This document shows positions 1 to 64,000 of a DNA stretch of 64,000 bases, in pieces. The stretch is from Spirochaetaceae bacterium (GTDB lineage: Bacteria > Spirochaetota > Spirochaetia > DSM-27196 > PXBQ01), in the NCBI GenBank assembly GCA_007695285.1, contig REEC01000120.1:1-64000 (forward strand), in the 5' to 3' direction. Numbering within the stretch: the first letter of the stretch is position 1; every line of letters starts with the position of its first letter. A program made the position numbers and the translations under genes. Under the pieces are notes generated by a model, which had not been told where the DNA came from, did not search any database, and saw only the letters and a program-made list of their open reading frames with translations.

Positions 1-518
<518 letters not shown>

Positions 519-582
519 TTACAAATTTTGTTGGTCGAAAATAATTTGGAATACCTGGCGCTGTAAGCTATTTTCATCGCCT

Positions 583-611
583 AAGATAATCACGAATCGC
601 GACTTCATCAA
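583..611 (-). promoter_or_regulatory. Putative groEL promoter
   Basis: On the minus strand TTGATG (611-606) and TATCTT (588-583) are separated by 17 bases and lie about 80 bases upstream of the groEL start. This resembles a housekeeping sigma promoter. The assignment is by eye only. Confidence 0.4.
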
Positions 612-693
612 CCGTTTTTTTCGGAATTCGTACCAAACTCGATGCGCGAGTCCGTGTTTCTTTTTTTTTGCCCGTGTGGTACAAGTATCGCGG

Positions 694-2388
694 ATGAAAA
701 AGGCCCGTGCCGAACGCGCGATTCTTGTGAGCATCTCGGGATCCGGCGAAACTCTGCCGAGCGCGGTCGAGGCAGCGTGCCGCCGCGTCGAGGCGCAGCC
801 GTCGCTCGCGGATACCCCGATCACGTGGAGCGTTCCTCACGATCGAAACGGCAACTCGACGGTCGAAACACTCACGATTCGTGACATCGATGAGATTATC
901 TCGTCGGGCACCGACTGGGCGCCGCACGGAATTCTCACCGACGCTGAGCTCGCTACCCATTTTTCCGAGTCCCCGCGATCCCGAACCAAGGCGAAACGAT
1001 CGCAACCCGAGAAGCCGTCTCGTCGCCTTACAGTCTTTCCGTGGCCCGACGTGTTCTCCCGGTACGAGACGCTTTCCGAGCAGATCGGCGCCGGCGACCG
1101 AGAGTACTGGTCGTGTTTGCGTGACGCGGACCGCCCGTTGATCGTACAGATCCCCGACGGCCGGTGTCTTCCGACAGTCCCAATCTCGGGAATTTCCGCG
1201 GATATCGAACGGGTCGCCGCCCGGAAAGCCTTGAAAACCGTCCTGCGTCGACTCCTAACTCTCGGACGCAAGTACGAGGCCGTCGTGCTTCACGTCGCGT
1301 CTAGCCTCGAACCGACGCGCGAGGAGATGGAGTCGGCGATCGACTTTCTCGCGGAGGTCGTCGAGAAATCCTCGCGCAGATTCGAGTCCCGGCTGCTGTC
1401 GGGCGTAACCGGCCGCGCGGGGAATGCGCGTATCACCGATCGTGGCCCGTGGGCACCTCTGGAGCCGGCGCTCTACGCGGCCGCGCACGCGACTGCGGTA
1501 CGACGGGCCGCGGGAAGCCGACGAAAAGGCAGGGCGCGGCGGGGCGGAACCGGCGATCTTCAGCCCAACACGGCCGAACGCACCGACCGGGACGACAGAA
1601 CATTCATCGCCAACATGCAGGGCTCAACCGTGATCTCGACGGGTTCGATCGACATCCGTTTCTTGGACGGGATGATCACCGGGGTAGGAGTTGGGCGCGA
1701 CGAGTACGTCGTGAACTCACCCGCAGAGTCGTACCTCACGTACAGCGGACGGAAACGAAAGTTCAAGACGGTCTCGGCGTTCTCGTTCGAGGGCGAGTGC
1801 TCGCGTGGGTTGTACGTGAACTCACGCGTAACCGGCCACGGTATTTCGGATGACGGCCGACTCGAACTGGACTGTGTGCTTCTCGACGACATCGAATGCG
1901 TGATTCTCGACGCCCAGATAACGCTACCACAGTTTGCATCGGCCTCGTCGATCGCCGGCGCACGGTTTTCCGAGCTCACGATCGCGCGCCTGACGCACGA
2001 CGACGAGGTTGCAGTCACGAGAACGCTCCCCGATGGATCTACGTTCGGTTTCACGGTCAAATGTGGTGACGCGTTTTCCGCGGTCACGCCGGCCTCGCAG
2101 ATCTCGACACACCACGCGGGAAAGACATTGAGTTTTGCGTGCTTGGGCCCTGCAGAGTCGACGTTCCCATTCGTTATCAACGCGCGAAAGAAAAGCGGGG
2201 TGACCGAGGTTACGCTTGTTCTTTTTGGGTGTTTCGATGGCGTCGCAACGACACGACTGTCGGGATTCCGTCACCGGACGATACACGCGGTAAAACTCGG
2301 CGTTTTTTCACCGGAAGAACTTGTAGCAGCACGATCGGGAATCGAGAACCGGATCACTGCATCGGGAGTTCCGCCGCTGGAAACGTGA
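694..2388 (+). CDS. Protein of unknown function, 564 aa
   Basis: I do not recognise this protein. The reading frame stays open back to position 40, but that part is antisense to groEL, so the start is taken as ATG 694 (MKKARAERAILVSISGSGET). No signal peptide or membrane span is evident. Residues ~1-250 are charged with an Arg/Lys-rich stretch (SRTKAKRSQPEKPSRR). A basic low-complexity linker follows near residues 265-290, then a beta-rich C-terminal half from ~300. Together these suggest two domains. A weak promoter (TTTCTT 657-662, 17-bp gap, TACAAG 680-685) ends 8 bases before the ATG and no Shine-Dalgarno is present, so the message may be leaderless. It overlaps the end of the convergent kinase gene by 35 bases. 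Confidence 0.75.
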   Translation: MKKARAERAILVSISGSGETLPSAVEAACRRVEAQPSLADTPITWSVPHDRNGNSTVETLTIRDIDEIISSGTDWAPHGILTDAELATHFSESPRSRTKAKRSQPEKPSRRLTVFPWPDVFSRYETLSEQIGAGDREYWSCLRDADRPLIVQIPDGRCLPTVPISGISADIERVAARKALKTVLRRLLTLGRKYEAVVLHVASSLEPTREEMESAIDFLAEVVEKSSRRFESRLLSGVTGRAGNARITDRGPWAPLEPALYAAAHATAVRRAAGSRRKGRARRGGTGDLQPNTAERTDRDDRTFIANMQGSTVISTGSIDIRFLDGMITGVGVGRDEYVVNSPAESYLTYSGRKRKFKTVSAFSFEGECSRGLYVNSRVTGHGISDDGRLELDCVLLDDIECVILDAQITLPQFASASSIAGARFSELTIARLTHDDEVAVTRTLPDGSTFGFTVKCGDAFSAVTPASQISTHHAGKTLSFACLGPAESTFPFVINARKKSGVTEVTLVLFGCFDGVATTRLSGFRHRTIHAVKLGVFSPEELVAARSGIENRITASGVPPLET

Positions 2389-3466
2389 CCGTGATCGCCG
2401 TGCCGACGCCGGGTTCGGTCTCGACCGCCACGTCACCACGGTTTTTCTTCACGTACTCCTTCACGAGCAGAAGCCCGAGACCGGTACCTTTCTCACCGTT
2501 CGTGCCGACCGACGTGATTTTTTTGTCGACGCGAAATAGCTTCTCGCGGTCGCTCGGCGAAATACCGACTCCCGTGTCCCGCACGGTGAACCCGAGCATC
2601 CCGTCCAGACGCGACACCGAAACATTGACAGTGCCACCTTCGCGCGTGAACTTCAACGCGTTGTTCACGAGATTTCGCATCACCGCCGAGAACATTCCAC
2701 GATCCGCGACAAACTCGTCGTCGGCTTCGATCGTCGTCGACAAATCGATCCTCTTTTGTTCCGCAGCGAGGCGATATACGTCTACAATCTCGAGAATAAC
2801 GGGCACCGGTTCGAGGTTCTCGGGGTTGTACTCGCTAGAGTTCTGCTGAAGACGCGCCCACTCGAGCAAATTTTCGAGCAACCGATACGTCGTCTCGGCG
2901 CTGTGATGCAAGTTGTCCGCGAGCTCGTTGAGAAGCTCGGGAGTAAGCTGCTCGTGCGACCGCCTGATCAAATCAACCGCGGTCAGGATGCCGCCGAACG
3001 ATCCCCGGAGGTCATGTGCAATGATCGAAAAAAAGCGGTCTTTGGTCGCGTTGAGCTCCTCCAAACGCTCCTGCTGCCGACGAATCGTCACGTGCGCGCG
3101 GATTCGCGCGAGGACCTCTTCCTGTTGGAACGGCTTTGTTATGTAATCGACCCCGCCGGCTTTGAACCCCTCGACCTTGTCGTCGAGATCCGAAAGAGCC
3201 GAGATGAAGATCACCGGGATCTCCGCGTGCTCGGGATTGGACTTGAGCATCCGACACGCGTCGAAGCCGCTCATCCCCGGCAGCATCACGTCGAGCAGAA
3301 CGATGTCCGGCCTCTCGGTTGCGACGAGTTCGACCGCGGTTTCCGCGTCCTGGCAGACCAGAACGGTCAGCCCTGAGCGGTCGAGATAGTTGAACAACAC
3401 ACCAAGATTCGCGGTGTTGTCGTCGACGACGAGGATTCGGGAGCCCTGTAGATCAATCATCTCCAT
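2354..3466 (-). CDS. Response regulator-histidine kinase (REC-HisKA-HATPase), 370 aa
   Basis: A soluble two-component protein with an N-terminal receiver and a C-terminal kinase. The receiver (~8-125) has the acidic pair D15/D16, phospho-acceptor D59 (LLDVMLPGMSG) and K111. The kinase H-box is at H151 (FFSIIAHDLRG), followed by an HATPase domain with N-box (NLVNNALKFT), DTGVGIS and GTGLGLLL motifs near the end. There is no membrane segment, so it probably acts as an intracellular relay, receiving phosphate on the REC domain. It overlaps the upstream hybrid kinase by 14 bases, so the pair is translationally coupled and likely works in one pathway. There is no DNA-binding output domain in either protein. 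Confidence 0.93.
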   Translation of the reverse strand: MEMIDLQGSRILVVDDNTANLGVLFNYLDRSGLTVLVCQDAETAVELVATERPDIVLLDVMLPGMSGFDACRMLKSNPEHAEIPVIFISALSDLDDKVEGFKAGGVDYITKPFQQEEVLARIRAHVTIRRQQERLEELNATKDRFFSIIAHDLRGSFGGILTAVDLIRRSHEQLTPELLNELADNLHHSAETTYRLLENLLEWARLQQNSSEYNPENLEPVPVILEIVDVYRLAAEQKRIDLSTTIEADDEFVADRGMFSAVMRNLVNNALKFTREGGTVNVSVSRLDGMLGFTVRDTGVGISPSDREKLFRVDKKITSVGTNGEKGTGLGLLLVKEYVKKNRGDVAVETEPGVGTAITVTFPAAELPMQ

Positions 3467-6400
3467 TTTCTGTGTACCTACCGATAAAATGCGCGAGTTT
3501 CACGACCTGGAAATTCCGCGCGAACTCCCGAACCGTGCGGGCAAAATCCGAGCGCTGCGGTTCGGCGGTGTCGATCTCGTCGGCGATCTCGATGATCGCG
3601 CGGATATCCCCGCGTTTCGTCGCGTTCGTGAGCGAGTCGAGCGCGGTCTGCGACGGGGGCTCGGGCAACCCATCGTCCGACTCGGCATCGGTCCGCGATT
3701 CGTCGCGCGTAGTGATCCATTTCAAACCAAGGTGACGCTCGAACTCGTCGAGTATCTCGTCGAATCTTACCGGTTTTGGTATGAACCCGTCAAAACCTAT
3801 GCGAAGACACTCGTGCCGGATCGACTCGGCCACGCTCGCCGAAACACCGACAATCTTGGTGTTCGCGCACTCGTCGGACGCACGCAGACGCCGAAGCGCC
3901 TCGAAGCCGTCAAGGTTCGGCATCACAAGGTCCATGAAGATTATGTCCGGACGGTGTTCGATCGCGGCATCGATCCCGCTCCGCCCCCCGTCGGCATCGA
4001 AAAACGTGAAGCCTATGGGTTCAAGCATGTTTCTCATGACCGACCGGTTCTCCCACCGGTCGTCGACGACGAGCACCGAAACTCGGCGTCCCTCGTACCC
4101 GACGACGCGCCGCCGTTCGGTGTGCACCGCGAGCGCGCTGCTCGTTTCGAGGCTCAACGAAAACGAGAATCGACTTCCGGTGCCCGGACGACTCTGCACC
4201 TCGATCGTTCCACCCATCATGTCGACGAGCCGTTTCACGATCGCGAGACCGAGGCCCGTACCCTCGTCGCTCTGGGCGTGTTTATCGATCTGTTGAAACG
4301 GATCGAAAATCTCGTCGAGCCGATCAGCGGGAATCCCGATTCCTGTATCTTCGACCGTAAAACGAATCTTCGCGTCATCCGGAGCGACCGAAAAGTCGAT
4401 CGCCCCGCTGTCGGTGAACTTCACCGCGTTCGTGAGCAGGTTCAGGAGAATCTGACGGAGCCGCTTCTCGTCGATCATCACTGTTTCAGGCAGGTCGTCG
4501 CTGAAGTTTTTTCGGAACTCGAGCGCTTTTTTTCGCGCCTGTAAGCGCATCATATCGGCGATATCGTCAAGGAACGCGCGGAAGCCGACGGGACGCCGCT
4601 CGATCTGAAGCCGCTCGGTTTCGATTTTTGCCACGTCGAGAATATCGTTTATCAGATTGAGAAGGTGGTTCGCGCTGCGCTCGATAATCTTGATCGATTT
4701 TTGGTCGGTCTCGGAGAGCGATTGCTCGTTGCGAAGAATCTGCGCGTACCCGAGGATTCCGTTAAGCGGCGTCCGCAGGTCGTGGCTGATGTTCGCGAGG
4801 AAAAGGCTTTTGGCACGGTTTGCGGTATCAGCCTCTGCTTTCGCCTTCACGAGTTCGGTGTTTGCGTGCCCGAGGTCACGAACTTTTTTAAGCAACTGAT
4901 CCGACGTCGTCCGGAAGTTCCCGATCAGCGTCTGGACCTCGAGTATCCGGCTGCTCGGCCACTCGATCGGTGTCGCCTCGACTATTTTGCCGGGAAGATT
5001 CGCGGTTACCTGGCTCAAATCCGCGAGCGACGACACCATTCGACGGCTCAGAATCGTCGAGACGGCGATCGCGGCGAGCACGACAACCAGCATCGAGAAC
5101 AGGATCAGCGTGTACTGCTGGTTGAGCTCGCGTTGATACGGCTGAACCGGAGCGCTCAACGAGATACGCCAGCCCGTCGCATCGTCGAGCACCCCCGTCC
5201 GAACGTACACCGAGTCGCTCCAGCGTTCCATGATCGAGATGTTGTCGTCGATCGACCCAAAACGCACGTACAAATCCGACTCGATCTCGTACAACGCAGC
5301 GTCGTCGTTCACGGTGTATCGATGTCCCGGGACGTGACGCGTCTCGGTACTCGCGATGACCGCGTGATTCGCGTCGGTTACGACGGCGTCGATCCCCCAC
5401 CCCGCGACCAGGCTCTGGACCGTGTACGTCAAGCGCCCCAGATCGATCAACCCCACGACGTAACCGTCGAAAGTGCGAATCGGTACAGCGACTATGACTA
5501 TAGGTGGACCGTCGGGCATGAGCCGCATAACACCCGAGACCGACGGTGCATCGCTGCGCCTCCCGTCGAACGGATCGTACCGGCGTCCCGATCGCGGCAT
5601 GCCGTCGGGCATATCGTCGGGGAAGATCATCGCGACGTGCCCCGCGTGGGTGACGATTCCGGCCGCGACGAAGTCAGGCGACGACTCCACAAGGATGTGA
5701 AAGTGCTCACGGACGTCGTCGGGCGAACTCGGCGCGGTGTGATCTATGAAATCGGCGAGCGACGCCATGCTGTACAGGTTTGAGTCGATCCATCCGCTCA
5801 GACTCTCGCGCGCAGACGAAAGCGAGAGGTTCAAGACATGCTGAATGGTTTGCTCGACGCGATGCGTCTCACGACGCGCAGAGATCATCATGATCACGAC
5901 GGCCGGGATCAAAACCGACACGGTAATCACGTCAAACAGCGTTCGCCGGAAAGAGAACGCCGCGGGTATCTCGGCCAAATCGAGCCGTCGCGCGACACGC
6001 CCAAGGAATCCGACGGCGATACCCGCGATGAGCGCATTGAAGACTCCGTTCAACGCCTGCTTCATCATCACGACGAGTACAGCGCTCATCTCAAGCCCCA
6101 TCACACCGCGATAGAGTAACACGACAAGCGGCATCCCGAGCACAATCCAGTACGAGGCGACGATAACGAGAACATTCGCGTGTTTACGCCGGTAGAAAAA
6201 CGCAAGGAGAAGAGTCTCGCCCGCAAAAATGAAGATCGCGTACGGGTGAAGCCAAAGGATGTACGTCGCCGACGCGATGACCACCGACGCAGCGACGCCG
6301 ATCAGCGGTCCGTACAGGAACAGAATCACGATCGCCACGGCGCTTCCGAAAATGAAATCGACGTTGAAAAAGAGATGGAACCGGGCACGGTTGAGCACAA

Positions 6401-6479
6401 AGCCAAGAGTGACGAGCGCGATCAGCACCATGACGGCGCGAGTGTTGAGCGGCTTCTCGGGCAGGACAGATCGTACCAT
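3453..6479 (-). CDS. Membrane hybrid sensor histidine kinase, 1008 aa
   Basis: Several hydrophobic helices occupy residues ~12-200. A Cache-like periplasmic sensor follows (~205-450, including DGYVVGLIDLGRL). A further span (~455-478) leads to a linker, then HisKA with H566 (FLANISHDLRTPLNG). The HATPase has N685 in LLTNAVKFTD, DTGIGIP and GTGLGLAIV. A C-terminal receiver has D806/D807, phospho-acceptor D850 and K902. Residues ~920-1008 look like the short helical tail of similar hybrids; I see no HPt histidine motif. ATG 6479 has GGAG about 8 bases upstream. It sits 43 bases after birA and overlaps the next kinase gene, implying one operon. The signal is unknown; Cache domains usually bind small ligands. 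Confidence 0.93.
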   Translation of the reverse strand: MVRSVLPEKPLNTRAVMVLIALVTLGFVLNRARFHLFFNVDFIFGSAVAIVILFLYGPLIGVAASVVIASATYILWLHPYAIFIFAGETLLLAFFYRRKHANVLVIVASYWIVLGMPLVVLLYRGVMGLEMSAVLVVMMKQALNGVFNALIAGIAVGFLGRVARRLDLAEIPAAFSFRRTLFDVITVSVLIPAVVIMMISARRETHRVEQTIQHVLNLSLSSARESLSGWIDSNLYSMASLADFIDHTAPSSPDDVREHFHILVESSPDFVAAGIVTHAGHVAMIFPDDMPDGMPRSGRRYDPFDGRRSDAPSVSGVMRLMPDGPPIVIVAVPIRTFDGYVVGLIDLGRLTYTVQSLVAGWGIDAVVTDANHAVIASTETRHVPGHRYTVNDDAALYEIESDLYVRFGSIDDNISIMERWSDSVYVRTGVLDDATGWRISLSAPVQPYQRELNQQYTLILFSMLVVVLAAIAVSTILSRRMVSSLADLSQVTANLPGKIVEATPIEWPSSRILEVQTLIGNFRTTSDQLLKKVRDLGHANTELVKAKAEADTANRAKSLFLANISHDLRTPLNGILGYAQILRNEQSLSETDQKSIKIIERSANHLLNLINDILDVAKIETERLQIERRPVGFRAFLDDIADMMRLQARKKALEFRKNFSDDLPETVMIDEKRLRQILLNLLTNAVKFTDSGAIDFSVAPDDAKIRFTVEDTGIGIPADRLDEIFDPFQQIDKHAQSDEGTGLGLAIVKRLVDMMGGTIEVQSRPGTGSRFSFSLSLETSSALAVHTERRRVVGYEGRRVSVLVVDDRWENRSVMRNMLEPIGFTFFDADGGRSGIDAAIEHRPDIIFMDLVMPNLDGFEALRRLRASDECANTKIVGVSASVAESIRHECLRIGFDGFIPKPVRFDEILDEFERHLGLKWITTRDESRTDAESDDGLPEPPSQTALDSLTNATKRGDIRAIIEIADEIDTAEPQRSDFARTVREFARNFQVVKLAHFIGRYTENGDD

Positions 6480-6522
6480 TCAATAACTCCACGGCCAATA
6501 TACGAACATCACGCGGCGCGAG

Positions 6523-7272
6523 TCACGAACGCAGCAAGATTTCCGCGCTCGGAAACGATTTTTTCGCTCCGGCGATTTCGAGCTCGAGGCTTCCATCGGC
6601 GCACACTCCGCGCAGGATACCTTTGACCGGCGTACGGTCGAGCCCCGAAGTTACCTCGACCTCGGCATCCTTGCCGGCGAGGCGACGCTCGATCTCGCGT
6701 CGCCACGGATACTGCCGGCCGCCGGTCACGATGACGCGAAGCTCGACGAGAAAGCGGGCGATCACGCGTTCGGGGTCGACGGGCCGCCCAAGCTCACGCG
6801 CGATCGACGTCGCGTTTCTCAGATCGCCGGGAAACCCGAGTTGATTGCAGTTCACCCCGACGCCGCACAGGATCGAAGTACGTGTCGCTTCGCAGAGAAT
6901 CCCACTCACTTTTTTGCCGTGAACAAGGACATCGTTCGGCCATTTCACCGCGACATCAAACGAAAAATCCTGCTCGAGCACACGCGAGAGCGCCAGGCCC
7001 GCGAGAAGCGGAAACGCACCGATCGGCGCCGGAAGATCCGACAGCTCACGGTCGAGTATCACGGTCATCAACACGCCGGTTCCGGTTTCACTCACCCACG
7101 AACGATCTGCAAATCGGCCACGCCCCAAATTCTGACTTCCGGCAAATACGACCGTCCCGTTAATCGCGCCGTGCTCGGAGAGTCGACGAGCGTCGTTCAT
7201 CGTCGAGTCGGTTACCGGGACGTAGTACACCGGGGCACCGTCGAACGCATTGGCTATATCACGGCGTTCCAT
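6523..7272 (-). CDS. birA: Biotin--protein ligase (monofunctional BirA), 249 aa
   Basis: Activates biotin as biotinyl-AMP and attaches it to the lysine of biotin carboxyl carrier domains. The catalytic loop GRGRFADRSW and the KWPNDV motif are clear, and the C-terminal SH3-like part (VKGILRGVCADGSLELE) is present. There is no N-terminal winged-helix domain, so this is the class without repressor function. The frame is open to ATG 7356, but the ATG at 7272 (MERRDIANAF) has GAGGG six bases upstream and gives the normal family N-terminus. The longer start has no Shine-Dalgarno and would crowd argR. It is divergent from argR and is first gene of the kinase operon. Confidence 0.93.
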   Translation of the reverse strand: MERRDIANAFDGAPVYYVPVTDSTMNDARRLSEHGAINGTVVFAGSQNLGRGRFADRSWVSETGTGVLMTVILDRELSDLPAPIGAFPLLAGLALSRVLEQDFSFDVAVKWPNDVLVHGKKVSGILCEATRTSILCGVGVNCNQLGFPGDLRNATSIARELGRPVDPERVIARFLVELRVIVTGGRQYPWRREIERRLAGKDAEVEVTSGLDRTPVKGILRGVCADGSLELEIAGAKKSFPSAEILLRS

Positions 7273-7314
7273 CGGTACCCTCGCGCCTGTCGTTGCGGGT
7301 CTTCGAACGACAGC

Positions 7315-7343
7315 TTGAAAAAAAGACGCATACGGCGTAAGAA
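7315..7343 (+). promoter_or_regulatory. Possible argR promoter
   Basis: TTGAAA (7315-7320) and TAAGAA (7338-7343) are 17 bases apart in the 89-base gap between the birA and argR starts. The -10 is weak. No recognisable ARG-box palindrome could be picked out by eye. Confidence 0.3.
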
Positions 7344-7361
7344 TACTCGGAACCATCGATT

Positions 7362-7832
7362 ATGAAAGACCGTGAAGCCCGTTTACGCGCCATTAAAAAA
7401 ATCATCCGTGAAAACCGGGTGCAGAGTCAAGAATCGCTCTTGAATCTCTTGCGAGTGGAAGGGTTCGTCGTGACGCAGGCAACGCTGTCGCGCGACATGA
7501 AGCTCCTGAAGGTCGTCAGGATGTCGGAACAGACGAAAGGATACTATTACAACATGCCGAGCGACGAGGAGATCAAGGAATCCGAACGGAGTTTCGTCCA
7601 GGACTTTCAACGCGGGTACGTTTCGATCAAGCTGTCGGGCAACATCGCGGTCGTCCGAACGCTGACCGGGCACGCGGATTCGGTCGGGATCGCGCTCGAT
7701 AATCTGGGGATCCCCGCGGTTCTCGGCACGGTCGCGGGAAACGACACGGTTCTTGCGATTCTTCGCGAGGGCTCAACGGAGGCTGCGTTCCTCGAACAGC
7801 TACGCGGTTTGATCCCGGACCTCGAGGAGTAG
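7362..7832 (+). CDS. argR: Arginine repressor ArgR, 156 aa
   Basis: A transcription factor that senses arginine and controls arginine genes, normally as a hexamer. The N-terminal winged helix (~1-75) contains the conserved TQATLSRDMK recognition helix. The C-terminal oligomerisation and arginine-binding domain contains GHADSVGIALDNLG and GTVAGNDTVLAIL. Length is normal for the family. It sits directly upstream of argC, B and D with a 5-base gap, so it is probably autoregulated with the cluster it controls. Confidence 0.95.
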   Translation: MKDREARLRAIKKIIRENRVQSQESLLNLLRVEGFVVTQATLSRDMKLLKVVRMSEQTKGYYYNMPSDEEIKESERSFVQDFQRGYVSIKLSGNIAVVRTLTGHADSVGIALDNLGIPAVLGTVAGNDTVLAILREGSTEAAFLEQLRGLIPDLEE

Positions 7833-7837
7833 CAACA

Positions 7838-8887
7838 ATGACAGTGGCCATACTCGGAGCGACGGGATACACCGGGCTCGTGCTTATACGCTTACTCGGT
7901 CGCCACCCGGACGTTCGCCAAATCATTCCGGTTACGTCCTCCCGGCCGGGCCTCGCGTTGACCGAGGTTGACCCGGGTCTGTCCGACGCCGTGCTCGCAA
8001 AACTCACGCCGACAAACGGATGCCTCGCGCCGATCGAGACGGCGGTCGCGGCGCGACCGGACGTCGTGTTCGCCGCGCTTCCGCACCTCGCTTCCGCGCA
8101 GGCATGCGAACCGTTTTTTGGCACGTCGCTGGTAATCGACCTCTCGGCCGACTTTCGGATCAAAGACCATGAGACGTTCCGATCGGCGTACGGCCGGCCG
8201 CCGGCGTATCCCGATCTACTCGAACGCGCGGCGTACGGGTTGCCGGAGTGGCGTCGCGGCGAGATCGAACGCGCCGATCTGATCGCCAACCCCGGGTGTT
8301 ACCCGACCGCCACGCTGCTCGCACTGTTACCGTTTGTCTCGGCAGGGTGCGTGCGAGGTTCTATCGTCGTAAACGCTCTCTCGGGAATCTCCGGCGCCGG
8401 CCGAAAAGAGCAGGCGATGTACCTCTACTCGGAGCGCACCGAAAACGCCAATCCTTACGCGCCCGGCCTGTCGCATCGACACGTGCCGGAGATCCGTGCG
8501 CAGCTCGACGAGTTCTCGACGTCCGTCGGCGGAAGACAGGCTTTGCTTTTCACCCCGCACCTGGTCCCGATGCGGCAAGGAATGGAGGTCACGTCCGCGA
8601 TACCGCTCGACCGCGAACGCACCGACGACGAAATCGAGGAACTCTTCAGCAATGCGTACAAAAGCGCGCCGTTTGTTCGTGTCACGCGCGGCCGACTTCC
8701 CGAGACGCGCCACGTACGCAACTCGAACAGATGCGACATCTCGTGGCATGGAGAAGGTTCGACGGTCCTGGTGTTTTCGGTCATCGACAATCTGCTCAAG
8801 GGCGCGTCGGGGCAAGCGGTCCAAAACATGAACGTCAGGCTTGGGCTCGACGAAACCGCAGGCATCGATCTCGACGGAGAGTTCTGA
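7838..8887 (+). CDS. argC: N-acetyl-gamma-glutamyl-phosphate reductase
   Basis: NADPH-dependent reduction of N-acetylglutamyl phosphate to the semialdehyde, third step of arginine synthesis. The N-terminal Rossmann motif GATGYTG starts at residue 7. The catalytic cysteine lies in NPGCYPTATL, and the conserved YAPGLSHRHVPEI and LVPMRQGM segments follow. 349 residues is the usual size. The gene is embedded between argR and argB. Confidence 0.97.
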   Translation: MTVAILGATGYTGLVLIRLLGRHPDVRQIIPVTSSRPGLALTEVDPGLSDAVLAKLTPTNGCLAPIETAVAARPDVVFAALPHLASAQACEPFFGTSLVIDLSADFRIKDHETFRSAYGRPPAYPDLLERAAYGLPEWRRGEIERADLIANPGCYPTATLLALLPFVSAGCVRGSIVVNALSGISGAGRKEQAMYLYSERTENANPYAPGLSHRHVPEIRAQLDEFSTSVGGRQALLFTPHLVPMRQGMEVTSAIPLDRERTDDEIEELFSNAYKSAPFVRVTRGRLPETRHVRNSNRCDISWHGEGSTVLVFSVIDNLLKGASGQAVQNMNVRLGLDETAGIDLDGEF

Positions 8888-8908
8888 GTTCCAACGGAGA
8901 GCAACACC

Positions 8909-9694
8909 ATGAAACCGCGCCTGCTGATCAAGATCGGGGGCCGCGCGGCGGCCGACATATCCGCTTTTTCCGCGCTCATCACCGACGTCCGGCGGCTGTC
9001 GGCCGAGTTCTCGGTCGTTATCGTCCACGGAGGAGGCGCGGAGGTCTCGGAGATCTCGCGTAGATTCGGGTACGAGCCGGTTTTTTCCGACGGTATCCGG
9101 ATTACGAGCGACGCGGAGATGGCTGTCGTCGATATGGTTCTCGCGGGCAAAGCGAACAAAGCTCTCGTTCGCGCGTCGGCAGCCGCGGGAGTTCCGGCCG
9201 TCGGCCTCTCGGGCTCCGACGGAGGGTTATTCGTCGGAGAGCCGATCACGGCCGCGACCGGCCCGAGCCGAACCGGTCGCGTGACTGCGTGCGATACGCG
9301 CATCCTGACGGTACTCGACACCGCGGGTTTTCTGCCGATCGTGTGTTCGACGTCGATGGACTCAGGCGGTGGCGCGTTGAACATCAACGCCGACGACATC
9401 GCGCTCGCGCTCGCGAGCGCTGTCTCGGCCGAAGCGCTGGTTTTTCTCTCGGACACCCCGGGGATACTCAAGGATGACCGCGTGATCGATCGGCTCGACG
9501 CGGTCACGGCGGAACACGAGATCGCCGCGGGGGTGATCGCGGGCGGAATGATCCCGAAAGTCAGAGCTTCGGTTCGAGCGATCGAGAACGGCGTCTCGCG
9601 CATAATCGTCGGTGAGTACAAGAAGGGCGGCGATCTCACGGCGCTGATAGCCGGCGAGTGCGGCACACGGATTGCCGCGAAGGAGACCATATGA
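8909..9694 (+). CDS. argB: Acetylglutamate kinase
   Basis: Phosphorylates N-acetylglutamate, second step of arginine synthesis. The amino-acid-kinase fold begins with LLIKIGGRAA. It has VIVHGGGAEVSE, SDGIRITSD and the C-terminal GGMIPKVRASVRAIENG substrate/ATP region. The 261 residues lack the N-terminal helix that marks arginine-inhibited ArgB forms, so control probably rests on ArgR. This is inference from length. The stop codon overlaps the argD start (ATGA). Confidence 0.97.
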   Translation: MKPRLLIKIGGRAAADISAFSALITDVRRLSAEFSVVIVHGGGAEVSEISRRFGYEPVFSDGIRITSDAEMAVVDMVLAGKANKALVRASAAAGVPAVGLSGSDGGLFVGEPITAATGPSRTGRVTACDTRILTVLDTAGFLPIVCSTSMDSGGGALNINADDIALALASAVSAEALVFLSDTPGILKDDRVIDRLDAVTAEHEIAAGVIAGGMIPKVRASVRAIENGVSRIIVGEYKKGGDLTALIAGECGTRIAAKETI

Positions 9695-10953
9695 AATCGA
9701 AAGAAGCCAAGAACGCAAAGAGCGCGGTCATCACGAGCTCTCCGTTCCCCAACAACTACGCGCAAGAGTTCCTCACGTTCGACCGCGGGCACGGCGTTTA
9801 CCTGGCCGACGTATCCGGGAAGAAGTACCTTGATTTCGGCGCCGGGATCGCGGTAAACGCGCTCGGATACGGACGAAAGGATCTCGCGCGGATCGCCGCG
9901 CGCCAGATGCGGAAAATCGTCCACATCTCGAACCTCTACACGACCGAACCCGCGATTCGGCTCGGGACGATGATGACCGCGACAACCCCGTGCGCGTCGA
10001 AGCCTTTTTCGGCAGTGCATTTCGGCAACAGCGGTACCGAGGCGAACGAGGCGGCGATCAAGTACGCGCGATTGTACGCGTACGAGACGCGTGGTCCGGG
10101 ACACGCGAAGATTCTGTCGTTCGACAACGCGTTTCACGGACGCACGCTCGGGGCGCTCGCGGTGACGCCGAACCCGGCGTACAAGACGAAGTTCGAACCA
10201 CTGATGCCGGGCGTAGCACACGCTCCGTTCAACGACATCGAGACTCTCGAGAAGACGCTTTCAAGCGAGTTCGCGGCGGTCATCGTCGAGGTCGTTCAGG
10301 GCGAAGGCGGACTCTCGGTGATGACACGCGAGTTCGCCGATGCGCTTTCGACTCTCTGTGAAAAACACGACGTTGTTCTGATTGCCGACGAGATCCAGAC
10401 CGGAATCGGGCGTACGGGGACTCTGTACGCGTCGGAAATGGTCTCTCTGCGCCCGGACATCGTCACGTTGTCCAAGCCGCTCGGCGGTGGACTCCCGCTC
10501 TCGGCGACGCTGATCCCCGAGAAAATCAACACGCTTTTGAAACCCGGTGATCACGGCACGACGTTCGGCGGAGGCCCGGTTACGACCGCGGTCTCCGCGC
10601 GCGTCTGGGAAGTCATCACCAACCCTGCGTTCCTCGAGCGCGTGCGCGCAACGGCCGATCACCTCGATACGCGGCTGAGAGAAATCTCCGCGGCGCATCG
10701 GTGCGTCGCCGGACTTCGCGGGGCCGGGTTACTGCGTGGGATCGAACTCGCGTACCCCTCCGACACGGCGTCCGAGGCCGTCGGCACCGTCATGTCGCGC
10801 GCGCGTTCGCACGGGTTGCTCGTCCTGCGGTCGGGTAAGAACGTCGTCCGAATAGCGCCACCGCTCGTGATCACGGCAGCCGAAATCGACGCCGGGATCG
10901 CGATCCTGGACTCGATTCTCGGAGGGCTCGACGAAGGCGCCGTTGAACGGTAG
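9691..10953 (+). CDS. argD: Acetylornithine aminotransferase
   Basis: PLP-dependent transamination between N-acetylglutamate semialdehyde and acetylornithine. The class III signatures FGNSGTEANEAAIKYAR, LIADEIQTGIGRTG and the PLP lysine in TLSKPLGGGLPLSA are present. The start is ATG 9691, whose last two bases begin the argB stop codon (9692-9694), a coupling overlap. A longer in-frame start at 9658 would lie inside argB and is not used. 420 aa, normal. It ends the visible arg cluster; argJ/argA, argF, argG and argH are not in this window. Confidence 0.96.
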   Translation: MKSKEAKNAKSAVITSSPFPNNYAQEFLTFDRGHGVYLADVSGKKYLDFGAGIAVNALGYGRKDLARIAARQMRKIVHISNLYTTEPAIRLGTMMTATTPCASKPFSAVHFGNSGTEANEAAIKYARLYAYETRGPGHAKILSFDNAFHGRTLGALAVTPNPAYKTKFEPLMPGVAHAPFNDIETLEKTLSSEFAAVIVEVVQGEGGLSVMTREFADALSTLCEKHDVVLIADEIQTGIGRTGTLYASEMVSLRPDIVTLSKPLGGGLPLSATLIPEKINTLLKPGDHGTTFGGGPVTTAVSARVWEVITNPAFLERVRATADHLDTRLREISAAHRCVAGLRGAGLLRGIELAYPSDTASEAVGTVMSRARSHGLLVLRSGKNVVRIAPPLVITAAEIDAGIAILDSILGGLDEGAVER

Positions 10954-11106
10954 CAATCCTACGGATTCGCGACGAGTCGATTGAAAAAATGGGGAGGAGA
11001 AATGAGCTACCCCCTCCGGGACTGTCGCGTGAATCCTTTCTCGTGATCGGCGCGCTTGACACGCGCGCGCGATACTGTCGAACATGGATCGAAAAGTGAG
11101 GATCAG
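10954..11106 (+). other. argD-pgi intergenic region
   Basis: 153 bases. It contains a 14-codon ORF (11002-11046) with GGGGAGGAG just before its ATG, and a GGGGAGG...CCCCTCC inverted repeat overlapping that ORF's start. A TTGACA at 11056-11061 lies upstream of pgi but its -10 is poor. The small ORF may be chance; no terminator with a T-run is visible. Confidence 0.35.
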
Positions 11107-12693
11107 ATGGCTCGTTTGAAGTTCAAGAATCTCGATGAAACGCGCGCGTTCGCCACGGTTGGTTCGTTCGCACGAGTCGATGTGACGGACATTTCCGCGG
11201 ACCGGGTGATGAAGTACGAGAGCCCGGGCGCCGAAGGTCTCCGGTTCAACTTTGCGGCAAAGGCCGTCGATGAGACGATTCTCTCGGGTCTGGCTGCGCT
11301 CGCGTCCGAACAGGCGGTCATCGAGAAGTACCGCGCGTTGGCCGATGGGGAGATCATGAATTCGGGCGAGGGACGGATGGTGCTGCACCACCTCGCTCGC
11401 GGGCGGCTCGGCCGTCAGGTCATGCACGAAGGTCGCAACGTCCAGGAGTTTTACCAGGAACAGATCGACCGCGTGAAGGCGTTCGCGCGCCGCATTCACT
11501 CGGCAGAGATCACCGGATCGACCGGCAAGAGCTTCACGGACGTCGTCCAGATCGGGATCGGCGGGTCGGATCTCGGCCCGCGCGCGCTCGCGATCGCGCT
11601 GGAAAACTGGTACCGCGCCGAACACGGTCGGCCTCATCTCCTTCCGCACTTCATCTCGAACGTCGACCCTGACGATGCCGCCGCGGTTGTCGCCCGCGTA
11701 AATCCCGAGACCACGCTGTTCATCGTCGTCTCGAAAAGTGGAACGACGCAGGAGACGCTCACCAACGAAGCGTTCGTGCGTCGGTTGATTTCGGAGAGCG
11801 GCGCGAAAAAAATCGATCCCGCGAAACACATCGTCGCTGTGACGTCTGAAAGCAGCCCGATGGCGAAAGGCGGCGCGTATCTCGACTCGTTTTTCATCGA
11901 TGACTTCATCGGCGGCCGATACTCGAGTTCGAGCGCGGTCGGCGCGGTCGTTTTGAGCATCGCGTTCGGCCCGCAGGTTTTTCAGGAATTCCTGCGCGGA
12001 GCACACGCGGCGGACCGGAACGCGCTCGAGCCCGACATCTTGAAGAACCCTGCGCTTCTTGACGCACTGATCGGGGTATACGAGCGAAACGTGCTCGGAT
12101 ACCCGACGACCGCCGTGCTCCCGTACAGCCAGGCCTTGAGCCGATTTCCCGCGCATCTACAGCAACTCGATATGGAGAGCAACGGCAAGAGTGTTAACCG
12201 TGACGGAGAAGCCGTGCGATACGCGACCGGCCCGGTCGTGTTTGGAGAACCCGGCACAAACGGGCAACACAGCTTCTACCAGCTCCTGCACCAGGGTACC
12301 GACATCGTTCCGCTTCAGTTCATCGGGTTCCGCGAATCGCAGCTCGGCACGGATATCGAGTTTGCGGGATCTTCGAGCCAAACCAAGCTCAACGCGAACC
12401 TCGCGGCTCAGGTCATCGCGTTTGCGCGAGGGAAATCCGACGACAATCCGAACAAGAGTTTCGCGGGGGGACGGCCGTCGAGCGTACTGTACGCGGGCCG
12501 GCTCTCGCCGTCGGTTCTCGGCGCGATCCTCGCGCATTATGAGAACAAAGTGATGTTTCAGGGTTTCCTCTGGAACGTGAACAGCTTCGACCAGGAAGGC
12601 GTTCAGCTCGGCAAGGAGCTCACAAAAACCGTTCTCGAAGGCAAGACGGACGCGACGCTCTCGGCGTACGCTTCACGGTTAGGCATCGGGTAA
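11107..12693 (+). CDS. pgi: Glucose-6-phosphate isomerase, 528 aa
   Basis: Interconverts glucose-6-phosphate and fructose-6-phosphate in glycolysis/gluconeogenesis. Signatures: IGIGGSDLGPRAL, FIVVSKSGTTQETL, GGRYSSSSAVGAVVLS, and QLDMESNGKS with the sugar-phosphate site. The start is ATG 11107 (MARLKFKNLDETR) preceded by GTGAGG. The frame extends upstream to 11056 through bases that look like promoter DNA. Together with pfk, galE and glgP in the window it forms the sugar-phosphate hub. Confidence 0.96.
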   Translation: MARLKFKNLDETRAFATVGSFARVDVTDISADRVMKYESPGAEGLRFNFAAKAVDETILSGLAALASEQAVIEKYRALADGEIMNSGEGRMVLHHLARGRLGRQVMHEGRNVQEFYQEQIDRVKAFARRIHSAEITGSTGKSFTDVVQIGIGGSDLGPRALAIALENWYRAEHGRPHLLPHFISNVDPDDAAAVVARVNPETTLFIVVSKSGTTQETLTNEAFVRRLISESGAKKIDPAKHIVAVTSESSPMAKGGAYLDSFFIDDFIGGRYSSSSAVGAVVLSIAFGPQVFQEFLRGAHAADRNALEPDILKNPALLDALIGVYERNVLGYPTTAVLPYSQALSRFPAHLQQLDMESNGKSVNRDGEAVRYATGPVVFGEPGTNGQHSFYQLLHQGTDIVPLQFIGFRESQLGTDIEFAGSSSQTKLNANLAAQVIAFARGKSDDNPNKSFAGGRPSSVLYAGRLSPSVLGAILAHYENKVMFQGFLWNVNSFDQEGVQLGKELTKTVLEGKTDATLSAYASRLGIG

Positions 12694-12737
12694 CGACCCG
12701 CCGCGCTTGTGCGACACGCCCGGTCGGCGGTGAACCG

Positions 12738-13496
12738 CTAATCGGCGGAAAAAAACATCGCAAGCAGTTCGCGCGCAACGCGCCCTTCGCTGGAGTTGCG
12801 GTCGAGTTCGGCCGCGTATCTCAGGTACTCACCCGCGGTACCGACGTGCCCGATCCCACGAAACGAGATCGCCGAAAGGACGAACGCACGCTGTCGTTCG
12901 GCAGTCGAGATAGTATCGTCGTCCAGTAATGGGTGCAACGTGTCGAGAGCCTCGGCGTACGCGGCTTCCGCAAGCAGAGCGAGCGCGCGAAACAACACGA
13001 CACTACCCCCGAATCGCCGGTCGACACCCGCCTCGGCGCCGACTCGCACGACGAGGTCAACGAACTCCTCCGCGAACTTAGCGGCGTTCCTCACGTCGAG
13101 CCGGGACACGGCCTCCGCGACAAGATCGTACTCGTCGCGCGACACCGCACGGCCGATCTCCGACGCCACCTCAACGGCCCGGTCGACGACAAGCTCACGA
13201 ATCACGGGACTCGCAAGCATCTTTCCGACGGCGAGGACATCGGCGAGAATGAACGTCTCCGGACGTTCGAGCGTGAGTACGACGTCATCGTCGGTAAGGA
13301 CGACTCCGGAGCCGGCGGCGACTCGAATACGCGACCCGAGTGGAACTATGTCACCGCTCCGCGCTTCGGTCCAGCGTCGGCCGGCGTGATACTGCACGTC
13401 GCCGTCGACCTCAAGAACGCGCAGTTGCGCGCGCGCTCCGGGCCCGACCAACGCCAACAACACGACGACCGACACGATAAACACTCTCCGCATCAC
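12738..13496 (-). CDS. Exported protein with FecR-like N-terminal region
   Basis: 252 residues. It has a clear signal peptide (MMRRVFIVSVVVLLALVGPGARAQ). A short beta-rich segment follows, resembling a FecR-type domain (VDGDVQYHAGRRW...GSRIRVAAGSGVVLT). The helical C-terminal part is possibly TPR-like (RALALLAEAAYAEALDTLHPL). It is probably periplasmic. GGAGGAGTG precedes two consecutive ATGs, and either could be used. It is convergent with pgi and divergent from serC. A -10-like TATACT lies at 13515-13510. Function is unknown; a second FecR-like protein is at 36783-37877. Confidence 0.75.
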   Translation of the reverse strand: MMRRVFIVSVVVLLALVGPGARAQLRVLEVDGDVQYHAGRRWTEARSGDIVPLGSRIRVAAGSGVVLTDDDVVLTLERPETFILADVLAVGKMLASPVIRELVVDRAVEVASEIGRAVSRDEYDLVAEAVSRLDVRNAAKFAEEFVDLVVRVGAEAGVDRRFGGSVVLFRALALLAEAAYAEALDTLHPLLDDDTISTAERQRAFVLSAISFRGIGHVGTAGEYLRYAAELDRNSSEGRVARELLAMFFSAD

Positions 13497-13529
13497 TCCT
13501 CCGAGTCGGAGTATACCATGAATCGGTAT

Positions 13530-13558
13530 TTGACGTTTATTCCTCGTTCAGGTACGCT
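13530..13558 (+). promoter_or_regulatory. serC promoter
   Basis: TTGACG (13530-13535), 17-base spacer, TACGCT (13553-13558). The leader of ~25 bases carries an AAGGAAA Shine-Dalgarno before serC. Confidence 0.6.
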
Positions 13559-13590
13559 TGCTTATCCAAAGAAACAAGAAGGAAACCACG

Positions 13591-14679
13591 ATGGCACGAG
13601 TTCACAATTTTTCCGCCGGTCCATCTACGCTCCCCGTTCCGGTTCTCGAGCAGATCAGGGACGAGATCGTCGAATTTCGCGGGATGGGGATGTCGTTGAT
13701 CGAGGCGAGCCACAGAAGCAAAGAGTACGATGCGATTCACTGCGAGACGATCGCCTTGATCAAGGAACTCTTGTCGATACCGGATAACTACTCGATCCTC
13801 TTGCTCGGTGGTGGCGCAACGTTGCAGTTCGGAATGGTTCCGATGAACTTCCTGCGCGAAGACGCGGGATGCGACTTCATCAACTCGGGGGCATGGGCGG
13901 TAAAAGCGCTCAAGGATGCGAAGAAGGTCGGCCCCGTGACCGTGATCTGGGACGGGGAGTCGTCGCGCTACACGACTTTACCGACACCCGATAGTCTGCC
14001 GATCAGTTCGAAGTCGTCGTATCTTCATATGACGTCAAACGAAACGATCGGCGGCATTCAATGGCACGACTGGCCCGACGGAAAGAAACTACCGATCTGC
14101 ATCGATATGTCGAGCGACATCATGAGTCGACCGATTCCGGTCGAGAATTTCGCGCTGATTTACGCCGGCGCGCAGAAGAATCTCGGGCCTGCGGGCGTGA
14201 CCGTCGTGATCATCCGCGACGACATGCTCGACCGATGTCCGTCGAACCTGCCCGAGTACCTGAGCTACAAGACTCACGCGACCGGGAACTCGTTGTACAA
14301 CACCCCTCCGGTCTTCTCGATTTACGCGATGAATCTTGTGCTGCACTGGATAAAAAAGAACGGTGGGATCGAAGCGGTCGAACGCGCGAATGAAGAAAAG
14401 GCGCAGGTACTGTACGACGCGATCGACTCGAGTGACGTGTACTACCGCTGCCCGGTCGACCCGGCGGTAAGATCGCGGATGAACATCGTGTTTCGGCTTC
14501 CCACCGAGGAACTCGAGGCAAAGTTCCTCACCGAGGCGACTGCGGCGGGTCTCAACGGTCTGCCCGGCCACCGCAGCGTCGGTGGGTGTCGCGCGTCGCT
14601 GTACAACGCGATGCCGATCTCCGGCGTCCGCGCGCTCGCGGCGTTCATGGCCGAGTTCGCACAGGCAAACCCGGCGTAA
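13591..14679 (+). CDS. serC: Phosphoserine aminotransferase, 362 aa
   Basis: PLP enzyme converting 3-phosphohydroxypyruvate and glutamate to phosphoserine; it can also serve pyridoxine synthesis. It begins with the family hallmark HNFSAGPSTLPVPVLEQ. The PLP lysine lies in LIYAGAQKNLGPAGVTVVI and the C-terminal GLPGHRSVGGCRASLYNA is typical. Start ATG 13591 follows AAGAAGGAAACC; the in-frame ATG at 13558 lies inside the promoter and is rejected. Confidence 0.97.
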   Translation: MARVHNFSAGPSTLPVPVLEQIRDEIVEFRGMGMSLIEASHRSKEYDAIHCETIALIKELLSIPDNYSILLLGGGATLQFGMVPMNFLREDAGCDFINSGAWAVKALKDAKKVGPVTVIWDGESSRYTTLPTPDSLPISSKSSYLHMTSNETIGGIQWHDWPDGKKLPICIDMSSDIMSRPIPVENFALIYAGAQKNLGPAGVTVVIIRDDMLDRCPSNLPEYLSYKTHATGNSLYNTPPVFSIYAMNLVLHWIKKNGGIEAVERANEEKAQVLYDAIDSSDVYYRCPVDPAVRSRMNIVFRLPTEELEAKFLTEATAAGLNGLPGHRSVGGCRASLYNAMPISGVRALAAFMAEFAQANPA

Positions 14680-14739
14680 CCGCAGCCGGCAAATCGCCGG
14701 CGCGACATGCCGATATACGGTTTTCGATATCCGTTTTGT

Positions 14740-14768
14740 TTGACAAGCGGCCGAGAGAGGCGTATATT
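14740..14768 (+). promoter_or_regulatory. Strong sigma70-type promoter of a small transcript
   Basis: TTGACA (14740-14745), exactly 17 bases, TATATT (14763-14768). It is one of the closest matches to consensus in the window. It drives the short transcriptional unit ending at the terminator near 15021. It lies 60 bases past the serC stop. Confidence 0.75.
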
Positions 14769-14854
14769 TGAAGTAGGAAATGGGGAAAAGGTAATCGGGC
14801 CCGCCGCGTAGAGTCGGTAGGGCATCGTAAAAGGAAGTGACAGGAGGTTGAACC

Positions 14855-14950
14855 ATGGAACCACCGGTTGCGTTTCGCCGGGATCTGCCGGCACACCTTG
14901 GACCAAACATCGAGAGCGTTACGCTCCATGATGAAACGGAAAAACTATAG
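14855..14950 (+). CDS. Small ORF, 31 aa, unknown
   Basis: ATG 14855 to TAG 14950, beginning MEPPVAFRRDLP and ending DETEKL. It is preceded by a perfect AGGAGG (14842-14847) at 7 bases spacing, as good a ribosome site as any in the window. No signal peptide, no hydrophobic segment, no cysteines. The ribosome site can pair with bases 14859-14865, placing the start codon in a hairpin loop, which could make translation conditional. I know no homologue. Confidence 0.5.
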   Translation: MEPPVAFRRDLPAHLGPNIESVTLHDETEKL

Positions 14951-14992
14951 TCGCCCACGCGTGATGCGTGGAGATAAAATCGACTAAGATTC

Positions 14993-15021
14993 AAAAACCG
15001 GTACTCAGTACCGGTTTTTTT
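14993..15021 (+). terminator. Intrinsic terminator of the small transcript
   Basis: The stem is AACCGGTAC / GTACCGGTT with a TCA loop, followed by a seven-T run (15015-15021) and preceded by matching As. It is a textbook rho-independent terminator. Confidence 0.9.
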
Positions 15022-15058
15022 GTCTGGTGTTTTTGTGTCTGGTGCTGAATCCGAAAGA

Positions 15059-15090
15059 CGGGCGGGCCTCACGCCCGTGAAGCCCGCCCG
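15059..15090 (-). terminator. Hairpin terminator behind the Gfo/Idh gene
   Basis: A nine-pair GC stem (CGGGCGGGC / GCCCGCCCG) with an inner TCAC/GTGA helix lies immediately after the stop of the minus-strand oxidoreductase. Only a weak T-run (GTCTTT) follows on the minus strand. It faces the terminator at 14993-15021. Confidence 0.6.
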
Positions 15091-15094
15091 GAGC

Positions 15095-16411
15095 CTACCT
15101 CGGCAGTTTAACGAGAGTCCGAACGTCTACCGGCAGCTCGGTCGCGAGAGCCCGGTTCGCCGCTATCCCGGTCAAGATGCTGTACGCACCTTGCACGTAA
15201 TCGGCCGCGTGGCCGAGTGGATCGTCTGTCGCACCGCGGAAGATGTGATCGAGCATTCGGACATCGCCGCCGCCGTGGCCACCTACCGCCTCGGTAAACG
15301 TGATCTCTTCGCGTCTGCCCCAGTGCGGCTGAAACGAGATAATCGGGACCGCGCCTTTGATCATCTCGTCGTACTCGCGCTGCTCGGCCAGGTTGATATC
15401 GTCGGCAGATCCCGAGACGTAGCTCTTCTCGACGACGTTGAACTCGAGACGTCCCTTCGTCCCGTTGAACATCACGCGGAACCCTTCCCACGGGCAGTGT
15501 GCGTTGAGAGAGTACGACATGATCGCCTTGCTTCGGTACTGAACGAGCACCCCCATCGTATCTTCGATCGAAATGCCGTCGCCGAACACGCTCTGGTCGC
15601 GTAGATACCCGTCGTGTTTTTCGGCGTCGAGATACATGCCTTTGAGGTTGTCGTCCGCAGCGAGATCGACGGCAAACGGGTCTTTCTTTGCGACCGCCGA
15701 TCCGGTTCCGCGGTAATAGAACTCGAGTTCGCCGCGTTCCTCGGCGTTGCGCCGTCCGTAGTAACCGAGTCTGCCCATCGCGAAGACTCGCTCGGGAGCC
15801 GTACCGAGCCACCAGTTCACCAAGTCGAAGTGATGCGTCGCCTTGTGCACGAGCAAACCTCCGGAATTGGCCTTATCGCGATGCCAACGCCGAAAGTAAT
15901 CGGCACCGTGCTTTGTATCGAGCAGCCACTCGAAATGCACACTCAAGATATCCCCGACCGTCCCGTCCGCTATTACTTCCTTCACGCGTGTCGCACGGGG
16001 TGAGTAGCGATAGTTGAACGTGACCGTCAGATTCCGGCCGGTCCTCTCGACGGTATCGATGATTTGTTGACATTTTTCAGCGTCGGTGGTCATCGGCTTC
16101 TCGGTGATCACGTCACACCCGAGATCCATCGCGCGGCAGATATATCGGTGGTGCGTACGGTCCATCGACGTGACGATCACGACGTCGGGTTTACTCTCGG
16201 CGATCATCTGGTCAAACTGGTGCGGCCCGTACGTCGCGACGCGTTTGCCGTTGAGCGTCGACGCGATGTACTCGTTCATCCGTTCCATCCGCGTCGGGTT
16301 GATATCGTTTATCGCGACAAGTTCGGCGACATCGGTGTACTCCTTGCACACCGCGTTGACGTACATGCGGCTACGGCTCCCCGTCCCTATTAACGCATAC
16401 CTTTTCTTCAT
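15095..16411 (-). CDS. Gfo/Idh/MocA-family oxidoreductase, 438 aa
   Basis: NAD(P)-dependent sugar or polyol dehydrogenase family. The Rossmann motif is YALIGTGSRSRMY at residues 5-17. The EKPMT motif, with the catalytic-type lysine, is near residue 105. A GGLLVHKATHHFDLVNWWLG segment supplies the conserved histidine region. The substrate cannot be read from sequence. ATG 16411 has AGGAGAGGA upstream. It stands alone between a hairpin-rich leader and its own terminator, so it is probably monocistronic. Confidence 0.9.
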   Translation of the reverse strand: MKKRYALIGTGSRSRMYVNAVCKEYTDVAELVAINDINPTRMERMNEYIASTLNGKRVATYGPHQFDQMIAESKPDVVIVTSMDRTHHRYICRAMDLGCDVITEKPMTTDAEKCQQIIDTVERTGRNLTVTFNYRYSPRATRVKEVIADGTVGDILSVHFEWLLDTKHGADYFRRWHRDKANSGGLLVHKATHHFDLVNWWLGTAPERVFAMGRLGYYGRRNAEERGELEFYYRGTGSAVAKKDPFAVDLAADDNLKGMYLDAEKHDGYLRDQSVFGDGISIEDTMGVLVQYRSKAIMSYSLNAHCPWEGFRVMFNGTKGRLEFNVVEKSYVSGSADDINLAEQREYDEMIKGAVPIISFQPHWGRREEITFTEAVGGHGGGDVRMLDHIFRGATDDPLGHAADYVQGAYSILTGIAANRALATELPVDVRTLVKLPR

Positions 16412-16433
16412 CTTCCTCTCCTGTTTGGTTTGA

Positions 16434-16510
16434 TTCGCCGCGTACTGCGGCGAACGATCAAAGTGGCTTCACTGGTGACCGGTCCGGTTCCCGGCCAACC
16501 GTATCACCAG
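16434..16510 (-). repeat. Two strong inverted repeats between pfk end and Gfo/Idh start
   Basis: TTCGCCGC (16434-16441) pairs with GCGGCGAA (16447-16454) across a 5-base loop. CTGGTGA (16472-16478) pairs with TCACCAG (16504-16510) across a GC-rich loop. There is no T-run, so they are not clear terminators. They may protect the pfk 3' end or act as a structured leader or operator for the oxidoreductase gene. Confidence 0.55.
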
Positions 16511-16517
16511 TTGAAAA

Positions 16518-17831
16518 TCAACTTTTCATCGAAATCGGCTGGTTAGTCGACTCGAGAACATCGCGCCAGAGGCTGCCCTCCGGATCGACGGTGTTCCGCG
16601 TCGCGACGGCGATCGCGATCGGCAGATGGACGAACGTGTTGTTCACGAGACTGATCAAAATCCTTGTCTTCCCGGCCATCGCCGCGTGCGCCGCGTGATT
16701 GCCGAGCCGGGAGCAGTACACGGAGTCGGTCGGAACCGCGACCGCGCTCCGGATGATGTAACTCGGGTCGATGTACTTCAGGTTGATTTCTATGCCCCGC
16801 TCCCGGAAATGCGAGGATATCGCGTTCCTGAGGTACACGCCGATATCGCCGAACGCCTTGTTTCCCGACGCGTCCGCGCCCGCGCGGTCGCCCATCAGCT
16901 CCTGCCCGGCGCCCTCGGCGACGATTATCGCCGCGTGATTCCGTCTCGCGAGACGTTTCTCGAGATGCGTGAACAGCCCGTTATCTCCGTCGAGATCGAA
17001 CGGAACCTCGGGAATCAGAACAAAATTCGCTTCGTGACTCGCGAGCGCGGTGTGCGCGGCGATGAAGCCCGAGTCGCGGCCCATCAGCTTCACGAGCCCG
17101 ACGCCGTTCTGCGCCGAGTGTGCCTCGGTATGCGCGCACGCGACCGAATCGGTCGCGATCGCCACCGCGGTCTCGAAGCCGAACGACTTCTCGGTGAACG
17201 AGAGATCGTTGTCGATGGTTTTCGGAATGCCGACGACCGCAATTTTCAAGCCGCGACGTTCGATCTCCTCGGCGATCTTCAGCGCGCCTTTCTGCGTGCC
17301 GTCCCCGCCGATCGTGAACAGCATGTTGAGATTTAACCGTTCGATCGTATCGACGATATCTTCGGTCCGTTCGCCTCCGCCACGCGACGAGCCGAGAACG
17401 GTCCCGCCGATTTTGTGAATGTCGTCGACGTACGTGGGATCGAGCCGGACGGTCGGAATGTTCGCGTCGGGTAGCAAACCTCGGTATCCGAACCGTATTC
17501 CCGAGATTCTCTCGACACCGTAGCGGTACCACAGGCAACGGACGATCGCGCGGATCACATCGTTCAAGCCCGGGCAGAGCCCGCCACACGTGACGATTCC
17601 CGCGTGAACGTGCCCCGGCGAGAAGTAGATTTTCTCGCGTGGGCCGGCTTTCTCGAGAAGCTCGCTCTTCTCATATGTCTTTGCGAGGTGGGCACGGTCG
17701 ATCGCAACGTCGTACACGATCTTGTCGTTGTCGGAGACGAAATTCGCGACACCGTCACCGACAACCGTCGAGTACGGGATCGGTGACTGGATTTTCGGCT
17801 CGCCGAGAACGGGTACCGAGAAGTCGTACAT
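16518..17831 (-). CDS. 6-phosphofructokinase, long plant/Treponema-type, 437 aa
   Basis: Phosphorylates fructose-6-phosphate to the 1,6-bisphosphate. The ~70-residue N-terminal extension, [15 protein letters not shown] and [10 protein letters not shown] place it with the long PFKs of plants, trypanosomatids and spirochaetes. Phosphoryl-donor determinants are mixed. GGDGT (175-179) has the glycine of ATP enzymes, while PKTIDND (203-209) has the lysine otherwise seen in PPi enzymes. By the family rule a glycine in the first motif predicts ATP as donor. ATG 17831 has GGAG about 11 bases upstream. It is divergent from galE. Confidence 0.93.
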
Positions 17832-17863
17832 GTCTGTGCACTCCGATGGTCAGTCTCGCGGCA

Positions 17864-17892
17864 AGTTTATGGTAACGATCCGCGAGTTTCAA
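17864..17892 (-). promoter_or_regulatory. pfk promoter
   Basis: Minus strand: TTGAAA (17892-17887), 17-base spacer, TAAACT (17869-17864), about 32 bases upstream of the phosphofructokinase ATG. Confidence 0.55.
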
Positions 17893-17937
17893 GCCGCGCC
17901 CGAAAACCGGTAGCCGAAGCCGGCTTCTCGACGACAA

Positions 17938-17966
17938 TTGACTTCCGACGGTGTTCGGCTTACTGT
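17938..17966 (+). promoter_or_regulatory. galE promoter
   Basis: TTGACT (17938-17943), 17-base spacer, TACTGT (17961-17966). The ~25-base leader contains CGGAGAG upstream of galE. The divergent pfk -35 box is only 45 bases away. Confidence 0.6.
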
Positions 17967-17998
17967 GGCCGAAACGACCGATAACGGAGAGAACACCC

Positions 17999-18988
17999 AT
18001 GCACGTATTGATCGTCGGCGGCGCCGGTTACATCGGAAGCCACGTGGTTCATGAGATGATCCGGGAGGGACATACCGTGACGGTGTACGACAATCTGTCT
18101 CACGGCGATCGCGCGAATATTCCTGCCGGAGTTGCGTTTGTCCATGGCGACCTTATCGACTACGCACGGCTCAGGACGACTCTCGGAGACTCGAGACACC
18201 GTTTCGACGCGGTCGTTCATTTGGCGGCGTTCAAGGCTGCCGGCGAGTCGATGGTAGCACCGGAAAAGTACGCGACAAACAATATATGCGGAACCGTGAA
18301 TCTTCTGAACGTGATGTGCGAGACCGATGTGAAAGTCCTGGTCTTCTCCTCATCGGCTGCCGTGTACGGCGAGCCGCAGTACGTGCCTATCGACGAGAAA
18401 CACCCGACGGAACCCGAGAACTTCTACGGCTTCACGAAACTCGAGATCGAGCGCCTCATGCAGTGGTACGACAAGCTCCGCGGTCTGCGGTTCGCCGCAC
18501 TGCGCTACTTCAACGCGGCCGGATACGATCCGTCCGGTGCGGTATCAGGACTCGAGAGGAATCCCGCGAATTTGCTCCCGATCATCATGGAGGCCGCCTG
18601 TGGGACTCGCGACAAGGTCACGGTTTTCGGCACCGACTACCCGACCCCCGACGGAACGTGTATCCGCGACTACGTGCACGTCTCGGATCTCGCGACGGCG
18701 CACGTCGCGGCAGCCGAGTACCTCGCGGATGACGGGGATAGCCTCGCCGTGAACCTCGGCAGCGAGTCCGGAATCAGCGTTTTTGAGATGCTCGAGGCCG
18801 CGCGTCGTATCACGGGTCGTCCGATCGTGTCAGAGAACGGGCCACGCAGGCCCGGCGACCCCGCGAGACTCGTCGCGTCGTCCGCGACGGCTCGGGAGAC
18901 TCTCGGATGGCAGCCGTGTCACAGCGACACCGAGTCGCTGGTCCGGACATCGTGGAACGTATACGCGCGGCGCGATACCACTGCGTAA
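17999..18988 (+). CDS. galE: UDP-glucose 4-epimerase, 329 aa
   Basis: NAD-dependent interconversion of UDP-glucose and UDP-galactose, feeding polysaccharide synthesis. Motifs: GGAGYIGSHV at the N-terminus, FSSSAAVYG, catalytic Tyr/Lys in NFYGFTKLEIE, YFNAAGYDPSG, and YPTPDGTCIRDYVHVSDLA. The start is ATG 17999 (MHVLIVGGAG) with GGAGAG nearby; the open frame back to 17951 overlaps promoter DNA. Confidence 0.95.
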   Translation: MHVLIVGGAGYIGSHVVHEMIREGHTVTVYDNLSHGDRANIPAGVAFVHGDLIDYARLRTTLGDSRHRFDAVVHLAAFKAAGESMVAPEKYATNNICGTVNLLNVMCETDVKVLVFSSSAAVYGEPQYVPIDEKHPTEPENFYGFTKLEIERLMQWYDKLRGLRFAALRYFNAAGYDPSGAVSGLERNPANLLPIIMEAACGTRDKVTVFGTDYPTPDGTCIRDYVHVSDLATAHVAAAEYLADDGDSLAVNLGSESGISVFEMLEAARRITGRPIVSENGPRRPGDPARLVASSATARETLGWQPCHSDTESLVRTSWNVYARRDTTA

Positions 18989-19024
18989 ACGGTCCCGACA
19001 ATTCGGACGCCGACTCAAACGAAA

Positions 19025-19094
19025 ATTCGCACTAAAACTCGATTTCCTCCTTTCATAGTGCGCGAATCCGGGTTACAATGAGTAAATATTTACT
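19025..19094 (+). promoter_or_regulatory. Promoter with nested inverted repeat and 14-bp palindrome
   Basis: A good -10 box TACAAT (19074-19079) lies 17 bases after TTTCAT (19051-19056). An imperfect inverted repeat, ATTCG-CACTA (19025-19034) with TAGTG-CG-CGAAT (19056-19067), spans the -35 and spacer. A perfect palindrome, AGTAAATATTTACT (19081-19094), covers the expected transcription start. This looks like an operator-controlled promoter for the exported protein that follows. Confidence 0.55.
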
Positions 19095-19137
19095 GAGTGG
19101 CCCGTCGTGTCGCACGAATGGGCGAAAGGAGAAGGCT

Positions 19138-20403
19138 ATGAGAGTACGCCGTTTCTTCCGCAGGCGCAGGCTGCTTCTGGGCCTGGTAGTTCTCGCACTC
19201 GCCGCCGCTCCGGCGACGGCGCAGGAGGGTTTGGGCTGGTGGGGGAGCCACTACACTCCGGGCAATGTCATGTTCGGCGCCGGTATCGGGTTGCGCCCAA
19301 ACCCGCTGGCATTGGAATTCTATCCGGGCGCAGAGACTATTTTCTTCAAGTGGAGACCCGCGAACATCTTTGCGGTCGACTTCGGCGTCGGGGCACGCGG
19401 GGTCGTTGGGTTCTCGACCGGAGCCTTCCAAAATCGCATGATCCTTGGCGTCGGCCCGTACCTCTCGTGGCACTGGGGGTTCCGTGGGCTGGGAGGGTTA
19501 TCGCCGTTCCTCGAGTACCTCGAGCCGCTCGACGTATTTTCGGCGTTCGGTCTCAGTTTCCTCACGTTTCCGGGTTCCGCTACCGCGGGCGGGCTGTACT
19601 TCACGAACTACAGCGGCTTTAACTACTTCCTGTCCGACAACTTCGCGGTTTCGCTCTCGTCGACATTTTTCGGCAGCGGATTGGGAGGACGCACGACGCT
19701 CGGCGTGACGTACAAGATCGGCCCGAAAGAGCGGCTCGGCGACGCGCCGGTCGTGTATCGACACATCCTTTTCGACTACATGTTCATCATGTCGTACGCG
19801 TGGTTCTACTACGACGACAACTTCTCGGTCGGAGACGAGGTGACGTTCCGGTACACGCAGACAGCCGACGGAGAGACGTGGATGTCGGACTTCGAGGTCA
19901 CGCGGGCTCTGTTGCATCGTGGTGCCGACGGCACGTCCTGGTGGCGCGCCGAGTTCAACCACCCGGACCTGGAAGGCAACCCGATCTACCCGACACAGTA
20001 CGAGTTCCGCGTGAACGAGCGATGGGACGTACTGGAGTTCCGGTACCGGCACCCGATGACGGAGCAGCTTCGCAGCGAAGTTCCCGACGATATCGCGAAG
20101 TGGCGGACGATGGTCGACGAACAGCGTGAGTTCGCCGATCCCGACGAGATGGAACAGTACCGAGTCGGAAGCGAACGACTGACGGTCCCCGCCGGAACGT
20201 TCAGCACCGAGGTCTACCGCAGCCGGCCCGACGACGAGGCCGAGTGGACCGTGTGGCTCTCGAACGACGTGCCGGGTCTGATCGTCAAGTTTTCGGGGAC
20301 CGCGATGGTCACCGAAACCGATGAAATCGAAACCGCGGGAGCCGAGGGCATCCTGGAGCGGATCCGGCGCAACGTGACGTCGCCGTGGACTCCGGCCTGG
20401 TAG
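19138..20403 (+). CDS. Exported beta-rich protein of unknown function, 421 aa
   Basis: Unrecognised. It has an Arg-rich signal peptide (MRVRRFFRRRRLLLGLVVLA ... ATAQ). About 200 residues rich in aromatic and glycine alternation follow (e.g. NIFAVDFGVGARGVVGFSTG, GYLYFTNYSG-like strands), suggesting a membrane barrel or periplasmic beta domain. The C-terminal part from ~225 is charged and globular, with repeated VTFRYTQ / WRAEFNHPD elements. AAAGGAGAAGG precedes ATG 19138; an upstream in-frame ATG (19078) sits inside the promoter. It is transcribed toward the phosphotriesterase gene with 16 bases between stops. Confidence 0.72.
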   Translation: MRVRRFFRRRRLLLGLVVLALAAAPATAQEGLGWWGSHYTPGNVMFGAGIGLRPNPLALEFYPGAETIFFKWRPANIFAVDFGVGARGVVGFSTGAFQNRMILGVGPYLSWHWGFRGLGGLSPFLEYLEPLDVFSAFGLSFLTFPGSATAGGLYFTNYSGFNYFLSDNFAVSLSSTFFGSGLGGRTTLGVTYKIGPKERLGDAPVVYRHILFDYMFIMSYAWFYYDDNFSVGDEVTFRYTQTADGETWMSDFEVTRALLHRGADGTSWWRAEFNHPDLEGNPIYPTQYEFRVNERWDVLEFRYRHPMTEQLRSEVPDDIAKWRTMVDEQREFADPDEMEQYRVGSERLTVPAGTFSTEVYRSRPDDEAEWTVWLSNDVPGLIVKFSGTAMVTETDEIETAGAEGILERIRRNVTSPWTPAW

Positions 20404-20419
20404 AACCCGTAGTCGCGAG

Positions 20420-21346
20420 CTACCCGATCGAGTACGCCGCGGCAGGGTTGGTGATCATGATCGCGCGTACGGTGTCGTCGGCGACGCCGTACCGCGCGAG
20501 CATCGGCAGAAAATCCGTAATGAGATGAGTGTAGCTCGACTTCTTTCCGCCGGGCTCCTCGCCGACCCGGTACCACCCGGCGTCGTGCGACAGCAGGACC
20601 CGGTCCGATAACCCCGCGTCGAGCAGCTTCAACAGCGGTTTGAGGTGCTTTTCCTCGGTCCCCGGACCGATTCCGTCGAGTTCGATGAACGCTCCGCGAC
20701 GCGCGATCTCGACGATCGCGTTGTGGTCGTCCTCGTTCTGCGCGTGGATGAAGATCCATTTACGCGGTGCAACGCCATGACGTTCCAGAATGGTGAGAAT
20801 CTCGCGCGCCGCGAGAGCGCACCCGCAGTGTGTCCCGACCGTGAGCCCGGTTGCGCGCGCGGTTATCGCGGCGGCGGTGATCGTCTTCCGCAAGACCGGC
20901 GGGAGCATACCCTTCTCGACCGCCGTCTTGATGAACCCCGGTCGCACGTCGGTTCCGTCGATCCCGTCGGTCCACTCGGCGATCCACGTAGCGGCGATTT
21001 CTTCGGCACCGCGTTCGAACGTCGAGTCAGGCAGGAACGGCGGCTTGTACTGGCCCGTGTTCGTGACGATTTTGAGACCCGTACGACGCGACAGCTCGGC
21101 AAGAATCGAGACATCGCGCGCGAGGTACATCGGTGTGCAGTCGACGAACGACGCGACACCGAGCGGCGGTAACTCGGCGAGAAGCGGCTCCATCGTCTCG
21201 ACGACGTGCGCACGGTCGTACCGGTGCGGACCGGTTTCGCGCGCGCCGATAAAATCAACCATGATGTGCTCGTGAGGCAAAGTGAACCCGAGTTCGAAGG
21301 CGTCTATCTCGCCGGTCACGGTCATTATTCGCGCTTCTCTGTTCAT
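20420..21346 (-). CDS. Phosphotriesterase-family metal-dependent hydrolase, 308 aa
   Basis: A TIM-barrel amidohydrolase-superfamily protein. All metal ligands are visible: HEH in LPHEHIMVD, the bridging lysine in GFIKTAVEKG, histidines in VGTHCGCA and FIHAQNEDDH, and aspartate in LLSHDAGW. Natural substrates of this family are often lactones or esters; it cannot be specified here. ATG 21346 (MNREARIMTV) is preceded by CAGGAGTAA. That Shine-Dalgarno overlaps the TAA stop of the upstream small gene. The upstream-extended frame is rejected. Confidence 0.9.
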   Translation of the reverse strand: MNREARIMTVTGEIDAFELGFTLPHEHIMVDFIGARETGPHRYDRAHVVETMEPLLAELPPLGVASFVDCTPMYLARDVSILAELSRRTGLKIVTNTGQYKPPFLPDSTFERGAEEIAATWIAEWTDGIDGTDVRPGFIKTAVEKGMLPPVLRKTITAAAITARATGLTVGTHCGCALAAREILTILERHGVAPRKWIFIHAQNEDDHNAIVEIARRGAFIELDGIGPGTEEKHLKPLLKLLDAGLSDRVLLSHDAGWYRVGEEPGGKKSSYTHLITDFLPMLARYGVADDTVRAIMITNPAAAYSIG

Positions 21347-21350
21347 CGGT

Positions 21351-21596
21351 TTACTCCTGTTGGATCGGCGTATTGTGCCGGATCTTTTCGGACAGTACGA
21401 AACTAGGGCAGTGTCGGCCGGTCGCGCGGAACACGACGATGCTCGGAAGCTCACGTGACTTCACGCCGAAGACCGCGCACGCACGCGGATGCGTTCGGTC
21501 CCACGAAACCGAGAAATGGACACACTGGAGGCAGTTCGGCGGCCGAACGGGTTCCATGAGGTCACTGTACCGAGAACGGGAGGCGATGTCACGCAT
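21351..21596 (-). CDS. Small conserved Cys-rich protein, 81 aa
   Basis: The core PNCLQCVHFSVSWD...ACAVFGVKSRELP...TGRHCPSF has four cysteines (CxxC, a later C, and a final C). It matches from memory a widespread short bacterial family of unknown function, often vaguely annotated. The start is taken as ATG 21596, which has GGAGA eight bases upstream; an alternative ATG at 21659 lacks a site. Its stop (21353-21351) lies inside the ribosome site of the phosphotriesterase gene, so the two are translationally coupled. Metal binding by the cysteines is plausible but unproven. Confidence 0.75.
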   Translation of the reverse strand: MRDIASRSRYSDLMEPVRPPNCLQCVHFSVSWDRTHPRACAVFGVKSRELPSIVVFRATGRHCPSFVLSEKIRHNTPIQQE

Positions 21597-21691
21597 TGTG
21601 TTCGTCTCCGAATCTCCTTGTAAAATCGGCACATAGGTGCGAGAATTGAGGGAGAACACGCGCGTTCGTGCACGCGCGCACTGGGGGTGTC

Positions 21692-22459
21692 ATGGAAACT
21701 CGCTACTACTTGACGGTCTACCCGCTTGAGGCTCTGATCGCTTCGCAACTCGATCCGGTTCAGTTCGGGCAGTACATGGCGATCGGCAGAAAGTACGGGT
21801 CGTTCGAAGAGATCATGTTCGCCGAACTGTCGGGCGGATTCGGTACCGTGTTCGATTGGAGGTACGCGAAAGAGCGGTGCGTCGCCCACGCCGACGGTGA
21901 GCCGAAACACTCGGTGTGGCTGTCGGTGTATCGCGTGCTCGAGAACACGCCGCTTTCCGCTCTGAAATCGCTCTACCTCACGACGAAAGACGGCCGAACT
22001 TTGGAGCTCGAACGAGGCGCGTACGCGCCGCCGAAAAACCCGAACGACTACTGGGTGTACCAGGAACTGTGCCCGATTACACCGTTGGTCGTGAGCGCGC
22101 TCGACCCACACACGTTCAGCGAGTATCTGACCGACTCGAAGAACAAGGTATCCGTGCCGAAAATCGTCTTCACTGACCTCAAGACGGTCGATCTCGAGAC
22201 GTACACAAACACGGGTAACATCGGAGCCGCCTACGATAAAAACCTCGATCACCTCAAAGAGTGCATCCTATCGGTGCGCGGGAGCGAGGACAAACCGAAC
22301 AAAAATGTCGAGCGATCGATAGCCTCATTCTCATATCAGATCATCAATCACGGCGTCTACGTCAGCGACGGCACGACGATCGTGCAGTACACGATGTTGA
22401 CCGTAGACGACATCCGGCGGCGACACTACGACTGGGGCCGGTCGGCGATGATCCTGTAA
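21692..22459 (+). CDS. Protein of unknown function, 255 aa
   Basis: Unrecognised soluble protein beginning METRYYLTVYPLEALIAS. There is no signal peptide and no membrane span. It appears to contain two related halves: LDPVQFGQYMAIG at residues ~20-32 and LDPHTFSEYLTDS at ~140-152 are similar. Each is preceded by a PLEALIAS / ITPLVVSA segment, suggesting an internal duplication. GGGGGTG precedes ATG 21692. A TAAAAT box at 21621-21626 may be its -10. It is transcribed on its own ahead of the ABC exporter operon. Confidence 0.72.
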   Translation: METRYYLTVYPLEALIASQLDPVQFGQYMAIGRKYGSFEEIMFAELSGGFGTVFDWRYAKERCVAHADGEPKHSVWLSVYRVLENTPLSALKSLYLTTKDGRTLELERGAYAPPKNPNDYWVYQELCPITPLVVSALDPHTFSEYLTDSKNKVSVPKIVFTDLKTVDLETYTNTGNIGAAYDKNLDHLKECILSVRGSEDKPNKNVERSIASFSYQIINHGVYVSDGTTIVQYTMLTVDDIRRRHYDWGRSAMIL

Positions 22460-22516
22460 AGCGTCGCACTACCCGATGCGAGGATTTGGTACTTTTTTTC
22501 ACGGAGATACCGCAGT

Positions 22517-22545
22517 TTGTGTTGACCCTCGTTGAGCTTTACAAT
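22517..22545 (+). promoter_or_regulatory. Promoter of the ABC exporter operon
   Basis: TTGTGT (22517-22522), 17-base spacer, TACAAT (22540-22545), 29 bases before the first ABC transporter ATG. A competing TTGACC at 22522-22527 has a poorer -10 partner. Confidence 0.5.
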
Positions 22546-22574
22546 AGGCTTCCTTAGTTTCAAGGGGTCACAGC

Positions 22575-24317
22575 ATGGAGGTTGTACGGAAACTATTTCC
22601 GTACCTCAGAAAGCACCTTAAGTACTTGGCCGTCGGCCTCTTGGGGATGGGGGTGTTCACGCTCCTGAGTCTCCTTCCGCCGTTGCTGTTGCGATATCTC
22701 GTCGACGAGGTAGTCCAACCGCGATCGTGGGAACTACTCGTACCGGTCATAGTGCTTATCATCCTCGTTCCTTCGATTGGCGCGCTCGTGCAGTTCGCCA
22801 ACACGTGGATCATCTCGCTTTCCGGGTACCGGATCATCGCCGACATCCGTAAGGATATGTACGGCCGCATTTTCGACTTGAGCATGCGCTTCCACCAGGA
22901 TCACGCGTCGGGGTTGATCGTGAACCGCCTGATGGATGACGTGAACATGCTCATGCGGCTCATCACCGGCGACACGGTGAACATCGTGATCGACCTGATC
23001 GTGTTCATCTTCTCGGTATCGATCGTGTTTTCGCTCTCACCTCTTCTCGCCGGCGTGCTTTTTGTGACGCTCGCTCTGTACGTCGTCGCGTACCGGACGT
23101 TCTCGGGCAAAATCCGCTCCGCGACGACGTCGTACCGCTTCATGCACGACCGGATTTCCGAGCGCTTACAAGAAACTGTCGCGGGCGTACGACACGTCCG
23201 GATCTTCAACCGGGAGCCGCTCGAGAACGACCGCTTTCTGACGCAGACGCGTGAATCGCTCGGCCACGCTCTCACGAGCAACCTCAACTCGGTCGCGCTT
23301 GGGACCGTGTGTAACCTGATCGCGGGCTTCGGTTCGGCGGTGCTCGCGGCGTTGGGCGCGTACTACGTGTTGACCGGCTCTTTACGGTACGGCGATGTTC
23401 TCGCGATCAACAGCTATATTTGGCTCGCGCTCAACCCGGCGATCCGTCTCACGAACCTTGCGGGGCAACTGACCGAGACATTCGTCTCGGTTCGGCGCGT
23501 GATCGAGATCATCGAGACGGACCCCGAGATCACCTCTCCGCCCGACGCGCCGGTGATGCAGAGTGGTGACGGCAAGGTGGAGTTCGTGGACGTTCATTTC
23601 TCGTACGTCCCGGAGACCAAACTATACGACGGGTTGTCGCTGACGGTCGAATCCGGATCGACGGTTGCGCTCGTCGGCCGGACCGGATGTGGAAAGACGA
23701 CGCTCACGACGCTTTTAATGCGGTACTGGGACATCGGGGGCGGCAGCATCATGATCGACGGCGTCGACATCCGGTCGGTTACGCTGCGATCGCTACGGTC
23801 GCTGTTTGGAGTCGTGCTTCAAAACCCGGTCGTATTCGACGAGACGCTCGCGTCGAACATCGCGTACGGCATGCCGTCGGCGACGCGAGAGCAGATCGTC
23901 GAGGCGGCAAAGGCGGCGGAGATCCACGAGATGGCTACGCGCCTTCCCGACGGCTACGATACGCTGATCGGCACAAACGGCGTTAAGCTCTCGGTCGGAG
24001 AGAAACAGCGCGTCAGCATCGCGCGCGCGATCCTCAAAGATCCGGTGATCCTGATCATGGACGAAGCGACGTCGGCGCTCGACAGCGAGTCCGAAGCGCT
24101 CATCCAGAAGGCGTTGTCGAAGGTCCTCGTCGGCCGCACGAGCTTCGTCGTTGCGCACCGGCTCTCGACGATCACGAGCGCGGACATGATCGTCGTGATG
24201 GACGAGGGCAAGATCGTCGAGACCGGCACGCACGAACAGCTCATGGCGATGCCGAACGGCCGATACGCGCACCTGTACGAGGAACTCCGCGGAAGTGTGG
24301 CGGGGGAACACACATGA
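22575..24317 (+). CDS. ABC exporter half-transporter, catalytic-site subunit, 580 aa
   Basis: N-terminal six-helix exporter domain (~15-300) and C-terminal ATPase. Walker A is GRTGCGKTT (368-376). The signature LSVGE (472-476) is non-canonical. Walker B keeps the catalytic glutamate (D496, E497 in ILIMDEATSALD) and the H-loop histidine (H528). It overlaps the second half-transporter by 4 bases (ATGA). The pair should form a heterodimer. Its unusual signature pairs with the partner's degenerate Walker B to make the inactive ATP site. The substrate (drug, lipid or peptide) is not deducible. Confidence 0.93.
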   Translation: MEVVRKLFPYLRKHLKYLAVGLLGMGVFTLLSLLPPLLLRYLVDEVVQPRSWELLVPVIVLIILVPSIGALVQFANTWIISLSGYRIIADIRKDMYGRIFDLSMRFHQDHASGLIVNRLMDDVNMLMRLITGDTVNIVIDLIVFIFSVSIVFSLSPLLAGVLFVTLALYVVAYRTFSGKIRSATTSYRFMHDRISERLQETVAGVRHVRIFNREPLENDRFLTQTRESLGHALTSNLNSVALGTVCNLIAGFGSAVLAALGAYYVLTGSLRYGDVLAINSYIWLALNPAIRLTNLAGQLTETFVSVRRVIEIIETDPEITSPPDAPVMQSGDGKVEFVDVHFSYVPETKLYDGLSLTVESGSTVALVGRTGCGKTTLTTLLMRYWDIGGGSIMIDGVDIRSVTLRSLRSLFGVVLQNPVVFDETLASNIAYGMPSATREQIVEAAKAAEIHEMATRLPDGYDTLIGTNGVKLSVGEKQRVSIARAILKDPVILIMDEATSALDSESEALIQKALSKVLVGRTSFVVAHRLSTITSADMIVVMDEGKIVETGTHEQLMAMPNGRYAHLYEELRGSVAGEHT

Positions 24318-26161
24318 TGTTCGGCAGGAAGTTTCGGTCGGCGACAAAACGTATCGAGAAGCTCGTGACGCGACTGCTCGCGGACTCCGAGTCGTACGAC
24401 GGAAAGATGTCCGCCGACGCAAAGAACCTCTGGACGCGTTATCTCCGGCGTTATCGGAGGCCTATTTTTGTCGCTCTCGCGATCACGGTCGTCTGGAGCG
24501 CGCACCCGTACTTCTTCTCGCTGCTGTCGCGTTTTCTCGTCGACGACGTACTGATGGTCGAGACGGGGTTCGACATAGCGGATATTTCAACGCGTTTTGC
24601 GCTACTGCGCCGGTACGTCTACATGCTGTTCGGCGGCTGGACCGTAATCGTCATCCTGCACTGGTTCCGCAGCAGTATCGTGCTCAGCACCGGGCAGAAG
24701 CTGATCTTCGATCTTCGCCATGATCTCCATGAAAAGCTTCAGAATCTGCACGTCGGATATTTTGAACGTAACGAAACCGGCAAGATCATGAGCCGGGTAC
24801 TCGAGGACGTCTGGGTCATCAAGGAGTGGTCGACTACTCACGCACTCAACGTCTCGGCGCAGTTTTTCCAGGCCATCTTCGGAGTCGGGCTGCTCCTGTA
24901 CCTGAACTGGCAGCTTACCGCCGTTATCGTGCTATCGCTGCCGATCTACGCGTGGGCGCTGATCAAGATTCGCCCGACGATCAGGCGGCTCAATATCGCG
25001 CTCAGACGTCTCAACGCGAGCATGTACGCGTTGTCGGCAGAGCGTATCACGGCGGTCACGCTCGTGAAAGCGTTCACGCAAGAGGCTCGCGAACGCGCGA
25101 CTTTCTTCAAGAGGGTCCACGACAACGTCAGATTATCGATGCGAATTATCGGGTACTCGGGTGGGATGAACCTGCTCGCGGGCATGATCTCATCGACCGT
25201 AACCGGTCTGATCATCATGTTCGGAATGTTGCAGGTCCGCGCGGGCCTTTTGACGCTCGGCGACGTCATGGTCTTTATCCACGCAATGCCTCGGATATTC
25301 ATGCAGGTCAACGCGTTGTCGTCGGTCGCGGTGCAGATTCAGGCCGTGTTCGTCGTCGTGAAACGCGTGCTCAATCTGCTCGACGAAGAAGTCGGCGTTA
25401 CGCCCGGAACGGCAGTACTCGACGGCATGCGCGGAAAAGTGACGTTCGATCGGGTCACCTTCACGTACCCGGGGCAATCTCAACCCGCGCTCGACGATGT
25501 CTCGTTCTCGGTGGAGCCGGGTGAAAAGATCGCGATCATGGGTCCGTCGGGTGCCGGCAAAACGACGGTGTTCCAGCTGATCTGTCGTTTTTACGATCCA
25601 CAAGCGGGCTCGGTTCATGTCGGCGGGGTAGACCTCACCGACACCGACCCGACATCGGTTCGTCGACACGCGTGCATGGTTCAGCAGGAGCCGGTGATCT
25701 TCTCCGGTACGATCGCAGAGAACATCATGTACGGCCGACTCGATGCGCGTCCGAGCGAGATTATGCTCGCCGCGAAGCAGGCCGAGCTCCATGACTTCAT
25801 CATGACGCTCCCGGCGAAGTACGAAACCGAGGTAGGCCAGAACGGCATCTCGCTTTCGGGCGGCCAGAAACAGCGCCTCGCGCTCGCGACGGCTCTCTTG
25901 ACGCAGCCGGAGATTCTGATGCTCGACGACACGACGAGCGCGCTTGATTCCGAGACCGAAGCCAGGATCCGCGCGACACTGGAAAAGGTGCTCGGATCGC
26001 GCACGAGTCTGATTATCACGCAGCGTATCGCAACCGCCCGGAGTTGTGATAAGATACTCGTGTTCGAGAACGGGAAGATCGCACAGAGAGGGACCCACGA
26101 CGAACTCAAAAACGTCCCTGGGTTCTACCACAAGGTCCTCGTTCAACAAGAGTCGTTGTAG
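24314..26161 (+). CDS. ABC exporter half-transporter, degenerate-site subunit, 615 aa
   Basis: It carries a ~45-residue N-terminal extension, six-helix domain and ATPase. Walker A GPSGAGKTT (410-418) and signature LSGGQ (514-518) are canonical. The catalytic glutamate is replaced by aspartate (D538-D539 in LMLDDTTSALD) and the H-loop histidine by glutamine (LIITQRI, Q570). This is the pattern known for heterodimeric exporters such as TM287/TM288. The start overlaps the preceding gene's stop, so the subunits are co-translated. Confidence 0.93.
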   Translation: MMFGRKFRSATKRIEKLVTRLLADSESYDGKMSADAKNLWTRYLRRYRRPIFVALAITVVWSAHPYFFSLLSRFLVDDVLMVETGFDIADISTRFALLRRYVYMLFGGWTVIVILHWFRSSIVLSTGQKLIFDLRHDLHEKLQNLHVGYFERNETGKIMSRVLEDVWVIKEWSTTHALNVSAQFFQAIFGVGLLLYLNWQLTAVIVLSLPIYAWALIKIRPTIRRLNIALRRLNASMYALSAERITAVTLVKAFTQEARERATFFKRVHDNVRLSMRIIGYSGGMNLLAGMISSTVTGLIIMFGMLQVRAGLLTLGDVMVFIHAMPRIFMQVNALSSVAVQIQAVFVVVKRVLNLLDEEVGVTPGTAVLDGMRGKVTFDRVTFTYPGQSQPALDDVSFSVEPGEKIAIMGPSGAGKTTVFQLICRFYDPQAGSVHVGGVDLTDTDPTSVRRHACMVQQEPVIFSGTIAENIMYGRLDARPSEIMLAAKQAELHDFIMTLPAKYETEVGQNGISLSGGQKQRLALATALLTQPEILMLDDTTSALDSETEARIRATLEKVLGSRTSLIITQRIATARSCDKILVFENGKIAQRGTHDELKNVPGFYHKVLVQQESL

Positions 26162-26188
26162 TCGCGAGCTGATCACGCGGAGGCATGA

Positions 26189-26914
26189 GTGAATTTTTTC
26201 GGTAAGAATCGCATGAAAGGGAATCCGGATCCCGTAACGGTTCCGGATCTCGACGACATCTCGGTACTCGGCGACAGAAAAGAGTTCTACCGCGCCGATA
26301 CCGAGGTCAAGGAAGTCGTGAGTCGCGCGACCCAAACCGATATCAGGAACATCCTGCTGATCGACATGGGCCGATGCCCACAATGCCACGGCCGTACCGA
26401 GAGTTTTCTTTTCACGGTTGTCTGCCCGAGCTGCGGTTGGTTCCGCCGCGAGGTCCCCTCGCGCGGAAGCAGCGTCGTGACGATGAAGTCGGGGCAGACA
26501 ATCGCGTGCGACTACATCCATCACAGCAATCGGAGCGAGATTCTCTGTATTCGCGACGGTGTCGTCGTCGCAGAGATCATGGTCGACGAGCTCAGCAAGA
26601 TCGATCACGTCTGGGCGGAAAACGAGCTCGACGAGGCGCGCGTTCTGCAGCACAAGATAAAAAACGGTATTTGCGCGTGGTGCGAACGGTCGATCGCCGA
26701 GACCGATATTGACGGCCATGGTATCGATTACGTCGCGTTCGGCGCGATGCAGGAGCGGTACCTGTTCTGCACCGAGAAGTGTCAGCGCGCGTTCCGGAAA
26801 CACTTCCCCGCGCGGGTCCACCGGAACTGCTACGAGGTCGACTGCAACGTGTGTAGCCTGTGCGTGAAGAGATTCGATACGCGCGGTTTCAAGCGACAAG
26901 TCTTCACGACATGA
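26189..26914 (+). CDS. Cysteine-rich protein of unknown function, 241 aa
   Basis: GTG start at 26189 with GGAGG five bases upstream. No signal peptide. Cysteines come as metal-site pairs: CPQC and CPSCGWFRRE (~60-85), CAWC (~159-162), CTEKC (~193-197), and a dense CYEVDCNVCSLC cluster (~213-224). Between them is a small beta domain (TMKSGQTIACDYIHH...LCIRDGVVVAEI). It looks like several zinc-ribbon or treble-clef modules or an Fe-S site. Located between the ABC exporter and hflX with short gaps, so probably in one operon with both. No function assigned. Confidence 0.75.
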   Translation: MNFFGKNRMKGNPDPVTVPDLDDISVLGDRKEFYRADTEVKEVVSRATQTDIRNILLIDMGRCPQCHGRTESFLFTVVCPSCGWFRREVPSRGSSVVTMKSGQTIACDYIHHSNRSEILCIRDGVVVAEIMVDELSKIDHVWAENELDEARVLQHKIKNGICAWCERSIAETDIDGHGIDYVAFGAMQERYLFCTEKCQRAFRKHFPARVHRNCYEVDCNVCSLCVKRFDTRGFKRQVFTT

Positions 26915-26936
26915 TCAGCCATATGATCGGACGCGC

Positions 26937-28205
26937 ATGATCGAACACAAAAAGACGACCAACGACAAGGCGTTCCTGATCGGCGTACATCGGCCGGGAT
27001 CGGCTCGCGAAGACGCACGCACGTCTCTCGACGAGCTTTCGGGCCTCGTCTCGGCGGTAAGGATGAGCGAGGTCGGGAGAGCCGTTCTTACGATAAAAAC
27101 CGAACACCCACGGTATCTCGTCGGATCCGGGCGGGCCCTCGAGATGGCGACCGAGGCGAAAGAGGCCGGCGCCGACTTCATCGTGTTCGATGAAGAGCTC
27201 TCACCGTCGCAGCAAAGAAACTGGGACAAAGTGTCGGGCATCACGACGATCGATCGCCACGAGATCATTATCGACATCTTTGCGCGCCGCGCACGTTCGC
27301 ACGAAGCTATCGCGCAGGTTGAGCTCGCGCGCATGGAGTATTCGCTTCCGCGGCTCACGAACCAATGGACCCACCTTTCGCGGCAGCGCGGTGGCGCTCG
27401 CGGTACGCGTGGTGAAGGCGAAACGCAGCTCGAGCTCGACCGTCGACAGGTCCTTCGCCGAATCGCTCGGGTCAAGCGCGATCTCGAGAAGTTGGCCGAA
27501 CGCCGGGAGACGCTTCGAAGACGGCGAACGCGCGTCCCGCTGACGACGGCAGCCGTCGTCGGATACACCAACGCGGGAAAGTCGTCGTTCATAGAACGGC
27601 TGACCGGCGCCGACATTTTCGTCGCGAATCAACTCTTTGCAACACTCGACCCGACGACGAAAATTCTCGAGCTCCCGGATCTTCCTTCGATCTTACTCAC
27701 CGACACGGTAGGGTTTGTCCGAAAACTCCCGCACGGGCTGATCGAGGCGTTCAAATCGACGCTCGAAGAGGCGGTCCAGGCCCAATTCCTGATCCACGTC
27801 GTCGATGCGTCGAATCCCGACATGCTCCACCAGTTTGAGGTGACACGGAGAGTGCTCGCGGAACTCGGCGCGCAACAGCCGACGATCGTCGTCTTGAATA
27901 AGCGAGACCTGGTCGCCGAACTGCCGGTAATTCCCGCCACTTTCGGCGAGGCGATTCCGTTTTCGTGCACGACCGGTTACGGTCTTGACGAAGTGCTCGA
28001 TCGAATCCAACAAATCGTACGCACGTTGTTTGAGAGCGAAACGTATCACTTTCCGGCAACTCGCCACGATCTTGCGGCGCTTGTTCACCGCAATGGCGAG
28101 GTCATGGAGGAGTCGTTCACCGACGACGAGATCCGTATTCATGCGCGCCTCGACGAACAGACCCGCGCACGCCTCGAAAAGTATCGCGCACCTCGGGTGT
28201 CGTAA
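26937..28205 (+). CDS. hflX: Ribosome-associated GTPase HflX, 422 aa
   Basis: HflX binds the 50S/70S ribosome and splits stalled ribosomes under stress. An N-terminal HflX domain (~1-195) carries the diagnostic RGGARGTRGEGETQLELDRR stretch. The G domain follows with G1 GYTNAGKSS, G3 DTVGF in LLTDTVGFVRKLP and G4 NKRD in VVLNKRDLV. Length is typical. It follows the Cys-rich gene by 22 bases. Confidence 0.95.
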   Translation: MIEHKKTTNDKAFLIGVHRPGSAREDARTSLDELSGLVSAVRMSEVGRAVLTIKTEHPRYLVGSGRALEMATEAKEAGADFIVFDEELSPSQQRNWDKVSGITTIDRHEIIIDIFARRARSHEAIAQVELARMEYSLPRLTNQWTHLSRQRGGARGTRGEGETQLELDRRQVLRRIARVKRDLEKLAERRETLRRRRTRVPLTTAAVVGYTNAGKSSFIERLTGADIFVANQLFATLDPTTKILELPDLPSILLTDTVGFVRKLPHGLIEAFKSTLEEAVQAQFLIHVVDASNPDMLHQFEVTRRVLAELGAQQPTIVVLNKRDLVAELPVIPATFGEAIPFSCTTGYGLDEVLDRIQQIVRTLFESETYHFPATRHDLAALVHRNGEVMEESFTDDEIRIHARLDEQTRARLEKYRAPRVS

Positions 28206-28258
28206 CACACGACTTAACATCCGACGAGCTCCGGCGTCCGTGCCGGTTTCCTCCACGT

Positions 28259-28287
28259 TTGCGTCGAGACGGATGCTTTGGTAAAAT
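28259..28287 (+). promoter_or_regulatory. ogt promoter (leaderless architecture)
   Basis: TTGCGT (28259-28264), 17-base spacer, TAAAAT (28282-28287). The -10 ends six bases before the GTG start of ogt and there is no Shine-Dalgarno, so the mRNA should start at or next to the start codon. Confidence 0.65.
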
Positions 28288-28293
28288 GGCCGC

Positions 28294-28815
28294 GTGAACG
28301 GTAAAACCCACGTCTATACGCACGGTTTTGACTCGCCGGTCGGACTTCTGTACGTTGGAGTCGACAAGAACGGCGCGGTCAGGGCCGTGAGTTTTGAACG
28401 CCCGATCGTCGCGAGGCCGGACTGGATCGTCGAGGAGAACAAGTACGCGTGCGGGGAGTTCGAGTACCAGCTCGAGCAATACTTCTCCGGCATGCTTCGG
28501 CGTTTTTCGCTCGACGTCGAATTCTCCGGGACCGAGTTCCAAAAAACCGTCTGGAGGCGCCTGCGGAAGCTGAATTTCGGCGAGACCGTGACGTACGGCG
28601 AAATAGCGCGCAAGATCGGTCGCCGTGACGCGGCCCGGGCGGTCGGCAACGCCGTCGCGGCCAATCCGGTTCCGATCATCGTCCCGTGCCACCGCGTGAT
28701 TCCGGCAAACGGAAAACTCGGCCTATACGGCGCGCGTTCGCTCGAGAAAGACCGTGGAACGGCGATCAAGAGTTATCTGCTCGAACTCGAGTCGGGTGGA
28801 CCCTCGACCGCGTAA
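28294..28815 (+). CDS. ogt: Methylated-DNA--protein-cysteine methyltransferase, 173 aa
   Basis: Suicide repair of O6-methylguanine: the alkyl group is moved to the active cysteine in IIVPCHRVIPANGKLGLYG. The DNA-binding GETVTYGEIARKIGRRDAARAVGNA segment precedes it. There is no AdaA-type N-terminal domain. The start is GTG 28294; no ribosome site precedes it, and the promoter -10 lies six bases upstream. It is convergent with the DUF5312-like gene, with a four-base gap. Confidence 0.93.
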   Translation: MNGKTHVYTHGFDSPVGLLYVGVDKNGAVRAVSFERPIVARPDWIVEENKYACGEFEYQLEQYFSGMLRRFSLDVEFSGTEFQKTVWRRLRKLNFGETVTYGEIARKIGRRDAARAVGNAVAANPVPIIVPCHRVIPANGKLGLYGARSLEKDRGTAIKSYLLELESGGPSTA

Positions 28816-28819
28816 AACA

Positions 28820-30409
28820 TCACTTCTTCATGCGCTTCGCGTACACCTGCATCAACTGAACGAAGTAGTAGGTTTTCTTGTAGACCTCGACCATTCTCTC
28901 TTTGAGATTCCGGTCCGACGCAGCTTCGAGTTCTTTCCAGTTCAAGATGAGCTCGTGTTTCGGCCGCTCGTAATCGGTGATCAAGTCCTTCAAGTGGCGA
29001 CCAATCTCGATAAGTTGCGACGCACACTCGGTGATCATTTTTGCGGCCTTTCCGTTCACCGCGTCGAGCGTGTCGCGCAAGACACGAACGGTCGATGGAT
29101 CACGCTCGACGACGCGGCCGACCGCCTTCTTGAGTTTAATCCCCAACTCGCCTTCCTCGGCGAGCGAGTCGTCGAACTCGACGACCTCGTTCGAGATCTC
29201 GAGTACCGCGTGGAACGCGTCTGAAAGCCGTTGTGACGTGATGTTCTCGCTCCACGTCCCGCGTACCAACAGCAAGTCGCGAATCAACTCGCGGAAGTCT
29301 TTTTTGTAGTAGTCGAGCAGAAAGGCTTTCATGTAGTTGATTGCATCGGTGTGCAGAAACCCCGCGATCATCTTCTTGGAGAACATGAGATTAGCTTTCT
29401 CGGTGTAGTACTTCGTTCGCGTAACGACCGTCGTGCCGAAGATAACCGTACTCAACTGCTCGATCTTCCGATTCTTCCGTTCGATGACAAGCTTCTGGAT
29501 CGTCGCTTCGGTTGTCGTCTTGAGCTTGTTCAAGTACCCTTCGACGATCCGTTCGCTCGGAACTCTCGCTTGCGAAGTCCACGCCGGCTTCCCGTCGATA
29601 TGCCGAATCATCAGCGAAAGAACCTCGCTCCGACGGACGTTCTCGATAACCGAAAGAACGCGTTTCCACGCCGAACGGTCGACAATCTCGACACCGCGGA
29701 ATTCGCTAAGGGTGTCGAATGCAGCATCCCAGTTCAGGTCGCGTTCGAGCGGCAGAATCAACTCGAGAAAGTCCTTGAGATCATCGGAGACGTACTCTCC
29801 GTTTATCGCCTCGAATTTCGGTTTATAGACGAAGTTGTTTTCCTGGATCGCTGAATCGAACTTCTTGAGCAGAAAGTAGAAGTCGAACACGGCGAGATTG
29901 ACGAACATAAGAACCGTGTTATAGGTCCGGTTCACCTCGTTCACGGTAGTGTGGTCGAACCCGCCGAAGAACCGCACCATCGAGTCTTTGATCTCCGCGG
30001 CAACGGTCTGCATGTCTACCTCGCCCGCACGACTCCGTATCGACTCCTCGGTGAATTGCTCCTTCAGCGCGCGTTGCTGCTCCGACATCCGTGCCTCGAT
30101 CACGACCTGCCTCAGCGTCTCAGACTTAGCCGCATTCTGGAGAAGATTGTTCGCGGGCCCGACGGTACGATAGACATCAAAAAAGAACCGTGCAAGCGCC
30201 GGTTGTACCTCTTGCGTCTTTGGCTTGTAGAACTTCAGTCGCTCTTTTGAGAGTTGCTTGCCGATCAACTTGAGCTGACGCCGCTTCTCGCGCTCGGGAT
30301 CACCTCCACTGAGGAACACGGAGAAGATTCTGTCGAGAATGCCGAACGCCCCACCGGCAGAGTCGGTATCGTCGTTCTTTTTTGGGGAATCCCGGCGTTC
30401 GGAAACCAT
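28820..30409 (-). CDS. Spirochaete-specific conserved protein (DUF5312-like), 529 aa
   Basis: A long, largely helical cytoplasmic protein with no known function. From memory it matches the family found almost only in spirochaetes (DUF5312). Features: a short Gly-rich N-terminus (GGAFGILDRIFSVFLSGGD), KLIGKQLSKERLKFYKPKTQEVQPALARFF-type region, and a basic helical C-terminus. Two ATGs occur (30415 and 30409). The promoter -10 ends one base before the first and seven before the second, so the second (MVSERRDSPK) is the only one a leaderless transcript could use. Confidence 0.7.
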   Translation of the reverse strand: MVSERRDSPKKNDDTDSAGGAFGILDRIFSVFLSGGDPEREKRRQLKLIGKQLSKERLKFYKPKTQEVQPALARFFFDVYRTVGPANNLLQNAAKSETLRQVVIEARMSEQQRALKEQFTEESIRSRAGEVDMQTVAAEIKDSMVRFFGGFDHTTVNEVNRTYNTVLMFVNLAVFDFYFLLKKFDSAIQENNFVYKPKFEAINGEYVSDDLKDFLELILPLERDLNWDAAFDTLSEFRGVEIVDRSAWKRVLSVIENVRRSEVLSLMIRHIDGKPAWTSQARVPSERIVEGYLNKLKTTTEATIQKLVIERKNRKIEQLSTVIFGTTVVTRTKYYTEKANLMFSKKMIAGFLHTDAINYMKAFLLDYYKKDFRELIRDLLLVRGTWSENITSQRLSDAFHAVLEISNEVVEFDDSLAEEGELGIKLKKAVGRVVERDPSTVRVLRDTLDAVNGKAAKMITECASQLIEIGRHLKDLITDYERPKHELILNWKELEAASDRNLKERMVEVYKKTYYFVQLMQVYAKRMKK

Positions 30410-30416
30410 GGCCATA

Positions 30417-30446
30417 ACAGTACGAGAAACCCGACCTCGTTGTCAA
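30417..30446 (-). promoter_or_regulatory. Promoter of the DUF5312-like gene (leaderless architecture)
   Basis: Minus strand TTGACA (30446-30441), 18-base spacer, TACTGT (30422-30417). The -10 ends seven bases before ATG 30409. It is divergent from the aminotransferase promoter, with only 17 bases between the two -35 boxes. Confidence 0.7.
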
Positions 30447-30463
30447 CGAAACACCGGGGACGA

Positions 30464-30493
30464 TTGCGTCGGTCGTGACGTTCCGAGTATAGT
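30464..30493 (+). promoter_or_regulatory. Aminotransferase promoter (leaderless architecture)
   Basis: TTGCGT (30464-30469), 18-base spacer, TATAGT (30488-30493), ending six bases before ATG 30500. No Shine-Dalgarno precedes the gene. Confidence 0.65.
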
Positions 30494-30499
30494 GGCGCC

Positions 30500-31780
30500 A
30501 TGAATCCGATCGCTCGTGAACTTAACGACACGATTAAAGGCACCTTGCTCGACCGCGTCCTCTCGGATTTCGGTCGAAAAATCTTTTTCCCGCGCGGAAT
30601 CGTCGCGCAGACAACCGAAGCGACCGAGAGAGCGCACCGCTTCAACGCTACGGTCGGGATGGCGTCACGCGAAGGCCGACCGATCATACTTCCGTCGCTT
30701 TCTCGCGTTATCCCGGATCTTTCCCCGGATGAAGCCGTGTCGTACGCTCCGACCGCGGGTGTCCCCGAGCTTCGGCGGATCTGGCGTGATGAGATCCGGA
30801 AGAAAAACCCGACGGTCGGCGACGCCGCGTTCTCGCTCCCTGCCGTCGTCCCCGGACTCACGTCGGGGTTGTCGTTGGCCGCCGACCTTTTTTTTGACGT
30901 CGGCAACACGCTCATTTTGCCGGACATGTTCTGGGGAAATTACCGCCTCATCGCCGATGAGCGTCACGGAACGAAAATCGCTACGTTTCGATTCTTCTCG
31001 GCGACCGGTGAACTGGACCTCGATGCATTCGCAGAAACCGTCCGCACGGCGACCGGATCGAAGCTACTTCTCCTGTTGAACTTCCCGAACAACCCGACCG
31101 GATACTCGCCGAATTTCTCCGAAGCGGAGAGAATCGTCACAATACTGACCGCCGAGGCCGAGCACCGAGACATCGTTGTCGTGCTCGACGACGCGTACTA
31201 CGGATTATTCTACGAACGCAATACGTACACCGAGTCACTCTTTGCTCCGTTGTGTCGTGCGCACAAGAACCTGCTCGCGATCAAGGTCGACGGAACGACA
31301 AAGGAAGAGTTCACGTGGGGATTCCGGATCGGGTTTGTCACATTCGGCGGTGCTTCTATCGATGCAACCGGGTACGACGTGCTCGTGAAGAAGCTCATGG
31401 GTGCGATCAGATCGTCGGTCTCGAACTCGAGCCGAATTGCACAGAGCCTGCTTATTCGATTATTGACCTCGGCCGAGCACGAAGCGGAGAAGAAACACGA
31501 ATTCGAGACGTTGAAAACCCGGTACCGGAAGATCAAGGAGATCCTCGCGTCTCGTGCCGATCACCCACGCCTGCACGCATTGCCGTTTAACTCCGGCTAC
31601 TTCATGAGCTTCCGATGCGACGGCATCTCCGCCGAAGCGCTGCGCATCGCGCTGCTCGACTCGGGAATCGGGGTGATCTCGATCGACGACGTGTTTATCC
31701 GGATCGCGTTCTCCGGAGTCGACACCGAGCGCCTTCCCGAGTTGTTTGACGAGATTTTCCACCACGCCGAGGCGTTGTAG
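30500..31780 (+). CDS. PLP-dependent class I/II aminotransferase, 426 aa
   Basis: Fold-type I aminotransferase. Recognisable parts are SYAPTAGVPELRRIWRDEI, NFPNNPTGYS with the substrate-binding asparagine, and DDAYYGLFY with the PLP-nitrogen aspartate. The likely Schiff-base lysine is in VDGTTKEEFTWGFRIGF. Substrate not deducible; aspartate- or alanine-type donors are usual. Its promoter suggests a leaderless message. The next gene, a solute-binding lipoprotein, follows after nine bases, so they share an operon. Confidence 0.85.
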   Translation: MNPIARELNDTIKGTLLDRVLSDFGRKIFFPRGIVAQTTEATERAHRFNATVGMASREGRPIILPSLSRVIPDLSPDEAVSYAPTAGVPELRRIWRDEIRKKNPTVGDAAFSLPAVVPGLTSGLSLAADLFFDVGNTLILPDMFWGNYRLIADERHGTKIATFRFFSATGELDLDAFAETVRTATGSKLLLLLNFPNNPTGYSPNFSEAERIVTILTAEAEHRDIVVVLDDAYYGLFYERNTYTESLFAPLCRAHKNLLAIKVDGTTKEEFTWGFRIGFVTFGGASIDATGYDVLVKKLMGAIRSSVSNSSRIAQSLLIRLLTSAEHEAEKKHEFETLKTRYRKIKEILASRADHPRLHALPFNSGYFMSFRCDGISAEALRIALLDSGIGVISIDDVFIRIAFSGVDTERLPELFDEIFHHAEAL

Positions 31781-31789
31781 GACGACACG

Positions 31790-33022
31790 ATGACCGCAAG
31801 ACTCGTTACGCTGATTGTTTGCGCGAGCGCGATCGTCCTCGGTTGCTCGCGCCCCGGTGGAGTCGTCACAGTCTGGACCGACAGTAGTGAGATCGTCGCG
31901 TACTCGGAAGTGTTCAACGCGACGCGGTCCGATATCAAGGTGGTCGTTCGGCATCGTTCAGACCTCGTCGCTTCGCTACGGAACGCGATCACGCCTCCCG
32001 ACCTGATAATCGGTTCATATCTCGCGACGTCGACCGTGATGTCACAGATGAGCGCAACCGACCAGTTGATTAGCAGGTCGGCGCTCTCGCGTGAGGACTT
32101 TTACCCGGAATTCCTGGCTCTTGGGAAATGGAACGACCGCCAGGTGCTGCTGCCCGTTTCGTTCGACCTCCCGATGATCGTATCGCTCTCCGACGGCAGC
32201 TTGAACAGGACCACCGCGTTCATTGTCTCGGCCGATGAGCTCCGCGACGCCGCCGCCGATTTCAACGTCTTGAGCGGCAACAGGTTCACGCACGTGGGTT
32301 TTTCGCCGCGCTGGGACGGACGTTTTCTTGCTCTATTCGTGCGGATGAGCGGCGCCGGTTTTCGCGAAGGCGCGGACGGTACTCCCGAGTGGGACCACGA
32401 TCGCCTTATCGCCGCGACCGATCGGTTGTCCGATTGGATCGTCGAGGCGAATCGCTCGCGTGCGCTCGATGCCGCTTTCTCTGAGCGTTACTTGTACGAT
32501 CCTCTCCGCGTGCTGCTCGACCGAGGACGTATCGCGTTTGTCTACAAAACTGCCTCGGAGTACTTCGAACAGAACGATCTACAACGTCGCACAACCCGGT
32601 TTTCGTGGCCGGCCGAGAACAGGATCCCGGTTCCCGACTCGGTCAGGATGGCAGGAATCCCGGACCGAGCGGCAAACCGCGCGGGAGCGGAGCAGTTCGT
32701 CGTGTGGCTCTTGAACGCGGACGTGCAGAAGAACCTTCTCGAGAGGGCTCGCGAACGCCGTATGCGCTCCTTCGGTATCGCCGGCGGATTCTCCGCCCTG
32801 ATACAGCTCAACGAGGACTGGTTTCCGAACTTCTACCCGGAGCTTCTTGGTATGATGCCGCAGGAATCCGAACTGAGCTTCCCCAACCGTCTACCACGCA
32901 ACTGGAGCGCCATCGTCGATGAGGTCGTAATACCGTGGGTCGACGACGTAGTTACGGGCAAGAACGGCGACGGTTCGTTCGATGAACGACTGAAAACGTG
33001 GCTCCTCCGCCACGGCGAGTGA
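31790..33022 (+). CDS. Extracellular solute-binding lipoprotein, 410 aa
   Basis: A type II signal peptide with lipobox VLGC at residues ~16-19 is followed by a bacterial family-1 binding-protein fold (VTVWTDSSEIVAYSEVFNATR, PDLIIGSYL, TEWDHD-like and NADVQKNLL segments). Such proteins deliver sugars or similar solutes to an ABC importer. No permease genes accompany it; an MsmX/UgpC-type ATPase lies just downstream with its own promoter. It is cotranscribed with the aminotransferase. Confidence 0.8.
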   Translation: MTARLVTLIVCASAIVLGCSRPGGVVTVWTDSSEIVAYSEVFNATRSDIKVVVRHRSDLVASLRNAITPPDLIIGSYLATSTVMSQMSATDQLISRSALSREDFYPEFLALGKWNDRQVLLPVSFDLPMIVSLSDGSLNRTTAFIVSADELRDAAADFNVLSGNRFTHVGFSPRWDGRFLALFVRMSGAGFREGADGTPEWDHDRLIAATDRLSDWIVEANRSRALDAAFSERYLYDPLRVLLDRGRIAFVYKTASEYFEQNDLQRRTTRFSWPAENRIPVPDSVRMAGIPDRAANRAGAEQFVVWLLNADVQKNLLERARERRMRSFGIAGGFSALIQLNEDWFPNFYPELLGMMPQESELSFPNRLPRNWSAIVDEVVIPWVDDVVTGKNGDGSFDERLKTWLLRHGE

Positions 33023-33078
33023 CGCCGACGGCGCAAACTCATATGGCCACGTCAGCGGGGCGCAAATCGGAATTTTAA

Positions 33079-33107
33079 TTGACAACAGGGTATTTGTACC
33101 GTAAGAT
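33079..33107 (+). promoter_or_regulatory. Promoter of the MsmX/UgpC-type ATPase gene
   Basis: TTGACA (33079-33084), exactly 17 bases, TAAGAT (33102-33107). A ~28-base leader with CGGAGG precedes the ATG, so this gene uses a conventional leader. Confidence 0.75.
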
Positions 33108-33141
33108 GACAGCGATAGCATAAACTCTCTCGGAGGTTTTC

Positions 33142-34269
33142 ATGGCAACAGTTGAGTTGAAATCCATCACAAAAGTGTACGATGGAGGGGTCCAGGCGGT
33201 CAAAGACGCGAACATCACGGTTCAGGACAAAGAGTTCGTGGTTCTCGTCGGTCCGTCGGGATGTGGCAAGACGACCACGCTTCGCATGGTCGCAGGTCTC
33301 GAGGACATCACGGCAGGTGAGCTCTTGATCGACGGGAAGCTCGTCAACGATGTTCCGCCGAAAGATCGGGATATCGCGATGGTTTTCCAGAATTACGCGT
33401 TGTACCCGCACATGACGGTGTACGACAACATGGCGTTTGGTTTGAAGATCCGGAAATTCCAGAAGACTGAGATCAAAAAGCGCGTCGACGAGGCAGCCAA
33501 GATTCTCGACATCGAGGAACTACTCGATCGAAAGCCGAAAGCACTCTCCGGTGGACAGCGCCAACGTGTCGCAGTCGGACGCGCAATCGTTCGAAAGCCG
33601 AAAGTCTTCCTGTTCGATGAACCACTCTCGAATCTCGACGCGAAACTTCGCGTTCAGATGCGCGCGGAGATCTCCGGGCTGCACAACCGGTTGCAAGCGA
33701 CGATGATCTACGTTACGCACGACCAGGTCGAGGCGATGACGATGGGTGACAAGATCGTCGTGATGCGTGACGGTGTTATCCAGCAGATCGGTGATCCGCT
33801 CGAGTTGTACAACTTCCCGATCAATCGCTTCGTCGCAGGGTTCATCGGATCGCCTCCGATGAACTTCATGACCGTGAAGATCACCGAAGAAGGTGGAAAG
33901 ATCTTCATGGACGAGGGCAATTACAAGATTTTGGTCGAAGGCAAGCAGGCCGATGTCGTGAAGCCGTACGTCGGCAAGGAACTGGTGTTCGGTATCCGCC
34001 CGGAGGATCTCGAACACAACCCCGACGCCGCCGAGCAGGTTTCTTTCAAGGCGACAATCGACGTTGTCGAACCGTTGGGTGCAGAGATTCATCTCTATGT
34101 CAACACGGGTTCGCACCAGATCATCGCGCGCATCCCGCCGCACGTCGAGGTCGCCGTCGGTGACGAGATCAAGTTTGTCCCAAACCTGAAGAAATCAATC
34201 TTCTTCGACATGGAATCGGAACAGGCATTGTCGGTTCAGGCCGGCGCCGTCGAGACCGGAGCAAGATAA
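33142..34269 (+). CDS. Sugar ABC importer ATP-binding protein (UgpC/MsmX type), 375 aa
   Basis: It energises carbohydrate or glycerol-phosphate importers. Walker [10 protein letters not shown], signature [15 protein letters not shown], Walker [17 protein letters not shown] and H-loop [16 protein letters not shown] are intact. The C-terminal TOBE regulatory domain (~240-365) is present. A strong CGGAGG site and promoter precede it, and a strong terminator follows, so it is monocistronic. A stand-alone ATPase of this type usually serves several importers encoded elsewhere. Confidence 0.94.
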
Positions 34270-34302
34270 GCTCGCACTGACCGCGCTATTCCAAGCCCCG
34301 GC

Positions 34303-34332
34303 TTCCGCCGGGGCTTTTTTGTCGGCGGTCCT
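34303..34332 (+). terminator. Intrinsic terminator after the ATPase gene
   Basis: AAGCCCCGGC (34303-34312), TTCC loop, GCCGGGGCTT (34317-34326), then a run of Ts. Textbook rho-independent terminator. Confidence 0.93.
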
Positions 34333-34350
34333 CATTTCGTATGCGCGGCA

Positions 34351-34379
34351 TTTACAAGCTTCGTAGCAGATCGTATACT
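34351..34379 (+). promoter_or_regulatory. Promoter of the chemoreceptor-like gene (leaderless architecture)
   Basis: TTTACA (34351-34356), 17-base spacer, TATACT (34374-34379), ending seven bases before ATG 34387. No Shine-Dalgarno is present. Confidence 0.65.
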
Positions 34380-34386
34380 CCGATAA

Positions 34387-36159
34387 ATGTTGGATAACGA
34401 CACGACTCTCCGAGATGAGCTTATCGTCGCGTTGCAGGAGTTGACCGACGGCACGCACGATGTTTTTTTGAAGCTCGCAGACACGTTCCCGTCGCTTTTG
34501 AGAGAACTCTTTCGCAGCCTCGAGGCGTCGGGCGCCGCGGTCGCGTCGTTTGAGACCGGAGAGGCGGCCGACGACGTATCGCTGAAGCGCACGATCGCAG
34601 ACACCCGCGCCTTAGTCGACAACGCGAGCGACCGACTCGAGGAATTCCAGAATCACGACGAACAGCTCTTTCGGCGACTCGACGCGGAGATCGAACGGTT
34701 AACGTCTCTCGACACGTTCATCGGCCGGATTCGCGAGGACTCGGTCGAGATGGAGTTGATCTCGCTGAACGCGATGACGGTCGCGCTCAAGGCGGGATCC
34801 GCCGGACGCGCGTTTTCGTACATTACCGAGGAGCTCAAACGCCTCTCGAATCGCACGATCGCTCTGACCGAAGAAATTGCCGACCGCGGGGCTACGCTAC
34901 TCGACGAGTTCACGTCGTTTCGCGACTCCGTCCGCGAGATTCGCGCTTTCCAGGAGCAGTTTTTCACGCGTTTTCGCGAAGAACTGCACGCGTGCTTCGA
35001 CTCGTGCACCACGGGTATTTCCGAGCTGACGTCGTCTCTCAAGAATATTCGCGCTCACTCCGAGACGGTGAAGGCACCTCTCTCGACGATCATGGAGCAC
35101 GTGCAGGTGCACGACATTATCAAACAATCGATCGACCACGTTGTTATCTCGCTCCGAGAACTTCGGAACGTCGACACCAACGGTACCGACGAAGACACTC
35201 TCGACGAGCTCTCGTTCCTCGCGAGAATTCCGGATTTATGCTCCGCACTGCTTCGCGACATTCAAAGCAAGATATCGACGAGCCGCACGGTATTCGCGGA
35301 GAATAACGCACAGATCGAGACGACGTTGAACGAGGTCGAAGAGAGACGCCGCAAATTCGTGAATTCGAGTATCGGGGCCGACGGGCGACTTCACGGCCTT
35401 TTTCGCGATACCGAAGAAAGCCTCGCGCAACTCACCTCCGACCTCAATAAAGCCGCACGGATGAAACAGCGGATCGCGAGCGCGTCGCGCGAAATTGTCG
35501 GACGGCTGCGAGCACTCGAAGACGATTTCACGTCGTTCTCGTCTATGCTCACGCGGTTTCACGCGATCGATATCGCTTCGCGCATCGAGGTAGCGAAACA
35601 GGAAGTTCTTCGCCGAATGGGCGGCACGGTCGAGCAGATGACCGACTTGACCCGACGAATCGAGCTCGATGTCACACACGCGTTGAACGAGACGAAGGCT
35701 TTTATCGCCGAGACCAACGTCACGATCCTGACTTTTCAGGAAGCGTTCGAGTCGCAAGAGCAGTTCGCAACCGAGTTCGCGGCCGACGTCCGCACGGCGT
35801 ACGACTCCCTCACTCTCGCGCGCCGGTCGATGGCGAGTTCGCTCGAGAGTTTTGCGTTCTTCTCGCGCGGTTTCACGACATTGTTCACCGATGTTCGGGC
35901 CGAACTCGAACGTCTCGATGTCCTCGACGGCGAAGTCGATCGCGTGATCGGGCGGCTGTACACGGTCAAGGAGGATTCGGAACGCCGGATGAAACCGATT
36001 CTCGCGCGACTCAACCGCGAGTCGTGGCATATCGAGAACGAGAAGCTCCAGCGGATGATCGAACGTTTCACGATACTCACGCATAAAAAATCCGCCGCGG
36101 AGATAGGCGGTTTTGAGGTAGAAGAAGGAGCCGAATCGGGTGAGGTCACGCTCTTCTGA
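34387..36159 (+). CDS. Soluble chemoreceptor-like coiled-coil protein, 590 aa
   Basis: Almost entirely helical with no membrane span. Residues ~118-160 (DSVEMELISLNAMTVALKAG then RAFSYITEELKRLS) mimic the signalling hairpin tip of methyl-accepting proteins, where LNAxxxAxxAGxxGxxFxxIxxE is conserved. A weaker second copy (FHAIDIASRIEVAKQEVLRR) lies near residues 395-415. It lacks the full MCP tip, so direct CheA/CheW docking is uncertain. The next gene is cheD, the receptor deamidase, supporting a chemotaxis or related sensing role. The C-terminus ends EVTLF, echoed by the end of CheD. Confidence 0.7.
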   Translation: MLDNDTTLRDELIVALQELTDGTHDVFLKLADTFPSLLRELFRSLEASGAAVASFETGEAADDVSLKRTIADTRALVDNASDRLEEFQNHDEQLFRRLDAEIERLTSLDTFIGRIREDSVEMELISLNAMTVALKAGSAGRAFSYITEELKRLSNRTIALTEEIADRGATLLDEFTSFRDSVREIRAFQEQFFTRFREELHACFDSCTTGISELTSSLKNIRAHSETVKAPLSTIMEHVQVHDIIKQSIDHVVISLRELRNVDTNGTDEDTLDELSFLARIPDLCSALLRDIQSKISTSRTVFAENNAQIETTLNEVEERRRKFVNSSIGADGRLHGLFRDTEESLAQLTSDLNKAARMKQRIASASREIVGRLRALEDDFTSFSSMLTRFHAIDIASRIEVAKQEVLRRMGGTVEQMTDLTRRIELDVTHALNETKAFIAETNVTILTFQEAFESQEQFATEFAADVRTAYDSLTLARRSMASSLESFAFFSRGFTTLFTDVRAELERLDVLDGEVDRVIGRLYTVKEDSERRMKPILARLNRESWHIENEKLQRMIERFTILTHKKSAAEIGGFEVEEGAESGEVTLF

Positions 36160-36198
36160 CGTCCGACGTCTGCCGCGGGATCAACGAAGACTAACCGG

Positions 36199-36786
36199 AT
36201 GAATACTCACTTCAGCACGCGTTTTCAAAAAAAAATCGTGATAATCCATCCGGGCGAGTTCTTCGCGACGCGCGAGAACGTCATGATCTCAACGGTGCTC
36301 GGAAGCTGCATCGCGGTCGCTTTTTTCGACGCCCGGAACAAGATCGGCGGGCTCAATCACTTCATGCTTCCGGGTAACCTGCGCAACGAGACGTTCTACC
36401 TCACCGAAAGCGGCAAGTACGGCATGTTCGCGATGGAGCTCGTGATCAATGAAATGCTGAAGCTCGGCACACGACGATCCGATCTCACCGCGAAGGTGTT
36501 CGGTGGCGCTCATGTTCTTCGAACCTCGCCGGACGGTACCGCGAGCGTACCGAGGGGAAACGTGGAGTTTGCGTTTCAGTATCTCGAGACCGAGCGAATC
36601 ACGATCGACGCGTCGGACGTCGGCGGGACCGCTGCGCGCAAGATTTTTTTTGATCCGCGGACGTCGAAGGTTCTCGTGAAACGGATTACCGGAGCGCTTA
36701 TCACCGATGTTGCACAAGAAGAACGAAAGTACCTTGAGAAGATCAAGAAGGACAAGGACAAACCCTCGGAACCGACGCTTTTCTAG
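36199..36786 (+). CDS. cheD: Chemoreceptor glutamine deamidase CheD, 195 aa
   Basis: Deamidates receptor glutamines and adjusts chemotaxis adaptation. The catalytic cysteine C37 is in STVLGSCIAVAFFD, histidine H54 in GGLNHFMLPG, and T32 is the probable third residue. FGGAHVL and NVEFAFQYLETERI are family motifs. The C-terminal ~35 residues form a charged extension (KDKDKPSEPTLF) not usual in short CheD proteins. It follows the receptor-like gene by 39 bases and likely shares its transcript. Its last bases overlap the convergent FecR-like gene by four. Confidence 0.94.
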   Translation: MNTHFSTRFQKKIVIIHPGEFFATRENVMISTVLGSCIAVAFFDARNKIGGLNHFMLPGNLRNETFYLTESGKYGMFAMELVINEMLKLGTRRSDLTAKVFGGAHVLRTSPDGTASVPRGNVEFAFQYLETERITIDASDVGGTAARKIFFDPRTSKVLVKRITGALITDVAQEERKYLEKIKKDKDKPSEPTLF

Positions 36787-37877
36787 TGCGCAACCGGGCG
36801 ATCGTTCCTTTGCGCGTACATCTTGAGGACGTGCCTGACGTTGGACATCCTCTGTTCGAGCACTCTGCGGTCGACATCGACCGCGCGAAAAAAATCGAGC
36901 GTCGACCGTGTTGCCGTGCCGGCCCCACCCGCCGAACCGTCGCTCGCGAAACTCCGGAGTTCCAGTACTCGGTAGTATACTTTCTCGAAAAGCGAAAAAG
37001 TCGGCCGAATATCGGATAGATACGCGCTAAGCTCGCTCTTATCGTTTTTCTCGCGATCGACGTCGGTCGCCGACCCGATTCGACCCTGCGCGGACTCGCG
37101 CATCCAGACGTCGAGGATGTCACGCCGAGAGAATAGCGCCGCGTACTGCTCCTCGAAACTATCGCGCAGTCGCTCGTACCGGTCGGCGTATACTCCGACC
37201 ACCTGCTCGAAATCTGCGCGCAACGCCGCGGTCCGATCCGCCGTCCAGCGACGCTTGAACTCTTCGAGACCTCCGATTGCGACGGGTATATTTCGAAACG
37301 ATCCATCGACGTTGAGTTCGACCACGAGCCCGGGGCGCGAGAACAGAACACGGCCATCGACTTTTCGACACGCGACGAGACCGTCGCGTGTTAGGATGAG
37401 TACGTCTCCACGTGGAGACAGTATGACGTCGAACGTCGCGAACTCGGCATCGATCACGACTCGCTCGGTTCTCACGGTGAAGCCCGATTTCCCCGCGAGT
37501 TCGGATGCGCCGGGAGCAAGATCGACGGTTAGTGATACCGCACCGGTCATCAACTCGAGTACACCGCGCTGCTCGTAACCGAACGGCGCGAGGTCGAGCG
37601 AAAACGTCGTGTCCGGACCGGCGGTGATCACGGCACTCCCGGTTGTCCGCTCGGTCCGTACTTCGACGAGACTCTCGTGATCGTTTCTGATGAAGTCGAA
37701 GTCCTCGAGCGGAAACCCGAACTCAACGGGGTCCCATAATCTCCGTCCGTCACGATAGACGACGGATCTACCTTCACGATAGGAGATGTGCGTGGCAGGC
37801 GGATCGGACGCCAACACCGCGGTCTGCAAACCGAAGAGAACCAGAAGCGACAAACCGAGTGAGCGGTAATTCATCAT
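36783..37877 (-). CDS. Exported FecR-domain protein, 364 aa
   Basis: A signal peptide (MMNYRSLGLSLLVLFGLQTA ... LAS) precedes a FecR-type beta domain (~50-200: SAVITAGPDTTFSLDLAPFG, GVLELMTGAVSLTVDL, FTVRTERVVIDAEFATFDVI). A helical C-terminal half from ~215 contains coiled-coil-like stretches. It is probably periplasmic; the role is unknown. The start is one of two adjacent ATGs (37877/37874). TATACT at 37892-37887 ends nine bases before the first, with only a weak GGA site. The frame further upstream crosses the hom promoter and is rejected. Confidence 0.75.
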   Translation of the reverse strand: MMNYRSLGLSLLVLFGLQTAVLASDPPATHISYREGRSVVYRDGRRLWDPVEFGFPLEDFDFIRNDHESLVEVRTERTTGSAVITAGPDTTFSLDLAPFGYEQRGVLELMTGAVSLTVDLAPGASELAGKSGFTVRTERVVIDAEFATFDVILSPRGDVLILTRDGLVACRKVDGRVLFSRPGLVVELNVDGSFRNIPVAIGGLEEFKRRWTADRTAALRADFEQVVGVYADRYERLRDSFEEQYAALFSRRDILDVWMRESAQGRIGSATDVDREKNDKSELSAYLSDIRPTFSLFEKVYYRVLELRSFASDGSAGGAGTATRSTLDFFRAVDVDRRVLEQRMSNVRHVLKMYAQRNDRPVAH

Positions 37878-37882
37878 ACTTC

Positions 37883-37934
37883 CAGAAGTATACCTCAAGA
37901 GAACACCCCAAGAGAACACGCCAAGAATACATAC
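37883..37934 (+). repeat. Tandem 13-bp direct repeats (operator-like) between FecR-like gene and hom
   Basis: Consecutive 13-base units start at 37896 (CAAGAGAACACCC), 37909 (CAAGAGAACACGC) and 37922 (CAAGAATACATAC). A degenerate unit starts at 37883 (CAGAAGTATACCT). The first two full units differ at one position. They end six bases before the hom -35 box and overlap the -10 of the divergent gene, a typical position for a regulator-binding array. Confidence 0.7.
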
Positions 37935-37939
37935 ACGTA

Positions 37940-37968
37940 TTGACAGGCAGAATTGCGTCCCGTACGAT
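37940..37968 (+). promoter_or_regulatory. hom promoter
   Basis: TTGACA (37940-37945), 17-base spacer, TACGAT (37963-37968). A short leader with GGGAG precedes the hom start. Confidence 0.75.
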
Positions 37969-37988
37969 GAGCCCGGGAGCCGTATTTG

Positions 37989-39323
37989 ATGCATTTCAAC
38001 CGTACTCGTGTCTCCGTTGCAGTTGTGGGGTGTGGAACCGTCGGCGGTGCGACGGTCGCCGTGCTCACGCGCGACCGCGCACCTATCGCCGCGCGGAGCG
38101 GCGTCGAACTCAATCTTGCGTACGTGGTCGAGAAGAACGCCGCGCAAGCCGAAAAGGCCGGCGTCGACCGGGCGATCGTTACCGACAACCTTGAGCCGGC
38201 CCTCAACGACGGGGCCGTTCGCATCGTCGTCGAACTCGTCGGTGGAACCGGGATCGCACGAGAGATCGTGGAGAAGTCGCTGCGCGCCGGAAAACACGTC
38301 GTCACGGCGAACAAAGCGTTGCTCGCGAAACACGGCCCCGAGCTTTTCGCGATTGCGCGGGAAAACGCGGTTTCGCTCGCGTTCGAGGCGAGCTGCGGAG
38401 GCGGAATACCGATCGTGCGCGCGTTGTACGACGGTTTGATCGCGAACGAAATCGAGGCGATCTACGGAATCGTGAACGGAACGTGCAACTATATCCTCTC
38501 AAAAATGATCACCGATGGAGAGAGTTACGCCGAAGCTCTCGCCGACGCCCAAGAAATCGGTCTCGCGGAGGCCGATCCCGGACTCGACGTCGGTGGCATC
38601 GACTCGGCGCACAAGATCGCGATCATGGGTGCTCTCGCGTTCGGACAGCGCGTCGCGTTCGACTCGATTCCGGTCGTCGGCATCGACAGTTTGGACCTGA
38701 CCGACGTCTTGTTCGCGCAGCGGCTCGGTTACGTCGTGAAGCTTCTCGCGGTCGCCGAAAAACGTGGCGGCGACGTATCGCTCCGCGTCGAGCCCGCGTT
38801 TATCGGCGAGCAGCATCCATTGGCGTGGGTCTCGGGGCCGTTCAACGCGGTGAGCGTGTACGGGAACCGCACGGGCCACACGATGTACTACGGCCGCGGC
38901 GCCGGAGGCTCTCCGACCGCGTCGGCCGTTGTGGCCGACGTCGTCTCGATCGCGACGGGAGTGTACGAGAGGTTCTTCGACCGGTGCGCGCACTGGCCCG
39001 ACCGCGCGGTAGAGTCGCCGATCCTCCCGCTCGACGACACCGCCACACGATTCTATATCCGTACAAACGTGACTGACTCTCCCGGTACGCTCGCGCAGAT
39101 CGCGGCGATCTTTGGCCGGCACGGCATTAGCATCGCGTCGGTACACCAGGACGAGATCGCCGATGAGGCCGCCGAGACCGTCGTTCCGGTAGTCGTCACT
39201 CTCCATACCGCCCGCAGAATCAGCGCAAAACAGGCGGTCGCCGAGATCGATGCTCTCTCGACGACCGGAGACCGCAGCACGATCATCCCGATCGTCGATG
39301 AACACGCCGAGTGCGTGAGTTGA
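37989..39323 (+). CDS. hom: Homoserine dehydrogenase, 444 aa
   Basis: NAD(P)H-dependent reduction of aspartate semialdehyde to homoserine, the entry to threonine and methionine. VAVVGCGTVGGATV is the nucleotide-binding motif. GTCNYILSKM and EIGLAEADPGLDVGGIDSAHK are the catalytic signatures. A C-terminal ACT domain (~355-435, YIRTNVTDSPGTLAQIAAIFG) suggests feedback control by an amino acid, by family analogy threonine. ATG 37989 is preferred; a TTG at 37986 is better spaced from GGGAG and cannot be excluded. Confidence 0.95.
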   Translation: MHFNRTRVSVAVVGCGTVGGATVAVLTRDRAPIAARSGVELNLAYVVEKNAAQAEKAGVDRAIVTDNLEPALNDGAVRIVVELVGGTGIAREIVEKSLRAGKHVVTANKALLAKHGPELFAIARENAVSLAFEASCGGGIPIVRALYDGLIANEIEAIYGIVNGTCNYILSKMITDGESYAEALADAQEIGLAEADPGLDVGGIDSAHKIAIMGALAFGQRVAFDSIPVVGIDSLDLTDVLFAQRLGYVVKLLAVAEKRGGDVSLRVEPAFIGEQHPLAWVSGPFNAVSVYGNRTGHTMYYGRGAGGSPTASAVVADVVSIATGVYERFFDRCAHWPDRAVESPILPLDDTATRFYIRTNVTDSPGTLAQIAAIFGRHGISIASVHQDEIADEAAETVVPVVVTLHTARRISAKQAVAEIDALSTTGDRSTIIPIVDEHAECVS

Positions 39324-39346
39324 GCAATAAAAAAAGGCAGGAACCC

Positions 39347-41911
39347 GTGAAAGTACTATCGTATACCGTTCATCCTGAGATCCCCGAACCGCTGAAACCT
39401 CTTGAAGAGCTCGCGCATAATCTTTGGGTCAGTTGGAACTTCGACGCAGTTGCCCTTTTCATCCGACTCGATTACGACGCGTGGCTGCACTCCAACCAGA
39501 ATCCCGCGCGCGTGCTCGGCGCGGTTTCGCAGCAGAGATACGAGGAGCTCGCAACCGACGATTCGTTCGTCTCGGCGGTCAACTCGGTGTACGAGAAGTT
39601 CCTGAAGTACAAGAACGGTACCGAGTGGTACTCCGAGCAGCACCCGAAACCAAAGGGCGACAAAGCGCGCGACGTAATAGCGTACTTCTCGATGGAGTAC
39701 GGGCTCGACGTATCGCTCCCGATTTACTCGGGCGGCCTCGGAATTCTGTCGGGCGATCACGTCAAGACATCGTCCGATCTTGGCCTTCCGCTCGTCGCGG
39801 TCGGGCTGCTGTACCGACAGGGTTACTTCAAACAGTACCTGAACGCCGACGGTTTTCAGCAGGAGTCGTACCCCGAGAACGACTGGTACAACATGCCGGT
39901 AACGCGGTGCCTGACCGCGGACGGCGACGACGTCAAGATCACGGTCAAGATCGTCGACGCAATCGTGACGGCACGCGTCTGGGAAGTGAAGGTCGGGCGC
40001 AACTCGCTGTACCTGCTCGACACGAACATCGACGAGAACACCGACGAGTACAAACGAATAACCGCAACGCTATACGGCGGCAATCGTGAGACCCGAATCC
40101 AGCAGGAGATTCTGCTGGGAATCGGAGGTATCCGGGCGCTGCGCGCTCTCGGCATCAACCCGACCGTGACGCACATGAACGAAGGACACTCGGCTTTTCT
40201 CGGAATCGAGCGAATCCGTGAACACATGGAGCTCGACGGCCTCTCGTTCGGCGAGGCGAAACAGGCGCTGTGGCCGACAAACATTTTCACGACGCATACC
40301 CCCGTGCCGGCCGGCAACGAGAGATTCTCGATCGAGACGATGCAGAAGTACTTCGAATCGGTCACGGTCGGAACCGGTATTTCGTGGGACGATCTCATGG
40401 CTCTCGGACGCGAAAACCCGACCGATACGCAGGAACACTTCTGCATGACCGTGCTCGCGCTTCGGCTTTCGGCGTACAACAACGGCGTCAGCGTACTCCA
40501 CGGCGATGTGTCGCGCGAAATGTGGAGGAACGTATGGCCCGGTCTGTCGCGAGACGAGGTCCCGATCGGGTCGATCACGAATGGAGTGCACCCGCGAACG
40601 TGGCTGTCTCACGACATGCTCGACTTACTCGACCGGTACTTCGGTCCGCGATTCGAGAACGAGCCGGTCAACCTTGATATCTGGGACAGGATCGACCGCG
40701 TCTCGGACGAGGAACTCTGGCGGACGCACGAACGACGGAAAAGCCGTCTGGTCGCGTTCGCACGCGAGCGGCTGAAAGAGCAGCTGGCCGCGCGCGGGGC
40801 GAGCGGCGCTCACCTCGGACACGCGAGCGAGGTGCTCTCACCGAACGTCTTGACGATCTGCTTCGCGCGACGGTTCGCCACGTATAAACGCGCGATGTTG
40901 CTGTTCCGTGATCCCGCGCGCCTCAAGAAGCTGCTCTCCGACCCCGAGCGCCCGATTCAGATCATCTTCGCCGGCAAGGCGCATCCGCACGACATTCCCG
41001 GCAAAAACCTCATCAAAGACATCGTACACTTTGCGGGCAGTCCTGACGTCCGGAGCCGGATCGTTTTTCTGGAAAACTACGACATGACGATGGCGAAGTA
41101 CCTGGTCTCGGGCGCCGACCTCTGGTTGAACACACCACGCCGTCCGCTCGAGGCGAGCGGTACAAGCGGCATGAAGGCCGCGATCAACGGCGTGTTGAAC
41201 TGTTCGGTGCTCGACGGCTGGTGGGCCGAGGCGTACCGGCCCGAGATCGGCTACGCGATCGGGCGCGGCGAGGTATACGCCGACGAGGAGATGCAGGACG
41301 AGATAGAGAGCAAGGCGTTATACGACCTGCTCGAGCGAGAGATCGTCCCGACGTTCTACGACACCGGACTCGACGGCTTGCCGCGCGAGTGGATTCGCAA
41401 AATGAAAGCGACGATGCGCGAGATCGGAAAACAGTTCTCGAGCCACCGAATGCTGCACGAGTACACCGATTCGTTCTATACACCCGCGCTCGAGAACGGC
41501 GTTCGGTTCGCCGCGGACAACTACAGACTCGCGAAGGACGCCGCAGCGTACGTTGCACGGCTCAGGGATCACTGGAGCGAGATCGCGATACATGACATCG
41601 TCGCTCACTCGGCGCCGCGCCTGAACGTCGGCGAAACGCTCGAGATCGAGGCGACGGTTCAGCTCGGTGCGTTGAAATCCGAGGAAGTTGCGGTCGAGTT
41701 GTACTTCGGACAGATCACGTCACAAGGCGATTTCGATCATCCGTCGACGATCGAGATGTCGACCGATGGTGCCGTACACAACGGGACTCGCGTCTACCGT
41801 GTCTCGGTTCCGTGCGGGATCACGGGACAGCAGGGCTGTTCGGTACGCGTTGTCCCGAAGGATCACGCTCTGGTACACCCGTACCTCCCGGGGTTCGTCA
41901 TCTGGGCGTAA
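39347..41911 (+). CDS. glgP: Alpha-glucan (glycogen) phosphorylase, 854 aa
   Basis: Phosphorolysis of glycogen or maltodextrin to glucose-1-phosphate with PLP as cofactor. It matches the bacterial/archaeal short class: PLEELAHNLWVSWN, YFSMEYGLDVSLPIYSGGLGILSGDH, and MNEGHSAFLGIERIRE. The PLP-site region is near ASGTSGMKAAINGVLNCSVLDGWW. The C-terminal ~100 residues are a beta domain. The start is taken as GTG 39347 with AGGAA just upstream. A GTG at 39311 would overlap hom and add an atypical N-terminus. Hom and glgP are adjacent but functionally unrelated. Confidence 0.93.
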   Translation: MKVLSYTVHPEIPEPLKPLEELAHNLWVSWNFDAVALFIRLDYDAWLHSNQNPARVLGAVSQQRYEELATDDSFVSAVNSVYEKFLKYKNGTEWYSEQHPKPKGDKARDVIAYFSMEYGLDVSLPIYSGGLGILSGDHVKTSSDLGLPLVAVGLLYRQGYFKQYLNADGFQQESYPENDWYNMPVTRCLTADGDDVKITVKIVDAIVTARVWEVKVGRNSLYLLDTNIDENTDEYKRITATLYGGNRETRIQQEILLGIGGIRALRALGINPTVTHMNEGHSAFLGIERIREHMELDGLSFGEAKQALWPTNIFTTHTPVPAGNERFSIETMQKYFESVTVGTGISWDDLMALGRENPTDTQEHFCMTVLALRLSAYNNGVSVLHGDVSREMWRNVWPGLSRDEVPIGSITNGVHPRTWLSHDMLDLLDRYFGPRFENEPVNLDIWDRIDRVSDEELWRTHERRKSRLVAFARERLKEQLAARGASGAHLGHASEVLSPNVLTICFARRFATYKRAMLLFRDPARLKKLLSDPERPIQIIFAGKAHPHDIPGKNLIKDIVHFAGSPDVRSRIVFLENYDMTMAKYLVSGADLWLNTPRRPLEASGTSGMKAAINGVLNCSVLDGWWAEAYRPEIGYAIGRGEVYADEEMQDEIESKALYDLLEREIVPTFYDTGLDGLPREWIRKMKATMREIGKQFSSHRMLHEYTDSFYTPALENGVRFAADNYRLAKDAAAYVARLRDHWSEIAIHDIVAHSAPRLNVGETLEIEATVQLGALKSEEVAVELYFGQITSQGDFDHPSTIEMSTDGAVHNGTRVYRVSVPCGITGQQGCSVRVVPKDHALVHPYLPGFVIWA

Positions 41912-41929
41912 AACCCCCGGTTGGGACCT

Positions 41930-42640
41930 TTACAGTACCGGCATAATGCCCGAGATCACGGGATCGAGCAGAACAAATCCGAGCACGATGACGAGCGCGG
42001 GAAGGAAGTCGGCGGTTTTCACCTTTTTCAGGCCCAACAAGTTTAAGCCGATCATGATCACGAGCGCGCCCCCGCTCCCGGTGATCTCGGTGATGACCAA
42101 CGGCGATACAACGGGAGCGAAAAACGCGGCGAGCATAGTGAGGCCGCCTTGGTACACGAGAATCGTGATCGCAGAAAACCCGACGCCGACCCCGAGTACC
42201 GACGCCAACATAATCGCCATGAACCCGTCCATCACGGACTTTGTCAGAATCAATTCGTAATTGCCCTCGGCGCCGGCTCGGAACGCTCCGACGATCGTCA
42301 TCGCACCGACGCAAAAAAGGACCGATGCGTTCAAAAAGCCGTACGCGAACTCCGTGTGACCGTCACCACGCGCGAACCGTTCCCTGAGCAGCACACCGAT
42401 GCGCAGGATTCCGTCCTCGATCTTGAGCGCCGTACCAACCACCCCACCGACCGTGAGCGCCAAGGCCAGATACAGCACCCGCGTCGTCTCGAGCGCCATC
42501 GAGATTCCAAGGATAAGCGACACAACACCGATTCCGGTGTACACGACCGTCTTGAGCGACTCGGTGATCCGCGCCTTGAATAGCCCTCCGACGACCGTCC
42601 CGAGGATTACCGCCGCGGCGTTGATGATAGTAGCGATCAT
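41930..42640 (-). CDS. DUF554-family integral membrane protein, 236 aa
   Basis: A hydrophobic protein with about seven membrane segments. MIATIINAAAVILGTVVGGL at the N-terminus and the conserved KSVMDGFMAIMLASVLGVGVGFSA region identify the DUF554 (YqgA/YdfK-like) family, a putative transporter of unknown substrate. The ATG at 42640 is chosen: the -10 box (TACACT) ends seven bases upstream, so the mRNA is probably leaderless. The open frame to 42682 would place the start upstream of the promoter. It is convergent with glgP. Confidence 0.85.
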   Translation of the reverse strand: MIATIINAAAVILGTVVGGLFKARITESLKTVVYTGIGVVSLILGISMALETTRVLYLALALTVGGVVGTALKIEDGILRIGVLLRERFARGDGHTEFAYGFLNASVLFCVGAMTIVGAFRAGAEGNYELILTKSVMDGFMAIMLASVLGVGVGFSAITILVYQGGLTMLAAFFAPVVSPLVITEITGSGGALVIMIGLNLLGLKKVKTADFLPALVIVLGFVLLDPVISGIMPVL

Positions 42641-42647
42641 GCGCGTC

Positions 42648-42676
42648 AGTGTAGCGAAATCGGTTCCCGGTGAAAA
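42648..42676 (-). promoter_or_regulatory. Promoter of the DUF554 gene (leaderless architecture)
   Basis: Minus strand TTTTCA (42676-42671), 17-base spacer, TACACT (42653-42648), ending seven bases before the ATG. It is divergent from the lipoprotein promoter at 42710-42738. Confidence 0.55.
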
Positions 42677-42709
42677 TCCCACGTCGATCGAGTGACGGCG
42701 ATTGACGTG

Positions 42710-42738
42710 TTGACCGGTGCGGCGGCGCGCGATATCAT
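42710..42738 (+). promoter_or_regulatory. Promoter of the TPR lipoprotein gene (leaderless architecture)
   Basis: TTGACC (42710-42715), 17-base spacer, TATCAT (42733-42738), ending six bases before ATG 42745. The bases between (CGGCGT) contain no Shine-Dalgarno. Confidence 0.7.
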
Positions 42739-42744
42739 CGGCGT

Positions 42745-43158
42745 ATGAAAATGTCCCCGACCAAGAAACTGTGTATTATAACAATTGCCGGAGTAATTGC
42801 CGTCGCCGCGTGCCACACCGGTCCGCCCGAGATTCCCGAAGAACTCACGTCGGCCGAGTTTTTTCAGAGGGCGCAAGAAGCCGTCGATCAGGAAAACTGG
42901 GACCATGCCCTCGCGTACTACGTCGAGTTCCTCGAACGCTACCCTGATGATCTGCAGAACGTCGTCGCGGCCGAGTACGAAATCGCGTTCATCTACTATC
43001 GCCGGGGCGAACGCACGATCGCGCGTGAGCGCTTTAATGCGCTGCTTGCGCGGTACGATGAGCCGGGTTCCGGGCGCCTCCCGGATTGGCCCGCGGTACT
43101 CGCGGAGAGGATCCTGGAAATCATGGATGAAAGCGAGGCCGCGCAGACCTCGTCATGA
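42745..43158 (+). CDS. Lipoprotein with TPR-like repeats, 137 aa
   Basis: Lipoprotein signal with lipobox AVAAC (cysteine at ~23). A helical repeat region (AEFFQRAQEAVDQENWDHALAYYVEFLERYPDD) follows, typical of TPR units in outer-membrane assembly or secretion lipoproteins. It is far shorter than BamD, so the role is uncertain. A start on the second ATG (codon 3) is also possible, but the promoter geometry fits the first. The 3' end overlaps a convergent lipoprotein gene by six bases. Confidence 0.8.
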   Translation: MKMSPTKKLCIITIAGVIAVAACHTGPPEIPEELTSAEFFQRAQEAVDQENWDHALAYYVEFLERYPDDLQNVVAAEYEIAFIYYRRGERTIARERFNALLARYDEPGSGRLPDWPAVLAERILEIMDESEAAQTSS

Positions 43159-43731
43159 AACGTCAAGAATCGCTGGAAACGGCGGAACCGATCCCGCCTC
43201 GACGGCGCCCCGGAAAAACTCGTATTCCGACAGGAACCGCGCGACGAATCGACACGGTAGGTCAACCGTCGACGCAAACGTGAAAAAGAACGTAGGTCCG
43301 TCGCGTTCGGCACGCGCGTAAACGATCGTTTCGTCTCCGGGCGGTGCCACGAGCAGCGACAACTGCTCGCACGTAATCCGGTCCCACGCCGGCAGATCGA
43401 CCGGCCGATCAACGTACTCCACCGCCACTGCCGCATGCCCCGACTCCATGAAGAGAGTGTAGTCGCCGCGCCACACGCTGATCACGTTGCTTCCGAGTGC
43501 GTCAAGACCGGTCCGACGGTACGGACCGTCGGCGAGCACCGCTTGGCCGGCGCCGAACTCTTCATCTGTCCGTTGCACGACGGTCGTATCGGGTCGCGGA
43601 GCAAGAGATCCACGCTCGGAAATCGACCGATCCACGTCGGTCGGAACGCACGCGATGAGCGACAGGACCACGGCGAGCGGTATAGTCGCTAACGCGTTCG
43701 CCGATCTTGTCACGAACTCGCCGACGGCCAC
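43153..43731 (-). CDS. Putative lipoprotein of unknown function, 192 aa
   Basis: The N-terminus TRSANALATIPLAVVLSLIAC ends in a lipobox-like LIAC. The mature part is globular, with segments LFMESGHAAVAVEYVDRPVD and FFFTFASTVDLPCRFVARFL. I do not recognise it. A GTG start at 43731 lies one base after the glmS stop, and another GTG at 43713 would give a tidier signal peptide; neither has a strong ribosome site. It is probably translated from the glmS transcript. Confidence 0.65.
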   Translation of the reverse strand: MAVGEFVTRSANALATIPLAVVLSLIACVPTDVDRSISERGSLAPRPDTTVVQRTDEEFGAGQAVLADGPYRRTGLDALGSNVISVWRGDYTLFMESGHAAVAVEYVDRPVDLPAWDRITCEQLSLLVAPPGDETIVYARAERDGPTFFFTFASTVDLPCRFVARFLSEYEFFRGAVEAGSVPPFPAILDVS

Positions 43732-43732
43732 G

Positions 43733-45556
43733 TTACTCGACCGTGACGCTCTTGGCGAGGTTCCGCGGCTGATCGACGTTTCGTCCGAGTTCGAGTGCCG
43801 TGTAGTACGAGAACAGCTGAAGCGGAACTACCATGAGAAACGGATAGATCACCGTCGACGCGCGTGGTATTTCGATCACGTCGTCGGCGACCTCGGCGAC
43901 GTCACGATCACCGTCGACGCACACCGCGATCACGGGCCCCCTCCTCGCCTTCACTTCCTTCATGTTCGAGAGGACTTTGTCGCGCAGCGCGTCGTCGGGA
44001 ACGAGGAACAAGCTCGGCGTCTGCTCGTTGATCAGAGCAATCGGTCCGTGTTTGATCTCCGCCGCGGAGTAGCCCTCGGCGTGAATGTACGAGATTTCCT
44101 TGAGCTTCAACGCGCCTTCGAGCGCGACCGGATAGTTCAGGCCGCGTCCGAGAAAAAGAAAATCGGCCACGCCCGCGTACTTCTTCGCGAGAGAACGGAT
44201 CGTGTCGACGCGTGAAAGCATCGAGCGGATATGTTCGGGGATGCTTTCGAGCGCCTGGACAAACTCCTTCCCCCCCTCGTACGACATATCGCGCATCCGG
44301 GCGATTAGGAGCGCAAACAGGTAGAACGCGGTCAGCTGGCTCGTGAAGGCCTTTGTCGACGCGACCGCGATCTCGGGTCCGGAGTGGATGTACACACCTC
44401 CGTCGGACTCACGCGGAATCGTGGCACCGACGACATTACAGATCCCGAGCACGCGCGCGCCCTTGCGCTGCAGTTCGCGCATCGCGTATAACGTATCGGC
44501 GGTTTCCCCCGACTGAGAGACGGCGAAGTACACAGTGTTTCGCTCGACGATTGGATTCCGATACCGGAGCTCGGAAGCGAGTTCAGCGGTACACGGAATT
44601 CGCGCTATCGACTCGATCAGGTTGGCCGCGACGAGCCCGGCGTGAAAAGACGTTCCGGCCGCGATGATCTTCACGCGTTCGGTATTGAGAAGCTCGGCGC
44701 GGCTCATGTTGAGACCGCCGAGATGGCTCGTTGCGTACTCGTGATCGATTCGGCCCTGCATCGCACGCAGGATCGAGTCGGGCTGTTCGAAGATCTCCTT
44801 CTCCATGAAGTGGGCATACCCGTCCTTCTCGATCTCCTCGAGCTCCCACGAGATGAACTCGATCTTCTTGTCTACGGTGTTCCTTCTCTGGTCGGTCAGG
44901 TGGTACGTCGAAGGCGTGATCGAGATGATCTCGCCGTCTTCGATGTACACAACCTGCTTTGTATGCGCGACGATTGCGGTCACATCGGACGCGAGAAACA
45001 TCTCGTCATCGCCGATTCCAAGCACGAGCGGAGAACCGTTGCGCGCCCCGACGATCGTATCCGGCTCGTCCGCGTGCAGCGCGACGATGCCGTACGTTCC
45101 CTGCAGCAGCGTCAACGCCTGCGCCATCGTCTTTTCCAGGTTTCCCTCGTACAGGCTTGCAAGCAAGTGCGCGATAACCTCGGAATCCGTGTCGGACGCA
45201 AAAACGCAGCCGTCTTCTTCCAGTTTTTCTCGAAGGGCGGTATAGTTCTCGATGATACCGTTATGCACGATCACGATCTTTCCGGTCGCATCGGCGTGGG
45301 GATGTGCGTTCGCGTCGTTCACGACACCGTGAGTCGCCCACCGGGTGTGCCCGATTCCGCACGTGCCGGGCAGATCCTCGGGAACGACCTCGGCCAGGTT
45401 GTTGATCTTGCCTTTTTTCTTGAAGACAGCCACGTCGCCGTCTGAAAGAACCCCGATTCCCGCCGAGTCGTACCCCCGATACTCGAGACGGCGCAATCCT
45501 TGTATCAGAATCGGCCCCGCCGGTTTGGGACCACAGTAACCTATTATGCCGCACAT
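43733..45556 (-). CDS. glmS: Glutamine--fructose-6-phosphate aminotransferase, 607 aa
   Basis: First step of UDP-GlcNAc synthesis. The N-terminal Ntn glutaminase starts MCGIIGYCG, with the nucleophile Cys2. RRLEYRGYDSAGI and GHTRWATHG follow. Two SIS isomerase domains occupy ~290-600, with SQSGETADTL and the C-terminal QLFSYYTALELGRNVDQPRNLAKSVTVE. GAGGAG precedes ATG 45556. Only 46 bases separate it from the Crp-like gene, leaving no room for a glmS ribozyme, and none is seen. It is likely cotranscribed with that regulator. Confidence 0.97.
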   Translation of the reverse strand: MCGIIGYCGPKPAGPILIQGLRRLEYRGYDSAGIGVLSDGDVAVFKKKGKINNLAEVVPEDLPGTCGIGHTRWATHGVVNDANAHPHADATGKIVIVHNGIIENYTALREKLEEDGCVFASDTDSEVIAHLLASLYEGNLEKTMAQALTLLQGTYGIVALHADEPDTIVGARNGSPLVLGIGDDEMFLASDVTAIVAHTKQVVYIEDGEIISITPSTYHLTDQRRNTVDKKIEFISWELEEIEKDGYAHFMEKEIFEQPDSILRAMQGRIDHEYATSHLGGLNMSRAELLNTERVKIIAAGTSFHAGLVAANLIESIARIPCTAELASELRYRNPIVERNTVYFAVSQSGETADTLYAMRELQRKGARVLGICNVVGATIPRESDGGVYIHSGPEIAVASTKAFTSQLTAFYLFALLIARMRDMSYEGGKEFVQALESIPEHIRSMLSRVDTIRSLAKKYAGVADFLFLGRGLNYPVALEGALKLKEISYIHAEGYSAAEIKHGPIALINEQTPSLFLVPDDALRDKVLSNMKEVKARRGPVIAVCVDGDRDVAEVADDVIEIPRASTVIYPFLMVVPLQLFSYYTALELGRNVDQPRNLAKSVTVE

Positions 45557-45602
45557 AACCGAACTCCTCTCAAAAGGCCTCTCCGACCTTATGTTTTTTT
45601 AA

Positions 45603-46232
45603 CTACGACTTTGCACCCGCTCGATCGGCCAGCGCGTTGAGCTTCTGCCGATCCTTGAGCCGGATTGCATTCGCGTTCACGAGAACTATACCGCTTTCGG
45701 CGAACTCTTTCAGGGAATTTTGGACCGATGCAGCCGGAACTTCGAGATTGAATGAAATATCTTCGACGGTTTTATCGTAGGCGAGAAACTGCTCGTCGGC
45801 GGGCTTTTCCATGAACTTGCAGTAAAGATTCAACGCGATAAGGCTCCGCTCATTTCTTTTGAAGAGAAACTGGATCTGCGAGTTCGCGTTCTGGAGACGC
45901 CGGCAGAGCTTGTCGATTACGTTCATCGCGATTTTTGCGTTCTTCTCGATCATGCTCTGGAACCCGTTTCGGTCGAACACGAGTAACTGGACCGAGTCGA
46001 CGGCGATAGCGGTCGCGGTCCGTTCGATCTTCGAGACGATCGCCATCTCCCCGAAAAAGTCGCCTTTCGACAACTCGGCAAGGACATGCTCTTTACCGCC
46101 GATGTTTTTTGTGATTCGCACCGAGCCCTGCTGGATTATGTACATGTAGTTACCGGGCTCACCTTCGGTGAAAATCACGTGTCCGGCCTCGACGGTCCGG
46201 CCGTACTTCTCGAACAACGGATTTGTCGTCAT
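45603..46232 (-). CDS. Cyclic-nucleotide-binding (Crp/Fnr-type) regulator, 209 aa
   Basis: The N-terminal cNMP-binding fold (~8-125) has GHVIFTEGEPGNYMYIIQQGSVRI and GDFFGEMAIVSKIERTATAIA, the phosphate-binding cassette. A dimer helix and a C-terminal winged helix follow (~145-200: TVEDISFNLEVPAASVQNSLKEFAESGIV). The C-terminal part is weakly Crp-like, so DNA binding is probable but not certain. GGGGGAG precedes the ATG. It heads the glmS operon and may control cell-wall precursor supply, which is an inference from position only. Confidence 0.85.
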   Translation of the reverse strand: MTTNPLFEKYGRTVEAGHVIFTEGEPGNYMYIIQQGSVRITKNIGGKEHVLAELSKGDFFGEMAIVSKIERTATAIAVDSVQLLVFDRNGFQSMIEKNAKIAMNVIDKLCRRLQNANSQIQFLFKRNERSLIALNLYCKFMEKPADEQFLAYDKTVEDISFNLEVPAASVQNSLKEFAESGIVLVNANAIRLKDRQKLNALADRAGAKS

Positions 46233-46327
46233 CTACTCCCCCAATTGCCGCGATTTCGGAGTCTTTTCCCGTCGGTGTGAAGCACCGGCAAAAAAAGAGG
46301 CGTAGTACATTCCAGGAGGGCGTTCCG

Positions 46328-47374
46328 ATGAAAACACTCCAAATATCGCTCCGGATTCTGGTTGTCGTCGGTATCGTAACGGGTGCCGCCGCGTGCCGCC
46401 CGTTCAATGAACTGCTCGACCTCTCGCAGCTCGATCTCCATCCACCACGGTTTCTTGGAATATCGGCCGTCTCTCCGACCGATATTATACTACATTTCGA
46501 CGAAGAGGCTACGGTCCTGCCGGAGACGCTCACGCTTGCACCGGCAATCGCAGCGGTGTCCGCGGTTTCGAGTGCCGACGGATCGATAACGATCGGGCTC
46601 TCGGTTCCGATGGACCCGGGGGCAGAGTACGTCGTGTCCGCCACGGTCGTCGACCGGCACGGGAACTCGCTGGGATTCGCAGCGCCGTTTTTCGGCTTCA
46701 ACCCGAACGTTCCGGAACTCCTGATCACCGAGTTCACGTGCCGTGGAAGCGCTACGAACCCCGACAAAGTAGAGCTGCTCGCTCTCACGGGTGGCAACCT
46801 CGCGGGTGTCACGCTAAGCAACGGCTCGCATCTCGCGTGGGACACGCGAATGGTCTTCCCCGCGCTCACGATAGCGGAGGGTGAGTACGTCGTCGTGCAC
46901 TTCCGGCCGCAAGGCGTCACGGGCGAAATCGACGAAATTCACACGCAGACAGACGCGACCGCCGCTCACGCGATAGACACGGCGTGGGACTTCTGGGTCC
47001 CGGGTGGATCGGGGTTGCCGAGCAACAACGGTTCGCTCGTACTCACCGACACGCCGCGCGGTCGCATCATCGACGCCGTAATCTGGAGCAACCGTACGTC
47101 GGCCTCCGACGAGGCCCACCGTGGGTTCGGATCACGGAAAATGATGGAAAGAGTCGACGAGATCGTCGGCGCGGGGGGCTGGCGAAGCACCGGCGCGGTC
47201 GCCGCGCCCGAGGACGCGGTTAACCCCGACGGATCGACCGCGACCCGATCGATCTGTCGCGGATCCGACCCGGTAGACACCGACACGCGCGACGATTGGC
47301 ACATCGTGCCGACGCGCGGAGCGACGTTCGGGCTTCCGAACACCGACGATCGCCACGAACCGGCCGAGAATTGA
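46328..47374 (+). CDS. Lipoprotein with lamin-tail-like domain, 348 aa
   Basis: ATG 46328 follows CCAGGAGGG. The signal peptide ends in a lipobox GAAAC (~22). The domain order is an Ig-like segment (~45-130: SPTDIILHFDEEATVLPETLTL) and then a lamin-tail-type domain (~135-290). Typical strings are LLITEFTCRGSATNPDKVELLALTGG-like and SNNGSLVLTDTPRGRIIDAVIWSN, followed by an SRKMMERVD tail. Such domains occur on cell-surface or extracellular proteins and nuclease companions. Function unknown. It is divergent from the Crp-like gene. Confidence 0.78.
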   Translation: MKTLQISLRILVVVGIVTGAAACRPFNELLDLSQLDLHPPRFLGISAVSPTDIILHFDEEATVLPETLTLAPAIAAVSAVSSADGSITIGLSVPMDPGAEYVVSATVVDRHGNSLGFAAPFFGFNPNVPELLITEFTCRGSATNPDKVELLALTGGNLAGVTLSNGSHLAWDTRMVFPALTIAEGEYVVVHFRPQGVTGEIDEIHTQTDATAAHAIDTAWDFWVPGGSGLPSNNGSLVLTDTPRGRIIDAVIWSNRTSASDEAHRGFGSRKMMERVDEIVGAGGWRSTGAVAAPEDAVNPDGSTATRSICRGSDPVDTDTRDDWHIVPTRGATFGLPNTDDRHEPAEN

Positions 47375-47404
47375 CGCGCCCGCCGTGCGGCGGCCGAAGC
47401 AAAA

Positions 47405-47722
47405 CTATATCTGGTCGGAGAACAATGCCTCAATCGTGGGCCGGGGCGCGGCTCCGACGTGTTCCTTCACGACTTCTCCGTTTTTGACCAGGAGCAAAGT
47501 CGGAATGCTCACAATATTGAAACGCCCGGCGAGATCCCCCTCCTGGTCGACGTTCACCTTTCCGATTTTGAGTTTACCTTCGTACTCGCCGGCGATCTCT
47601 TCGAGGACCGGAGCGATCATTTTGCACGGCATGCACCATTCGGCCCAGAAATCGAGCAGAACCGGCACCGGCGATTTCTCAACTTCATCCGCAAAGTTCG
47701 ACGTAGTGATTGTTACTTCCAT
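47405..47722 (-). CDS. trxA: Thioredoxin, 105 aa
   Basis: Disulfide reductase of the cytosol. The active site is WCMPC in LLDFWAEWCMPCKMIAPVLEE; the usual variant is WCGPC. The cis-proline is in VSIPTLLLVKNG. It lies 69 bases downstream of trpA but has its own promoter (TTGACG, 17 bases, AATAAT) ending six bases before the ATG, so it can be expressed independently as a leaderless mRNA. Confidence 0.96.
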   Translation of the reverse strand: MEVTITTSNFADEVEKSPVPVLLDFWAEWCMPCKMIAPVLEEIAGEYEGKLKIGKVNVDQEGDLAGRFNIVSIPTLLLVKNGEVVKEHVGAAPRPTIEALFSDQI

Positions 47723-47728
47723 TCCGCC

Positions 47729-47757
47729 ATTATTCGCGTGCGCCTGTCGACCGTCAA
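47729..47757 (-). promoter_or_regulatory. trxA promoter (leaderless architecture)
   Basis: Minus strand TTGACG (47757-47752), 17-base spacer, AATAAT (47734-47729), six bases before the trxA ATG. The intervening GGCGGA could act as a weak ribosome site but is too close to the ATG. Confidence 0.65.
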
Positions 47758-47791
47758 GGGGACGCCGACAACCTCAACGGCTGCGACAGCT

Positions 47792-48550
47792 TCACTCGGT
47801 GCTGTTCACGAGCGACGCGGCGAACGATCGTACGGCGTCGTATACCGAGGTGCCTGTCTCGGCCGCGCGCGTTATCGTCGAGACAAAAGCGGTTCCGACG
47901 ACAACCGCATCGACGTGTTCCGCGACCGCCGCGACCTGTTCGGGAGTTCGGATTCCGAATCCGCCGTACACTCGAACACCCCACGACGAGATCGAACGGA
48001 GAAACTCGAGCGTCTCGGTGTCGATCGCGGTTTTCGCCCCGGTGATACCGCGGCGCAACGCCACGTAAACCGACGACGGTTTACGCGCGCGCGTCGCGTC
48101 TAACCGGTTTCCGGGTGAGCCCGACACGAGAACCGGGACGATATCGAGCGCGTTTGCGGCTCCGGCCGCGTACACTCCTTCGTCGTAATCGACCGGCAAG
48201 TCCGGGACGATGAGCCCGCTCGCACCGGCTGCTTTCACGGCAGCGACAAAAGACTCGACCCCGGGCGCGAACACCATCCCGGCATACGTCATTATGTACA
48301 CCGGCACGCGCGAGGATCGCGTGATCTCTCGGACAAACTCAAACCCGTCGCGCGTACGGAACCCGTTCCGCAGCACCGAGCTGCAGGCGGCCTCGATAAC
48401 GGCTCCGTCGGCCGACGGATCCGAGTACGGAAACTGCACCTCCAGGTACGCAACGCCCGCGTCGATCAGTGCGCGCGCGGCATCCAACGATCGCTCTTTG
48501 TCGGGGTAGTACGGAACGATATGCGCCATGATGCGTGCTTTTTCGCTCAT
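47792..48550 (-). CDS. trpA: Tryptophan synthase alpha chain, 252 aa
   Basis: Cleaves indole-3-glycerol phosphate to indole, passed to TrpB. The catalytic Glu and Asp are in YLEVQFPYSDPSADG, a variant of the usual LELGIPFSDPLADG, so it belongs to a divergent subgroup. GLIVPDLPVDYDEG and VYGGFGIRTPEQV are conserved. The start overlaps the trpB stop by four bases. Confidence 0.95.
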   Translation of the reverse strand: MSEKARIMAHIVPYYPDKERSLDAARALIDAGVAYLEVQFPYSDPSADGAVIEAACSSVLRNGFRTRDGFEFVREITRSSRVPVYIMTYAGMVFAPGVESFVAAVKAAGASGLIVPDLPVDYDEGVYAAGAANALDIVPVLVSGSPGNRLDATRARKPSSVYVALRRGITGAKTAIDTETLEFLRSISSWGVRVYGGFGIRTPEQVAAVAEHVDAVVVGTAFVSTITRAAETGTSVYDAVRSFAASLVNSTE

Positions 48551-49824
48551 CGATTCTCCTCAGCCGCGGCAAGGTCGGCATCGACGCGCGACAAATCGTG
48601 TTCGATCCCGGAGACCTCCGAGAGCAAAAACTCGCGCCACCGTTCGGGCTCGAGCGCGCGCGCGGTGATGAAGAGATCCTTATCTCCCCTGCCCGACATA
48701 TTCACGATAATCGCCGTTTCCGGCGAGTAGTTCGGCGCGCGTTTGATCGCCTCTGCGGCCGCGTGAGCCGACTCGAGCGCGAACACGATGCCCTCGTTTC
48801 GGGCAAAGAATCTCAGCGCATCGAGCGATTCACGGTCGGTGGCGCGCGTGAACTCCACGCGATGGGAGGCTCCGAGCGATGCGAGCTGCGGCCCAATTCC
48901 CGGGTAATCGAGCCCCGCGGAGATCGAGTGCGTGTCCTCGACCTGTCCGTCGTTATCGACGAGGAACAGGCTCTTGTAACCGTGCACGATTCCCGGACGG
49001 CCGGCACCGTTCATCCTCGCCGCGTGAGCCCCCGTTCCGGTACCGGTACCACCGGCTTCGACGCCGATCAACGCCGGGCTCGGGAGATCGAGGTACGGAT
49101 AGAAAAACCCTATCGCGTTCGATCCGCCGCCGACGCACGCGATCAACGCCACCACATCGAGACCGCGATGTGTCGTCTGCATCAGGGTTTCGCGCCCGAT
49201 TACCGACTGGAACTCCCGAACCATGTCAGGGTACGGAGACGGCCCAAGCGCCGATCCAATGATGTAGTGCGTATCGGGAAAACTCGCGGCCCAGTCGCGC
49301 AGAGCCTCGTTCACCGCGTCCTTGAGCGTGCGCGCTCCGGTCGTGACCGGCACGACCTCGGCGCCGAACAGTTCCATCCAGAACACGTTCGGCCTCTGCC
49401 GCGCGATGTCGATCTCACCCATGTAGATGCGGCATTTCAGGCCGAGCTTAGCGCAGACGGCCGCGGTTGCGACACCGTGTTGGCCCGCGCCGGTCTCCGC
49501 AATGATCCGGGTCTTCCCCATCCGACGCGCGAGTAGCGCCTGCCCGACCGCGTTATTGATCTTGTGCGCGCCCGTATTCGCGAGCCCTTCGAGCTTGATG
49601 TATATCTGCGCACCGCCGAGTGCGCGCGACGCATTGCTCGCGTGAAGAAGAGGCGTCGGACGTCCGACAAAAGTACTCGCGATCTCGTCGAACTCCGCCG
49701 CGAACGCCGGTTCGCGCATCGAGGTTTTGAACGCGTTCTCGAGTTCGTCCAGCGCGGGGCGCAGAACTTCGGCGACGTAACGGCCGCCGAACTCGCCAAA
49801 GTAGTCGTTATACAATTCCTGCAT
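48547..49824 (-). CDS. trpB: Tryptophan synthase beta chain, 425 aa
   Basis: PLP enzyme condensing indole with serine. The PLP lysine is in GAHKINNAVGQALLA, the glycine loop in GGGSNAIGFFYPY, and the N-terminal YFGEFGGRYV is typical of TrpB1. The start is ATG 49824, preceded by CAAGGAGG and overlapping the end of trpCF by 17 bases. A longer frame to 49902 lies inside trpCF and has no ribosome site. The C-terminal ~25 residues (LLSEVSGIEHDLSRVDADLA) extend past the usual end and are acidic. Confidence 0.96.
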   Translation of the reverse strand: MQELYNDYFGEFGGRYVAEVLRPALDELENAFKTSMREPAFAAEFDEIASTFVGRPTPLLHASNASRALGGAQIYIKLEGLANTGAHKINNAVGQALLARRMGKTRIIAETGAGQHGVATAAVCAKLGLKCRIYMGEIDIARQRPNVFWMELFGAEVVPVTTGARTLKDAVNEALRDWAASFPDTHYIIGSALGPSPYPDMVREFQSVIGRETLMQTTHRGLDVVALIACVGGGSNAIGFFYPYLDLPSPALIGVEAGGTGTGTGAHAARMNGAGRPGIVHGYKSLFLVDNDGQVEDTHSISAGLDYPGIGPQLASLGASHRVEFTRATDRESLDALRFFARNEGIVFALESAHAAAEAIKRAPNYSPETAIIVNMSGRGDKDLFITARALEPERWREFLLSEVSGIEHDLSRVDADLAAAEENR

Positions 49825-51259
49825 TCTCAACCTCCTTGAAGAACACCGCGAGCGCCTCGCGGCTCTTCCTACCCGGTGTTTCTTCGAGGCTGCTCGATGC
49901 ATCGATTAACTCGGGCGAAAAATCCCGGATGATCCGGCGCACGTTGTGCGGTCCGATTCCACCCGCGAGCCACAACGGCTGCTGTTCGGCGGCGAGGCTC
50001 ACCAGCCCGGGATCGATCTCTTTCCCGGTGCCACCGTGTCGCGACGGGTCGTACGCGTCGACGAGGACGCGTGGCGACCGGTACGTCCCAATCGTCACGA
50101 CGTCGGAGTCCGACCGAATCCTGACCGCCTTGTAGTAGGGAAACGCAAACGAGAAACACTCGTCGGCCGCCTCGTCGCCGTGAAACTGCACCGCGTCGAT
50201 CAACCCCTCGGATAGGGCGGTGCCGACGTCCGGATCGAGCTCGGGGTGCTCCGCGTCGATAACCGTTACCCCGATCCTGAGCACCGGCAGATCGCGGATC
50301 GTCCGCAGAACGGCGAGATCGGCCTTGCGAGGTGACCGCGCGAACACAAAACCGAGCGCGTCGGCGCCGAGTTCACACGCGTACTCGGCATCATCGCGAT
50401 GCGTGATTCCACAAATCTTGATAATCGGCCGCGTGCTCGCGAGGTACCGCCGGCGGATTTCGCCGATACGCGGCCAGAACCCGCGATCTCGCGTCGCGCC
50501 CGTACCGGTCAGCCCGGCGATGATCGCGGGGATACGCTCCGGCGCGGCCACGACAGCCTCCCCGACGAGCACCCCGTCAAATCCCGACGTCTTCGCGTAC
50601 GCCGCGTGTTCCTCCGTAAAGATGCCGGACTCGAACACGACTTCACACGGCCAATCGATCGACGGCCGCAGCACGAGGGGACCGAGCAAATCGATCCGGA
50701 ACGTCGTGAGGTCCCGGCTGTTGATCCCAACCAACTCCGGCGCGATCACCCGCGCCTTCTCGACGTCGGCCTCGTCGTGAAGCTCGACGAGCGCGCGCAT
50801 CCCGAGCCCGGTCGCGCGCGCGTGCATCGTCGCGAGCTGATCGGCGGTAAGGCACGACGCGATCAGCAACACCGCGTCGGCACCCGCGCGGTACGACACC
50901 TCGATGTCCTGTTCGTCGAGCAGGAAGTCTTTTCTCAAGACCGAGAGGTTCGGGTGCGCGCTTTTCACCGCGATCAGGTCGTCGAGTGATCCGTCGAAAT
51001 GCTCGGACTCGGTCAAAACCGAGATCGACCGCGCGCCGTACCTCGCGTACGTTCCCGCGACCGCCGCCGCGTCGTGGACCGGAGCGAGATCGCCGCGAGA
51101 CGGGCTGCGCCTCTTGATCTCGCACACGACAAACGGATCGCTGCCGAACGGCACGAGTGGAACCATGCGCCGATCCGGAACGACACACCCGCCGGTATAC
51201 CCCCGGACCGCGATCATCGCCCGACGCGCCGCGATTATTTCGTCGCGTATGTTCGTCAT
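49808..51259 (-). CDS. trpCF: Fused indole-glycerol-phosphate synthase / PRA isomerase, 483 aa
   Basis: Bifunctional third and fourth steps of Trp synthesis. The TrpC domain (~1-255) has CEIKRRSPSRG (46-56), SVLTESEHFDGS and LRKDFLLDEQDIEVSYRAGA. The TrpF domain (~278-483) starts IIKICGITHRDDAEYA, with catalytic-type Cys283, and has FHGDEAADE and GGIGPHNVRRII. The joint (~255-278) is short. This is the same fusion order as in Escherichia coli. It overlaps trpGD by four bases and trpB by 17. Confidence 0.96.
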   Translation of the reverse strand: MTNIRDEIIAARRAMIAVRGYTGGCVVPDRRMVPLVPFGSDPFVVCEIKRRSPSRGDLAPVHDAAAVAGTYARYGARSISVLTESEHFDGSLDDLIAVKSAHPNLSVLRKDFLLDEQDIEVSYRAGADAVLLIASCLTADQLATMHARATGLGMRALVELHDEADVEKARVIAPELVGINSRDLTTFRIDLLGPLVLRPSIDWPCEVVFESGIFTEEHAAYAKTSGFDGVLVGEAVVAAPERIPAIIAGLTGTGATRDRGFWPRIGEIRRRYLASTRPIIKICGITHRDDAEYACELGADALGFVFARSPRKADLAVLRTIRDLPVLRIGVTVIDAEHPELDPDVGTALSEGLIDAVQFHGDEAADECFSFAFPYYKAVRIRSDSDVVTIGTYRSPRVLVDAYDPSRHGGTGKEIDPGLVSLAAEQQPLWLAGGIGPHNVRRIIRDFSPELIDASSSLEETPGRKSREALAVFFKEVENAGIV

Positions 51260-52893
51260 GCCGACTCCCCGTCGGCGTCAGCGTCGGCTTCGAGATCCGG
51301 TTTCTGCTTCGCGAGTGCCTTGATCCGCCCGACGTACGCCTTGACGCGACCGTCGCGGATAGCCGCCGAGGCGAGAGCGAAACCCGCGGCGATGTCGTCG
51401 ACCGTGCCGTACACCGCGAGTGCGGCGCCGGCGTTCAAAGCGACCGCGTCTCGGATCGCAGGCGGCCCCTCACCGTCAAGAATGTCTCGGGCGGTCGCTG
51501 CGTTCTCCGACGCGTCACCTCCGATCAGCTCTCGGATCTCATACGGCGTGATACCGACCGATTCCGGGTTGAACGTCTGCTCGGTAACGGTGCCGTCGGG
51601 ATCGAGCCGGACGATCATCGTCGGTCCACAGACGGAGATCTCATCGGTCCCGTCCGCGCCGTGCACGACCATCGCGCGCTTGACACCGAGCCGGTGAGCC
51701 GCTTCGGCAACCGGACGGCAGTACTGGGCCGCAAAAACTCCGATCAGTTGATACTCAGCAGCCGCGGGGTTCGAGAGGGGGCCGAGCAGATTCATGATAG
51801 TCTTGATGCCGAGGTCGCGCCGCGCGGGAGCGGCGTGTTTCATCGCGCCGTGGTACACGGGCGCAAACAGAAACGCGAACCCGGCACGAGCGAGTAGGCT
51901 TTCGGCTTCCGCGGGCGTGAGGTCGGTCGGAATTCCGAGCGAACCGAAAAACTCCGCGCTGCCGCTGCGCGAACTCACGGCCTTGTTTCCGTGTTTCGCG
52001 ACGATCGCTCCACACGCCGCGGCGGTGAGCGCCGAAAGCGACGAGATGTTGAACGTACCGATACCGTCGCCGCCGGTTCCGCACGTATCGAGAACCGGCT
52101 TCCGCGCGCGGATCGGAACGCGTTTCTTCCTGAGCACCGCGGCGCAACCGGCTATTTCGTCCGCGGTGATTCCTTTTGCGTTCAGCGCCACGAGAAATCC
52201 CGCGATCTGAGCGACCGCGAGGTTTCCGTCGGTGAGTTCTTCCATGAAACCGATCGCCTCTTCGTACGCCATATCGTTACCGGCGATCACATGCGCGAGC
52301 AGCTGTCTCGGCACGAACGGCTCGCGGCGGTACTGCAGGAAGTTACCAAGCAGCTTCTTCCCGGCTTCGCTCGCGATCGACTCGGGGTGAAACTGCACGC
52401 CCTCGAGCACCGCGGTCGTGTGACGAAGCCCCATGATCGCTCCGTCGCGACTTCTGGCGGTGACCTCGAGCTCGGCGGGAACCGTATCGGGGTCGACGAC
52501 GAGCGAATGGTACCGCGTGAACCGCGCCGGTGAGTCGATCGAACGGAATAACCCTCGTCCGTCGAGCTCGATCTCCTCGACCTTCCCGTGCACGATCCGC
52601 CCGGCGCCGACGATCGACGCGCCGAACGCGTATCCGATCGCTTGATGACCGAGGCAGACGCCGAGAATCGGAATCTTCCCGGTAAACTCCTTGATCACGG
52701 CTACCGAAATGCCCGCGTCCTCCGGCCGCCCGGGTCCGGGCGAGATGATGATACGTTCGGGAGCCATCAGACGGATCTCGTCGACGGTGATCCGGTCGTT
52801 CCGCACCACTTTCACCTCATCCGCCGTCAGTTCGCGCACGTACTGGTAGAGGTTGTGCGTGAACGAATCGTAGTTATCGATGATGAGGACCAT
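51256..52893 (-). CDS. trpGD: Fused anthranilate synthase glutaminase / anthranilate PRTase, 545 aa
   Basis: TrpG domain (~1-190): class I glutaminase with C80 in LGVCLGHQAIGYAFG and H169/E171 in VQFHPES; it supplies ammonia to TrpE. TrpD domain (~197-530): phosphoribosyl transfer with DTCGTGGDG (269-277), KHGNKAVSSRSGSAEF and NPAAAEYQLIGVF. The C-terminal tail is acidic (EADADADGES). The start is two bases downstream of the trpE stop, so translation is coupled. Confidence 0.96.
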   Translation of the reverse strand: MVLIIDNYDSFTHNLYQYVRELTADEVKVVRNDRITVDEIRLMAPERIIISPGPGRPEDAGISVAVIKEFTGKIPILGVCLGHQAIGYAFGASIVGAGRIVHGKVEEIELDGRGLFRSIDSPARFTRYHSLVVDPDTVPAELEVTARSRDGAIMGLRHTTAVLEGVQFHPESIASEAGKKLLGNFLQYRREPFVPRQLLAHVIAGNDMAYEEAIGFMEELTDGNLAVAQIAGFLVALNAKGITADEIAGCAAVLRKKRVPIRARKPVLDTCGTGGDGIGTFNISSLSALTAAACGAIVAKHGNKAVSSRSGSAEFFGSLGIPTDLTPAEAESLLARAGFAFLFAPVYHGAMKHAAPARRDLGIKTIMNLLGPLSNPAAAEYQLIGVFAAQYCRPVAEAAHRLGVKRAMVVHGADGTDEISVCGPTMIVRLDPDGTVTEQTFNPESVGITPYEIRELIGGDASENAATARDILDGEGPPAIRDAVALNAGAALAVYGTVDDIAAGFALASAAIRDGRVKAYVGRIKALAKQKPDLEADADADGESA

Positions 52894-52895
52894 TG

Positions 52896-54290
52896 TTACA
52901 CCTCCAGACCGACTGCGCGCGCGAGCGCGGCGAGCTTCTCTCCGGTCTCTTCGTACTCGCGCTCGGGCGTCGAGTCAAACACGATTCCCGCTCCGGCCTG
53001 AAGAACCATGTGTCCGTCCTTCTTGATCGCGCTCCGGATCGTGATACACGTGTCGAGATGCCCGCCGGGCTCGAAGTACCCGACGCATCCCGCGTAAAAT
53101 CGCCTCGGATACGGCTCGAGCCGGTCGATCACCTCGATCGCGCGGATCTTCGGCGCCCCCGAGACGGTTCCGGCCGGAAAAGTCGCTCTGAGCGCGCCGA
53201 TGCCGGTTTTGCCCTCCGCCAACGTGCCGCGAGCCTCCGACACGATGTGCATCACGCGCGAGTATCGCTCGACCTCCATGTACTCGGTCACGCGCACCGT
53301 TCCGGGCTCGCACACGCGCCCGATATCGTTCCGCGCAAGGTCGACGAGCATCAGGTGCTCGGCGCACTCCTTGGGGTCGGCGAGCAGTTCGGCCTCGAGC
53401 GCCTTGTCCTCCTCGTCGGTCTCGCCGCGCCGTCGCGTGCCGGCGATCGGCCGTATCAGCACCTCGCGGCCTTTCACGGTGACGTGGACCTCGGGTGACG
53501 CGCCGAAGAACTGGTACTCGCCGAAATCGAGAAAGAACAGGTACGGCGCGGGATTGGTCGTCCGTAACCGCCGGTACGCCTCGATCGCGGGCATGTCGGT
53601 CTTGATCATGAGCCGCCGCGACAGAACACCCTGCAGCAGATTCCCCGCGACGATCTCGTCCCGGACCTTTTCGACCGCCGCGAGGTACTCTCCGCGCCGC
53701 GCGTCGGGCTCGACCGCGGTGCTCGTGTACTCGGTCTGCTCGGCCTGAAGATAGTTAAAGTCGAGGTCGTTGATCCGCCGTTCGGCGTCGTCGACGTGCG
53801 CGACGAGATCGACCGCGTGCTCGGCGTAGTTCAGCCCGATCACGTACAGAAGATCGGTGTAGTGGTCGAACACGACGAAGACGTGCCCAAAAATGAACGC
53901 CGCGTCCGGCAGGCCCAATGGGTCGTGGCGCTCCGTGAACGAGATCGTGTCGCACATACGCGCGAACTCGTACGAGAGATACCCGATGCCGCCCGCCGGG
54001 AACGGAAAGTTCTGTTGCGGCTCGTGATGCTGATTCGCAAAGTACAGCAGGACGTCGAGGATGTCGCGCGCGCGGCTTTTTATTTTCCTGCGCGCACCGT
54101 CGGCGATGTACCAGATATCGCGTCCGCGCTGTTCGACACGAAACGCCTCTTCGATCATGAGCAACGAGTATCTCTCTCGTCCTTTCTGAAACGATGCGGA
54201 CTCGAGCATGGCGCGCGCGCCGAGCTTCTTCGCAAGCCCGTACGGCGTGAACCGTTCCCCCGGCAGTATCCGAATGATAACCTCGGACAT
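52896..54290 (-). CDS. trpE: Anthranilate synthase component I, 464 aa
   Basis: Converts chorismate to anthranilate with TrpG ammonia. The Trp feedback motif LLES-x10-S appears as MLES (28-31) with S42, so Trp inhibition is likely. Catalytic segments are IRPIAGTRRRG, ELLADPKECAEHLMLVDLARND and TFPAGTVSGAPKIRAIE. The start is ATG 54290 with AAGGAGATC upstream. The frame extends to 54350 but that part is the second attenuator terminator. It is first gene of trpE-GD-CF-B-A, preceded by a leader peptide and two terminators. Confidence 0.96.
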   Translation of the reverse strand: MSEVIIRILPGERFTPYGLAKKLGARAMLESASFQKGRERYSLLMIEEAFRVEQRGRDIWYIADGARRKIKSRARDILDVLLYFANQHHEPQQNFPFPAGGIGYLSYEFARMCDTISFTERHDPLGLPDAAFIFGHVFVVFDHYTDLLYVIGLNYAEHAVDLVAHVDDAERRINDLDFNYLQAEQTEYTSTAVEPDARRGEYLAAVEKVRDEIVAGNLLQGVLSRRLMIKTDMPAIEAYRRLRTTNPAPYLFFLDFGEYQFFGASPEVHVTVKGREVLIRPIAGTRRRGETDEEDKALEAELLADPKECAEHLMLVDLARNDIGRVCEPGTVRVTEYMEVERYSRVMHIVSEARGTLAEGKTGIGALRATFPAGTVSGAPKIRAIEVIDRLEPYPRRFYAGCVGYFEPGGHLDTCITIRSAIKKDGHMVLQAGAGIVFDSTPEREYEETGEKLAALARAVGLEV

Positions 54291-54313
54291 TCGATCTCCT
54301 TCCACATCAGTAT

Positions 54314-54348
54314 AAAAAAAATGCCGCGTTCCGTGACACGGACGCGGC
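54314..54348 (-). terminator. trp attenuator, second terminator
   Basis: Minus strand: GCCGCGT, CCGT, GTC loop, ACGG, one bulged A, ACGCGGC (54348-54323), then A and an eight-T run (54321-54314). It is a strong intrinsic terminator 23 bases before the trpE start codon. It must be conditional, since trpE would otherwise be silenced. Confidence 0.85.
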
Positions 54349-54350
54349 AC

Positions 54351-54398
54351 AAAAAAAGCCGCGTTTCCCCGGTCTTTGGACCGACCAGGACCTGCGGC
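54351..54398 (-). terminator. trp attenuator, first terminator
   Basis: Minus strand: outer helix GCCGC (54398-54394) with GCGGC (54362-54358) and inner helix CGGTC/GACCG (54383-54370) with a CAAA loop. A seven-T run (54357-54351) follows. It mutually excludes the 2:3 antiterminator helix. Confidence 0.75.
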
Positions 54399-54413
54399 TC
54401 GGATAAAGTCCGG

Positions 54414-54479
54414 TCAGGCCCTGCTCGCAGGGCCCCACCAGAAACCGTTTTGTACGTTCAAAGTCGTTTCGCGTCGCAT
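54414..54479 (-). CDS. trpL: trp operon leader peptide with tandem Trp codons, 21 aa
   Basis: ATG 54479 to TGA 54414, beginning MRRETTLNVQ and containing NGFWWGPAS: codons 14 and 15 (54440-54435) are both TGG. It plays the role of enterobacterial TrpL, whose stalled ribosome at consecutive Trp codons switches the leader structure. No Shine-Dalgarno precedes it; the -10 box ends nine bases before the ATG, so the leader mRNA is leaderless or nearly so. The stop falls right after the first hairpin, as expected for attenuation. Confidence 0.85.
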   Translation of the reverse strand: MRRETTLNVQNGFWWGPASRA

Positions 54480-54488
54480 ATCGCGAAA

Positions 54489-54517
54489 ACTTTACTGTAT
54501 TTGTCCCCGATGGTCAA
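54489..54517 (-). promoter_or_regulatory. trp operon promoter
   Basis: Minus strand TTGACC (54517-54512), exactly 17 bases, TAAAGT (54494-54489). The transcript should begin within a few bases of the trpL ATG. No TrpR-like palindrome is evident over the promoter. Confidence 0.75.
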
Positions 54518-54597
54518 GAAATATCCGCGATGTGTCCGCGGTGCCGGCTCCGGCCCCGGAAGTCAGGGCCAAAACCGTCCGCGGACCGGCGTCTCCA

Positions 54598-55020
54598 CTA
54601 AAACGGAACGGCCTCCGCTACGCGTTCTTCGGTCTCGGCCTCGATTGCCTCGGCCGGTTCGGACGACTCGAGCTCGGGCTGTTTTCTCGGTTGTGGGCGG
54701 AACTCGACGTGCTCACCGACGATTTTCACGCGGGAGTGATTCTTTCCCTCCCCGTCGGTCCACCGATCCTGCCGCAACCGCCCGACGATCCGGACACCGC
54801 GACCCTTCTTCAAGTACTCGGCGCAGTTCTCCGCGACGCGCGCCCACACTTCGACGTCGAAAAACGACACCTCCTTCTGGAGCTCTTCCTCCTGCCCGGC
54901 ACGAAAGTACCTGTTCGACGCGACCGAGAAGTTACACACCGGCGTCCCTTTCGGCGTCTGCGTAAACACGGGGTCTCGCGTGAGATTCCCTTCCACGAGA
55001 ATCGAGTTAAGGCTGTTCAT
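54598..55020 (-). CDS. ssb: Single-stranded DNA-binding protein, 140 aa
   Basis: OB-fold (~1-105): MNSLNSILVEGNLTRDP, FSVASNRYFRAGQEEELQKE, FFDVEVWARVAENCAEYLKKG, and VRIVGRLRQDRW. A short linker leads to an acidic tail ending AVPF, the partner-docking tip of SSB proteins. GAGGTG lies six bases before ATG 55020. The tail is shorter than in well-studied SSBs, so the total length is at the lower end. It is monocistronic by layout, with trpL's promoter 80 bases downstream. Confidence 0.95.
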   Translation of the reverse strand: MNSLNSILVEGNLTRDPVFTQTPKGTPVCNFSVASNRYFRAGQEEELQKEVSFFDVEVWARVAENCAEYLKKGRGVRIVGRLRQDRWTDGEGKNHSRVKIVGEHVEFRPQPRKQPELESSEPAEAIEAETEERVAEAVPF

Positions 55021-55151
55021 CCGTTCACCTCGCTGCGGTAGTTACCGCGGATTTGAAAGCACGGCTCCGGAGCGCTTTCTACGGATTACTACATCGCTTT
55101 TATTCGCGACGCTTCATGAACGGCGGAAAATTTTTGCTTTTCTCGCGCTGC

Positions 55152-58100
55152 TCACGTCTCGACGGCCCTGAGCTTGACCAGACTCAGTATCGCCGGTACG
55201 ACAAACAACGTGAGCGAAGTCGAGACAAATAACCCACCCGAGACCGCGATCCCGAGCGGCTTGATCACGTTCGAGCCTTCACCGAGCCCGATCGCGATCG
55301 GCAGCATACCGACGATCGTCGTGAGCGTCGTGATCAAAATCGGCCTGAGCCTGATCCGCGCGGTTTCGACGAGAGCGTCGATCCGGTTCGCGTACTCGGC
55401 CAGCGACTTCCGGTAAAAATCGATCATAATGATCGAGTTGTTCACGACGATTCCACTCAAGAGAATCGCGCCGAGCATCGAGTTCAGCGATAGAGACGAT
55501 CCGAAAACGTACAGGCTGAATACGAGTCCGATGAACCCCAACGGAACCGAGACGAGGATCACGATCGGCGCGCCGAACGAGTTGAACTGGAACGTCAGAA
55601 GCAGGTAGATCAGCGCAACCGAGATCGCGAGCGAGACAAAGAGCGAGCGGATCGACGAATCGAGTTCCTCCTGCGGGTTCTCAAACACGACCGAGTATCC
55701 CGGTGGAACGTCGAGCGACTCTTCCACGAACTCCCGAGCTTTGCTCTCGCGATCGGGCCGGTCTGCGGCACCGCTTCCCCACGACATGTTGCCGTACACG
55801 CGGAACACACGCTCACCGTTCTCCGAGACGATCTGCGAGACATTCGTGTCGGTAGAGAAATCGAAAAAATGTTTGATCGGGATCGCGCTTTGATTGTACG
55901 GAACGAGCAGATTCTCGAAGTTGCTGCGTCCCTGGACAAGCTCGGCCGGGTACCTCGCGCGAGCCGAGACCGAGATCCCTTCGTGCTCGTACGTGACCGC
56001 CTGCGTTCCGACGAGTGCGCGCTGTAAAATCGACGCCAACCCCGCCTGAGAGTACCCCTGCACTCCCGAAATCGTCTCGGGTCTCGGCCGCATGATCAAC
56101 TCGTCGGTGAAACTCGTCGCGGGAACGGTCGAGACGCGCGCGTACAACTCCGACTCGGACACGGTATCGCGCAGCCGCTCGAGCAGTGCGACAACCTCGG
56201 TCTCGTCGGGGCCCGACACGGCAATCTGTAAGTCGTTGGTTCGCGGCAACGGGAGCTGAGCGGGGTCCCAGTTCATTATGTTATACGTCCAGTCGTTGTC
56301 CGAGGCAAAAAGATCCTCGAGCTCACTCGTGACGTGCGCGATATCACGCGTGTTCCTGAGAACGACGAAGAGCCGGTTGAATCGACCGCGGACCTCCGCG
56401 TACGTGTTCGCGATGTAACCGCCGAGGCGCTCATTGATCAGCGTGGTCATCTCCGGAATCTTTTGCTCTACGATGTCCTCGGTCGTGATATCCTCCGCCG
56501 TCTGCATGAACACGATCAACCTGTCGCTCTGCGGTGGAGAGAGGATCTCGGTCGGGATCAACGGCATCACGACGACGATCGAAAAGGCAAGCACACCGGC
56601 GACGACGACGATCAAACCGGCCGCGGTTGCGCGCCGTTTCACGATTGCGCGAAGCGCAGCAGCGTACACGGTCTCGATCCGGCCGATCACGGTGTCGCTC
56701 AGGTTGCGCCGTGGTTCTTCCGCCGAATCATCGTCGTCGTTTATCGTTTTCCCGTTCGTCGCGCGGTGTTTGTGGTACGCGAGAAACGCGAGCAGCGGAA
56801 TCAGGGTCAACGACACGACGAGCGACACCACGAGCGTGAACACGACGACGGTCGACTGTTCGCCGAGGATCGCGTTCGTCAGCGGCGCGGTGAACGAGAT
56901 CGGAAGGAAAACCAGAATCGACGTCAAAGTCGACGCGATCACGGGACCCCGAACCTGCGCGACCGCACGAATTATCAGGCCCTTCAGATGCGGCACGTCG
57001 CCGTCGTGCGCCTCGTCGACACGGAAACGGTGGATGTTCTCCATCACGACGATCGACGAGTCGACGATCATCCCGACCGCGAGCGCCATGCCTCCGAGCG
57101 AGATCAGGTTCAGCGTAACGTCGAAGACGTACAGCAGAATGAACGACATAACGAGCGTGACCGGAAGCGAAACACCGATCAGCATCGTGTTACGGATCTC
57201 GCCGAGCGTCAGGAACACGATCAGCATCGCGAGCAACGCACCGATAAGCGCTGCTTGCACGACGTTCACGATCGAACGGTTGATGTACTGCGCGGGGTCG
57301 AGCAGCAGGTTGAACTCGGTATCGGCCGGGAGCACTCCCGAGTCGCGCGCATCGAGCACGATCCGCGTGATCTCTTCGGACATCGTCCGGATGTTGCCGC
57401 CGTCGACCGGGGTAGCGACGAGCTGAATCCCGCGCGTGCCTTCCATCACGAACGTCGCCGACGGGATCGTGTACGAGACGTCGATATCGGCAATGTCGGA
57501 CAACGTCACCGCGACGCCTCCGGTTTCACGGATCACCGTGTCGCCGATCTCCATCAAACCACGTTGTTCGCGGTCGATCCGTACGCTGTACCGCGTCGGT
57601 CCGTCGACGAGAGACCCTACCGACTGCGTCGCGGCGCCTGCCGAGCGCATCGCGTTGTTCACGTCGACGATCGTGAGGCCGAAATGCAGCATGTCGGTCG
57701 GACGCAAAACGATATCGACGCGCAGGTTCTCGACGCTCAGAACTTCGACGACATCGACGTCGCGCACCTGGTTCAGACGAGACTCGAGCGATCCCGTCAC
57801 GGTCCTGTACATCTCCTCCGCGGTGACGGTCGGCGAGCTCAGGCCGAGAATCAGGAAACCCGCGTTCTCCCCCGCGAAGAACCGGACGCGCGATACACCC
57901 GTCAGGTCGCTCGGCAACTGGTTCCCGATCGACGTGAGAGCGGCTTCGGCGTCGGCATGCGCGGTGTGCGCGTCGACGTCCCACGCGAACGTGATCGTGA
58001 ACGTACTCTGATTCGCGCCGTACCGGGCCTCGACCAACTCGGCGCCCGGAATCGCCATCAATCGGCTTTCGATCATCTCGCCGTACTCGTTCGAGAACGC

Positions 58101-58265
58101 GACCGCGGATATGCCGTCGTGCCGAATCGACGACGAGAGCCTCGGCCTGTTCGTTCGAGGATATAACTGAACCGAGAGTTGGGTCACGAGAACCACGCCG
58201 GCCGCGCAGAGCAGCGCGAACAACAGAACGACACCGACTCTTTTTTTGAAGATCAGACTGAGCAT
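55152..58265 (-). CDS. RND-family efflux transporter (AcrB-like inner-membrane pump), 1037 aa
   Basis: Proton-driven export of drugs or other amphiphiles through the tripartite system encoded here. Twelve membrane segments and two large periplasmic loops fit the HAE family. The proton-relay region in helix 4 is VGMIVDSSIVVMEN, where the second Asp of the classical DD pair is Ser. Helix 10 has GIVVNNSIIMIDF without the classical lysine. It thus belongs to the VDN/VNN-type subgroup. The start is ATG 58265 (MLSLIFKKRVGVVLL), one base after the adaptor stop, with GGAGG inside that gene. Confidence 0.93.
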   Translation of the reverse strand: MLSLIFKKRVGVVLLFALLCAAGVVLVTQLSVQLYPRTNRPRLSSSIRHDGISAVAFSNEYGEMIESRLMAIPGAELVEARYGANQSTFTITFAWDVDAHTAHADAEAALTSIGNQLPSDLTGVSRVRFFAGENAGFLILGLSSPTVTAEEMYRTVTGSLESRLNQVRDVDVVEVLSVENLRVDIVLRPTDMLHFGLTIVDVNNAMRSAGAATQSVGSLVDGPTRYSVRIDREQRGLMEIGDTVIRETGGVAVTLSDIADIDVSYTIPSATFVMEGTRGIQLVATPVDGGNIRTMSEEITRIVLDARDSGVLPADTEFNLLLDPAQYINRSIVNVVQAALIGALLAMLIVFLTLGEIRNTMLIGVSLPVTLVMSFILLYVFDVTLNLISLGGMALAVGMIVDSSIVVMENIHRFRVDEAHDGDVPHLKGLIIRAVAQVRGPVIASTLTSILVFLPISFTAPLTNAILGEQSTVVVFTLVVSLVVSLTLIPLLAFLAYHKHRATNGKTINDDDDSAEEPRRNLSDTVIGRIETVYAAALRAIVKRRATAAGLIVVVAGVLAFSIVVVMPLIPTEILSPPQSDRLIVFMQTAEDITTEDIVEQKIPEMTTLINERLGGYIANTYAEVRGRFNRLFVVLRNTRDIAHVTSELEDLFASDNDWTYNIMNWDPAQLPLPRTNDLQIAVSGPDETEVVALLERLRDTVSESELYARVSTVPATSFTDELIMRPRPETISGVQGYSQAGLASILQRALVGTQAVTYEHEGISVSARARYPAELVQGRSNFENLLVPYNQSAIPIKHFFDFSTDTNVSQIVSENGERVFRVYGNMSWGSGAADRPDRESKAREFVEESLDVPPGYSVVFENPQEELDSSIRSLFVSLAISVALIYLLLTFQFNSFGAPIVILVSVPLGFIGLVFSLYVFGSSLSLNSMLGAILLSGIVVNNSIIMIDFYRKSLAEYANRIDALVETARIRLRPILITTLTTIVGMLPIAIGLGEGSNVIKPLGIAVSGGLFVSTSLTLFVVPAILSLVKLRAVET

Positions 58266-58266
58266 C

Positions 58267-59202
58267 TCAGCCTCCCGTTCCGGGAGCCGGTGCACCTTCG
58301 CGTTCGTTTCCGCGCCTTTGCCTGAGGTACCGGTCGCCGGGACGCAGACCCTCGACGATTTCTATGTCGTCCCCGTGCGTGCGTCCGGTCCGAACTTCGC
58401 GCATCGAGAGCGTGTTATCCGCAGTCACGGTCCAGACGTAAAACCGCCCGTACCGCCGGACGAGCAAACTCTGAGGAAGGAATACCGCACGAACGGTCTC
58501 GACCGGCAGGTCGATCGTGACGAACTGCCCCGGAAACAACCGCGCCGAGCCGCTGAACCGAAACACGACCGAAAACAACCCGGTTTGATAGTCGGGTTCG
58601 GGCGAGCGTGACTGGAGTACTCCGGCGATTTGTGCCCCGTCGGGCAGCGTACCGGTAACCGGGTCGCCGACCGGGACGTAGAACGCGTCTTTATCGCTCA
58701 CCTGAGCGGTCAACGTGAACTCGCGCGTGTCGATGATCGAGACACCGTTCTCACCGCTCCTGATCTCGTTGTCGCGCCGCGCGTTCACCTGCGAGACCGT
58801 ACCGGCGATGCGCGCGCGGATCACGACCGGCGCGAAGCTGCCGGCAACGTCGTCGCGGTCGACCGTGAAAAGGGCCTCGCCTGCCGCGACGGTCCGTCCG
58901 ACCGAAACGTGTACCGCGGACACGATGCCGGTCGCGGTCGCCGGGTGCGAAACCGTGTTCACAGGCCGCAACCGTCCGCCGACCGTCGTCGTGAAGACAC
59001 GTTCGCCCGGTTCGACTACCCCGATAGCTTCGGTCGGTTCCCGCTCCGTTCGAGCCGTCGCGCCGCCGGGGGAACCACCGAACGCTCCGCCCGCACCACC
59101 GGCACCACCGGCCGGAGGCGTTCCGCCGCCGAAACCGCCGGTTTGCGCGAATGCGCCGAAAGAAACGAATATCATGATCAAACCTATTAACAATTTCTTC
59201 AT
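58267..59202 (-). CDS. RND efflux periplasmic adaptor (membrane fusion protein), 311 aa
   Basis: Links the RND pump to the TolC-type channel. The signal peptide MKKLLIGLIMIFVSFGAFAQ is followed by a Gly/Pro-rich linker (~20-45). Half-lipoyl motifs (VSAVHVSVGRTVAAGEALFTVD and RARIAGTVSQVNARR) come without a long coiled-coil hairpin between them, so this is a short-hairpin adaptor. A C-terminal beta barrel follows (RLFPGQFVTIDLPVE). ATG 59202 has GGGG six bases upstream; the ATG at 59217 overlapping the previous stop lacks a site. Confidence 0.88.
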   Translation of the reverse strand: MKKLLIGLIMIFVSFGAFAQTGGFGGGTPPAGGAGGAGGAFGGSPGGATARTEREPTEAIGVVEPGERVFTTTVGGRLRPVNTVSHPATATGIVSAVHVSVGRTVAAGEALFTVDRDDVAGSFAPVVIRARIAGTVSQVNARRDNEIRSGENGVSIIDTREFTLTAQVSDKDAFYVPVGDPVTGTLPDGAQIAGVLQSRSPEPDYQTGLFSVVFRFSGSARLFPGQFVTIDLPVETVRAVFLPQSLLVRRYGRFYVWTVTADNTLSMREVRTGRTHGDDIEIVEGLRPGDRYLRQRRGNEREGAPAPGTGG

Positions 59203-59213
59203 GAAAAGCCCCA

Positions 59214-60539
59214 TCAATCGAAGAACCGCAAGACCCTGAGCTGCTGTATCCGATAGTTGTTCTCGGTGCGCTCGAGCTGCAGCTCCGCAGCCGAAAGGGC
59301 GAGCTCCGACGCCGTGAGAGCCTCGTTTGTCACGAAACCGTGTCCGAACAGCTCCTGCGTGGTTTTGGTCGTCTCACGTTGCGCCTCGAGGTCGATCCGG
59401 TGAATTTCCCGATCGAGCTCGAGAATCGTGAGATCCTCCCACGCGGTCGTAACCGACCGGTCGAGCGACTCGAGCGCCGCGTCGAGCCGGAGTCTCTCGA
59501 TCGTCGCGTTCTCGCGCCTCTCGAGCGACGCTACCGCGCGCTCGCCGCGGTCGAGTATTGTCACGGAAAACTGCAGTCCTAATCGCCAATCGAGCCGGTT
59601 CTGATCGCGGTCGTACGATAGGTTCGCCGAGAGCGTGGGATTCGGAACGTACGGCAGAAAAGAAACCGACTTGCGCGCTTCGGCCGCCGCGAGTGAGAGC
59701 CGCTGCGCCTCGATCGTCGCCGATGAATCGGGTTTTGCCTCGGCCGTCGGCAGCGACCGCGTCCAGTCGTCGAACCGCGCGATCACCTCGGCGTGCAGTG
59801 CATCCGCGTTCGAGACGACGCGTGAATCGATCGACCGAAGCGAACGCTCGGCCTGCACGACCGCGCGCTCGGCCGAGAGAATCTGCCGCGTAAGGTTACG
59901 CGCCGCGGTCTCGTCGCGCGAGACGGCGAGTAGTTTTTTTGCGTTCTCGAGGCGCGTCCGTGTATCGACCAATGTCCGAAGCGCGAGACGCGCCTCGAAC
60001 ACCTCCGAGACGAGCTGAATCCGCGCGTCGGCGTACGCGCCGCGCTCGGCATCGCGCGCGCGGACCAAAGCGGCGCGCGCCGAGAGCAGGCTCGCCTCGG
60101 TCTCCTCGAAAATCCGCCGCGAAACACTCAACGTCGGATCGCCGACCGAGAACGCGTCCTGCTCTTCGCCGGGAGACGGCCGCACGGTCATCGGCAGACC
60201 GAGCGAAATACTCGCGCCGAGCACGTTCTCAAACCGCACCGCGGGCTGAATCTGGAAATTTTGCAGCCCACCGCCCTCGCCTCCGACGTACGTAATCCCG
60301 TTCTGCGGGCGGGTAGCATCGGCGAATCCGATACTCGCGTATGGTACAAAAAACTCATCGAGTTGCGCGACGCGGAGCTCGGCCTGCCGAAGCGACAATG
60401 CGGCTTGCCGGTACGAGACGTTTTCCGAGAGACGCTCGGCGAGAAGAGACTCAAACTCCGCGGCAAAGGCCGTCGTGGAGACGGTAAACAAAGCGGCACA
60501 CGCGGCTAGACACGCGATGACTCGGCGTATCGGTCTCAT
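59214..60539 (-). CDS. TolC-family outer-membrane efflux protein, 441 aa
   Basis: A signal peptide (AALFTVSTTAFAAE) is followed by two alternating long-helix regions typical of TolC (RQAALSLRQAELRVAQLDEFFVPYASIGFAD; near the end LDLEAQRETTKTTQELFGHG and SELALSAAELQLERTENNYR). Beta segments such as FLPYVPNPTLSANLSYD would form the outer-membrane barrel. It forms the exit duct of the RND pump. It overlaps its upstream TolC-like neighbour and the adaptor frame by four bases each. Confidence 0.88.
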   Translation of the reverse strand: MRPIRRVIACLAACAALFTVSTTAFAAEFESLLAERLSENVSYRQAALSLRQAELRVAQLDEFFVPYASIGFADATRPQNGITYVGGEGGGLQNFQIQPAVRFENVLGASISLGLPMTVRPSPGEEQDAFSVGDPTLSVSRRIFEETEASLLSARAALVRARDAERGAYADARIQLVSEVFEARLALRTLVDTRTRLENAKKLLAVSRDETAARNLTRQILSAERAVVQAERSLRSIDSRVVSNADALHAEVIARFDDWTRSLPTAEAKPDSSATIEAQRLSLAAAEARKSVSFLPYVPNPTLSANLSYDRDQNRLDWRLGLQFSVTILDRGERAVASLERRENATIERLRLDAALESLDRSVTTAWEDLTILELDREIHRIDLEAQRETTKTTQELFGHGFVTNEALTASELALSAAELQLERTENNYRIQQLRVLRFFD

Positions 60540-61534
60540 AACACGTCCTCCGGAGCGGCGCCGGTCGCCGCGGCGTACTCCAAAATGGTCCTGATGTAGT
60601 TTCTCTGCGCTTCGACGAGGTTCCGCTCGGCGGTCAAGACGCGAATCTGCGTCTGATCGCGCTGAACCGCGGTCAAGAGACCCCGGCTGAACCGTTCCTG
60701 CGCCTCGCGGTACGAAGCCTGACTCAAAACGAGCTGTTCGCTCCGGATCGTCAGGACCTCACCGAACGTCGTCACTCTCCGCCGGAGCGACTCGAACGCG
60801 CGCTCGGACGCGGTCACTGCGCGCTGTCGCGCGAGGCGCGCGCGGTCGAGTTCGGCCTCGAGCGTGAGACGGTCGAACCGCGCAGCGTTCGCCGGGAGCC
60901 GCGCGAGACGCAGCTCGGCGATCTGCTCGGTTATGCGCGCACGCGCGACCGCGTAATCGGCCTCGATCCAGTGTTCAAGCGTTATACGGAACAAAAACGA
61001 CGGCACGCCCGGTAGCGTGATACTCTCGAACCGCAACCCGGTCGCAGTATCGAGTGTTTCGTTCGCGTCCAACCACGCCCAAGTCTTCTCCTCGCGCTCG
61101 ACTTCGGCCGATCGCAGGCTGATGCGCGCGTCGATCACGTCGCCTTCCGGCACAAGTCCACTCCGGAAGCGAACCTCAACCGCGGCCACCTGGTCGCGCG
61201 CGACCGCGGCGTTTCTCTCGGCGATCCGCCGTTCATAATCCGCGATGACCGCGCCGTACACCGCGTTCACGACGTCGGTGTAGTACGTCTGATACGCCCG
61301 CCGCTCGTCCCCGAGCGCAGCGCTATACGTAGCCTCCGCGCTCAAGCGCGCGACTTCATCCTGAGCCTCGATTCTACTCTTCTGATACCTGAGTTCAGCC
61401 AGCTCCGCGTCGATCACGAGCGAACGAAACGTATCATTCACCCCCTCAGCCGCCCGCAACACACCCGGCAGACCTTCGGCGTACACGCCCAACGGAAAGA
61501 AAGCGATCAAAACAACCACGAGAGCTTTTGTCAT
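60536..61534 (-). CDS. TolC-like helical outer-membrane efflux protein, short form, 332 aa
   Basis: Signal peptide MTKALVVVLIAFFPLGVYA. The rest is mostly helical, with TolC-type repeats (RNAAVARDQVAAVEVRFRSGLVPEGDVIDARISLRSAEV-like and SQASYREAQERFSRGLLTAVQRDQTQIRV). It is ~100 residues shorter than the next gene product and has fewer barrel-like strands. It may be an accessory or a hetero-oligomeric partner rather than a full channel. First gene of the four-gene efflux operon; GGAGG lies seven bases before the ATG. Confidence 0.78.
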   Translation of the reverse strand: MTKALVVVLIAFFPLGVYAEGLPGVLRAAEGVNDTFRSLVIDAELAELRYQKSRIEAQDEVARLSAEATYSAALGDERRAYQTYYTDVVNAVYGAVIADYERRIAERNAAVARDQVAAVEVRFRSGLVPEGDVIDARISLRSAEVEREEKTWAWLDANETLDTATGLRFESITLPGVPSFLFRITLEHWIEADYAVARARITEQIAELRLARLPANAARFDRLTLEAELDRARLARQRAVTASERAFESLRRRVTTFGEVLTIRSEQLVLSQASYREAQERFSRGLLTAVQRDQTQIRVLTAERNLVEAQRNYIRTILEYAAATGAAPEDVL

Positions 61535-61561
61535 TAATGGTCCTCCACAGTGTCCGCGGTC

Positions 61562-61567
61562 ATTATA
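61562..61567 (-). promoter_or_regulatory. -10 box of the efflux operon
   Basis: Minus strand consensus TATAAT (61567-61562), 27 bases before the first efflux gene ATG, leaving a short leader with GGAGG. No good -35 lies at the usual distance, so an activator may be needed. Confidence 0.4.
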
Positions 61568-61674
61568 CCGACCGACGCATGTGTTTAGGTTAAGATAATG
61601 TAAAATCTCGAAAGCGTGTTCCGTCCCGACGGACGCGTAGTAAAACTCGTCGAGTGCTGATACACTCCACTCAC

Positions 61675-62349
61675 ATGAATACAGAAAAAATTCGGCTGTC
61701 GGCGATTATCGGTGTCATTCTCGCTCTTGTCTTTGCGTCGCCGCTTGTGGCGGACGCAGTCGTTCGTACCCACTTCTTTCCGATCGATGACGCGCGAGCG
61801 GAGATCGATGCTTTTTTCGCCGAAGACTATGTACCGATCGCGTTCCAGATCAACCCGGCGGGCGCTGTCTCGATGGGTTACATCCCGCGTACGGACGATC
61901 TCTCACCGAGCGGATGGCTGTTGTACGAACTCGAAGACATCGACGATCTCGAACCGATTCTGACGGCCTTCATTACCGAAGGTTTCGTCCCGGTCGATCT
62001 GACGGTGTACGGCGAAACGATGTACTTCCTTTTGCTCGAACTCGATTGGCACATTGCCGAGTGGAAAATCACGGCCGATACGTTCTCGAGACAAGGTTTG
62101 GTCGATACGATCGCACGCCACCGCCCGGTCGGGTTCGAGCTGTACGGACTCGCATTCGACGGTGCACGTGTTTGGTACCTCTTCCTCGATCGCGGCAATC
62201 CGCGCGGCCCCGAGGTTGAGATCGCGTTCATGGACAACTCGACCGAATCGGTCGAACAGGACGCCGCCCGTCGCGCCCCAACCGGCGCCCGATTACGCAG
62301 CTTCACGACGCTGACCGACGATTTGATCCTCGCGGTGTTCGCGCGGTAA
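61675..62349 (+). CDS. Exported protein of unknown function, 224 aa
   Basis: The signal peptide (IRLSAIIGVILALVFASPLVADA) is followed by a beta/alpha domain. The domain appears duplicated: DDARAEIDAFFAEDYVPIAFQINPAG, LEPILTAFITEGFVPVDLTVYG and LVDTIARHRPVGFELYGLAFDG are three similar units, each ending in a strand. It ends at a strong terminator. ATG 61675 is preferred over the upstream GTG; TACACT (61661-61666) ends eight bases before it, so it may be leaderless. No known family recognised. Confidence 0.72.
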   Translation: MNTEKIRLSAIIGVILALVFASPLVADAVVRTHFFPIDDARAEIDAFFAEDYVPIAFQINPAGAVSMGYIPRTDDLSPSGWLLYELEDIDDLEPILTAFITEGFVPVDLTVYGETMYFLLLELDWHIAEWKITADTFSRQGLVDTIARHRPVGFELYGLAFDGARVWYLFLDRGNPRGPEVEIAFMDNSTESVEQDAARRAPTGARLRSFTTLTDDLILAVFAR

Positions 62350-62356
62350 CTCCCGT

Positions 62357-62384
62357 CCCGCCCGGACCGAACCGGGCGGGTTTT
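62357..62384 (+). terminator. Intrinsic terminator
   Basis: CCCGCCCGG (62357-62365), ACCGAA loop, CCGGGCGGG (62372-62380), TTTT. It lies directly behind the exported protein gene. Confidence 0.88.
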
Positions 62385-62580
62385 CTGCGCCCCGACATAG
62401 AGTCGCGCGGCGCGGATTTTACTTTCTTAACACGCAGCACACATTCCCGGCAGAACGTTTACAAACGTGTCGGTTGTTTTACGCAGCATTAACCACGAAG
62501 AAAACCCGGCGGTGTACCTTCTACCCAACAACTGAACGGTCGCACGGCTGTTCAACATTCGATTTTTTGGGAGGACGTAT

Positions 62581-62907
62581 ATGCGTTCTGGAAAACTTTT
62601 GGTCTTTGCTGTTGTGCTCGGTCTGGTATTCGCCGGTGGAGTCTTTGCGGACGACGCGATCACGATCGCACCCGGAAGTGCCACACTCGGATTTCTGGCC
62701 GAGAACGGTGTCAACACGGCACCACTCGCATCACCCGGTGCTACGCTCGACGCGACGAGTCTCAATGCACTCCGAAGCATTCAACTCACCAACCCCGACG
62801 GTCTGCGCGACCACGTGAACGCCGATCTCTCGCGCGCGTTCTCCGCGGGGCAAACCAACGTCAGGATTCAGATCGGACCGTACGTTTGGGCGCTCACCGC
62901 CGATTGA
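62581..62907 (+). CDS. Small exported protein, 108 aa
   Basis: The signal peptide (GKLLVFAVVLGLVFAGGVFAD) leaves a mature product of ~84 residues with no cysteines, rich in Ala, Asn and Thr. GGGAGG lies seven bases before the ATG. The 231-base gap upstream holds the terminator at 62357-62384, an ACGTTT-AC-AAACGT inverted repeat (62455-62468) and two copies of ACGCAGCA 49 bases apart. I do not recognise the family. Next to a barrel protein it may be periplasmic or surface material. Confidence 0.7.
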   Translation: MRSGKLLVFAVVLGLVFAGGVFADDAITIAPGSATLGFLAENGVNTAPLASPGATLDATSLNALRSIQLTNPDGLRDHVNADLSRAFSAGQTNVRIQIGPYVWALTAD

Positions 62908-62948
62908 CCGAACAGGTCGTGGGGAGTCTGTCGATCAACGACGGACTT

Positions 62949-62992
62949 CCTTTTTTTGGTGCGCCCTGCCGGGCGCACCAAAACAAAAAGGA
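62949..62992. repeat. Long near-perfect inverted repeat between convergent genes
   Basis: CCTTTTTTTGGTGCGCCC pairs with GGGCGCACCAAAACAAAAAGG around a TGCC loop, with small unpaired bulges in the A/T part. It may act as a terminator for the plus-strand small exported protein, though a T-run after the stem is missing on that strand. Confidence 0.6.
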
Positions 62993-63009
62993 CCGCCTTA
63001 CGGCGGTCC
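62980..63009 (-). terminator. Intrinsic terminator of the barrel-protein gene
   Basis: Minus strand GGACCGCC, GTAA loop, GGCGGTCC (63009-62990), then TTTTTGTTTT. It follows the stop of the partial gene by 27 bases. Confidence 0.85.
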
Positions 63010-63036
63010 CCTGATTCATTCATGAATCCAATCAGA

Positions 63037-64000
63037 TCAGTAGGTGACCTTCACGATCGTGCGGAATACACCAAGTTGGTCGTCCGCGTTCAGGTTGCCC
63101 GACTGATACGCAAACTCGAGTCCCGTCTTCGGGAAGATGTCCGCGATCTTGAGTCCCGCCCAGAGGGTGGTCTCTTCGGCGCTCGGAACCATCGCGAGGC
63201 GCGCGTACGGGGTGATGTTGTCAACCTTGTACGAAACCTGCGTGGCCAAGCCGAGTTGAGGATCGCCGTCGGCGAGAAGATCATCGATTCCCATGCTGAA
63301 GATGAATCCCAAGCCATCGACCAATCCACCGGGTTCGTCTTCGACGATCGCAGCGTTCAGGCCGATAACGGGGTCGGCATCGCCCGCCGGGAGAAGCACG
63401 GTGTAGCCAACGGTGAGTCCGCTGAATGTCTCGTCGTCGTCGCCACCCCAACCGTGAGGCGCTTCAAACTCTTGACGACCGGCCCACTGAAACCGAACAC
63501 CGTTTCCGATCTCGATCACGAAGTCGTCCGAACCGGCCGCTTTCACGACGTCGACAGCGAGCATCGGGACAAGCGTGAAGCCGTTGATCGGAAGGCTATA
63601 CTCGAACTTCGCTCCGAGAGCAAGAGGATACTCGAGGTCGTCCAGTCCGATTCCGGTCATCGCACGCAACGTCAAAGTCATGTCTTCGATCGCGGTCACT
63701 TTCACCTGACCGTAGAACGCATAGTCGTTCCGCGCTTGGTCGGTTTCCGCCACTTTCCAGCTTGTGACCGATGCAAGACCGATCTGGATCTCCGCGGCAC
63801 CGTCTACGACATAGTCAATCGTCACGCCACCGGATGTTTCGATTTCGCTTTCAAGCTGATCACCGCGCCCGTCAAACGTCGTTAGTTCGTCGAATCCACC
63901 AAGCCCGTCGTGGGACTCAGGAGGCGGCAAGTACGCGCCGGTCAAGGCCTCGGCGAAGTTCACATCAATGTCCGGCGCACCGGCGATTTTCACCGAGAGC
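63037..64000 (-). CDS. Outer-membrane beta-barrel protein, C-terminal part (runs off the window)
   Basis: The reading frame continues upstream of position 64000, so the N-terminus and signal peptide are missing; the visible 321 codons are the C-terminal part. Alternating hydrophobic strands separated by short polar turns (VTIDYVVDGAAEIQIGLASV, YAFYGQVKVTAIEDMTLTLR, LWAGLKIADIFPKTGLEFAY) and a terminal ...IVKVTY with an aromatic last residue are typical of a barrel. A strong terminator follows. The ligand or porin function is unknown. Confidence 0.8.
   Translation of the reverse strand, partial: LSVKIAGAPDIDVNFAEALTGAYLPPPESHDGLGGFDELTTFDGRGDQLESEIETSGGVTIDYVVDGAAEIQIGLASVTSWKVAETDQARNDYAFYGQVKVTAIEDMTLTLRAMTGIGLDDLEYPLALGAKFEYSLPINGFTLVPMLAVDVVKAAGSDDFVIEIGNGVRFQWAGRQEFEAPHGWGGDDDETFSGLTVGYTVLLPAGDADPVIGLNAAIVEDEPGGLVDGLGFIFSMGIDDLLADGDPQLGLATQVSYKVDNITPYARLAMVPSAEETTLWAGLKIADIFPKTGLEFAYQSGNLNADDQLGVFRTIVKVTY

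Follow-up and report, generated by a model that had tools for sequence, protein, structure and literature searches.

A probable ribosome-dependent trp attenuator in a spirochaete and its apparent exchange with TrpR control within the phylum

The trp operon of a Spirochaetaceae bacterium (GTDB lineage Bacteria; Spirochaetota; Spirochaetia; DSM-27196; PXBQ01) is, in our reading, very likely controlled by a ribosome-dependent transcription attenuator that precedes trpE and uses a pair of tryptophan codons as its sensor. The element lies in positions 1-64,000 of contig REEC01000120.1 (assembly GCA_007695285.1), and this whole stretch is referred to here as the window; "the order" denotes the window genome's own order. 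A first-pass annotation of the DNA had described the element as having the logic of the enteric trp leader. That logic recurs ahead of trpE in the order and in other lineages, with tandem Trp codons and mutually exclusive protector, antiterminator and terminator helices, and the element is far from solitary: it is the rule in the order and is also found in further spirochaete lineages. Across spirochaete trpE loci, the leader and a candidate operator for the repressor TrpR stand in complementary spread.

Architecture of the leader and its predicted folds

The leader region is located on the minus strand between an ssb-like gene, which ends at 54598, and the trpE start codon (ATG 54290), which is preceded by the ribosome-binding site AAGGAG at 54301-54296. 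The remaining features are listed in Table 1. As first annotated, a TTGACC-17-TAAAGT promoter stands ahead of trpE; it is the sole promoter-like site in 54250-54650, an interval with no other sigma-70-like site (shuffles predict 0.1). Relatives have a like TTGAC...-10 layout a few nt 5' of the leader start. The 21-codon reading frame with TGG at codons 14 and 15 can be read directly from the sequence, and both the GC hairpin enclosing the stop codon and the intrinsic terminator are borne out by sequence and folding. The protector hairpin has the core GGCCCTG/CAGGGCC (54434-54428/54423-54417), which GGT/ACC lengthens to 54439-54412, and the Trp codons are themselves paired within it.

Table 1. 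Features of the trp leader and operon in the window
Feature	Coordinates	Strand	Details
Promoter	54489..54517	-	-35 TTGACC 54517-54512, 17-nt spacer, -10 TAAAGT 54494-54489; read from sequence
Leader ORF (trpL)	54414..54479	-	ATG 54479, 21 codons and TGA 54416-54414; peptide MRRETTLNVQNGFWWGPASRA
Tandem Trp codons 14-15 (predicted sensor)	54435..54440	-	TGG TGG; read from sequence; WW/WWW kept in relatives
Protector hairpin 1:2	54412..54439	-	54439-54428 with 54423-54412; pair probability 1.0 without ribosome
Antiterminator 2:3	54386..54423	-	CAGGGCCTG 54423-54415 with CAGGTCCTG 54394-54386; folding
Intrinsic terminator T1 (3:4)	54351..54400	-	GAGCCGC...GCGGC, -25.9 kcal/mol, U7
Second terminator T2	54314..54350	-	-20.8 kcal/mol, U8; 5' of trpE
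trpE (anthranilate synthase component I)	52896..54290	-	Pfam
trpGD fusion (glutamine amidotransferase and phosphoribosyltransferase)	51256..52893	-	Pfam
trpCF fusion	49808..51259	-	Pfam
trpB	48547..49827	-	Pfam
trpA (last trp gene of the operon)	47792..48550	-	Pfam

The leader ATG lies 9 nt past the -10 box. As this spacing has no room for a Shine-Dalgarno site, the window leader mRNA is probably leaderless. Most order loci with a callable promoter have a similar distance of 6-12 nt, transcription starts here being taken from the promoter, and in two loci the automatic promoter call rested on a weak -10 match. The distance is larger, 23-37 nt, in lineages f25/f43 and f23, in some cases with a clear GGAG or AGGAGG.

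The helices 1:2, 2:3 and 3:4 are mutually exclusive because they share strands, as in the enteric trp leader. Segment 2 (54423-54415) provides both the 5' strand of the antiterminator and a 3' strand of the protector, and it is overlapped by the stop codon. The antiterminator had initially been placed at 54415-54408 with 54391-54383; that helix can form (-10.5 kcal/mol) but barely overlaps or competes with the protector, and it is weaker than the 9-bp helix given in Table 1, which does compete with it (the fold of 54423-54366 has -28.1 kcal/mol).

To model the switch, the leader was folded with the ribosome footprint set unpairable, and the probability of the terminator, P(T1), was read out. 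When the first Trp codon occupied the A site, P(T1) was 0.00-0.03 for footprints of +9 to +13 nt and 0.14 at 15 nt; when the second one did, a larger footprint had a weaker effect, P(T1) reaching 0.54 at 15 nt. A ribosome at the stop codon gave 0.90-0.95 (the count for this mask began at 54418, an error of 2 nt, with the same outcome at footprints of 6 to 15), and with the ribosome absent the protector formed and P(T1) was 0.95. A ribosome mask at the Trp codons, a comparison of the kind suggested in the first-pass annotation, drops T1 from 0.95 to 0.00, and in these computations the position of the ribosome decides which of the three exclusive helices forms.

The folding switch alone is modest evidence, as shuffling 54434-54401 also produced a complete switch, in 23 of 1000 dinucleotide and 2 of 500 base shuffles. 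Equilibrium folding recovered a switch in just 2 of 38 scored loci. The E. coli trp leader switch is kinetic, and the equilibrium method is therefore blind to it: the genuine E. coli trpL, its sequence verified against E. coli genomes, gave P(T) of 0.95-0.96 in all states under the same method. That most relatives show no switch at equilibrium is consequently of little weight, and we discarded equilibrium folding as a general test, using it neither for nor against them.

Based on the computed folds, we propose the following sequence of events. Transcription would start at about 54482-54479, and a ribosome would begin on the leader ORF at once. When charged tRNA-Trp is scarce, the ribosome is expected to stall at the TGG pair and cover segment 1, which would leave segment 2 free to pair with 54394-54386, block T1 and let the polymerase continue to trpE. 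When tryptophan is plentiful, the ribosome would run on to the stop codon; since this codon lies within segment 2, the 3:4 helix could then fold and transcription would end. Should no ribosome load at all, 1:2 is predicted to form and T1 to fold as well. The attenuator would thus very probably turn the trp genes off at plentiful tryptophan.

The genes behind it form an intact trpE-GD-CF-B-A operon in a single same-strand run, confirmed by Pfam, and one further chorismate-binding protein is encoded elsewhere in the genome.

Conservation among spirochaetes and the second terminator

Of 393 spirochaete genomes, 213 gave a TrpE homologue, as did 39 of the 46 genomes of the order, where low-scoring matches represent other chorismate-binding proteins; the single other genome of the window's genus that was examined gave no trpE match. 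In two genomes (G361, locus L020; G396, locus L140) the trpE match is in two pieces in the assembly, with the break after the N-terminal part, which may reflect either an error in sequencing or decay of the gene.

A strict scan, which demanded a start codon, WW, a stop and a hairpin with T-run at the right distance, recovered the leader in 20 of 25 trpE loci of the order, the window included; the reverse strand gave no hit and shuffles a mean of 0.02. In the rest of the phylum it recovered 15 of 80 loci, again with none on the reverse strand. Four leader calls (L012, L169, L180 and L195) were dropped by eye as chance or unsure. Inspection raised the count in the order to 23 of 25 by adding L006 (with W-N-W), L138 (in which the long T-run is absent) and L140. 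The comparison with relatives proposed at first annotation therefore finds tandem Trp codons kept in 23 of 25 order loci. Relatives that retain trpE and have lost WW, named there as the refuting case, do exist, but within the order they are solely loci that have a TrpR-type operator instead: L114 and L139 show no leader by strict scan or inspection.

The leader peptides of the order carry motifs such as QWWWAV, SSWWWLG, NSGWWLR and NWWWAWSRSR, and those outside it NYWWWFWE, RFWWWFWQ, NNWWAWQL and TIWWWRARTFR. Between families WW or WWW is kept while the sequence from the Trp codons to the terminator differs. Two sister leaders differ by an in-frame 3-nt deletion; leader codon changes (10 synonymous, 25 non-synonymous) are too few to prove translation. 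In the order, a simple pattern search upstream of hisG and pheA gave no leaders rich in His or Phe.

Within families, pairing changes support their helices, although the few changes in few sequences do not prove them. The f4 and f25/f43 lineages retain almost all base pairs of the two rival helix sets, and the changes respect pairing. In f4 they comprise a double change from CG to UA at columns 53-67, within 3:4, and AU/GU at 10-24; in the f25/f43 clade, columns 13-24 vary as CG/UA/UG. This distant clade has the plain four-segment logic, and its segments 1 (TGGTTCTGG) and 3 (GGTTCTGG) are near copies, both complementary to segment 2. Family f4 is built as a six-segment chain, with 1:2, 3:4 and 5:6 against 2:3 and 4:5. 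Alternating helices of six segments, reaching from the WWW codons to the terminator, were seen at L005, L007, L131, L132 and L140. The enteric his leader likewise has six segments (A-F), and its alternating helix chain resembles that of f4; the window differs from it in having four segments plus T2 and in sensing Trp.

The window shares T2 with the f25/f43 clade (L014, L022, L023, L028), f21 and L160. A T2 directly behind the attenuator and partly complementary to T1 was noted in the window (54350-54314) and at L014, L022-L025, L028 and L160. T2 may serve as a second brake, acting as a leaky backup or restrained by 4:5 pairing while T1 is unmade. We consider it possible, though unlikely, that the attenuator works in two stages, the free 3' arm of T1 capturing the 5' arm of T2 (4:5) and thereby relaying antitermination. 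The window can form such a 4:5 helix (7 bp within 54366-54340, -13.0 kcal/mol), each of the four f25/f43 loci offers an 8-bp 4:5 helix, with a single double change from GC to UA at columns 95-105, and tandem terminators occur in several lineages besides the window. For the attenuator itself, T2 is predicted to be folded in every ribosome state (0.93), which leaves read-through past T1 unexplained at equilibrium. Against a relay, T2 outcompetes 4:5 at equilibrium in every state. The complementarity would also be automatic if T2 were a copy of T1, as the same GC arms would pair anyway, and T2 is absent from most of the order.

TrpR, its candidate operator and other explanations

In many spirochaete loci without the trp leader the trpE promoter carries the palindrome GTTTCTATnnATAGAAAC (L009, L015-L017, L019, L021, L026, L027, L031, L032, L114, L139, L141-L158 and others). 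We tie it to TrpR because most of the trpR loci examined have it immediately 5' of trpR, with trpB2 following downstream in ten of them, and regard it as a candidate TrpR operator; no description of a spirochaete TrpR operator was found in open full text. An operator was called at no more than 3 mismatches of 16 to the palindrome, and TrpR as a PF01371 family protein in the genome. By these definitions, a TrpR-family protein is encoded in the genomes of 51 of 52 operator loci versus 2 of 32 leader-only loci, while 11 loci have both elements and 21 have neither. The association of operator with TrpR has a Fisher p of 1e-10 uncorrected for relatedness, which is no fair probability because few independent pairs remain after correction for kinship (3.8 pairs in the expected direction and 0 opposite, p 0.125, too few independent pairs). 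On the TrpE tree, leader presence requires 4 changes and operator presence 7. Among 20 high-quality genomes of the order TrpR is found in 6 and absent from 14, and incomplete genomes may miss it.

Operator and tandem-Trp leader occur together at trpE, as in E. coli, at L011, L024, L025, L167, L192, L193, L194, L196 and L198. At L013 and L018, both of family f10, neither leader nor operator was recognised ahead of trpE, and neighbouring relatives have the operator.

This distribution bears on whether TrpR, as a DNA-binding repressor, might itself control the window's trpE, with the leader ORF and hairpins incidental. The window genome does encode a TrpR (94 aa, PF01371, E 9e-18), and many relatives have a TrpR-type operator at trpE. 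Yet no operator lies within 320 nt upstream of the window trpE, where the best site has 8 mismatches of 16. The perfect palindrome (GTTTCTATTTATAGAAAC) is found instead on contig C256:30000-34500 of the window genome (G000; L202, L295), followed by trpR and a trpB2-like tryptophan synthase beta gene (453 aa). This trpR-trpB2 pair is likely a self-regulated operon, and the same arrangement with the palindrome upstream recurs in other spirochaete lineages. Most leader-only relatives have no TrpR; the leader-only loci with TrpR belong to the window genome and to G420, which likewise has an operator at trpR (2 mismatches). Control of the window trpE by TrpR is accordingly very improbable.

Even less credit is due to the idea that T1 is operated by a ligand-binding RNA (a T-box or riboswitch) or a TRAP-like protein while the leader goes untranslated. 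Such systems also combine a leader with a terminator, but in a search of 18 trpE loci that included the window's, no Rfam family reached its gathering score: RF00513 (Trp_leader) stayed below that score, and T-box gave no covariance match. Retention of WW/WWW amid a Trp-codon-to-terminator sequence that varies by family also speaks against it. Rfam matches in the window to RcsR1, anti-hemB and Burkholderia sRNAs were far below threshold and were set aside as terminator look-alikes. Nor is it at all probable that two strong terminators in series merely shield trpE from transcription of the ssb-like gene on the same strand, with the WW ORF a product of chance, given that the promoter sits between that gene and T1 and that WW leaders occur in 20 of 25 order loci against 0.02 expected.

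The attenuator is the preferred account of the window. Across the phylum the two controls, repressor site and attenuator, seem to have been exchanged on a conserved operon. Whether the promoter carries the leader, the operator or both, E-GD-CF-B-A with the same fusions follows it (7 of 7 genomes examined), and the change is therefore confined to the control region. The gene order, like the two fusions, also matches E. coli (L296-L302, L303). This hint of a recent transfer from enterics finds no support: Trp proteins are just 28-52% identical between spirochaetes and E. coli, compared with 41-72% among spirochaetes, and so show no sign of one.

Relation to known attenuators and significance

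Among the closest counterparts is E. coli trpL (RF00513), which shares the tandem Trp codons, the 1:2 / 2:3 / 3:4 helices and the operon E-GD-CF-B-A; the window differs in being probably leaderless, in having T2 and in lacking a TrpR operator at the same promoter. The trp leader mRNA of Sinorhizobium meliloti (trpL/rnTrpL) begins at its ATG, i.e. is leaderless, and its operon is without transcription repression, but the gene it serves is trpE(G), and both peptide and RNA are active in trans as well (PMC7298713). TrpL1 of Streptomyces lividans (MFAHSTRNWWWTAHPAAH) is another leaderless ORF, from a different phylum; it contains consecutive Trp codons and, together with hairpins, precedes a monocistronic trpE (PMC8079986).

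The attenuator type is known, and what is new, as far as open literature shows, is its occurrence in spirochaetes. Leader-peptide attenuation is documented chiefly in Proteobacteria and Actinobacteria; Naville and Gautheret (2010) regarded leader peptide systems as unshown outside these two before their own Firmicutes case (PMC2965389). One paper pairs leader genes with Spirochaetales, its topic being leader-to-structural-gene distances in general (PMC4833913). We found no description of trp or leader-peptide attenuation in spirochaetes in open full text, in agreement with the initial remark that no such element had been described there; a search of that scope does not prove the remark or establish priority.

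The evolutionary setting is of more interest than the single element. We judge it somewhat probable that, in Spirochaetota, control of a conserved trp operon was swapped more than once between TrpR at GTTTCTATnnATAGAAAC and an attenuator (leaderless in one order), some genomes having both and some lineages relaying antitermination to a second terminator. The window genome would then be a relic, with TrpR and its operator only at trpR-trpB2 and the attenuator on trpE-GD-CF-B-A. For annotators, the set offers about 35 short genes and a candidate TrpR operator motif, and it probably extends leaderless leader peptides to a third phylum. Because the leaders replace a repressor that relatives still use on the same operon, the spirochaetes may provide a natural series for the move of an operon from DNA-level to RNA-level control.
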